Positions 1 to 27,546 of a stretch of 27,546 nucleotides of DNA are shown piece after piece (within the stretch, counting starts at the first letter, position 1; the number at the start of each line of letters is the position of its first letter). Under the pieces are notes generated by a model, which was given only the letters and a program-made list of their open reading frames with translations, was not told the DNA's origin and ran no database searches. This DNA comes from a virus, in IMG/VR virus record IMGVR_UViG_3300042314_000512, positions 1 to 27,546 of that record; one strand, given 5' to 3'. A program made the translations under genes and the position numbers.

Positions 1-4
1 AACT

Positions 5-658
5 ATGGCTAAAGCACAACTACCAATTGACGGTAAACTCGGAAAAGATTTTAAAGTCACATCACTAATGGGTATGAGAATTCACCCTGTAACAAAAGAA
101 AAGAAGCACCACAATGGAACAGACATCTGGTCTTCACACGAACCATGCTGGATTGAAGCACCTTACGATGGTGTCGTTCTAGAAGCAAAGAAGTCAACAA
201 GTCCAGGCGGAGGTTTTGGAAACTACGTAATCTTGCTACACAAGATCGGCGGTAAGCAGTACACAACTCTATACGCACACATGCAAGATGGAACTGTTAA
301 GGTCAAGAAGGGCCAGAAGGTTGAAGCAGGAACCCCTCTAGGAAAGATGGGTACTACTGGTATGTCAACTGGAAAGCACTTGCACTGGGAACTTCGTCTA
401 GGAAAGCAACACATCTGGGACAAGATGGGCAAGAACTATATTGAGCCAATTGCATTCTTCAAGGCTGTTATTGCACAGGAAGCTGCTATTGCAACCGCAC
501 CAGTTGAAGCAACAGAGGACGATGTTGTAGCACCAGCACCAGTTCACGGAGCAAAGGCTGCACCAGCACCAAAGCCAATCCCTGCTGCAAAACCAGCAGC
601 AAAGCCTGTTGCTAAGAAACCAGCAGCAAAGCCTGCAACGCTAGCAGTAAAAGAGTAA
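5..658 (+). CDS. M23-family peptidoglycan endopeptidase (probable phage lysin)
   Basis: A 217-residue protein with a LytM/M23 metallopeptidase domain over about residues 15-150. The zinc-binding set is visible: H36 and D40 in HHNGTD, H92 in YAHM, and the H125-L-H127 pair in HLHWEL. Family members cut peptide cross-links of peptidoglycan. There is no signal peptide, so export would need a holin, which fits the holin-like gene at 6803. The last 50 or so residues are a low-complexity Ala/Pro/Lys tail, perhaps a wall-binding or flexible segment. It begins 4 bases into the window; the ATG and domain start look natural, so it is probably complete. It could also be a virion-associated wall hydrolase rather than the lysis enzyme. 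Confidence 0.88.
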   Translation: MAKAQLPIDGKLGKDFKVTSLMGMRIHPVTKEKKHHNGTDIWSSHEPCWIEAPYDGVVLEAKKSTSPGGGFGNYVILLHKIGGKQYTTLYAHMQDGTVKVKKGQKVEAGTPLGKMGTTGMSTGKHLHWELRLGKQHIWDKMGKNYIEPIAFFKAVIAQEAAIATAPVEATEDDVVAPAPVHGAKAAPAPKPIPAAKPAAKPVAKKPAAKPATLAVKE

Positions 659-662
659 TCGA

Positions 663-839
663 ATGCCAACATACGAATACGTTTGTAGAGAATGCGAAAC
701 AGTCTTAACGGACATAAGATCTATCCACGCAGATGAGCCAACATTTTTCTGTGAAAAGTGTGGAAATAAAATGAACCAAGTGGTATCATTAGGTGGTATA
801 ACTTTTAAGGGTAGCGGATTCTACAGAACGGACAAGTAA
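663..839 (+). CDS. FmdB-type small zinc-ribbon protein
   Basis: A 58-residue protein beginning MPTYEYVCREC, with a second CxxC at CEKCG and the ending GSGFYRTDK. That start, the two CxxC pairs and the GSGFYRTD tail are the signature of the FmdB/putative regulatory zinc-ribbon family. The cellular role of that family is poorly known; it is often annotated as a regulator. It starts 4 nt after the peptidase stop, and its stop overlaps the next start in TAATG, so it is translationally coupled. The zinc fold is clear; a function in the phage is not. Confidence 0.85.
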   Translation: MPTYEYVCRECETVLTDIRSIHADEPTFFCEKCGNKMNQVVSLGGITFKGSGFYRTDK

Positions 840-1057
840 TGGTAGACACAAAAGAGTGGGTATTAACAGCAGCAGACCGCTGCGATAGTTGTGGAGCACA
901 GGCATACGTTCAAGTCAAGGGTATCTCTGGCGAACTTATGTTCTGTGGCCACCACTATGACAAGGCTAACAGTGAAAAGCTAACTGCGTTTGTGTTTGAA
1001 GTTATTGATGAACGTGAGCGTTTAATTGAAAACAGACTAATAGGAAGTGACAACTAA
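839..1057 (+). CDS. DUF7455-type small zinc-binding protein
   Basis: A 72-residue protein with TAADRCDSCGAQAYV followed by GELMFCGHHYDK: a CxxC pair then CxHH, a compact zinc site. This arrangement is typical of a small actinobacterial and actinophage family (DUF7455) of unknown function. The C-terminal half is an acidic helix. It overlaps both neighbours by one base in TAATG junctions. Its presence supports an actinobacterial host. I infer a structural zinc; no activity can be assigned. Confidence 0.75.
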   Translation: MVDTKEWVLTAADRCDSCGAQAYVQVKGISGELMFCGHHYDKANSEKLTAFVFEVIDERERLIENRLIGSDN

Positions 1058-2133
1058 TGGATTTTCCAAAACTATTTTCTAGATCTAGACGAGATCGTGT
1101 AACCACAATAGAGGCATCAAATTTTCACGATGATGGCATAACTCTACCAGCATTTGATGGCATGTTTACCATTAGAAACATCAACCCAGACACAAGCGAT
1201 GACCTGTTTTATTTTCACCCAGGCTTGAACATAATTGAAGGCTATGTTGAGTCATCTAATGCATCATCACTAAACCTTATAGACGGTAAGAAAAAAATAG
1301 TAAAATCAATTTGCAATAGCTTTTACCACTCAATCTTGGATGACTTTTCTGAAATTCTGTACGCTTTAGAAAAATGCCCAGACCATGAAGTCATCATTGA
1401 TATCAGCGACATCTTTAAAAGTTTGCACAGGGACAACTCCGAATGGGACTTCTTTAACATGTTTGTTAAGCAATTAGTTGAAGATGGAGTCTCCGTAAAG
1501 ATTGTTGAGTTAAAAAAGTATGACATCATCTACATGGACGACTTTAAAGTTGTAGCCTTCATATATGAGTCTGGGAAAAAGTCAAATCTTGTTTATGACT
1601 TTTTTAGAAAAATGGTTACAGACAAAGATGTAAAGCCTACCAAAAATGTTTTTGTCAGTCGTGGTATGCTTGGAATGGGTCGTAACTATGAGGTTGAGGG
1701 ACTTTCATACACTAATGACAACAGAATGGAAGATCACGAAGCACTAGAATCATACTTTGCCGATCTGGGATATGAAATCGTTCATGCTGAAAAGTTCAGC
1801 AGCTTCCAAGAACAATTGAACTATTTCTATTCGGTCAAGACGATGGTTTCCCTGACTGGCTCTGGCCTCACCAACGCTGCCTTTATGCAGCCAGGTGGAA
1901 TCATGTTTGAGATAGTAACGCCACTGGTAGTAGCCGTACCTTTTCCAGGCATTGCGAAAGATTTAACTGATCCATTCTATGTGCAGGAAATCCACAACTT
2001 TTACAAGAACTTAGCCTATTATCAGAACCACGTCTATGCCTGTGTTCAAAATCCAAATAGAGATATAGACGAGTTTAAGGAAACAATGGAGAACACTCCT
2101 GGACTGAAAGCATTCCTAGATCGTAATGAATAA
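1057..2133 (+). CDS. GT61-family glycosyltransferase (first copy)
   Basis: A 358-residue protein. The C-terminal half (about residues 195-300) has the GT61/DUF563 layout: FVSRG, then an EDHEALESYFADLGYEIV segment, SSFQEQLNYFYSVKTMV, and LTGSGLTNAAFMQPGG, which corresponds to the family's HGAGLTN loop. GT61 enzymes transfer sugars such as xylose or GlcNAc from nucleotide sugars. There is no signal peptide or membrane segment, so it acts in the cytoplasm. It is a paralogue of the gene at 3455, and the two flank a HAD phosphatase and a nucleotidyltransferase, so they probably build one glycan. The usual H of HGAG is replaced by T/S in both copies. Acceptor unknown. Confidence 0.75.
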   Translation: MDFPKLFSRSRRDRVTTIEASNFHDDGITLPAFDGMFTIRNINPDTSDDLFYFHPGLNIIEGYVESSNASSLNLIDGKKKIVKSICNSFYHSILDDFSEILYALEKCPDHEVIIDISDIFKSLHRDNSEWDFFNMFVKQLVEDGVSVKIVELKKYDIIYMDDFKVVAFIYESGKKSNLVYDFFRKMVTDKDVKPTKNVFVSRGMLGMGRNYEVEGLSYTNDNRMEDHEALESYFADLGYEIVHAEKFSSFQEQLNYFYSVKTMVSLTGSGLTNAAFMQPGGIMFEIVTPLVVAVPFPGIAKDLTDPFYVQEIHNFYKNLAYYQNHVYACVQNPNRDIDEFKETMENTPGLKAFLDRNE

Positions 2134-2755
2134 TCTAATTATCTTTGATCTTGACGGCGTTCTTATAGACAGCAAAGAGATTCATTTTAATGCTCTTAAT
2201 CTTGCCCTAGCCAACGTAGATAAAAAATATATTATTTCTAGAAACGAACAAGACTCTATCTTTGAAGGGCTAACAACATACTCTAAGCTAAACATACTAA
2301 CTTACACAAGAGGTCTGCCAAGAACCATGCACAAGTTTATCTGGGAAGAAAAACAAAAATTCTCTACTGCAATGTTTTCTAGCGTATCTCCTGATACAGA
2401 GCTTATTAGTTTAATTAAGTACATAAAGTCTCAGGGCATTCTCGTTGGCGTTGCAAGCAACAGTATTCGGACAACCCTTGATGGTTGCCTAAAAGCGTTG
2501 GGGGTCGCAAGTTTAATAGACCACTCTCTAAGTAACGAGGATGTCAACTTTCCAAAACCAAACCCAGAAATTTACACAAACTGCATGAGCGATCTGAAGG
2601 TACATCCCGACAACGTTATTATCTTTGAAGACAGCGAGATAGGCAGAGAAGCAGCCAGGGCATCTGGAGCAAGACTTGAGCCAGTGGAAAGCAGGGCAAG
2701 TCTAACGTTCGACAGGATACAAAAAGCAATAGAGGTTTTAAATGCAAAAGCCTAA
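2126..2755 (+). CDS. HAD-superfamily phosphatase / phosphomutase-like
   Basis: A 209-residue HAD hydrolase of the beta-phosphoglucomutase/Gph type. Motif I is FDLDGVLID at residues 7-15 with the nucleophile and acid/base aspartates, motif II is the S/N of VASNS, motif III is the K of FPKPNPE, and motif IV is IFEDSEIGREAA. A helical cap lies between motifs I and II. It acts on a phosphorylated small molecule, most likely a sugar phosphate given its neighbours. It overlaps the previous gene by 8 nt and the next by 14 nt, so the four sugar genes are translated as a block. Exact substrate cannot be read. Confidence 0.82.
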   Translation: MNNLIIFDLDGVLIDSKEIHFNALNLALANVDKKYIISRNEQDSIFEGLTTYSKLNILTYTRGLPRTMHKFIWEEKQKFSTAMFSSVSPDTELISLIKYIKSQGILVGVASNSIRTTLDGCLKALGVASLIDHSLSNEDVNFPKPNPEIYTNCMSDLKVHPDNVIIFEDSEIGREAARASGARLEPVESRASLTFDRIQKAIEVLNAKA

Positions 2756-3455
2756 CATACTAATCCCAATGGCTGGACTTGGCAGCAGGTTTACAGAAAA
2801 AGGATACAGCCTACCCAAACCACTAATTAAAATCTTTAACAAGCCAATGATTCAGTTGGTAATTGACAGCCTTGACATTGATGGTAACTATATCTTTGTA
2901 GTGCAGAAAGATCACCGAGTTAAGTACCACCTAGACGACGTGCTTGATGAAATGGTTCCAGGATGTAGCATCGTAGAAGTAGATGGCCTAACAGACGGAG
3001 CAGCAAGAACAACTCTTTTTGCCAAAGACTTAATTGATAACGATGTCCCACTCGTAATAGCCAATTCAGACCAGGTAGTAGTGTGGCATAGTTTTGAGTT
3101 TACAAAGGCTCTGACGACTTCTGACGGCGTTCTAGCACTGTTTAAGGCAGAAGACCCCAAGTGGTCCTATTCAAAAATCAATAATGCCCTAATTTCTCAA
3201 GTAGCCGAGAAGAAAGTTGTTAGCAATAACGCTAACGTTGGTATCTATGGTTGGTCAAAGGGATCGGACTATGTTAAGTACGCAGAGCAGATGATAAACA
3301 AAAACATTAGGACAAACAATGAGTTCTATGTAGCTCCAGTATACAACGAAGCAATAGCCGATGGCAAAAGATTTGTACCATATTTTGTAGAGGAGATGCA
3401 TGGTGTTGGAACTCCAGAAGATATGAACGATTACATAAACAAGGCTATAGGCTAA
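2742..3455 (+). CDS. Sugar nucleotidyltransferase (NTP_transferase fold)
   Basis: A 237-residue protein starting with the nucleotide-binding signature of the family: PMAGLGSRFTEKGYSLPKPLI, the G-rich loop (GLGSRF) and the PKP lysine. A later NSDQVV supplies the metal-binding aspartate equivalent (D-x-D-like). Enzymes of this group activate a sugar 1-phosphate with NTP to make a nucleotide sugar. It sits between a sugar-phosphate-type HAD enzyme and a GT61 transferase, giving a plausible order: dephosphorylate or isomerise, activate, transfer. Closest by eye to capsule-locus nucleotidyltransferases. The sugar is not determined. Confidence 0.8.
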   Translation: MQKPNILIPMAGLGSRFTEKGYSLPKPLIKIFNKPMIQLVIDSLDIDGNYIFVVQKDHRVKYHLDDVLDEMVPGCSIVEVDGLTDGAARTTLFAKDLIDNDVPLVIANSDQVVVWHSFEFTKALTTSDGVLALFKAEDPKWSYSKINNALISQVAEKKVVSNNANVGIYGWSKGSDYVKYAEQMINKNIRTNNEFYVAPVYNEAIADGKRFVPYFVEEMHGVGTPEDMNDYINKAIG

Positions 3456-4378
3456 TGGAGTTTTACACTATTCAAAAGGCTGGCAGCCACATCAAGTTTT
3501 GTTCTGAAGACAAGGCACTTAGTAACGCTGGTGGCTGGACAGAAGAGTTAGATTATGTGCCAGAAAATGTTTTAGATTTAAGATCAAACAACAAAAAGTT
3601 TCTAGTTCATGTACCAGATAGTTTTTACCATTATTTTGTGGACCTATGTATACCCATTCTAGCTGTGCACAGCGTAGAACCAGATGCAGAAATTATTATA
3701 GACGAGTCATTCTTTTATGTTACAGACGAAGATTCTTCACAAGAACCCCCATCCTATTACAACTTTGTTTATGAAATGATGGACAATCTTGGTGTAAAGT
3801 ATAAAACAATAAAGGCACAAGACCTACCAATGCTGATTAATAATTTTATTATGCCAAGTGATGTCGCCTTCTTTGACAGATTCTTAGAGTCTTCGGTATT
3901 TTTAAAAGACTATATAGAAAAATATGTTGTTGATACCAATGTAGAGCCGTACAGGAAAGTATATCTTAGCAGGCTGGCTGGACCAAATACCCCAGGTCTT
4001 AGGATAGACAACGAGAAAAAGCTAATAGAGTATTTTGCTAGCATTGGCTTTGAGCACACTGATCAAAATCATTTTGCAAACATAAACGACCAAATAAAGT
4101 TTTTTTATGAAACCAAGATTGTGTGCGGATTGACAGGCTCTGGGCTGACAAATATGTTGTTTATGAAAGATTTCCAAACCGTGATAGAGCTTGTTAGTTT
4201 GATGGAATTTCCTGGACCAAATGATCTAGAACCAATCAAGGAAGAGATCCACGATTTCTACAAGATGATGGCTTTTGACAAAAAGCACACGCTAGTAAAT
4301 GTTGTAAATGCAAATAAAAAACATGAAGATCTAACCAAACTTATTAGTAATCAAATGGATACTCTTAGGAACCTCTAG
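3455..4378 (+). CDS. GT61-family glycosyltransferase (second copy)
   Basis: A 307-residue paralogue of the gene at 1057. Shared blocks in order: DSFYHYFVDLC (compare NSFYHSILDDF in the first copy), VYLSR, EKKLIEYFASIGFEHT, INDQIKFFYETKIVCGLTGSGLTNMLFM, and an EIHDFYKMMAF near the C terminus (compare EIHNFYKNLAY). The conserved central and C-terminal halves show common descent by duplication; the N termini have diverged, which suggests different acceptors or sugar linkages. It ends the sugar cassette, 37 nt before the next gene and its promoter. Confidence 0.73.
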   Translation: MEFYTIQKAGSHIKFCSEDKALSNAGGWTEELDYVPENVLDLRSNNKKFLVHVPDSFYHYFVDLCIPILAVHSVEPDAEIIIDESFFYVTDEDSSQEPPSYYNFVYEMMDNLGVKYKTIKAQDLPMLINNFIMPSDVAFFDRFLESSVFLKDYIEKYVVDTNVEPYRKVYLSRLAGPNTPGLRIDNEKKLIEYFASIGFEHTDQNHFANINDQIKFFYETKIVCGLTGSGLTNMLFMKDFQTVIELVSLMEFPGPNDLEPIKEEIHDFYKMMAFDKKHTLVNVVNANKKHEDLTKLISNQMDTLRNL

Positions 4379-4407
4379 TGGCAATCTGTCTATCTAAATG
4401 GTATAAT
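4379..4407 (+). promoter_or_regulatory. Extended -10 promoter for a leaderless transcript
   Basis: TATAAT at 4402-4407 is preceded by TGG (extended -10), with a weak -35 (TGGCAA, 4379-4384) at 17 bp. The GTG start at 4416 is 8 nt after the -10 box, where transcription should begin, so the mRNA probably has no leader. Confidence 0.65.
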
Positions 4408-4415
4408 TAATCTAG

Positions 4416-4820
4416 GTGATTGTATTGGATACGTTTTTAATTGTGGCTATGCCCATCTTGGCAACTCTATATGTTCACGCTATTATTCGCAGGGCAGATG
4501 GCAAAAAGAAAAAGAAATCAATGCCTGTTAAAAAACAAAGCGACAACCTAGCCCTATTTAACGATCGCATTCTGGCAATTTTAGAAAGCCAAAAGACACC
4601 CAAGACCCAGTCCACAGACTATATAGCGAGAACTAACGTGAGGGCAATCGTTGTCGAAGATCAAATATACTGGATATCTGACAACGCCTTTTATACCGCA
4701 AACATGGTTGACGGAAATGTTGAAGAAAATTCTACAAGATTAGTTGACACAATGACCATGGATAAGGTACAATTGGAGAAGATGATATTTATTGTTGACA
4801 AGCTTAGGGAAGGTGAATAG
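4416..4820 (+). CDS. Unknown protein with one N-terminal membrane segment
   Basis: A 134-residue protein. Residues 2-24 form a hydrophobic segment, followed by RRADGKKKKK, a positive stop-transfer patch, then a soluble mixed domain. I chose GTG 4416 because the -10 box points to it; the ATG at 4449 would cut the membrane segment in half. The topology suggests N-out/C-in anchoring with a cytoplasmic domain. No family recognised. Confidence 0.6.
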   Translation: MIVLDTFLIVAMPILATLYVHAIIRRADGKKKKKSMPVKKQSDNLALFNDRILAILESQKTPKTQSTDYIARTNVRAIVVEDQIYWISDNAFYTANMVDGNVEENSTRLVDTMTMDKVQLEKMIFIVDKLREGE

Positions 4821-4821
4821 T

Positions 4822-5172
4822 ATGATCATAGCAATTCAGGGAACAAAAAGTTTTACTGACTACTCGGTATTTTTGAGAGCAATGGGCACGGCTATGTCCA
4901 ACCTAGATGAAAACGATAAAGAAGTTTTGATATACTCTGCTGGCCCATATCAGATTAATGCCATGGCCCAAGAGTTTTCAAATGTTTCGGAGCGTAGTCT
5001 AAAGGCACGTGGAATTAAGATTAAGTTTAACAAGATTCCACCAAGCTGGATAGAAAATAATATTCACGATATCGGCTACTTTGCATACTTTAGCAAGCCA
5101 AAAGAACCAGTATCAAAACTGGTAGACCTTGCCGATGCAAAGAGTGTTGAAGTCGGAGTCTACAGATACTAA
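4822..5172 (+). CDS. Unknown protein, Rossmann-like start
   Basis: A 116-residue protein beginning MIIAIQGTKSFTDYSVFLRAM. The hydrophobic strand followed by G-T-x-S-F and an amphipathic helix resembles the first beta-alpha unit of SLOG/DUF2493-type nucleotide-binding proteins, and a later strand VLIYSAGPY could be the second unit. This fold reading is inference. The ATG at 4822 has GGAAGGTG upstream, making it the better start. It is in the same transcription unit as the gene at 4416. Confidence 0.6.
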   Translation: MIIAIQGTKSFTDYSVFLRAMGTAMSNLDENDKEVLIYSAGPYQINAMAQEFSNVSERSLKARGIKIKFNKIPPSWIENNIHDIGYFAYFSKPKEPVSKLVDLADAKSVEVGVYRY

Positions 5173-5185
5173 AATAGGAGAGATT

Positions 5186-5395
5186 GTGTTAATCAATTCA
5201 CTAAAAAAGATGGAAGAAATTGTTGAAAATAACAAAGACCTTTCATGGGATGGCTGGACAGTCATCGAAAACAAGACCAGAGAAAACGGTGCAATGTCAA
5301 AAGACGGAGCGTATGTTGATGGAAAGTGGATCGTACAGAAGCGTTACGATGCAACTACCAGTGGTTGGGAGATTCCAAATAAGTTCATGAGGTAA
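5186..5395 (+). CDS. Unknown small protein (69 aa)
   Basis: The start is taken as GTG 5186, 5 nt after AGGAG at 5176-5180, because the earlier in-frame ATG lies inside the preceding gene. The protein has a short basic N terminus and a compact C-terminal half with several Trp residues (SWDGWTV, GKWIVQKRYD, SGWEIP), which reads like a small beta-rich fold. Not recognised. It is followed after 2 nt by the WhiB-like gene. Confidence 0.5.
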   Translation: MLINSLKKMEEIVENNKDLSWDGWTVIENKTRENGAMSKDGAYVDGKWIVQKRYDATTSGWEIPNKFMR

Positions 5396-5397
5396 TC

Positions 5398-5700
5398 ATG
5401 GATAAGGACGATTGGAAAGATGACGCAAGTTGTAAGGGCTTCGACACAGAAATATTCTTTGACAAGTATGAAGAAGATCTGGAGCTTAGACCAGCAGTAG
5501 ACGAATTATGCTTTCACTGCCCTGTTGTTAGACAATGCTTTGCTGTTGGGATTTCCCAAAAGGCTATCGGGGTTCATGGTGGGGTATACATGGAAAATGG
5601 AAAAATATCCAGAGAGTTCAATAAGCACAGAACAAAGGCTGACTGGGCAGAGGTTTGGCAAAACCTTACAATGGATACTAACGAGCAGGACAAGAAATGA
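5398..5700 (+). CDS. WhiB-like iron-sulfur transcription regulator
   Basis: A 100-residue protein with the Wbl cysteine pattern C12, C38, C41 (CxxC) and C47, which binds a [4Fe-4S] cluster, then the beta-turn GVHGGVY (residues 58-64) and a basic C-terminal region. Wbl proteins are confined to actinobacteria and their phages and work by binding domain 4 of the housekeeping sigma factor. Here the Trp of the usual G[VI]WGG turn is His60. It overlaps the next gene by 4 nt (ATGA). It could tune host or phage sigma-A promoters, or block a host Wbl as reported for a mycobacteriophage WhiB protein. Confidence 0.9.
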   Translation: MDKDDWKDDASCKGFDTEIFFDKYEEDLELRPAVDELCFHCPVVRQCFAVGISQKAIGVHGGVYMENGKISREFNKHRTKADWAEVWQNLTMDTNEQDKK

Positions 5701-6143
5701 TCAGAATTGCACATCGTGGAAACACGTTAGGGCCACAACAGTTCCCTAGCAATGAAAACGAGCCACACATGCTTGTTGGTGCGATTGCCAGAGGGTTTGA
5801 TGTAGAGGTAGATGTTTGGTATGTTAATGACCAAATCTTTCTTGGGCACGATTCCCCTACACATCTTGTTGACAAGCAGTTTCTAACAGACATTGGCGAC
5901 AATGCATGGTTTCATTGCAAGAATGTGGAGGCACTTGACATGTTTGTTGAAGACCTGCCTTATCTCAGATACTTCTGGCACGAAACAGACAAACACACAC
6001 TAACAAGCAATGGCTACATCTGGACATACCCTGGCAACACAATTACTAAGAATTCTATCTTGGTTTATCTTGGCAAGCCAGATCTATCTAAGTTTCAGGT
6101 AATGCCATATGCAATTTGCAGCGACTATGTAGGAGAGTTTTAA
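5697..6143 (+). CDS. Short GDPD/PI-PLC-like phosphodiesterase homologue
   Basis: A 148-residue protein with the glycerophosphodiester phosphodiesterase metal-site pattern: H6-R7-G in IAHRGN, E37-x-D39 in DVEVDVW, and H51 in FLGHDSP. Members hydrolyse glycerophosphodiesters using a divalent metal within a TIM barrel. At 148 residues it is much shorter than the usual 230-300, so it is a partial barrel or a specialised short form. The second half (FHCKNVEAL, WHETDKHTLTSNGYIWTYPG) keeps strand-like spacing. It may act on teichoic acid or lipid head groups, or on a sugar phosphodiester; this is inference. Confidence 0.65.
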   Translation: MIRIAHRGNTLGPQQFPSNENEPHMLVGAIARGFDVEVDVWYVNDQIFLGHDSPTHLVDKQFLTDIGDNAWFHCKNVEALDMFVEDLPYLRYFWHETDKHTLTSNGYIWTYPGNTITKNSILVYLGKPDLSKFQVMPYAICSDYVGEF

Positions 6144-6385
6144 TGTATACGGATCAAATGAAGACTGCCGTTCATTCTTTGGATGGCACAGGACCAAAAG
6201 GTTTTTATCTACAAATCATTGACAATGACCACTTCCTGACAGTCAAAGCCAGCGAGAAGCAGTTCATGCAACTGGTTGATGACGAAAAGAGACAGGCTAT
6301 TGAATACATGGCAAAGATTAAGGCAGCCTTGGAGATGAATGGGGCTATCGTCTTACTAGTTAGGGAGGGTGGAGAAGACCTATGA
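6143..6385 (+). CDS. Unknown small protein (80 aa)
   Basis: The start at ATG 6143 overlaps the previous stop in TAATG and has AGGAGAG 6 nt upstream. The protein looks like a beta hairpin (KGFYLQIIDNDHFLTVKA) followed by a long helix and a C-terminal hydrophobic strand (GAIVLLVREGG). Not recognised. It overlaps the next gene by ATGA. Confidence 0.6.
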   Translation: MYTDQMKTAVHSLDGTGPKGFYLQIIDNDHFLTVKASEKQFMQLVDDEKRQAIEYMAKIKAALEMNGAIVLLVREGGEDL

Positions 6386-6780
6386 TATTTGAAATCGTAT
6401 CATCAACAGTGCTCGTAGTTCTTTTTGTTATTTTGTTTATTAATAATCGCAGAATAAAAAAGGAAAGCGATCAACTCGCACTCAACTTGCTGCAGACACA
6501 TATCAAAAATCTTGAAAACGAGAAGGCACTTGAAGAAATGTCAAACTTGGGGCCAATCGATAGCAACGATGGCTTTGTAAAATTTCTCTCTCAGTCTAGA
6601 GAATGGGCCTATGAATATATTGATAATGTTCAGGGAAGTTTTAAAGAGTTTGATACTGAGATCTCGTATCAACTACTCAAAGAGTCGCTAAATGCAGAAG
6701 ATATTGAAAAACTTTCTGTGGCATACTCTGCTTTAAAGCAAAGCATTATGCCAGAGAATGATGAAATGCCTAACAACTAG
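6382..6780 (+). CDS. Unknown N-terminally anchored protein
   Basis: A 132-residue protein with a membrane segment at about residues 4-21 (hydrophobic V/L/I/F run), then basic NNRRIKK and a cytoplasmic helical domain with coiled-coil character (KNLENEKALEEMSNL). The organisation resembles phage spanin-like or membrane adaptor proteins, and it lies just upstream of the holin-like gene, but no spanin signature is visible. Function unknown. Confidence 0.6.
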   Translation: MIFEIVSSTVLVVLFVILFINNRRIKKESDQLALNLLQTHIKNLENEKALEEMSNLGPIDSNDGFVKFLSQSREWAYEYIDNVQGSFKEFDTEISYQLLKESLNAEDIEKLSVAYSALKQSIMPENDEMPNN

Positions 6781-6802
6781 GCATTGAACAAGGAGAAAAT
6801 AA

Positions 6803-7117
6803 ATGAGTACACAACTAACAGCAATGCTGGCTTCATACGGAAGATCAGTTCTATCTGCAGCAGCAGCACTATATCTTGCTGGAGTAACAGATCCACTAGA
6901 CCTAGTCTGGGCACTTGTAGCAGCAGTCATTCCAGTTGCACTACGAGCAATCAATCCAAAGGATAAGGCGTTTGGTCGTGTCCCTAGTGTTGAAGAAGTA
7001 GAAACAGCACTGACAACTGCAAATGTTACAGATGGTAAGAAGCTTGCAAAGGCAGTAGCCGAAAAGGCTGCTCCTGCAAAGAAGCCAGTGGCAAAGAAGA
7101 CTACTCCAAAGAAGTAG
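6803..7117 (+). CDS. Holin-like small membrane protein
   Basis: A 104-residue protein with two hydrophobic stretches (about residues 9-27 and 31-48) separated by a short turn (TDPLD), then a hydrophilic C terminus rich in Lys, Ala and Pro (AKKPVAKKTTPKK). Size, two membrane segments and charged tail fit a class II holin that would let the M23 enzyme reach the wall. The Lys/Ala/Pro tail resembles that of the M23 peptidase at 5-658. AAGGAG lies 8 nt before ATG. A strong terminator follows directly. Confidence 0.6.
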   Translation: MSTQLTAMLASYGRSVLSAAAALYLAGVTDPLDLVWALVAAVIPVALRAINPKDKAFGRVPSVEEVETALTTANVTDGKKLAKAVAEKAAPAKKPVAKKTTPKK

Positions 7118-7132
7118 TTAAAGTAAAAAGAT

Positions 7133-7160
7133 AGCCAGGGGAAACCCTGGCTTTTCTTTT
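7133..7160. terminator. Bidirectional intrinsic terminator
   Basis: Perfect 8-bp stem AGCCAGGG (7133-7140) and CCCTGGCT (7145-7152) with a GAAA loop, followed by a T-rich run (7152-7160). On the minus strand the same hairpin is followed by a T run at 7130-7125. It lies between the convergent holin-like gene and the glycosyltransferase and can stop both. Confidence 0.9.
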
Positions 7161-7162
7161 AT

Positions 7163-7897
7163 CTAAAAGTCTTCGTGATAAATTTTGGCAGTATGAAGAA
7201 TGTATATCTTATCATAGCCAAGTTTTTGAAAGTTCTGGCAAACAACAACGGTATCACAATCAAATTCTTTAGTGACTTCGTTCATCCACCCATACCTAGC
7301 ACCATCTCTAAACGCCTGAGCCTTGTACAAACATATACCATTAGATGTTGCATAGTAGCGATCATACGGCTTTGATGTAAAGTCATACTTTCTAACTTCA
7401 ACATGGCTAGTAAACTCTGCAGACTTACGAGTAGCCCAACTATCATAAACAGGATGGTTGTTTACAGTAAGACCAGAAACAATATCAAAGTCTGGCTCTA
7501 GTTTTCTAAACTCTAAAATCTGTTTGACTGTGTCTACGTCAAAACGCATATCGCTTTCTACCATCATAACGTAGTCTGATCTCTTTAGAAAGTCTTTTAC
7601 AGCTAGAGCCTTGTTTCTGGCAATCGATAGGTTCTTTACTCTTTGTGCCAACTTGACAGACCCATAGTCCTTAGTTCTTAGCCTCTCTGATGTAATCTCA
7701 AAGTCTGCAAAAAAGCTCCAGTCCTTGTCTTTGATTAACTGGGGGGTGCCATCCGTAGAGTCGTTTTCATAGATTGACAAGACAAAGTCATACTCTTTGA
7801 GGGTAGTGACCATAGCCTTAAGCTGGTCATAGTATCTATCAATATATCTTGCTTCATTTCTAATGATAGAGTAAACAAAAATTGTTGGTTTAGCCAT
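7163..7897 (-). CDS. Glycosyltransferase, GT-A fold (CAP59-like)
   Basis: A 244-residue cytoplasmic protein. The N terminus FVYSIIRNEARYIDRYYDQL, the strand VLSIYENDSTDGT and the metal-binding ESDMRFD motif (about residues 113-119) match GT-A transferases of the cryptococcal CAP59/mannosyltransferase type, which use a DxD-like acidic motif to hold a nucleotide sugar. Further conserved-looking blocks are SIARNKAL and a terminal HTAKIYHEDF. It is read away from the conserved phage gene at 7969, from its own promoter, and converges on the terminator at 7133. GDP-sugar use is possible because gmd is nearby, but that is inference. Confidence 0.72.
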   Translation of the reverse strand: MAKPTIFVYSIIRNEARYIDRYYDQLKAMVTTLKEYDFVLSIYENDSTDGTPQLIKDKDWSFFADFEITSERLRTKDYGSVKLAQRVKNLSIARNKALAVKDFLKRSDYVMMVESDMRFDVDTVKQILEFRKLEPDFDIVSGLTVNNHPVYDSWATRKSAEFTSHVEVRKYDFTSKPYDRYYATSNGICLYKAQAFRDGARYGWMNEVTKEFDCDTVVVCQNFQKLGYDKIYILHTAKIYHEDF

Positions 7898-7919
7898 AAT
7901 TCCTTTTCTATTCCTATAT

Positions 7920-7948
7920 ATTATAGCATGTGGTACAGCTTATCTACA
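7920..7948 (-). promoter_or_regulatory. Promoter for the minus-strand glycosyltransferase
   Basis: On the minus strand, -10 TATAAT (7925-7920) is preceded by TGC (extended -10), with a weak -35 TGTAGA (7948-7943) at 17 bp. An AAAAGGAA ribosome site lies just before ATG 7897, so this one is leadered. Confidence 0.65.
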
Positions 7949-7956
7949 TTTCATGC

Positions 7957-7962
7957 TATAAT
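7957..7962 (+). promoter_or_regulatory. Promoter for the leaderless gene at 7969
   Basis: TATAAT with TGC before it (extended -10). ATG 7969 is 6 nt downstream, so +1 should coincide with the start codon. The box is one arm of an 11-bp inverted repeat (7920-7930 and 7952-7962) whose other arm is the divergent -10 box. Confidence 0.7.
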
Positions 7963-7968
7963 AGAGGT

Positions 7969-8898
7969 ATGCCATATCATGTTGGAGAAAAGGGATCATA
8001 CGGTTGCTCGGGTTACCCTGCCCTAAAAGATGACGGAACCGTAATGGGTTGTCACGACACTGCCGAAGAGGCAGCTAATCAAATTTATGCTATCAACCAG
8101 TCCGAAGGTAACGTTGACAAGGTAGCACCATGCTGGGATGGCTACACCCAGAGAGGAATGAAGCCAGGTGAGGGCGGAAGAATGGTTCCAAATTGCATCC
8201 CAGTTGCTAAAGCATATCGTGCAATTACCGAAGGTGATTATGTTATGGGCAGCACATCTGAGGGCATTGTCGTTGGCCAAGTAGAGCACGTTATGCGTGA
8301 GGGTGGCATCTATGGCATCCCTGGCACAGAGTACGCTATTCAATCAACTCCAGAAAATCCAGCCATGGCTGTAAGAATGTTTGAGCAAGAAGAAGATGGA
8401 AAGTATTGCCCAACAGCATACTCAATTGGAATGCTACACAACAACGCAACCATTGTTGAGATTGAAGTTGAACTTGAAGAAGAAGACGAATACGAAGATG
8501 AAATGGAAAAGGCTGAGGGATACTCTCCACCAGCAGGTGCACGTGCAGCAGCAAGACGTGCAATTAAATTTAAAGAAGATGGCAAGGCCACAGGTGCAGG
8601 AACAGCGGTAGGCTGGACAAGAGCAGGACAACTCGCAAGAGGAGAGACACTATCTCTAAGCACTGTTAAGCGTATGTTTTCATACTTCTCACGTCACGAA
8701 GTAGATAAAAAGGGCAAGGACTGGGGCAACCAGGCAAACCCATCAAACGGATACATCATGTGGCTTGCATGGGGTGGCGACGCAGGATTCTCTTGGTCAC
8801 GTGGTATCGTTAACCGCATGAAAGATAAGGCAATCTTTGCTGACTTTGGCAAAGACTACACTAAGCACACATCACTAGACTCAATTTGGAAAGACTAA
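7969..8898 (+). CDS. Conserved two-part phage protein of unknown function
   Basis: A 309-residue protein. The N-terminal part (1-40) has a [19 protein letters not shown] block with two cysteines; the middle reads as a small beta domain (residues about 75-165); a very acidic linker ([16 protein letters not shown]) follows; the C-terminal part (about 190-300) has [37 protein letters not shown] and RGIVNRM. I know that C-terminal pattern from phage proteins, sometimes next to or fused with XkdF-like proteases or other head proteins, but its role is not established. The start at 7969 is chosen because the -10 box lies 6 nt upstream. It is followed by gmd after 2 nt. Confidence 0.65.
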
Positions 8899-8900
8899 TA

Positions 8901-9932
8901 ATGAAAAAAGCATTGATTACTGGCATTACTGGCCAGGATGGCTCATATCTTGCAGAACTACTTCTTAACATTGGCTATCAAGTCCACGGTATCGTAAGAA
9001 GATCGTCAACAGATAACCTAGTTAGACTCAAAGGTATCTTGCACGATGACAACCTGTTCCTTCACCAAGGCGACCTAACAGACTCTGCATCTATTACAAA
9101 CCTAATTAAGATTATTGAGCCAGACGAGATTTACAATCTTGGTGCTCAGAGTCACGTGCAAGTGTCCTTTGACACAGCAGAGTTTACAGCAGAAACAGAT
9201 GCTCTTGGTGCACTACGCATTCTTGAAGCAATCAGAGTTCTTGGCTTAAAAGATACAAGATTCTATCAGGCATCTACATCTGAAATGTTTGGCAAGGTAG
9301 AAGAGGTTCCACAAAAGGAAACCACACCATTCTATCCAAGATCTCCATACGGTGTAGCAAAGCTATACGCACACTGGATTACAAAGAACTATCGTGAATC
9401 TTATGGTATGTTTGCTACCAGTGGAATTCTGTTTAACCACGAGTCACCTAGACGTGGAGCAAACTTTGTGACAAGCAAGATTGTTTTGTCTCTTAATGCT
9501 ATTAAAGAGGGTACTATGGATACCCTTGAACTTGGCAACCTAGATGCTCTACGTGACTGGGGACACGCTAAAGACTTTGTATACGCTATGTGGCTCATGC
9601 TTCAGGCTGACGAGCCAGACGATTACGTTATTGCAACAGGAGAGCAGCACTCAGTTCGTGACTTCGTAAATATTGCATCTAAGTATTTTGGTTTTGATAT
9701 TGAGTGGCAAGGAACAGGCGTAGACGAGATCGGTATCGACAAGAATACTGGCAAGACTATCGTAAAGGTAAACCCAAAGTTCTTTAGACCAGCCGAGGTA
9801 GAGACCCTGCTAGGAGATGCCACAAAGGCAGAGCAAAAACTAGGATGGTTCCGCAAGCGATCATTCACAGACTTGGTAGAAGATATGTGCGAGAACACAC
9901 CAAAGATCTTCCCAAACTATTCAGCAGAATAA
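8901..9932 (+). CDS. gmd: GDP-mannose 4,6-dehydratase
   Basis: A 343-residue extended short-chain dehydrogenase. It shows the NADP-binding [14 protein letters not shown] (residues 8-21), RRSSTDN, the catalytic S-T-S-E128 segment, and Y150-xxx-K154 in SPYGVAK, then the [12 protein letters not shown] substrate segment, all diagnostic for Gmd. It converts GDP-D-mannose to GDP-4-keto-6-deoxymannose, the precursor of GDP-fucose, rhamnose, perosamine and 6-deoxytalose. Length is typical. No downstream epimerase or reductase (fcl, rmd, per) is in the window, so the product sugar is open. I chose ATG 8901; the TTG at 8886 lies inside the upstream gene. Confidence 0.95.
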
Positions 9933-9933
9933 C

Positions 9934-9962
9934 TTGACTCTAAGCCGTATCCTTGATACAAT
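9934..9962 (+). promoter_or_regulatory. Promoter of the tRNA operon
   Basis: TTGACT (9934-9939), 17 bp, TACAAT (9957-9962). tRNA-Glu begins 10 nt after the -10 box, right for a short 5' leader. Confidence 0.75.
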
Positions 9963-9972
9963 AGATGTCTAA

Positions 9973-10047
9973 GGTCCCATAGTTTATCGGTTAGAACGCT
10001 GCCCTTTCACGGCGGTGGGAGGGGTTCGACTCCCCTTGGGACTGCCA
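9973..10047 (+). tRNA. tRNA-Glu (anticodon TTC)
   Basis: Full cloverleaf: acceptor GGTCCCA/TGGGACT (one G-U at the first pair), anticodon loop CTTTCAC with TTC, T-loop TTCGACT closed by GGGG/CCCC, and an encoded 3' GCCA. It decodes GAA/GAG. First gene of the tRNA operon. Confidence 0.93.
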
Positions 10048-10048
10048 T

Positions 10049-10120
10049 TCCCCTTTGGTGTAATTGGCAACACTACAGTTTTTGGTGCTGTCGTTCTTAG
10101 TTCGAATCTAGGTGGGGGAG
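10049..10120 (+). tRNA. tRNA-Gln (anticodon TTG)
   Basis: Cloverleaf by eye: acceptor 10049-10055 with 10113-10119 (a U-A first pair typical of Gln, one G-U, a mismatch at the seventh pair), D-stem GTGT/ACAC, anticodon stem ACAGT/GCTGT with loop TTTTGGT (TTG), T-loop TTCGAAT, discriminator G. CCA is not encoded. It follows tRNA-Glu after 1 nt. The weak seventh acceptor pair may reflect relaxed phage tRNA evolution. Confidence 0.87.
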
Positions 10121-10133
10121 CGATAGGAGAGCA

Positions 10134-10385
10134 ATGAGTAAACCAGACTGGGCAGATCGCCTACAAAGAACATTTAAAAAGAAGTACCAGCAAGGATTTG
10201 ACGAAGGCTACTCTAAGGGTTACGGAGAAGGCTTTGCAGATGGCTCAAGAAAAGCTATTAATGAGTCCAGAAAAGTCTTCATAAAAAGAATACAAAAGGA
10301 ATTGACTTCCTTGCCAGAAAATGGTAAACTTGAGTATAGAAAAGGCCTACAGGCAGCAATCGATCTAATTAACAGGAGAAAGTAA
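10134..10385 (+). CDS. Unknown basic/helical protein with GY-repeat
   Basis: An 83-residue protein. The middle carries a four-residue repeat (GFDEGYSKGYGEGFADG: G-[FY]-x-x four times), followed by a basic helix ending in AAIDLINRRK. This glycine-aromatic periodicity appears in small phage proteins of unknown role. AGGAGAG lies 5 nt before the ATG. Its stop overlaps the next start in TAATG. Confidence 0.6.
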   Translation: MSKPDWADRLQRTFKKKYQQGFDEGYSKGYGEGFADGSRKAINESRKVFIKRIQKELTSLPENGKLEYRKGLQAAIDLINRRK

Positions 10386-10591
10386 TGCACGAGCATGAAC
10401 ACGAGGGCGAGAGCCTTTTTGACACAATCATCGAAATTACATTTGGCGTAGAGCATATGGTATCGGAGTTTTTCTGGAATGCTGTATTTGTTTTGGTAGG
10501 CTTTGCCATATCAAAGGCGGTAGCACTACGCAAGATCCACAAGTATATTGATGACAAGCACGGTGTAAAGCACCAAGAAAGCGAGTACTAA
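10385..10591 (+). CDS. Unknown His-rich single-pass membrane protein
   Basis: A 68-residue protein starting MHEHEHEGES (three His and four Glu in ten residues), then a hydrophobic segment at about residues 27-46 and a basic C-terminal tail with KHQ. The N-terminal His/Glu cluster could bind metal, which is inference. It lies between an unknown gene and groES. Confidence 0.55.
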   Translation: MHEHEHEGESLFDTIIEITFGVEHMVSEFFWNAVFVLVGFAISKAVALRKIHKYIDDKHGVKHQESEY

Positions 10592-10592
10592 A

Positions 10593-10886
10593 ATGATTAA
10601 ACCTTTAGAAGACAAGGTAGTAGTAAAGCCAATTGAAGAAGTAGAGAAGACTTCTGCATCTGGTCTTATCATTACAAAGATGGAAAAAGAAAAGCCAACC
10701 GAAGGAGTTGTTGTAGCAGTTGGCTCTGGTGCAACGTTTGCTGACGGAACAAAGATGACTATTGACCTACAGATTGGTGACAAGGTTATCTACTCTAAGT
10801 ACTCTGGTACTGAAATTGAGCACAATGGAGACAGCCTAGTCATCATGCCATACCGTGACATCTTTGCGGTGATTACAAATGATTAG
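10593..10886 (+). CDS. groES: GroES-like co-chaperonin (Cpn10)
   Basis: A 97-residue protein, the normal Cpn10 length. It starts IKPLEDKVVVKPIEEVEKT, followed by the mobile loop SASGLIITKMEKEKP that docks on GroEL, then the GVVVAVGSG and GDKVIYSKYSGTEIEHNGDSL beta-barrel segments. No GroEL is in the window, so it probably replaces host GroES on the host GroEL ring, as T4 gp31 does for capsid folding; that role is inferred. It overlaps the next gene by 8 nt. Confidence 0.92.
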   Translation: MIKPLEDKVVVKPIEEVEKTSASGLIITKMEKEKPTEGVVVAVGSGATFADGTKMTIDLQIGDKVIYSKYSGTEIEHNGDSLVIMPYRDIFAVITND

Positions 10887-11094
10887 CTTTGATCTTGACA
10901 ACTTGACACCAGAGCAAGAGGTTGTTGTTGCGTCTCTAGTTCGTGAGGGTATGCTAACTGCATACGACAAAGTAATCTCTACATTCGTTAAAGAGTTTAA
11001 CGAGACAGCAACAGAAGACCCACACTTTTCTTATTACGTAAAGCACGTTATCGAAGTGGTACAGGAACTTGCTGAAGAAGCCAAATCAATCTAG
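10879..11094 (+). CDS. Unknown acidic helical protein (71 aa)
   Basis: It starts at ATG 10879 inside the end of groES. The sequence is strongly helical and acidic (TPEQEVVVASLVREGM, HVIEVVQELAEEAKS). No cysteine, membrane segment or known motif. Translational coupling to groES and thyX suggests it belongs to the same expression block. Not recognised. Confidence 0.6.
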   Translation: MISFDLDNLTPEQEVVVASLVREGMLTAYDKVISTFVKEFNETATEDPHFSYYVKHVIEVVQELAEEAKSI

Positions 11095-11102
11095 GAACAC
11101 AA

Positions 11103-11792
11103 TTGCAAAATCAAATCAATGTATTGGACAAGGGATATGTACGTCTTGTTGACACTCTTGGCAGCGATCTATCTATCGTTAATGCTGCACGTGTATCTTA
11201 CGATAAAGAGTCTGAAGTCTTTACCGACAAAGACTCAAAGCTCATTGGCTTCCTCATTCGTGAAGGCCACACGTCACCGTTTCGCCACGCTGCACTTACA
11301 TTCGAAGTTTATGCACCGCTATTTGTTGCAAGACAGTGGTGGAAGTACGCAGTCTCCAGCACACACGTAGACGATCAAAATGGCTGGAACGAATCTTCTC
11401 GTAGATATATTACAGAGCAGGAAGAGTTCTACGTTCCATCTGCATCGTCTTGGCGTAGCAAACCAGAGAACAGCAAGCAGGGTAGCGGAGAACCAGTTGA
11501 CTCAAGCGTTGGGTTCTACTACACAAACAAACTTAGTGAGAACATTAACAGTGCCGTGGCAACCTATCACGAGGCTATGAAAGATGGCATTGCTCCAGAG
11601 ATTGCTCGTCTATTCCTACCAGCCTATGCCATGTATGTTCGTTGGCGTTGGACTGTATCTCTACAGGGCGTAATGACATTCCTTGATCAAAGACTAGAGC
11701 ACGATGCACAAAAAGAAATTCAAGAGTATGCTCTTGCCGTCAAGGATCTTTCTCACTCTGCATTCCCAGAAACCTTTAAGGCGTTGCACTAA
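11103..11792 (+). CDS. thyX: Flavin-dependent thymidylate synthase (ThyX)
   Basis: A 229-residue protein of the ThyX family, which makes dTMP from dUMP using FAD and methylene-tetrahydrofolate. Visible: EGHTSPFRH (54-62), FVARQWW (74-80), NESSRRY (96-102), and the C-terminal FLDQRLEHDAQKEI. The classical RHRx7S signature is altered to WKY with an insertion of about 8 residues (KYAVSSTHVDDQNGW) before NESSRRY; I know comparable variants from actinophages. The usual N-x-R near the C-terminal domain reads SLQ. The start is TTG 11103 with AGGA upstream; no better start precedes the conserved region. It is followed directly by a dNMP kinase. Confidence 0.88.
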   Translation: MQNQINVLDKGYVRLVDTLGSDLSIVNAARVSYDKESEVFTDKDSKLIGFLIREGHTSPFRHAALTFEVYAPLFVARQWWKYAVSSTHVDDQNGWNESSRRYITEQEEFYVPSASSWRSKPENSKQGSGEPVDSSVGFYYTNKLSENINSAVATYHEAMKDGIAPEIARLFLPAYAMYVRWRWTVSLQGVMTFLDQRLEHDAQKEIQEYALAVKDLSHSAFPETFKALH

Positions 11793-12346
11793 TGATTATT
11801 GGACTCAGTGGATATGCACAGGTAGGCAAGGATACGGTTGCAAACCACCTTGTTGAAAAGTATGGGTTTGTAAAGGTATCGTTCGCTGATCCTATTCGTG
11901 AAGCACTGTACAGACTTGACCCAAGAATTCGTATAGATGAATTTAACGGAGCATCCCTTGCTAGTGCTGTTGACCACATGGGATGGGAAGAGGTAAAGCG
12001 TCTGTCTAGCGATGCCAGAGAGTTGCTTCAGCGTCTTGGCACAGAGGTTGGTAGGGAAATGTTTGGCGATGACTTCTGGGCTAACCAAGGGCTTCTTAGA
12101 GCCAAAGAACACAAGAACGTAGTTTTTGCAGACACTCGTTACAAAAACGAAGCAAATGCTATTGTTAAAAGTGGTGGGCAAATCTGGAGGATAAACAAGC
12201 CAGGAAGCAAGCCAGTCAATAGCCACACATCAGAGGTTGATCTTGATGACTACAATTTTGATTGGGTAATCCCTAATTATGTAGGCGTTAAAGAGATGCT
12301 TGAGGTTGTTGACAAGATTATGGAAACCAGACAGAGTTTGGTATAA
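11792..12346 (+). CDS. Deoxynucleoside monophosphate kinase (phage type)
   Basis: A 184-residue P-loop kinase with GYAQVGKDT at residues 7-15, followed by the FADPIREAL segment and LLQRLGTEVGREMFGDDFWANQ, which is characteristic of T4 gp1-like dNMP kinases. It phosphorylates dNMPs such as dTMP and dGMP to dNDPs, and its position behind thyX makes a nucleotide-supply pair. The start overlaps the thyX stop (TAATG). Its TAA stop is embedded in the next gene's TATAAT promoter box. Confidence 0.88.
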   Translation: MIIGLSGYAQVGKDTVANHLVEKYGFVKVSFADPIREALYRLDPRIRIDEFNGASLASAVDHMGWEEVKRLSSDARELLQRLGTEVGREMFGDDFWANQGLLRAKEHKNVVFADTRYKNEANAIVKSGGQIWRINKPGSKPVNSHTSEVDLDDYNFDWVIPNYVGVKEMLEVVDKIMETRQSLV

Positions 12347-12347
12347 T
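12339..12347 (+). promoter_or_regulatory. Extended -10 promoter overlapping a stop codon
   Basis: TGG then TATAAT (12342-12347); no good -35 at 17 bp. ATG 12353 lies 5 nt downstream. The TAA stop of the dNMP kinase is contained in the -10 box. Confidence 0.6.
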
Positions 12348-12352
12348 TGATT

Positions 12353-12769
12353 ATGAGTTATAAAGCAGACATAGTCAGACTTAGGGATGAAGGCAAGAGT
12401 TACCGAGAGATAGAAAAAATCCTCGGCTGCTCAAGAGGCACAATCTCTTATTATTTAGGCAACAAGGAAGAAGTTAAAATGACAGAAGAAGTAAAGACAA
12501 TCAATCCTATTCAGGATAAGGCTCGTACCTATGCAGAGAATATTCGTATGCGTAAGCCATGCCAAGGTTGTAGCCAGTACCTACACTTTGTGCAACTAGA
12601 ATATGTAAGCATTCCAGATCTTGACAAGGCAATTAAGGCTGTTAAGGACCAGGATGATTTCGATGCATTCAAAAAAGTAATTACAAACAGCTACGTTCTT
12701 TGTGCAAACTGCAACAAACTACGCATCTATAAAGAAGCTAACGGACCAAAGAAGAAAACAAAGGCGTAA
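12353..12769 (+). CDS. Helix-turn-helix protein with zinc-ribbon C terminus
   Basis: A 138-residue protein. Residues about 4-35 (DIVRLRDEGKSYREIEKIL, then CSRGTISYYLG) are a resolvase/homeodomain-like helix-turn-helix. The C-terminal half has two CxxC pairs, CQGCSQY and CANCNKLR, which form a zinc site similar to that of HNH nucleases, but the HNH catalytic histidines are not obvious. It could be a DNA-binding regulator or a decayed homing-type nuclease. I chose ATG 12353 rather than TTG 12347 because of the promoter position. Confidence 0.65.
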   Translation: MSYKADIVRLRDEGKSYREIEKILGCSRGTISYYLGNKEEVKMTEEVKTINPIQDKARTYAENIRMRKPCQGCSQYLHFVQLEYVSIPDLDKAIKAVKDQDDFDAFKKVITNSYVLCANCNKLRIYKEANGPKKKTKA

Positions 12770-12776
12770 GTCTTTG

Positions 12777-12849
12777 GCCCTCGTAGCTCAGTGGATAGAG
12801 CAAGAGCCTTCTAATCTCTTGGTCGCAGGTTCGATTCCTGCCGAGGGCA
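12777..12849 (+). tRNA. tRNA-Arg (anticodon TCT)
   Basis: Acceptor GCCCTCG/CGAGGGC, D-stem GCTC/GAGC, anticodon loop CTTCTAA (TCT), T-stem GCAGG/CCTGC with TTCGATT loop, discriminator A; CCA not encoded. The closing pair of the anticodon stem is C-U mismatched. It reads AGA/AGG, codons that are common in the phage sugar genes. The minus-strand gene ending at 12811 overlaps it in antisense. Confidence 0.93.
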
Positions 12850-13533
12850 CTCGTACATCGTAGGCTCAGGAAACATATCCTTAAGAACATGCTTGTAAAT
12901 AGTTTGGAAAGAACCATCCTCACAAGAAATGTATGGGAGTTCCGAATCTAGAAAGTTGTGAGACCTTCTAGCAAGCCTACTACCATTTGAGTACGTCTTT
13001 ACATCTGGTATATACTCCCCACCAATACCAGCATGATTGCCATAGGTTGATCTTGGTAGACTTTTCTTTACAATCGTTTCTCTGAGCTTGGTTCTATTGA
13101 ACGGCAAAGGAATGTGGATGTCATAATCTAGTGGCTCTTGTATGCCATCATTAACTAAATTATTATATGTTTTAGACAACAACCTATTGTACGAGGATGT
13201 AGGGTTAAGATCATAATAACTATTTATCTTATCTTTCAATGGTCCACCGTGGTAAACAGGCACGGTATCCAAAGGCCTAACCACAAAGAAGTCATCATTC
13301 ATCATAATAAAGTCATCACTAATTCGATCATCAAATGCGATATGTGTAATAAGGTTATGAATGTTATTGAACTTAGATGACACGTCTGGCACAGATATAA
13401 AATCACCAGTATACCATCCAGGCTTGTACCCCACAACCCACACACGGCCTTCTGGCAGGTTTTTAACTACAGATCGTAGAGAATACCGTAGTTCTTCGTT
13501 ATTGCCTTTACGGCAGATGTAGACTATATCCAT
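12811..13533 (-). CDS. Stealth-like sugar (phospho)transferase
   Basis: A 240-residue protein. It starts MDIVYICRKGNNEELRYSLRSV, matching the ELRYSLRSV core of Stealth proteins, and has FIMMNDDFFVVRPLD (about residues 75-89), the family's NDD motif. Stealth enzymes transfer hexose-1-phosphate to build phosphate-linked capsule polymers, as in meningococcal capsule. The C terminus is odd: the last 13 residues (about ECPRQESNLRPRD) are encoded on the antisense strand of tRNA-Arg, and the stop codon comes from its anticodon loop. That tail is likely an accident of position. It is the last gene of the minus operon starting at pstS or downstream of it. Confidence 0.7.
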   Translation of the reverse strand: MDIVYICRKGNNEELRYSLRSVVKNLPEGRVWVVGYKPGWYTGDFISVPDVSSKFNNIHNLITHIAFDDRISDDFIMMNDDFFVVRPLDTVPVYHGGPLKDKINSYYDLNPTSSYNRLLSKTYNNLVNDGIQEPLDYDIHIPLPFNRTKLRETIVKKSLPRSTYGNHAGIGGEYIPDVKTYSNGSRLARRSHNFLDSELPYISCEDGSFQTIYKHVLKDMFPEPTMYECPRQESNLRPRD

Positions 13534-13541
13534 GCTGCCAA

Positions 13542-13988
13542 CTATTCGCAGATGTATGTAAACGACATGTGGAACTTGTCTGCCGTTGTAAGGTTTATTG
13601 GGCTATTGTGGTCAAAGGGTTCGTCCTTTGCAGAACTTCCAACATTCCAGATAGTCATGGCTGTGCTTGAATCCGATAGATGACCCTTGATGCTATAGTG
13701 ATCTACACCCTGATTTACTGAGTCATGGATAGACCCACCGTAAACATCAGTGTGGTATTTTGAAGCAAACGGTAGTGTCAGAGAGTATTGACCTGTTCCA
13801 AAATTTGAAACATTTGTAAAGACAACCTCTATTTGTACAATGACCAGGTTGCCGATTTTAACATAGGACCCAGTTGCTGGGGTGTTGGTAAAAGTCAAAT
13901 CAGTTCCAGACCATACTGGAGAATAAGATTTGATTTCGGTAGTCAAGCCATCAGTGTCCCCAAAAGCTGGGTGAGTAAATCTAGCCAT
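13542..13988 (-). CDS. Tail-type beta-rich virion domain protein
   Basis: A 148-residue protein with alternating polar/hydrophobic strands. The blocks SYSPVWSGTDLTFTNTPATGSYVKIGNLV, NVSNFGTGQYSLTLPF and FDHNSPINLTTADKFHMSFTYI match a domain I know from minor tail and tail-fibre proteins of actinophages. It probably forms the tip or decoration of a tail fibre and may bind the host surface; that is inference. Its ATG overlaps the stop of the gene upstream in TAATG, so the two are co-translated. Confidence 0.6.
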   Translation of the reverse strand: MARFTHPAFGDTDGLTTEIKSYSPVWSGTDLTFTNTPATGSYVKIGNLVIVQIEVVFTNVSNFGTGQYSLTLPFASKYHTDVYGGSIHDSVNQGVDHYSIKGHLSDSSTAMTIWNVGSSAKDEPFDHNSPINLTTADKFHMSFTYICE

Positions 13989-14269
13989 TACGTACCAGCC
14001 TCAAGGTTAGTTTTGAGAACCGCCACCTTCATATTTGATCCACTGCTAATAGCGTAAAGAGAGTCTCTTCCGTTTAGTTCTATAGAGATGGCGTGATTGG
14101 GGAGAATGCGGTAGCCATAGCTTTCCGAAGATACGTTTTGTGCTCCAATATAAATGTAGCCAGAGGCGTTTACGTTTTGAATCGTAATGTCTATTCCAGA
14201 GTGAATCCCTGGTGGAGTGAGCCTGGTAGCAGTAGAGTTGCTAAGGGTAAGAAGTGAGTGAGTAGCCAT
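13988..14269 (-). CDS. Probable virion-associated beta protein
   Basis: A 93-residue protein beginning MATHSLLTLSNSTATRLTPPG, then GIDITIQNVNASGYIYIGAQ, SYGYRILPNHAISIEL and DSLYAISSG. Repeated short beta strands and a PNH.I.IEL block resemble small structural proteins encoded next to tail fibres in actinophages. ATG 14269 was chosen because TATAAT lies 6 nt upstream. It is coupled to the tail-type gene at 13542. Confidence 0.55.
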   Translation of the reverse strand: MATHSLLTLSNSTATRLTPPGIHSGIDITIQNVNASGYIYIGAQNVSSESYGYRILPNHAISIELNGRDSLYAISSGSNMKVAVLKTNLEAGT

Positions 14270-14275
14270 AAGACT

Positions 14276-14281
14276 ATTATA
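14276..14281 (-). promoter_or_regulatory. -10 box, leaderless gene at 14269
   Basis: TATAAT on the minus strand, 6 nt (AGTCTT) before ATG 14269. No clear -35. It lies between this gene and the stop of the gene at 14494. Confidence 0.55.
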
Positions 14282-14287
14282 CACTAA

Positions 14288-14494
14288 TTATTCAGACAAT
14301 AGTTTGTATGCCCAGTTAAGAACATCAAGGGCGATCTGATCATTAGCCATGTCTTTTTGTGCCAGAAGGGCACGGAACTTTTCAAAGAAAAGGATTCTCT
14401 GGTATCCCATAGAAAGATCAAAGATTTCTTCGCCAGCAGGACCAACAACATTAATTAGTCTAGTTAGCTCTTGTAGAATTTCCTCAGAGTCCAT
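14288..14494 (-). CDS. Unknown small helical protein (68 aa)
   Basis: MDSEEILQELTRLINVVGP begins an all-helical protein with a central GYQRILFFEKFRALLAQKDM and a final LNWAYKLLSE. ATG 14494 sits 5 nt after an extended -10 box, so it is preferred over TTG 14500, which overlaps the box. Not recognised. Confidence 0.6.
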   Translation of the reverse strand: MDSEEILQELTRLINVVGPAGEEIFDLSMGYQRILFFEKFRALLAQKDMANDQIALDVLNWAYKLLSE

Positions 14495-14499
14495 ACTCA

Positions 14500-14508
14500 A
14501 TTATACCA
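14500..14508 (-). promoter_or_regulatory. Extended -10 promoter directly after pstS
   Basis: On the minus strand TGG precedes TATAAT (14505-14500), then 5 nt to ATG 14494. It starts 15 nt past the pstS stop, giving the tail-like genes their own promoter. Confidence 0.65.
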
Positions 14509-14519
14509 GTATTTGTATC

Positions 14520-15563
14520 TTACTTAACGGTAGCAACTAGTTGCAATGCCTTTGTTCTTAGCGAACCAGACAGTGCCGTATAGTTAAGTCCAGAAGCCTT
14601 TGCAGGAGAGCAGGTTCTAATCATATAAGTAAGGAAGTTTCTTACAGCAGTACCTTTAGCCTTGTTTGCCGAGGCAGTTGGAGCGATTGCATAAGTCACC
14701 AATGAGTTGTTGTAACCGCCACGAACATCTTTCTTGTAGTCAATTTCAAGAATACCATTTGACGCTACCTTTTGAACTGATAGAAAAGCAGACGATGCCT
14801 TTACAGATGGCTTAACAAATTGGCCTAGTGGATTGCGAAGGGCAGCAAAAGGCAATCCCTTTGCAGCAACGTCCGATAAATCTGCGTAGCCAATTGAGTT
14901 TTTGGTTGAAGCAACACCAGCAACTAACAGTTGAGAATTGGCAGCACCGCTACCTACTGGGGCAGACTGACCTGAAGCATTTGCCCAAGCACCATTGTCT
15001 CTCCAACCAGACGCACCGTTACCTCTTAGGTAGTTGGCAAAGTTTTGAGTTGTGCCTGACGTGTCTGATCGATAGTAAACATTAATTGGGCTGTTAGGCA
15101 ACTTGGCCTTTGGGTTCAGCTTCTGAATCTCTTCGTCGTTCCAAGTCTTGTAGCGACCGTTCATAATTCCACCCAAAACTTTAGCGGTTAAATTTAGTGA
15201 AGAAACACCTTCAACATTGAACACGATAGCGATTGGTCCACCCACTAGCGGTACGTATGTAAAGTTCTCTGGCTTCTTTGCCGAAGCAGGATATGGAGAG
15301 TCAGTTGCTCCAAAGTCGTAAGTTCCGCTCAGGAAGTTATTTCTTCCAGTACCAGAACCTGTAGATGCATAGGTGATGGTGTCGGTCTTGTATGCCTGAG
15401 CACAGGTGCTAATGATACTGTTTGCAAAAGATGATCCACCACTAACAATAGATGTTTTTGCTTGGGCTGAAACAGGGGTAGTCGAAACTAGTCCTACTGT
15501 TAGGACGGTGGCAGTAATGATGGCTACGCAGTTGCGTACCTTTGAAATAGATGAAGTAGTCAT
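14520..15563 (-). CDS. pstS: Phosphate ABC transporter substrate-binding protein PstS
   Basis: A 347-residue periplasmic-binding protein. Residues 1-35 are a signal peptide (hydrophobic core AIITATVLTVGLV, cleavage near VSAQA). The phosphate-binding loops are visible: TGSGTG (69-73), ATDSP (87-90) and YYRSDTSGTT (163-172). It captures inorganic phosphate for the host Pst permease. No lipobox cysteine is seen, so it is secreted or wall-held rather than lipid-anchored, unusual for a Gram-positive PstS. Phage-carried pstS is known from marine and freshwater phages. The promoter has an overlapping GTTAAC repeat instead of a -35. The rest of the pst operon is absent here. Confidence 0.9.
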   Translation of the reverse strand: MTTSSISKVRNCVAIITATVLTVGLVSTTPVSAQAKTSIVSGGSSFANSIISTCAQAYKTDTITYASTGSGTGRNNFLSGTYDFGATDSPYPASAKKPENFTYVPLVGGPIAIVFNVEGVSSLNLTAKVLGGIMNGRYKTWNDEEIQKLNPKAKLPNSPINVYYRSDTSGTTQNFANYLRGNGASGWRDNGAWANASGQSAPVGSGAANSQLLVAGVASTKNSIGYADLSDVAAKGLPFAALRNPLGQFVKPSVKASSAFLSVQKVASNGILEIDYKKDVRGGYNNSLVTYAIAPTASANKAKGTAVRNFLTYMIRTCSPAKASGLNYTALSGSLRTKALQLVATVK

Positions 15564-15569
15564 GTATTA

Positions 15570-15602
15570 ATTATAAAAAGTATTTTTGTTAACATGGTTA
15601 AC
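15570..15602 (-). promoter_or_regulatory. pstS promoter with GTTAAC repeat at the -35 position
   Basis: -10 TATAAT (15575-15570) with ATG 15563 only 6 nt on. The -35 position is occupied by GTTAACATGGTTAAC (15588-15602). With an upstream GTTTAGA it makes 11-nt-spaced GTT repeats (GTTTAGA, GTTAACC), similar in style to actinobacterial PHO boxes but not a consensus match. An activator-dependent promoter is inferred. Confidence 0.5.
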
Positions 15603-15641
15603 AGAATCTAAACAAACAAAGAACTTTGTTTTTGGCAAGGG

Positions 15642-15670
15642 TAGACATAGACTGTGCCCAATGGTATAAT
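15642..15670 (+). promoter_or_regulatory. Promoter for the lysozyme-like gene
   Basis: TAGACA (15642-15647), 17 bp, TATAAT (15665-15670) with TGG before it. ATG 15678 lies 7 nt downstream, another leaderless start. Confidence 0.75.
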
Positions 15671-15677
15671 TGTAGGT

Positions 15678-16205
15678 ATGAAACCCATGACTAAATACAA
15701 AATACAGGCTACCCTAGCCCTATTCGTTTTGCCATTAGTGGCTACAAATACAGCACAGGCAGAGACCCCACCTCAAGATCATACCGTTGCCGTTCAGAAG
15801 GATTCTTCGATAGAGTTTATGAAAAGCCTTAAGCCAGTCTATACAAAGAAAAGCCGTCTATCCGCAACTGAGCTAAAGAGAATTCTATATTCAGTAGGAT
15901 TCCGTGGTCACGACCTCAAGGAAGCGTGGGGTACTGCGATGAAAGAATCAACAGGCAGACCATTAGCACACAATCGCAATAGCAATACAGGCGACAACTC
16001 CTATGGCCTATTCCAGATCAATATGATTGGTTCACTAGGACCTGCTAGACTAAAGCAGTTCAATCTAGACAGCAACAAAGACCTATTCAACCCATATATC
16101 AATGCCAAGATTGCTTTTAAAATGTCTGATGGTGGGAAGAACTGGTCTGCTTGGCATGGACTTACCGAATCAACTAAATCTTGGATGAAGAAGTTCCCAG
16201 AATAG
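15678..16205 (+). CDS. Secreted lysozyme-like / transglycosylase protein
   Basis: A 175-residue protein with a signal peptide (residues 1-28, cleavage after TAQA). A lysozyme-superfamily domain follows: the catalytic-type E90 in AWGTAMKESTGRP, then NTGDNSYGLFQINMIG (about 103-118) and a C-terminal NWSAWHG. This is the SLT/resuscitation-factor-like layout that cleaves the glycan backbone. Unlike the M23 enzyme it is exported by the host Sec pathway, so it would act from outside during infection. It is divergent from pstS, which is also secreted. The ATG was chosen from the -10 distance. Confidence 0.8.
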   Translation: MKPMTKYKIQATLALFVLPLVATNTAQAETPPQDHTVAVQKDSSIEFMKSLKPVYTKKSRLSATELKRILYSVGFRGHDLKEAWGTAMKESTGRPLAHNRNSNTGDNSYGLFQINMIGSLGPARLKQFNLDSNKDLFNPYINAKIAFKMSDGGKNWSAWHGLTESTKSWMKKFPE

Positions 16206-16206
16206 A

Positions 16207-16235
16207 TTGACAAACAGGTCACCAACAGGTATAAT
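16207..16235 (+). promoter_or_regulatory. Consensus sigma-70-type promoter
   Basis: TTGACA (16207-16212), 17 bp, TATAAT (16230-16235), a perfect match. ATG 16242 follows after 6 nt (leaderless). Confidence 0.88.
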
Positions 16236-16241
16236 TGACTA

Positions 16242-16496
16242 ATGGTTCAATTTTTTAAACGAGTGGTTCAAAAGCAGCAACGCCTAGTGCAGTCTGCCTA
16301 TGACCTTGGCTACGACCATGGGCTAGAATCAGGCAAGAAAGAAGCCTACAACGAGATACTATCTGTATTGAACCACAACATAGAGTCTATTGACTGGACC
16401 AGAGAAGAGCCTTTGCAGGTTAGGGATATTATTCCCATGCTTGAAAAGCACAAGAATACCAAAGATGATACATGGGAAGGGTTCAGTGAAAGCTAA
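16242..16496 (+). CDS. Unknown micro-protein (84 aa)
   Basis: A charged, helical protein: VVQKQQRLVQSAYDLGYDHGLESGKK, then a helix KEAYNEILSVLNH and a C-terminal RDIIPMLEKHKN. The GYDHGLESG segment recalls the G-aromatic repeat of the gene at 10134. Not recognised. It overlaps the next start by one base (TAATG). Confidence 0.6.
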   Translation: MVQFFKRVVQKQQRLVQSAYDLGYDHGLESGKKEAYNEILSVLNHNIESIDWTREEPLQVRDIIPMLEKHKNTKDDTWEGFSES

Positions 16497-16720
16497 TGGA
16501 CTTTAATAATATTGCTAACATGAAACTGTCTGACTTCGAACAGTGGGGGCAGACAGAGTATAACAAGGGCTACAAGGCAGCACTCGTAACAATGAGCAAG
16601 CTTCTGTCGGGAAAGATCTGTGATGATTTTAATGCTGATGGCAAGTGTGAGCACGAACTCTGTGCACAAAACTTTGAGATCTCTAATGGTCTTGATAGGG
16701 CAATTTCCAACATATCGTAA
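16496..16720 (+). CDS. Unknown micro-protein with three cysteines (74 aa)
   Basis: The N-terminal half has a GQTEYNKGYKAALVTMSKLL helix similar in style to its upstream neighbour, and the C-terminal half has CDDFNADGKCEHELC, three Cys in 15 residues that might bind metal. Not recognised. Confidence 0.55.
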   Translation: MDFNNIANMKLSDFEQWGQTEYNKGYKAALVTMSKLLSGKICDDFNADGKCEHELCAQNFEISNGLDRAISNIS

Positions 16721-16767
16721 TAAAGTTCGGGCGTAAAAGCTCGGCGGTAAATAAGAGAACCAAAGCC

Positions 16768-16796
16768 TTGACACAAGGCCTATTCTCCTGTATACT
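16768..16796 (+). promoter_or_regulatory. Consensus promoter for the gene at 16825
   Basis: TTGACA (16768-16773), 17 bp, TATACT (16791-16796). Followed by a leader of about 22 nt containing AAGGAG (16814-16819). Confidence 0.82.
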
Positions 16797-16824
16797 TAAT
16801 ACATATCCCACAATAAGGAGCATA

Positions 16825-17061
16825 ATGCTTGTAGAAATTAAAACCGAAGGCTTTTCTGCCATCGTCCCATATCTCCAGACACTTCCTGCCATGCTTGTAA
16901 TGTCTGTATCCGCAACCAATAACCCAGCAATCCAGATGAAGAAGACTATGGAACTGCTTAGGGATAACATTGCACCCGATCTTGTAGAGGAATTTGAACA
17001 GCTAAACTCACTACAGATGCAAGATCTTCTGAGCCAATGGCTTGACAATTCACTCGTCTAA
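16825..17061 (+). CDS. Unknown helical protein (78 aa)
   Basis: MLVEIKTEGFSAIVPYLQTLP, then a helical region with MKKTMELLRDNIAPDLVEEFEQLNSLQMQDLLSQW. ATG 16825 is 5 nt after AAGGAG, so the start is firm. The pattern is somewhat like small phage tail-assembly chaperones, but there is no slippery site or tape measure nearby, so I leave it unnamed. The downstream promoter overlaps its last codons. Confidence 0.6.
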   Translation: MLVEIKTEGFSAIVPYLQTLPAMLVMSVSATNNPAIQMKKTMELLRDNIAPDLVEEFEQLNSLQMQDLLSQWLDNSLV

Positions 17062-17070
17062 GAGTATAAT
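17042..17070 (+). promoter_or_regulatory. Consensus promoter for the gene at 17106
   Basis: TTGACA (17042-17047), 17 bp, TATAAT (17065-17070). A second AT-rich TATATAA follows at 17074. Leader of about 29 nt with AAAGGA before ATG 17106. Confidence 0.85.
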
Positions 17071-17105
17071 TAGTATATAAAGTTTCCGTTAAACAAAGGA
17101 CAAAC

Positions 17106-17588
17106 ATGCAAACTTTTCTTCCATACAAGTCTTTCTACCACACTGCACAGGCATTGGACAACAAGCGACTTAACAAGCAAATCCTAGAATGCTACCAGAT
17201 CCTCAAGGTTCTATCATCGAACGACCCTAAAGCTGGATGGCGTAACCACCCTGCTGTCAAGATGTGGAAGGGCTTTGAGATGGGCCTATTCCAGTATGCT
17301 ATGGTTATGATTGAAGAAGCCAACAAGCGTGGCATCAAGACAGAAAACAACCTTCGTAATCTCAACGAACTCAATGAACGTGCATACAAGGATTGGGGCT
17401 ATGGTATGCCTTTCTGGATGGACGACAAGAAGGTTATGGCACGTGTGACAACTACACACAAGGCCAACCTATATCGCAAAGATCCAGAGCAGTACTTCGA
17501 TTTTCAGGAAGCCGTAATCTCTAAGAACAACAAGCCATGCTGCGACAGATGCCAGTACTACTGGGTAACACACAAGGAGAACGCATGA
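17106..17588 (+). CDS. MSMEG_6728-like protein (possible pyrimidine-dimer glycosylase fold)
   Basis: A 160-residue protein starting MQTFLPYKSFYHTAQALDNKRLNKQ, then GWRNHPAVKMWKGFEMGLFQYA, and THKANLYRKDPEQYF. This set of blocks defines a family of actinobacterial and phage proteins annotated MSMEG_6728-like and sometimes linked to T4 endonuclease V-type enzymes that excise pyrimidine dimers. The fold assignment comes from memory of annotation; activity is unproven. The C terminus adds CCDRCQYYW, a possible zinc knuckle. A sunlit-water lifestyle would make a UV-repair role plausible. It overlaps the next gene by ATGA. Confidence 0.68.
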   Translation: MQTFLPYKSFYHTAQALDNKRLNKQILECYQILKVLSSNDPKAGWRNHPAVKMWKGFEMGLFQYAMVMIEEANKRGIKTENNLRNLNELNERAYKDWGYGMPFWMDDKKVMARVTTTHKANLYRKDPEQYFDFQEAVISKNNKPCCDRCQYYWVTHKENA

Positions 17589-17794
17589 TTAAAGTAGAGA
17601 GCGACATGCTCGTATTGGACTCGTCCTTTAGCAAGCAAGATGTCCTAGCCATCAACCACTTTGTAGAGATCGCCAGGGCACAGGAACGTGAACGCATTAT
17701 CAAACTACTAGAGAATATCTACGACTATCCAGGCGAATGGGATTACGACAATCCTATTGAATCGCTCATTTCTATTATTAAGGAGAACAGATGA
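17585..17794 (+). CDS. Micro-protein of the RIIKLLE family (69 aa)
   Basis: It starts at ATG 17585 with AAGGAG 5 nt upstream. The C-terminal half carries ERERIIKLLE, a variable 20-residue insert, then SLISIIKENR. The genes at 18096 and 18317 end in the same way. The N-terminal half is unrelated (SKQDVLAINHFVEIARAQE). Function unknown; a protein-binding module is suggested by the shared amphipathic helix. Confidence 0.6.
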   Translation: MIKVESDMLVLDSSFSKQDVLAINHFVEIARAQERERIIKLLENIYDYPGEWDYDNPIESLISIIKENR

Positions 17795-18096
17795 AATGGA
17801 CAAAGAGCAGTATAACACAGACAATCTACCAGATGGGTTCAAAGATGTCTCAAATGGTGAATGAAACCAAACTAATCATTGCCAAGGTAGTTTATTATGT
17901 TAGCCTAGTGGCTATCGGTATTGGCCTAGCAGGTATGCTTATCCTATTCCTATACTGGCTACTATCTAATCCAATGGCTTTCCAACTGTTCGTAACCCTT
18001 ATGGGTATTGGTTCAGTTGTCTTCGTGATGGGTCTGCTGTTTGGATGGACTGAGAAGTGGTTGGCTAAAAAAGCGGTATACAGGAAGAAAGACTAA
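17791..18096 (+). CDS. Two-pass membrane protein, unknown
   Basis: A 101-residue protein with two long hydrophobic helices (about residues 30-56 and 62-85) and a basic tail (KWLAKKAVYRKKD). It overlaps both neighbours by 4 and 1 nt. Size and topology also fit a holin or an inner-membrane superinfection factor; nothing else supports either. Confidence 0.6.
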   Translation: MKWTKSSITQTIYQMGSKMSQMVNETKLIIAKVVYYVSLVAIGIGLAGMLILFLYWLLSNPMAFQLFVTLMGIGSVVFVMGLLFGWTEKWLAKKAVYRKKD

Positions 18097-18320
18097 TGGA
18101 GCCAAGAGATCCAGGCTACAGTATCTTCAAAGGTGCAAAGCCAGAACCAAAGATAGTATACGAACTACCAGATGGAACAACAACTATCTGGCTTAGTGAA
18201 TACATTGAGGCCATGGTACAGGCAGAGCAAGATCGTATCGTAAAACTGCTAGAAGTCTGGTGGGAAACCGACCAAGAACTTGAAGAACTAATCGCTCTTA
18301 TCAAGGGAGAGAACAAGTGA
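18096..18320 (+). CDS. Micro-protein of the RIIKLLE family (74 aa)
   Basis: An N-terminal proline-rich part (GYSIFKGAKPEPKIVYELPDG), then EQDRIVKLLEVWWETDQELEELIALIKGENK, the same C-terminal helix pair as its neighbours at 17585 and 18317. It overlaps the previous gene by one base and the next by GTGA. Unknown function. Confidence 0.6.
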   Translation: MEPRDPGYSIFKGAKPEPKIVYELPDGTTTIWLSEYIEAMVQAEQDRIVKLLEVWWETDQELEELIALIKGENK

Positions 18321-18514
18321 ACCACAAGCCTGAATGTAATGAAAAGTGGGAGTATGACAAAGACCACTGCATTTGTAACTGGATTGACAAGGCTGAACAA
18401 CGCATTATCAAACTGCTAGAAGAACAAGGATGCGATTGCCACAATGTTTACTGCGATAAAATGCCTACTGCAGCACTAGGGTCACTTATCGCACTTATTA
18501 AGGAGGAACGATGA
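18317..18514 (+). CDS. Cys-rich micro-protein of the RIIKLLE family (65 aa)
   Basis: GTG start overlapping the previous stop (GTGA). Cysteines at CNEKW, CICNW and CDCHNVYC suggest a metal site wrapped around the shared EQRIIKLLE...SLIALIKEER module. The metal-binding half is unique to this copy. Ends with AAGGAGGAACG, a strong ribosome site for the next start. Confidence 0.6.
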   Translation: MNHKPECNEKWEYDKDHCICNWIDKAEQRIIKLLEEQGCDCHNVYCDKMPTAALGSLIALIKEER

Positions 18515-18615
18515 ATCCAATACAGGCTATATCCTATGTAGTAGCAGTTACCTATCTGGCTACGTTTGTGTACTTGATCTTCGTCTGGAACAAAGACGAC
18601 AGAAACAAGCCATAA
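18511..18615 (+). CDS. 34-residue single-pass membrane micro-protein
   Basis: ATG 18511 overlaps the previous stop (ATGA) and has an excellent AAGGAGG 5 nt upstream. The product is MNPIQAISYVVAVTYLA then FVYLIFVWNKDDRNKP: one membrane helix (about residues 5-27) and a charged tail. The ribosome site and coupling make it credible despite its size. Confidence 0.65.
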   Translation: MNPIQAISYVVAVTYLATFVYLIFVWNKDDRNKP

Positions 18616-18621
18616 AATTTC

Positions 18622-18647
18622 GGGGAATTTAAAGTGTGCTCCGTAAT
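18622..18647 (+). repeat. Bipartite GGG-N16-CCGTAAT motif, leftmost copy
   Basis: GGG at 18622-18624, 16 nt, CCGTAAT at 18641-18647 (one base off the TCGTAAT consensus). It lies 14 nt upstream of the -10 box of the plus-strand gene at 18673, covering its -35 position. This is the only copy in the plus-strand arm. Confidence 0.6.
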
Positions 18648-18660
18648 CCCTAGTATAAGA

Positions 18661-18666
18661 TATAAT
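18661..18666 (+). promoter_or_regulatory. -10 box, leaderless gene at 18673
   Basis: TATAAT with ATG 18673 6 nt on. No TTGACA at 17 bp; that position holds the end of the bipartite motif at 18622-18647. Confidence 0.6.
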
Positions 18667-18672
18667 TAGTAT

Positions 18673-18879
18673 ATGACAGATAAGTATAGATATATGATTT
18701 TTCCAGATAGAACCTATGTACTCACATATGAGGATATGACCTATGAAGTAAAGGGACAGGATATCCTTGACCAATACTACAGAGAAGCACACCTGATGGA
18801 AGCAATGAAAGAGTGGATCGTGTCTGATGAAGATGAGTTATCCACAGATGAAGACCATCTAGACATAGGCGAACTATAG
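18673..18879 (+). CDS. Unknown acidic protein, last gene of the plus arm (68 aa)
   Basis: MTDKYRYMIFPDRTYVLTYEDMTYEV suggests a beta hairpin, then a helix and a very acidic tail (SDEDELSTDEDHLDIGEL). A TTATCCACA DnaA box (18838-18846) is contained in its coding sequence at residues DELST. Not recognised; its position next to the origin-like region makes it a candidate replication-control protein, which is speculation. Confidence 0.6.
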   Translation: MTDKYRYMIFPDRTYVLTYEDMTYEVKGQDILDQYYREAHLMEAMKEWIVSDEDELSTDEDHLDIGEL

Positions 18880-18980
18880 GGATATACCCCCAAAAATACA
18901 CATAGTTATACACAGATTTGACCTAGTTATCCACAGATAAATCTTACTGGATATAAAAGTTATTAACAGGCTGTGGATAA
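18838..18980 (+). other. Cluster of four DnaA-box-like sites
   Basis: TTATCCACA at 18838-18846 and 18927-18935 (perfect), TTATACACA at 18906-18914 (one change), and TGTGGATAA at 18972-18980 (perfect, opposite strand). Four 9-mers in 143 bp next to AT-rich DNA is the pattern of a DnaA-dependent origin or of DnaA titration. A phage origin using host DnaA is inferred. Confidence 0.65.
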
Positions 18981-19092
18981 GTATAGGTTTGTATGGGTAA
19001 TAGAGCACATCAATCTTAAGCCTCGTAATCATTTTTCCCAAATCCCCTATCCCCAAATACCACATATCCTCCATATCACACATATCTCCATA

Positions 19093-19129
19093 TGTCAAGT
19101 ATGCATAATATCCCCAATTTGTCAAGTAT
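19093..19129 (+). repeat. Two TGTCAAGTAT direct repeats
   Basis: TGTCAAGTAT at 19093-19102 and 19120-19129, period 27 bp. On the minus strand each reads ATACTTGACA, containing a perfect -35. The TGTCAAG core matches the end of the cluster A mycobacteriophage stoperator, probably because both contain a -35. Confidence 0.55.
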
Positions 19130-19156
19130 TTTTTTATATAAAACATATAACTTTTT

Positions 19157-19504
19157 GGGAAAAATTTGATCATATCGTAATCTTATTTATATAAACATAT
19201 ATCTTTTTTATCAAAAGATGTGTTTGTATTTATACTAGGGGGAATTGGTATATTGTGTGGACTTTCTTATACCCTGGCCTTGCCAGCAGCCTTCGGCTGG
19301 GGGTATTTAATAAGGGTTCGTAATACCTCTATAGCTATATACACAATACATCTTGATCAAAACTTTCTGGGATTTTTTGGAAAGGGTTCGTAATGTCTAT
19401 ATATGTCAAATAAGGTTGTTTGTTATATATCTGTTATACATTCTGGGAAAATTTTGATAGGGTTCGTAATAACTTTTTGGGAAAAAAGCTTGACAGATCG
19501 TAAT
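19157..19504 (+). repeat. Five tandem copies of the bipartite GGG-N16-TCGTAAT motif
   Basis: Copies at 19157-19181 (spacing 15), 19299-19324, 19369-19394, 19445-19470 and 19479-19504 (all spacing 16). The last two are separated by 8 nt. Consensus: GGG(A)AAA, A/T-rich spacer, usually AGGG or similar, TCGTAAT. All face the same way. They look like iterons or operators; the same motif recurs at minus-strand promoters further right. Confidence 0.75.
19269..19306. other. Perfect three-way-junction palindrome
   Basis: An outer stem ATACCC (19269-19274) with GGGTAT (19301-19306) encloses two hairpins: TGGC/GCCA (19275-19278, 19282-19285, loop CTT) and CAGCC/GGCTG (19287-19291, 19295-19299, loop TTC). 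All 15 pairs are Watson-Crick, with single unpaired bases at 19286 and 19300. It can form as DNA cruciform or as RNA on either strand. It overlaps one copy of the bipartite motif. Confidence 0.65.
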
Positions 19505-19587
19505 GTATTTGGTAAAATGGAATTGATATCTAATAGGTGGCCTAGGCACAAGATCCTCCCAGTGTCAACCAGGAAGATCTGTGCTTG

Positions 19588-19863
19588 TTACTCTAAACTA
19601 GAACCTAAGACATCATCTAGTGTTTCGAACCCTGTATCTTCTATACCGAGTGTAGACAATAGTATCTCAAATGTCTCTTCGATAAACATCGAACCAGCAT
19701 TCTTGATTTCTACTAGACCCTCTGTATACAGGAATGCCAAAGGAAGCCCGACATCATTATACTCAATGAAGTCTTCGAACTGACTATCCTTTTTATATGT
19801 TATCCATAGGTCAGATAGGATTGCTGCCTTTGCATCTAAACTTGTCTTAGGCAGTTCGTTCAT
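19588..19863 (-). CDS. Conserved actinophage-type unknown protein (91 aa)
   Basis: It begins MNELPKTSLDAKAAILSDLW and has FEDFIEYNDVGLPLAFLYTEGL, a combination I associate with small conserved proteins of phages of actinobacteria and cyanobacteria. All-helical, acidic C terminus. Last gene of the minus arm before the convergent region. It overlaps its upstream partner by ATGA. Confidence 0.65.
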   Translation of the reverse strand: MNELPKTSLDAKAAILSDLWITYKKDSQFEDFIEYNDVGLPLAFLYTEGLVEIKNAGSMFIEETFEILLSTLGIEDTGFETLDDVLGSSLE

Positions 19864-20045
19864 CTCTGATTTTCCTTTTCTTGTTCCGCACTCTCAACTA
19901 TAATCTGTAATCGTCTGTATGCTACATTGGGACTATACTTTGCTAAATACAAACCAACCAAGTCTAAATCCAATCGAACATCTGCGACTATCTTTGATAA
20001 TTGTTGTGCTATCTTTTGTTCTTGTGTAGTTATGTTTCTTCTCAT
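19860..20045 (-). CDS. Unknown basic helical protein (61 aa)
   Basis: MRRNITTQEQKIAQQLSKIVADVRLDL, then a C-terminal YRRLQIIVESAEQEKE helix. Two long amphipathic helices; no known motif. First gene of a two-gene operon driven by the promoter at 20074-20102; an AAAAGAGAA stretch lies ahead of the start. Confidence 0.6.
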   Translation of the reverse strand: MRRNITTQEQKIAQQLSKIVADVRLDLDLVGLYLAKYSPNVAYRRLQIIVESAEQEKENQR

Positions 20046-20073
20046 TGTATTCTCTTTTCAGTTATACTTTCCA

Positions 20074-20102
20074 ATTGTATCAAAAACGTGGGGGGAAGTC
20101 AA
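20074..20102 (-). promoter_or_regulatory. Promoter of the 20045-19588 operon
   Basis: Minus strand: TTGACT (20102-20097), 17 bp starting with TCCCCCC, TACAAT (20079-20074). The CCC right after the -35 resembles the GGG half of the bipartite motif, but there is no TCGTAAT half upstream. Confidence 0.75.
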
Positions 20103-20134
20103 TAGCAAGAAAGAAACTACTGACCTCCCCCTGT

Positions 20135-20202
20135 GTAGTACGATAGGCAACCCCTCACCTATTTCCGTACTACGTTCTCTCGGAGTAATCTCAACGAGAG
20201 AA
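20135..20202. other. Two strong adjacent hairpins downstream of the 20191 gene
   Basis: Hairpin 1: GTAGTACG (20135-20142) plus ATAGG (20143-20147) pairs with CCTAT (20158-20162) plus CGTACTAC (20166-20173), 13 pairs with a 3-nt bulge. Hairpin 2: TTCTCTCG (20175-20182) pairs with CGAGAGAA (20195-20202) and overlaps the stop codon of the minus gene. No T run follows, so this is not a standard intrinsic terminator. A structured RNA, RNase barrier or factor-dependent terminator is possible. Confidence 0.6.
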
Positions 20203-20565
20203 GTCTGGTACCTCTATGTGGCCTCCAACACTATCTACCCTGTCATACATGGCTTGGGTGCCTATCTGTGGCAAATCATTAATAAACTCAGTAAGCCTTG
20301 GTGGAATGCTCTTGGCTATGTTCTGAAATGATTCTGCACTTATAAAGAAATCGCTACCCCAAAAGTCTGTAGAGAAGTCTGGCTTTAACATGCGAGTCTC
20401 TGCAAGGTCCAGCACGATCGATTTGAGATAGTAACGTGTGGTCCTGCCGTCTTCATATTCGACGTATGCTGAAGGCTGTACTGTGTATACGTCATACTGC
20501 TCCTCTACATCGTGGTCTGGCAGGAACAGGTTAAGGTCATACTCTGCGTACTTTACGTTATCCAT
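20191..20565 (-). CDS. Unknown protein (124 aa)
   Basis: A tyrosine- and aspartate-rich protein: MDNVKYAEYDLNLFLPDH, then beta-like DVYTVQPSAYVEYEDGRTTRYYLKSI, and a helical C-terminal half. No motif recognised. Its start overlaps the upstream stop (TAATG). The 3' end is part of the hairpin at 20175-20202. Confidence 0.62.
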   Translation of the reverse strand: MDNVKYAEYDLNLFLPDHDVEEQYDVYTVQPSAYVEYEDGRTTRYYLKSIVLDLAETRMLKPDFSTDFWGSDFFISAESFQNIAKSIPPRLTEFINDLPQIGTQAMYDRVDSVGGHIEVPDFSR

Positions 20566-20825
20566 TAGTAGTACCCTCCGCCCTCGTGCTCAGGGCAACC
20601 ACAGCAGTTCAGGCAAAACTCTTTCTGGTCGGGGCAACGGTAGCAATCCATGATTACCTCACCGTCATCCTTAGTTAGATAGACTTGGCAGTCATCGCAT
20701 AGGTCTACGTCTTCTTCGTCTAGCAGTTGGAATACCTCTCCACCTTCTATCTGATTGAGGCCACGCTCAACTAGAAAGTCAAGCCACTGTTCGTCAATAA
20801 GCAATGTAAACTTCTTAGCCAACAA
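20565..20825 (-). CDS. Cys-rich zinc-ribbon-like protein (86 aa)
   Basis: The C-terminal half has LCDDCQVYL, MDCYRCPDQKEFCLNCCGCPEHEGG: at least two CxxC pairs and further Cys/His, enough for two zinc sites. The N-terminal half is helical (IDEQWLDFLVERGLNQIEGG). The start is probably the TTG at 20825 or 20822, since no ATG precedes the conserved part and GGAGAGGA lies upstream; the exact start is uncertain. It may bind nucleic acid or protein. Confidence 0.6.
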   Translation of the reverse strand: MLAKKFTLLIDEQWLDFLVERGLNQIEGGEVFQLLDEEDVDLCDDCQVYLTKDDGEVIMDCYRCPDQKEFCLNCCGCPEHEGGGYY

Positions 20826-21216
20826 TGTTTGCGTCCTCTCCGTAGATTGCTTTTAGGTCTTCGACTGTGTCGATAGGAATGTTGGTAGTGCGGAAGTCAG
20901 GGTCTTCGTCATTATCAGCATCTTCATCCTCTTCGGCCTCACGATAGCACCAAGTAGGAATTTCTGTCCACTCGTCATCCCACGGTTTCTCAGTAATGTA
21001 GTAAGAGATACGATTGACAAAGTGCCAACCAGCAACAATGTAGGTTCCATAGTCGCCATCTACCTCTGTCCAAATGTGGTGGTTGTCTTGTAGTTTGACA
21101 TACTCAACTTCTTCACCATAGGTTTCGTAGTGAAGTGTATCGCCATCATCAAGTAGATGATTAGGCATTGGCTTGAAGTTATCTACCCAGTAATCATAGG
21201 TCATGAATTTAGACAT
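20815..21216 (-). CDS. Unknown acidic protein (133 aa)
   Basis: MSKFMTYDYWVDNFKPMPN, then beta-rich GEEVEYVKLQDNHHIWTEVDGDYGTYIVAGWHFVNRISYYIT, and an acidic stretch EAEEDEDADNDEDPD before a short C-terminal helix. It may be a DNA-mimic-like acidic protein, but only the tail is acidic. No family recognised. It overlaps the next gene by 11 nt. Confidence 0.62.
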   Translation of the reverse strand: MSKFMTYDYWVDNFKPMPNHLLDDGDTLHYETYGEEVEYVKLQDNHHIWTEVDGDYGTYIVAGWHFVNRISYYITEKPWDDEWTEIPTWCYREAEEDEDADNDEDPDFRTTNIPIDTVEDLKAIYGEDANIVG

Positions 21217-21225
21217 TGGGGTTTC

Positions 21226-21384
21226 CTATCCGTTTATGCGGTCAATAAGTTCGTCAAGGGTTGCTTGGTCAAACTTGGGGTCATCTTGCATTACTGCGAC
21301 AATGTCTGCGACAAAAGCAAGGCAGTCATAGTAGCCGTCGCCATAAGTGTTAGGCATTTGGTCTGAGTAAATGTTATCGGTCAT
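21226..21384 (-). CDS. Unknown small protein (52 aa)
   Basis: Reads MTDNIYSDQMPNTYGDGYYD, then CLAFVADIVAVMQDDPKFDQ and TLDELIDRING. A helix-rich, acidic micro-protein. ATG 21384 has AAAGAAAG upstream and a consensus promoter. It is 9 nt upstream of the 21216 gene, forming one operon with it and the two genes after it. Confidence 0.62.
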   Translation of the reverse strand: MTDNIYSDQMPNTYGDGYYDCLAFVADIVAVMQDDPKFDQATLDELIDRING

Positions 21385-21412
21385 TGCTCTACTTTCTTTT
21401 AGGGTTGTATCA

Positions 21413-21441
21413 ATTTTACCAAATTAGGCGGTAGGTGTCAA
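21413..21441 (-). promoter_or_regulatory. Promoter of the 21384-20191 operon
   Basis: Minus strand: TTGACA (21441-21436), 17 bp, TAAAAT (21418-21413). It lies within the final codons of the upstream gene (21424). The leader carries CCCTAAAAGAAAG. Confidence 0.8.
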
Positions 21442-21945
21442 GGCTTTCCAAGCATTTAGATAAGTCTCTTCGCTAGGAAGTTGGTCAAGACTAAAAGTGA
21501 TCGTGTCACCATTGAACCAAGAGATAAACTCACGTGTCTGATAGTTTAGGGTGTATACACCTTCGCAGAATAGACCATCCTTTTCGAATGAACTCTCGTC
21601 TGATAGTGCAACATCTTCATTAGAATAAACAATTACCTTGAGAATGTCTACGCCTGTGTCACGAGAAAGGCTTGGGTAGATAATGTGAAAGCCCTGATAC
21701 TCTTCACGAGCCTCTGCCCACTTAGTGACCTCTTGAAATCTAAACCACATCTGGTCTAACTCTGCCTGCTCAATGAAACGGCACTTAGCCAATGACTTCT
21801 CAATCTTGTTTAGCATAGTAGGCTCTGCAATGAAGTCTAGCATTCGTGTTCCTGAATAGGTTGGATAACCATCCCATTGTCCGTATTGTGCTACTCGTAG
21901 TGTTCCGTCTTTATCAATTACTTTAGTGAGGTTGCGTGTTCCCAT
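21424..21945 (-). CDS. Conserved phage protein of the MGTRNL family (173 aa)
   Basis: The start MGTRNLTKVIDKDGTLRVAQYGQWDGYP is that of a widely distributed phage protein of unknown function. The middle is helical (EKSLAKCRFIEQAELDQMW), the C-terminal half beta-rich, with GLFCEGVYTLNYQTREFISWF. Length near the family norm. It has its own promoter and leader with CCCTAACAGAAAGG. Confidence 0.7.
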   Translation of the reverse strand: MGTRNLTKVIDKDGTLRVAQYGQWDGYPTYSGTRMLDFIAEPTMLNKIEKSLAKCRFIEQAELDQMWFRFQEVTKWAEAREEYQGFHIIYPSLSRDTGVDILKVIVYSNEDVALSDESSFEKDGLFCEGVYTLNYQTREFISWFNGDTITFSLDQLPSEETYLNAWKALTPTA

Positions 21946-21974
21946 TATGGGCCTTTCTGTTAGGGTTATATATA

Positions 21975-22015
21975 ATTATCTCAAAAACTGGGGAATTTGT
22001 CAATAGGTTCGTAAT
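21975..22015 (-). promoter_or_regulatory. Promoter with embedded bipartite motif (gene 21945)
   Basis: Minus strand: ATTACGA (22015-22009), TTGACA (22003-21998), CCC after it (21992-21990), 17-bp spacer, GATAAT (21980-21975). The bipartite motif therefore straddles the -35 box: ATTACGA just upstream, CCC just downstream. Confidence 0.8.
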
Positions 22016-22016
22016 G

Positions 22017-22250
22017 CTAATTTCTAAATACGTTGTACCCTGCCATGCCGATCAGGTCCACTGCATAACGTTGGGCATTCATCCATGCTGCTTCGCCAAA
22101 GAAGTACTTGGCCTTACCATTGGACGGTACCACTTTGTAGTAGTCATAGAAGTTATCAGCCTCATAGACAGAGATACCACTCTGATGAAAGAAGCGTGTC
22201 CATGATGTTACTTCAGATACTTTAGGTTTCTTGTCTGCATATACTTGCAT
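22017..22250 (-). CDS. Unknown protein (77 aa)
   Basis: MQVYADKKPKVSEVTSWTRFFHQSG, then aromatic-rich YEADNFYDYYKVVPSNGKAKYFFGE and AAWMNAQRYAVDL. No motif recognised. A leader with CCTAAAAGAAAG precedes ATG 22250. The next promoter begins right after its stop. Confidence 0.6.
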   Translation of the reverse strand: MQVYADKKPKVSEVTSWTRFFHQSGISVYEADNFYDYYKVVPSNGKAKYFFGEAAWMNAQRYAVDLIGMAGYNVFRN

Positions 22251-22277
22251 TAGGGTTCTTTCTTTTAGGTTACATCA

Positions 22278-22318
22278 ATTATCCCACAATTCGGGAAAAA
22301 AGTCAATACCATCGTAAT
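22278..22318 (-). promoter_or_regulatory. Promoter with embedded bipartite motif (gene 22250)
   Basis: Minus strand: ATTACGA (22318-22312), TTGACT (22306-22301), TTTTTT, CCC (22295-22293), GATAAT (22283-22278); 17 bp between -35 and -10. Same architecture as 21975-22015. Confidence 0.82.
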
Positions 22319-22358
22319 AGATTTTTTATGTTTAATAGTCTTATGTAAAGTGACCCCA

Positions 22359-22372
22359 GGCCCCTTTCGGGG
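22359..22372 (-). terminator. CCCC/GGGG hairpin after the micro-gene operon
   Basis: CCCC (22361-22364), loop TTTC, GGGG (22369-22372); on the minus strand the loop is GAAA. It lies 9 nt past the stop of the 22381 gene, ahead of the promoter at 22278. The stem is short and T-rich DNA only follows further on, so it is a weak terminator candidate. A CCAGG at 22356-22360 is in the place where other regions carry CCTAGG. Confidence 0.45.
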
Positions 22373-22380
22373 ATCCCTGT

Positions 22381-22503
22381 CTATAGGAATTCGATTGGGT
22401 CTCGGTCTTGGAAGATTTCCTCAAAGTCAGCAAATGAATACTGCTCGGGGTTTGCGTAGTAGTCTTCCAACGCTTCACGAATCTCTTGTGCTTGCTCGTC
22501 CAT
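22381..22503 (-). CDS. 40-residue acidic micro-protein
   Basis: MDEQAQEIREALEDYYANP, then EQYSFADFEEIFQDRDPIEFL. Very acidic, helical. Its start overlaps the upstream stop (TAATG) with GAGGAGAAC before it, which is convincing for translation. Not recognised. Last gene of the operon starting at 23762. Confidence 0.6.
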   Translation of the reverse strand: MDEQAQEIREALEDYYANPEQYSFADFEEIFQDRDPIEFL

Positions 22504-22700
22504 TAGTTCTCCTCTAAACTTGTGATATCAATGTTCAAATCAATACCCTTGTTGCGTTCGTCATAGTCAGGCAAATCAGATAGGTTGATGTCGCCATCTT
22601 CTGCTGACTCTAGTAGTTGCTGTGCGTGTTCCAAACTGTCTGCTGTAAAACTTGCTTTCCAAGTTTCCTCAACGTTGTGCCAAAAAGTATACTTAGGCAT
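22503..22700 (-). CDS. MPKY-type micro-protein (65 aa)
   Basis: MPKYTFWHNVEETWKASFTADSLEHAQQLLES: a beta hairpin followed by a helix, the same layout as the proteins at 22693 and 22844. The C-terminal half is acidic. Start overlaps the previous gene by 8 nt in ATGCCTAA. Function unknown. Confidence 0.62.
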   Translation of the reverse strand: MPKYTFWHNVEETWKASFTADSLEHAQQLLESAEDGDINLSDLPDYDERNKGIDLNIDITSLEEN

Positions 22701-22851
22701 TCTTCTCCTCTACTTCCCATTCCTCGTTGCTCTCAATGAATTCCCACTCAACACCCTCTGCGAGAATGTCGTAGACCTCGTCCTCGTTGTCTGCCTCAAT
22801 CTCTACTGACCAATCTTCGACAACAATTCTGCTAACTAGATACTTAGGCAT
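22693..22851 (-). CDS. MPKY-type micro-protein (52 aa)
   Basis: MPKYLVSRIVVEDWSVEIEA, then DNEDEVYDILAEGVEWEFI and an acidic end. Paralogue-like to 22503 and 22844 in strand-strand-helix order. Start overlaps the upstream gene by the same 8-nt ATGCCTAA junction. Ends with GTAGAGGAGAAG, a ribosome site for the next gene. Confidence 0.62.
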   Translation of the reverse strand: MPKYLVSRIVVEDWSVEIEADNEDEVYDILAEGVEWEFIESNEEWEVEEKNA

Positions 22852-23023
22852 CTTCTTCTTCCTCTTCATCTTCCATTACCGCTTCGACATCAACAGAGTA
22901 AACTCCGTCATAGCCAAGTTCCTCTCCCCAAGCGGAGAATGCCATTTGCTCTGCTTCATCCTCGCTGTTTGCTTCAAGGTAGCCAGAGAAGTCCACACGA
23001 ACCTCAACATAGTATTGTGCCAT
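22844..23023 (-). CDS. MPKY-type micro-protein (59 aa)
   Basis: MAQYYVEVRVDFSGYLEANS, then EDEAEQMAFSAWGEELG and an acidic tail MEDEEEEEDA. The pattern (short beta strands, A-[DN]-S-x-E-x-A helix) is common in small phage proteins. ATG 23023 overlaps the upstream TAA; the longer frame upstream lies within the preceding gene, so I reject it. Confidence 0.62.
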   Translation of the reverse strand: MAQYYVEVRVDFSGYLEANSEDEAEQMAFSAWGEELGYDGVYSVDVEAVMEDEEEEEDA

Positions 23024-23262
23024 TATTCCTCTTCCTCTTCTTCTAGTTCTACAATTATATCGAATGCCTCCGACATCCAACCAATGAACAGTTCTGCTGA
23101 GTCCTGTCCAAACTGGTCATTACCCATAAGATAGTTAGTTATCTCTGCAAAGTCTTCTGGTGCATATGAGGTGTAATCACTAACCATATACTGAAAGATA
23201 ATTGGCTCGTCTGGTTTGTGATGACGCTGTAGTTGGTCAATCAAACTTGCTACTGTAGCCAT
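23023..23262 (-). CDS. Unknown protein with poly-Glu end (79 aa)
   Basis: MATVASLIDQLQRHHKPDEPIIF, then QYMVSDYTSYAPEDFAEI and LFIGWMSEAFDIIVELEEEEEE. The N terminus resembles phage proteins that begin with a short helix and a HKPDEPI-type turn. Unknown role. It overlaps the upstream gene end by 13 nt. Confidence 0.6.
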   Translation of the reverse strand: MATVASLIDQLQRHHKPDEPIIFQYMVSDYTSYAPEDFAEITNYLMGNDQFGQDSAELFIGWMSEAFDIIVELEEEEEE

Positions 23263-23372
23263 TCTTCATCCTCTTCTAGTGGCTGGAACATTCTTGATGC
23301 GTTCATTAGTGTGTCGTATTCCCAAGTGCGAATAACATTCCACATCTCAGGTGTTAGTTTATCTATGTTCAC
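23250..23372 (-). CDS. 40-residue micro-protein
   Basis: GTG start (23372) overlapping the upstream stop in GTGA. Reads MNIDKLTPEMWNVIRTWEYD, then TLMNASRMFQPLEEDEEWLQ. Helical, acidic end with GAAGAGGATG as ribosome site for the next gene. Unknown. Confidence 0.58.
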   Translation of the reverse strand: MNIDKLTPEMWNVIRTWEYDTLMNASRMFQPLEEDEEWLQ

Positions 23373-23569
23373 TTGTATTTCCTCTTCCTGATTATTCTCT
23401 TGACCCAATTGTCATTTGCCATTGCTTCTATTCTGTCTAGTTTATCAATGACCTCTGACATTATGTCCTTGACATACCATTCATCTACATTGCCGTCTAG
23501 GTTCATCCACTCGGTATGTAGTTCGGCACTTGCCATACCAGCATACTTAGCAATCCTTTTACTCTTCAT
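23369..23569 (-). CDS. Unknown small basic/helical protein (66 aa)
   Basis: MKSKRIAKYAGMASAELHTEW, then DEWYVKDIMSEVIDKLDRIEAM and a basic end (VKRIIRKRKYK). The ATG at 23569 is used; the longer frame would lie inside the neighbour. Basic ends suggest nucleic acid contact, but this is a guess. Confidence 0.6.
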   Translation of the reverse strand: MKSKRIAKYAGMASAELHTEWMNLDGNVDEWYVKDIMSEVIDKLDRIEAMANDNWVKRIIRKRKYK

Positions 23570-23762
23570 CTTCGTGGATGTCCAAGTCTGGTTCGTGTCC
23601 ATTTAGAATTACATAAGCAGACTTCAAGCCAAAGTAATAACCCTCTGCCTCGCCACGCTCAATGGATAGGATAGCGTCTGAATAGCCTTCGTCTGCTTCT
23701 AGTTGTGCGATTTCCTGCCAAGCAATTCTTGCTTCTTTGATTTTCTCTATTAGTTCATTCAT
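23559..23762 (-). CDS. Unknown helical protein, operon leader (67 aa)
   Basis: MNELIEKIKEARIAWQEIAQ, then EADEGYSDAILSIERGEAEGYYFGL and an acidic tail. ATG 23762 lies 7 nt after the -10 box, which rules out the longer reading that would run through the promoter. First of eight overlapping micro-genes (23762 down to 22381). Confidence 0.62.
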   Translation of the reverse strand: MNELIEKIKEARIAWQEIAQLEADEGYSDAILSIERGEAEGYYFGLKSAYVILNGHEPDLDIHEDEE

Positions 23763-23769
23763 AGTGTCT

Positions 23770-23794
23770 ATTGTATCCTTACCCACCGACATTG
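23770..23794 (-). promoter_or_regulatory. TGTC-class promoter, leaderless (gene 23762)
   Basis: Minus strand: CAATGTC (23794-23788), 12 nt, TACAAT (23775-23770), then AGACACT and ATG. It overlaps the last codons of the gene at 23779. Shares the TGTC-N12-(-10) pattern with 24434, 24763, 25990, 26731 and 27091. Confidence 0.72.
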
Positions 23795-23949
23795 ATTAGG
23801 CGGTCTTTGCCAATAACGAAGTTGTGCTCGTTGCGTAGTATCAGGTCAATTGTGGCCTGGCGTTCCTCAAGGGTAGCGATAGCAGTCTCTAGTCCCTTGT
23901 ATTCCTCAATGTATTCTGCGATTACATCTTCATTTACATAGTTATTCAT
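23779..23949 (-). CDS. Unknown helical protein (56 aa)
   Basis: MNNYVNEDVIAEYIEEYKGL, then ETAIATLEERQATIDLILRN and KDRLINVGG. Coiled-coil-like acid/base helix. Start overlaps the upstream stop by a few bases. Its last codons (INVGG) are also part of the next operon's promoter. Confidence 0.58.
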   Translation of the reverse strand: MNNYVNEDVIAEYIEEYKGLETAIATLEERQATIDLILRNEHNFVIGKDRLINVGG

Positions 23950-24049
23950 TGTTCATTGCCTCTCTTAGTTGTTCGTCTGTTAGTGATTCAATTGTATCAA
24001 GACCCTCTGACACGATAAGTTCGATCAGTCTGCGGTATTCATCAAGCAT
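23942..24049 (-). CDS. 35-residue acidic micro-protein
   Basis: MLDEYRRLIELIVSEGLDTI, then ESLTDEQLREAMNNE. Overlaps both neighbours by 8 nt. Helical, acidic. The overlapping junctions argue that it is translated; otherwise unsupported. Confidence 0.5.
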   Translation of the reverse strand: MLDEYRRLIELIVSEGLDTIESLTDEQLREAMNNE

Positions 24050-24263
24050 CCTCTACCTCCACGTCTATCCAATCCCAAAAACGCATAGTGCCATCTGTAA
24101 GCATCTCATAGAACTCTTCCTTGACAAAACGAATTAGTTCGTCAGGTGTTCGGTGGTTGTCTTCTAGTTCATCTTCGTCAAGTATGTCGAAGTCTGACTC
24201 AAGCAACCCATTCTCGTCAGGGTAGATTGTGTAACTGATTGTTGCTGTGTATCTCTTAGCCAT
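24042..24263 (-). CDS. Unknown protein, beta start then acidic helix (73 aa)
   Basis: MAKRYTATISYTIYPDENGLL, then acidic ESDFDILDEDELEDNHRTPDEL and VKEEFYEMLTDGTMRFWDWIDVEV. The first part resembles the MPKY-type beta starts nearby. AAAGGAGAAT precedes the ATG. Overlaps the upstream gene by 8 nt. Confidence 0.6.
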   Translation of the reverse strand: MAKRYTATISYTIYPDENGLLESDFDILDEDELEDNHRTPDELIRFVKEEFYEMLTDGTMRFWDWIDVEVEDA

Positions 24264-24426
24264 TATTCTCCTTTATATAAACAATGTCGCCTGTGTCTTC
24301 GTTGTATTGCATCTCACAACCATCGGGACAATACTCGCCATTGCCCTCACAGATTGAACAGAATGAATTACAATCGAAACTGCCCTCATGGTTGGGGCAT
24401 TCTAAGTGTTCGTGTGTGCATATCAT
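24256..24426 (-). CDS. Cys/His-rich zinc-binding micro-protein (56 aa)
   Basis: MICTHEHLECPNHEGSFDCN, then SFCSICEGNGEYCPDGCEM: eight Cys and three His, room for two zinc sites. ATG 24426 is 7 nt after the -10 box. Unknown function; small zinc proteins of phages often bind host polymerase or nucleases. Confidence 0.65.
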   Translation of the reverse strand: MICTHEHLECPNHEGSFDCNSFCSICEGNGEYCPDGCEMQYNEDTGDIVYIKENNG

Positions 24427-24433
24427 AGTGTCC

Positions 24434-24458
24434 ATTATAGGACTACCCACTGACATTG
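24434..24458 (-). promoter_or_regulatory. TGTC-class promoter, leaderless (gene 24426)
   Basis: Minus strand: CAATGTC (24458-24452), 12 nt, TATAAT (24439-24434), GGACACT, ATG. It overlaps the end of the gene at 24443. Nearly the same spacer start (AGTGGG) as the copies at 23770 (GGTGGG) and 24763. Confidence 0.78.
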
Positions 24459-24562
24459 GCACAATCAAGGCAGCCAAAGAATTCCAACAATGCGTCTGCT
24501 GGATTATCGCTGGTAAGGTCGCAGGTATTACATTTGTAAATAGTCTTGTTAGTCAAGTTCAT
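24443..24562 (-). CDS. 39-residue zinc-ribbon micro-protein
   Basis: MNLTNKTIYKCNTCDLTSDN, then PADALLEFFGCLDCANVSG: CNTC and CLDC separated by 22 residues, a textbook small zinc ribbon. The start lies within the end of the upstream gene. The Cys pattern makes it a real gene. Confidence 0.65.
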   Translation of the reverse strand: MNLTNKTIYKCNTCDLTSDNPADALLEFFGCLDCANVSG

Positions 24563-24755
24563 CAACTCCATAGATAGTAGGGATTTGGTTGCTTGGAACA
24601 CCAAGCATTCTTAGGACAGATTGGCTTCGTTCGATACAGCCTTGTAGATAATCTCCAAAGCCATCGCTGTCGCCATCGTGTTCGATTTGTCGGGGTATCA
24701 TATCTTGGATATCAGCAATCAAGTATGCGATAATCTCTTCATTAGTTTTCTTCAT
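24549..24755 (-). CDS. Unknown helical protein (68 aa)
   Basis: MKKTNEEIIAYLIADIQDMI, then DGFGDYLQGCIERSQSVLRM. ATG 24755 follows the -10 box by 7 nt, so the longer frame is rejected because it runs through the promoter and bipartite motif. First gene of its operon. Confidence 0.63.
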   Translation of the reverse strand: MKKTNEEIIAYLIADIQDMIPRQIEHDGDSDGFGDYLQGCIERSQSVLRMLGVPSNQIPTIYGVDELD

Positions 24756-24762
24756 AGCCTCT

Positions 24763-24822
24763 ATTATACAGACCCCCACTGACATTGTAAATATTCGGGA
24801 AAAAAGATCTTTGCATCGTAAT
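24763..24822 (-). promoter_or_regulatory. TGTC-class promoter with upstream bipartite motif (gene 24755)
   Basis: Minus strand, in order: ATTACGA (24822-24816), CCC (24799-24797), TTTACA -35 (24791-24786), CAATGTC (24787-24781 region), TATAAT (24768-24763), AGAGGCT, ATG. -35 to -10 spacing is 17 bp. Here the bipartite motif ends 5 nt upstream of the -35. Confidence 0.78.
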
Positions 24823-24856
24823 AGAATAAATAAGATTAATAACATTATGTAAGATT

Positions 24857-24866
24857 GGCCTAGGCC
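24857..24866. repeat. GGCCTAGGCC palindrome
   Basis: A perfect 10-bp palindrome between the terminator at 24892-24921 and the bipartite motif at 24797-24822, followed by CATCGATCA. Similar elements lie at 26080 and 27190 (and 19540). Confidence 0.6.
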
Positions 24867-24891
24867 CATCGATCAGCTTTTGTCAAGCAGC

Positions 24892-24921
24892 AAAAAGCCC
24901 CCACCTTTTACAGTGAGGGCT
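24892..24921 (-). terminator. Intrinsic terminator of the DUF932 gene
   Basis: On the minus strand AGCCCTCAC (24921-24913) pairs with GTGGGGGCT (24904-24896) with one G-U, an 8-nt loop, then TTTTT. It starts 15 nt after the stop at 24936. Confidence 0.85.
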
Positions 24922-24935
24922 AATCGCTATTCGAA

Positions 24936-25952
24936 TTATGCCATTACGCTTTGCACAATTTTCATCAAGCGGTTTTTCTCTGCGTTGATTACAGGGTCAA
25001 AGCCACTTGCACTTGCATAAATGCTTTCGTTGTTTCCACCACGAGCATTGCGATACCAATCAAGACGCTCTGTTAGTGCATTGAACGCACCCCAAGCAGT
25101 TCCGCTGATTGTGTTGTTGTATTGTCCAACATAAATGTCGTGCAACAAATCAATCTTGCCTGTGTGCTTCTTGATTGAACCCTTAGCGTCTTTCTCTGGT
25201 GCAGGGTAAGCGAGTTCAACAATCTTTGCAAACTGAGCGTCTGTGATTTCAGTTTCAATCATCTTGTTTGCAATGAGAGAAAACTCGTCAATGTATTTGT
25301 GAGCAAGACCTAGTGCTTCACGAGCAACCGCAATTTTTCCTTCGGCTGTCTGTGTGTGTCTAATCTTGAAAGATTGCTTCGCTGCGTTCTTACCCTTGAA
25401 TGATGATAGTGCAAGGTTGAGAGTGTTTGCACATACAACACGAACAGGTGTAATGCTTGCCTGAATTGCAATCGAACCATCGTGGCTTGTGTTGATTAGC
25501 AGGTAGTTATCAATCTTGTCTGCACGACCATTCGGGTCAAGAGTAATGCTGTCTTGCAATGCAATCGAACCAAACACTACACGACCACCCTTGATAGAAC
25601 CAGCAGTTTCCCAACGACCACCGCCGTCAAGAATGTTATCACCGAATGAAAATAGTTCTTCATTCTGCAATGGCACATAACGCTCACCAACAATTCCAAG
25701 AACATCGGTCTGGTCTGCGTTGAATGGGTTAGTGCGTGATACGAATGAGTAAGACTTGTCGCTTGAAAAACCGTCAGGGATTGCGACATCTTCAAGGCGA
25801 ACATTCCAGTTATCAAGGTGTGCAAGTTCCAACATCTGTTGGGTGTTTACTTCATCTTGAAATACAGTTCCAAGATTGTGCCAAGCAGGTTGGCGTAGAG
25901 AAGCGAAAGACGCTTCGCCTGTTGCTTCGTTTATTTCTAATTCGTGAGCCAT
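24936..25952 (-). CDS. DUF932 / TIGR03299 phage-plasmid protein
   Basis: A 338-residue protein starting MAHELEINEATGEASFASLRQPAWHNLG, the hallmark of the TIGR03299 phage/plasmid-like family, with later RYVPLQNEELFSFGDNIL, a GSIALQDS strand, and LLINTSHDGSIAIQASITPVRVVCANTLNLAL. Length is typical. The family is widespread on phages and plasmids; its function is not established, though homology to recombination-related proteins has been noted. ATG 25952 was preferred over the upstream 22 codons because those cover the promoter. An AGAGAAAG element is upstream. It is the largest gene of the minus arm. Confidence 0.85.
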   Translation of the reverse strand: MAHELEINEATGEASFASLRQPAWHNLGTVFQDEVNTQQMLELAHLDNWNVRLEDVAIPDGFSSDKSYSFVSRTNPFNADQTDVLGIVGERYVPLQNEELFSFGDNILDGGGRWETAGSIKGGRVVFGSIALQDSITLDPNGRADKIDNYLLINTSHDGSIAIQASITPVRVVCANTLNLALSSFKGKNAAKQSFKIRHTQTAEGKIAVAREALGLAHKYIDEFSLIANKMIETEITDAQFAKIVELAYPAPEKDAKGSIKKHTGKIDLLHDIYVGQYNNTISGTAWGAFNALTERLDWYRNARGGNNESIYASASGFDPVINAEKNRLMKIVQSVMA

Positions 25953-25989
25953 TTGTTTCTTTCTCTTAGTAGGGATTTCCAATAAGACT

Positions 25990-26052
25990 ATTTTACAGGA
26001 CACCACCGACAAAGTCAATACATTTTGGGAAACATTTTGGCCAGTTCGTAAT
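25990..26052 (-). promoter_or_regulatory. DUF932 promoter with upstream bipartite motif
   Basis: Minus strand: ATTACGA (26052-26046), CCC (26029-26027), TTGACT (26018-26013), TTTGTC-type block (26014-26008), TAAAAT (25995-25990). 17 bp between boxes; the TGTC to -10 gap is again 12 nt. Confidence 0.78.
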
Positions 26053-26079
26053 TTAGATCTTAATCAATGTCAGAGGGGT

Positions 26080-26099
26080 GGGCCTAGGCCCGATCGATC
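26080..26099. repeat. Double palindrome GGGCCTAGGCCC + GATCGATC
   Basis: A perfect 12-bp palindrome (26080-26091) followed directly by an 8-bp palindrome (26092-26099). It lies between the terminator at 26110-26142 and the bipartite motif at 26027. Clearest copy of the CCTAGG element. Confidence 0.62.
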
Positions 26100-26109
26100 C
26101 CCACCAGGC

Positions 26110-26142
26110 AGAAGAAAACCCCCACCGCTAGCAGTAGGGGTT
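26110..26142 (-). terminator. Intrinsic terminator after the 26244 gene
   Basis: Minus strand AACCCCTAC (26142-26134) pairs with GTGGGGGTT (26125-26117) with one G-U, then TTTTCTTC. About 100 nt after the stop; the sequence between holds a TCACC/GGTGA hairpin and no gene. Confidence 0.82.
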
Positions 26143-26243
26143 CTTGATAGTTCTATTTATCAACTAACAACTTCATCACCAGACTTTGGTGAGTGGTGAG
26201 CCTTTTAGACACTTGCTCAGGTGTTATGGCTTACGCCAATGGT

Positions 26244-26690
26244 TTATAGCAAGTCCATTACAGACGAGTAGGTAGAAGCATTTACTTCTTCCTGTGCGGT
26301 CATTTTTAGAACACGCAAGGTCTTCTCCAACATCTCCAATGGCTTTGCGTATTCACGACCAAATGAGCGAGACGAGTTTGGGTCGCTTGGCTTAGTTGGT
26401 GCGGTAGGGAAACCGAGTGCGGTTGCGTCAAGGCGAACATCAACGCTTCCGCTGTATCCAAGTGAAACACGAATTGGCTTCTCGTAGCCATCACCAATCA
26501 ACTCAGGGTTTTCGGTGAGTGCCTTGATTGCCAATGATACCAATGACTTCTGGTAGTTAGCGTAGTCTGTCTCATACTGCTTTACATCAGCAGGGTAAGA
26601 CGCAACCTGTGCCTTGATAGTAGCAATCTTCTCTTCGACCAATGCGATTAGAGATGCGGTTGGAACTTTTACGGCGAGTGCTCTTGCCAT
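26244..26690 (-). CDS. Unknown protein with coiled-coil N-terminal half (148 aa)
   Basis: MARALAVKVPTASLIALVEEKIATI, then a long helix, a beta-like PIRVSLGYSGSVDVRLDATALGF, a proline-rich linker (PTAPTKPSDP) and a final helix EYAKPLEMLEKTLRVLKM. It has the CCCTAAAAGAAAG leader and a TGTC-class promoter like its neighbours. No family recognised. It forms a single-gene transcription unit. Confidence 0.65.
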   Translation of the reverse strand: MARALAVKVPTASLIALVEEKIATIKAQVASYPADVKQYETDYANYQKSLVSLAIKALTENPELIGDGYEKPIRVSLGYSGSVDVRLDATALGFPTAPTKPSDPNSSRSFGREYAKPLEMLEKTLRVLKMTAQEEVNASTYSSVMDLL

Positions 26691-26730
26691 TTTTATCTTC
26701 TTTCTTTTAGGGTTGATTTGTTATGTGTCC

Positions 26731-26755
26731 ATTATAGCAGGGGGGTAAGACATTG
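26731..26755 (-). promoter_or_regulatory. TGTC-class promoter of the 26690 gene
   Basis: Minus strand: CAATGTC (26755-26749), 12 nt (TTACCCCCCTGC), TATAAT (26736-26731), GGACAC. Followed by a leader of about 35 nt with CCCTAAAAGAAAG. Confidence 0.75.
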
Positions 26756-26800
26756 AGTGGTGAGCAGTTTTTCATCATACTCAGGATTACCCGAAAGGGA

Positions 26801-26956
26801 TTACTTGATAGTTGTCCAGCGTGGCTGACCAGCAACATCAAGACGAACACGGAATGTTCCGTTCTTGTTTGCTACAACTTCCTGAACAATACCCGATACC
26901 TTAGATACTGCGGTAGTGAATGGTGAGCCAACCTGTGGTGCGGTGATGTTCGACAT
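26801..26956 (-). CDS. Unknown small beta-rich protein (51 aa)
   Basis: MSNITAPQVGSPFTTAVSKV, then SGIVQEVVANKNGTFRVRLD and VAGQPRWTTIK. Repeated beta strands ending RW. AAAGGAGTTCGT before ATG 26956 is a strong ribosome site. The leader between it and the promoter at 27091 is long (about 130 nt). Not recognised. Confidence 0.62.
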   Translation of the reverse strand: MSNITAPQVGSPFTTAVSKVSGIVQEVVANKNGTFRVRLDVAGQPRWTTIK

Positions 26957-27090
26957 ACGAACTCCTTTGCTTCGATTTTCTATACCAGCGGAATTACTGA
27001 TACTCTATTGTCCCATAAAATCAAGTGAAAGTCAAGCATTTTCTCAATTATTTTTTATCTTTTTTTCATCTTGTTTTCTGGTACTCGTCT

Positions 27091-27166
27091 ATTATACAGG
27101 AGGGGTACGACATTGTAGTGTAGCGACACGCCGTCATTTTGGGGGAAAAAGATCGATCTTCGTAAA
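27091..27166 (-). promoter_or_regulatory. TGTC-class promoter with bipartite motif (gene 26956)
   Basis: Minus strand: TTTACGA (27166-27160), CCCCC (27145-27141), CAATGTC (27115-27109), 12 nt, TATAAT (27096-27091). The -35 is weak (ACTACA). Here 25 nt separate the bipartite motif and the CAATGTC block. Confidence 0.7.
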
Positions 27167-27189
27167 CCTTGACAAGAGCTCAGGTTTGT

Positions 27190-27210
27190 GCCTAGGCCCC
27201 AAAGGGGGCC
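27190..27210. repeat. GCCTAGGC palindrome joined to a GGCCCC/GGGGCC hairpin
   Basis: GCCTAGGC at 27190-27197 overlaps a 6-bp stem GGCCCC (27195-27200)/GGGGCC (27205-27210) with an AAAG loop. On the minus strand it follows the stop at 27247 and could terminate that gene, but there is no T run after the stem. Confidence 0.5.
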
Positions 27211-27246
27211 AGTTTTACATCATGGCCAGGATGTTAGCGTCCCCTG

Positions 27247-27546
27247 CTAAATCTCTTCTATCGAAATGTCGGTGTCGTCTACTTCAAAGTCAGTTCCGCC
27301 AATGTCGTTTAGAGTTATGTCTACGTCATACTCGCTTAGTTCAATCTCTTCACCAAACGGAGCAGACACAGAAACTCTCCAACGACCAACAATCTCAAAC
27401 TCTTTTACATTTTCAAGAGCAATGTCCATCTCGTTAGCAAGTTCAACAAACAACTCTGCCGAAGCACTGTTGTCTTGTGCGTAAGTGCGAAGAACATTCT
27501 CCAACTTTACCTTGTAGTGAGCAAAGTTAGAATACACATCATAGTA
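27247..27546 (-). CDS. Unknown acidic protein, start outside the window
   Basis: The frame is open to the window end: an internal GTG at 27537 is available, but codons before it (YYDV) continue upstream, so the true start is probably beyond 27546. Readable: NFAHYKVKLENVLRTYAQDNSA, ELFVELANEMDIALENV, then GRWRVSVSAPFGEEIELSEYDV and an acidic end. A helical first half and a beta-rich second half; this layout is common in small actinophage proteins. Function unknown. Confidence 0.6.
   Translation of the reverse strand, partial: YYDVYSNFAHYKVKLENVLRTYAQDNSASAELFVELANEMDIALENVKEFEIVGRWRVSVSAPFGEEIELSEYDVDITLNDIGGTDFEVDDTDISIEEI

Follow-up and report, generated by a model that had tools for sequence, protein, structure and literature searches.

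Features of the convergent gap

The window, by which we mean the whole stretch of 27,546 nucleotides that was analysed, contains a gap between two convergent arms, with genes on the + strand up to position 18879 and genes on the - strand from position 19588, so that the switch in gene direction reported by the first-pass annotation was confirmed. The conserved last gene of the right arm (19588-19863, - strand) served as a synteny marker in relatives, and the proteins neighbouring the locus matched no PHROG or Pfam family. Host-like genes were observed elsewhere in the window, encoding WhiB (5398-5697, +), GDP-mannose dehydratase (8886-9929, +), a GroES-type chaperonin (10593-10883, +), ThyX (11103-11789, +), a solute-binding protein of periplasmic type (PBP_like_2; 14523-15563, -) and a pyrimidine dimer glycosylase (17106-17585, +).

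Four DnaA boxes, three copies of TTATCCACA and one of TTATACACA, span exactly 143 bp (18838-18980), in agreement with the three perfect and one near box claimed previously. The box at 18838-18846 (TTATCCACA, +) lies within a small + strand ORF (18673-18879); it is intact in relative L105 and degenerate in the close relative L027. It is followed by TTATACACA at 18906-18914 (+), by TTATCCACA at 18927-18935 (+) and by an inverted TTATCCACA at 18972-18980 (-), the second and third boxes being placed at offsets -35 and -14, respectively, from the element ATCTTACTG described below. The window has no match to TTWTNCACA beyond these four, when 3.6 are expected by chance anywhere in it, and this expectation speaks for DnaA-like words having simply clustered by chance in AT-rich DNA. 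That explanation was effectively ruled out, since four boxes within 151 bp occurred in none of 300 first-order Markov simulations (largest simulated cluster, two), and since 113 boxes, 109 of them on one strand, were found left of the core in 52 loci of relatives against 4 matches for the reversed pattern. A DnaA-trio pattern (at least three NAN trios no more than 16 bp from a box) proved too permissive in AT-rich DNA. The element ATCTTACTG was considered as such a trio and rejected, because the NAN pattern is loose and the element is kept where boxes are absent.

The 68-nt G-free stretch noted beside the boxes was located at 19026-19093 (+). It is the longest of the window, the next being 39 nt, and exceeds every maximum of 200 simulations, in which the largest G- or C-free run was 62 nt. 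The version of this tract in relatives is weaker (median longest run of 41 for G-free and 27 for C-free). The AT-rich DNA, also reported previously, is indeed present at about 19103-19252, with 18-28% GC, and is common to the relatives at +100 to +250 (25-28% GC).

The TCGTAAT motif at the locus and at early promoters

The sequence TCGTAAT is present 16 times in the window when 2.6 copies are expected, a count that was reached in none of 100 shuffles. Six + strand copies are found within 19023-19504. One of them (19023-19029) is part of the invariant core and lies 20 bp inside the predicted genome end, while the five others (+ strand positions 19175, 19318, 19388, 19464 and 19498) belong to an array of ATTACGA...TTTTCCC sites on the - strand (19153-19504), within the predicted terminal repeat. 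The first-pass annotation had described five tandem copies of a bipartite motif. The six copies are direct repeats, but a clear TGGGA(A) partner accompanies only four of them, and "tandem" is a loose label because their spacing is irregular (152, 143, 70, 76 and 34 bp). The consensus of 115 array sites and 34 distal sites, read in the direction of the right-arm genes, is ATTACGA(T/A)C-N5-AAAATTTTCCC(C/G)RAA. A double hairpin (e.g. CCCCCGAAGGG + CTGGCGAAGCCAGGG) was observed in the middle of the array in the close relatives L027, L029 and L030, and at about 19285-19310 in the window.

The occurrence of one motif both at the locus and at early promoters is real, several distal copies being located at predicted promoters. 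Distal sites in the window, L027, L029, L032 and others lie immediately upstream of TTTACA-N17-TATAAT or overlap TTGACA-N17-GATAAT. On the - strand of the window, the motif is found at a predicted leftward early promoter (TTGACA-N17-GATAAT; 21998-22015), overlapping a predicted TTGACT-N17-GATAAT promoter (22278-22318), directly upstream of a predicted TTTACA-N17-TATAAT promoter (24790-24822) and between genes of the right arm (26021-26052). Our first idea, an operator overlapping the -35 hexamer, was dropped; an activator-type position seems to fit the distal copies better, because many of them lie upstream of TTTACA/TATAAT. Many early promoters (24790-24822 of the window and distal sites) were also observed to contain TTTACAATGTCGGTGGG-N-TATAAT, with TGTCGGTGG as a second conserved word between -35 and -10.

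The array could have a purely transcriptional function, in the form of operators or of stoperator-like sites that have nothing to do with the end or with replication. The 34 distal copies, several of them at the two promoter types above, and the single orientation shared by all copies are in line with this explanation. We regard it as plausible without favouring it, because the densest cluster sits where no leftward gene is evident, and the same is true of the near-invariant copy beside the end.

A conserved core in uncultured relatives

Two protein scans and one pattern scan of IMG/VR identified the core in 52 distinct loci of uncultured viruses (the total is 52 or 51 according to the analysis, the small difference being accounted for by filters). 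In the orientation of the window, the core comprises ATCTTACTG or ATATTACTG, then AATRGAGC after a spacer of about 52 bp, and TCGTAAT(C) after a second spacer of about 16 bp. The element ATCTTACTG (CAGTAAGAT on the - strand) is located at 18941-18949 (+) in the window; it is invariant, is kept in relatives devoid of boxes, and is separated from TCGTAAT by 80-84 bp in 48 of 51 loci. The core was present in all 52 uncultured relatives found via the core itself or via synteny. As 33 of these loci were retrieved by the pattern scan with the core as query, the case for its invariance has to be made from the loci found through proteins; nearly all of those reaching this place carry the core, and they also retain the gene neighbourhood. 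Among the first 47 sequences (665 kb), CAGTAA(G/T)AT matched on one strand, nearly always at the core position, and was never found on the opposite strand. A single match to the core in bacterial genomes, in a Flavobacterium contig, was taken as chance.

The boxes are also conserved in related phages, which the first-pass annotation had made a condition of its reading: at least two are present in 36 of the 52 uncultured relatives, and boxes flank the end in nine cultured Streptomyces phages. They are found at offset -14 from ATCTTACTG in 28 loci, as in the window, and at -26 in 18. Thirteen of the 52 have none and keep the core. On a tree of the neighbouring DUF932 protein with 31 rows, the state of carrying at least two boxes changes six times, and well-supported branches force five or more of these changes. 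Because box presence changes repeatedly on this tree while the core stays, the sequence comparison indicates that the boxes are accessory and that the core is not. In several box-less relatives (L007, L015, L016, L020, L039, L042, L046 and L107), imperfect inverted repeats such as AGAATGGCATACAGAGCTTCTGAGAGG were observed in the place of the boxes left of ATCTTACTG, and these are a possible replacement module.

Further TTATCCACA pairs with a 12- or 21-bp spacing were observed in several relatives, mostly in intergenic positions 11-19 kb into the right arm, near the expected right end of the ~11-kb repeat or a divergent switch, in contig coordinates: G003 16006-18872 (L067), G004 21705-21725 (L056), G006 38110-44067 (L051-L052) and G013 13302-15951 (L079). 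DnaA is a known transcription factor, and this role, together with the extra pairs, would suit boxes that tie up host DnaA or control nearby transcription and take no part in starting phage DNA. We consider this unlikely, because a function of this kind would not require the boxes to keep in register with both core and end, and this register is seen in soil and uncultured phages alike.

The 107-kb relative G004 encodes a DnaB-like helicase, a DnaG-like primase and DnaE; no initiator was recognised among its genes. A PF00476 polymerase was sought and nothing exceeded the cut-off, the polymerase being DnaE. An RtcB-type RNA ligase is encoded at 4624-5787 of G004 (L055). The contig ends of another relative, G003 (1-1002 and 108628-109629), share 1.0 kb of overlapping sequence (96.5% identity), which suggests a permuted assembly of a genomic unit measuring about 108.6 kb.

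Mapped ends of cultured phages and the predicted end of the window's virus

By its protein matches, the window's virus is related to the Stanwilliamsviridae, the Streptomyces cluster BE phages of ~131 kb with direct terminal repeats (DTRs) of ~11 kb. The best cultured-phage matches belong to this cluster, with 54-57% identity for the DnaE of G004 and 53-55% for the DUF932 protein of the window. Nine cultured phages of the Boydwoodruffvirinae (NootNoot, Samisti12, Jay2Jay, Mildred21, EGole, Bmoc, Daubenski, Anedea and MindFlayer) have the same convergent gap, with DnaA boxes to the left and TCGTAAA copies to the right of the left genome end (GTGTAAT^, the caret marking the end). These nine phages are not independent, since they are related. 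The ends of eight BE1 phages were established from reads that share one starting base and from a 2-fold coverage (PMC5764925); for some later GenBank records, the end may have been assigned by homology. The published descriptions of cluster BE that we consulted do not mention the boxes.

The gap of NootNoot (NC_042009; 119910-121187) separates + genes from the - genes of the terminal repeat. It contains TTATCCACA at 120207 (+) and 120229 (-), TTATACACA at 120242 (-) and TTGTGCACA at 120262, followed by TCGTAAA at 120512, 120585, 120734, 120923 and 120958, and the position corresponding to the first base of the genome (120300) falls between the boxes and the TCGTAAA set. The exact repeat of 10,787 bp is identical to the published value (PMC5764925). 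The other eight phages have the same layout, with their end at GTGTAAT(G/A/T)^ or at a GTGTAATG-like sequence. Neither the boxes nor the rest of the layout was found in BillNye, a member of the Loccivirinae with a different set of genes in its repeat. An inverted repeat that directly follows the end, and is without mismatch in Bmoc and Anedea, was discarded as inconsistent across relatives.

Alignment with GTGTAAT(G/A/T)^ of the cultured phages gave a predicted genome-end motif, ATGGGTAATA^GAGC (18993-19006, +), according to which the genome of the window's virus would end between positions 19002 and 19003. The terminal repeat of the window is likewise a prediction, its record being a 27.5-kb fragment. 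A nucleotide search with the locus gave no match in cultured phages, and the common ground between uncultured and cultured cores is limited to short motifs. A profile built solely from uncultured cores gave its top score to the cultured end in Mildred21 and its third-best score to that in MindFlayer; for each of the seven remaining phages, the end scored within the best 0.9% of positions. The hits on cultured ends fall at the aligned base ±3, and the higher-scoring hits are mostly array positions. The contig-end positions of the uncultured records showed no pile-up at the predicted end, and all of these records are classed as linear without end repeats.

Genome end or replication origin

The most conserved feature of the locus is the core, which coincides with the mapped physical end in cultured relatives, and not the boxes. 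A genome end was not among the readings considered in the first-pass annotation. In our view, the locus is probably a genome-end element (terminase/terminal-repeat) marking the left end of a long-DTR phage, with an accessory DnaA-box cluster outside the repeat and regulator sites inside it. In the concatemer, the locus would join the unique right portion of the genome, with its + genes, to the beginning of the DTR, with its - genes, and the arms would converge for this reason. The terminase would recognise the core (ATCTTACTG ... AATRGAGC ... TCGTAAT) and cut at about 19002^19003. On the unique side, most members have DnaA boxes of the host type, 2-5 in number and constant in register; the DTR side has an AT-rich stretch and the array of putative regulator sites, which are also located at early promoters. 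Host DnaA, if it binds there, would open the DNA near the end and allow the DnaB-like helicase of the phage to load, so that synthesis would start or be boosted.

This opening near the end is the likeliest role of the boxes; it cannot be essential, since they are absent from the 13 relatives mentioned above and from BillNye. Packaging and replication could be coupled at the locus. Host DnaA beside the end might even start synthesis into the terminal repeat and duplicate the single repeat copy of the junction before the terminase cut, a suggestion that we put forward as speculative and rather improbable. If true, this would be a DnaA-driven way of making ~11-kb terminal repeats, replaced in some members. 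To our knowledge, the way in which the repeat is duplicated at each packaging event in phages with ~10-kb terminal repeats is unsettled.

The first-pass annotation had instead proposed an origin. According to this explanation, the main function of the locus is that of a DnaA-dependent, iteron-like replication origin, and its nearness to the genome end is incidental. The anatomy and the conservation of a box cluster in fixed register stood up in its favour: clustered consensus boxes lie beside AT-rich DNA (+100 to +250) and a direct-repeat array, and the relative with its own helicase, primase and DnaE has no recognised phage initiator. However, many relatives lost the boxes yet kept the core, when a bacterial-type origin would have boxes in all members. 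The cumulative GC skew, proposed earlier as a check, has its maximum at the locus in G001, G004 and G006, the opposite of a bacterial origin, although it is confounded by gene direction. The array lacks the regular spacing of iterons, and no initiator gene was recognised beside it. The satellites MiniFlayer and MulchRoom possess their own terminase, have no genes for replication and depend on helpers from this group (PMC10690885); neither was found to contain a box cluster, an array or an end motif. They fit a role in helper packaging better than an obligatory cis origin, and another origin in the satellites is possible. We therefore consider an origin as the main function to be doubtful, and retain the genome end as the preferred reading.

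Comparison with known systems

Host initiator sites in register with a mapped end offer a concrete way to test, in Streptomyces phages that can be cultivated, whether the start of replication is linked to packaging, and the same signature may flag the genome ends that assemblies of uncultured relatives hide. We found no paper in the open-access literature describing DnaA boxes in register with a genome end. The locus resembles a bacterial oriC by its consensus TTATCCACA boxes and AT-rich DNA, the latter lying beyond the boxes on the side that we take to be expected from E. coli R1. It differs by its skew maximum, convergent genes and dispensable boxes, and by the phage having its own helicase and polymerase. 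As in iteron origins of the P1 oriR type, DnaA boxes lie beside direct repeats that are also found at promoters, but the spacing is irregular, no initiator gene was recognised and a genome end is located in the middle.

The stoperators of mycobacteriophage L5 (cluster A) are oriented asymmetric sites between early-region genes. The sites described here are likewise oriented, asymmetric and scattered between genes of the early region, whereas their sequence is unrelated, no repressor was identified and the cultured relatives are virulent (PMC10690885). In Pseudomonas phage PseuGes_254, which has DTRs, software predicts an origin that contains DnaA boxes (PMC11512268); that origin, a prediction only, is located at 70.5 kb of a 95-kb genome. 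Comparison with the cluster BE phages showed that the window locus is AT-richer, that TCGTAAT replaces TCGTAAA, that its end is predicted by alignment and not mapped, that it has the ATCTTACTG element where NootNoot has none, and that window-type boxes are in tandem on one strand while BE boxes face each other. Both have a convergent gap with boxes on the unique side, TCGTAA(A/T) on the repeat side and TAAT^ between them, and the ~107-117-kb relatives also have DnaE, DnaB-like and DnaG-like genes.
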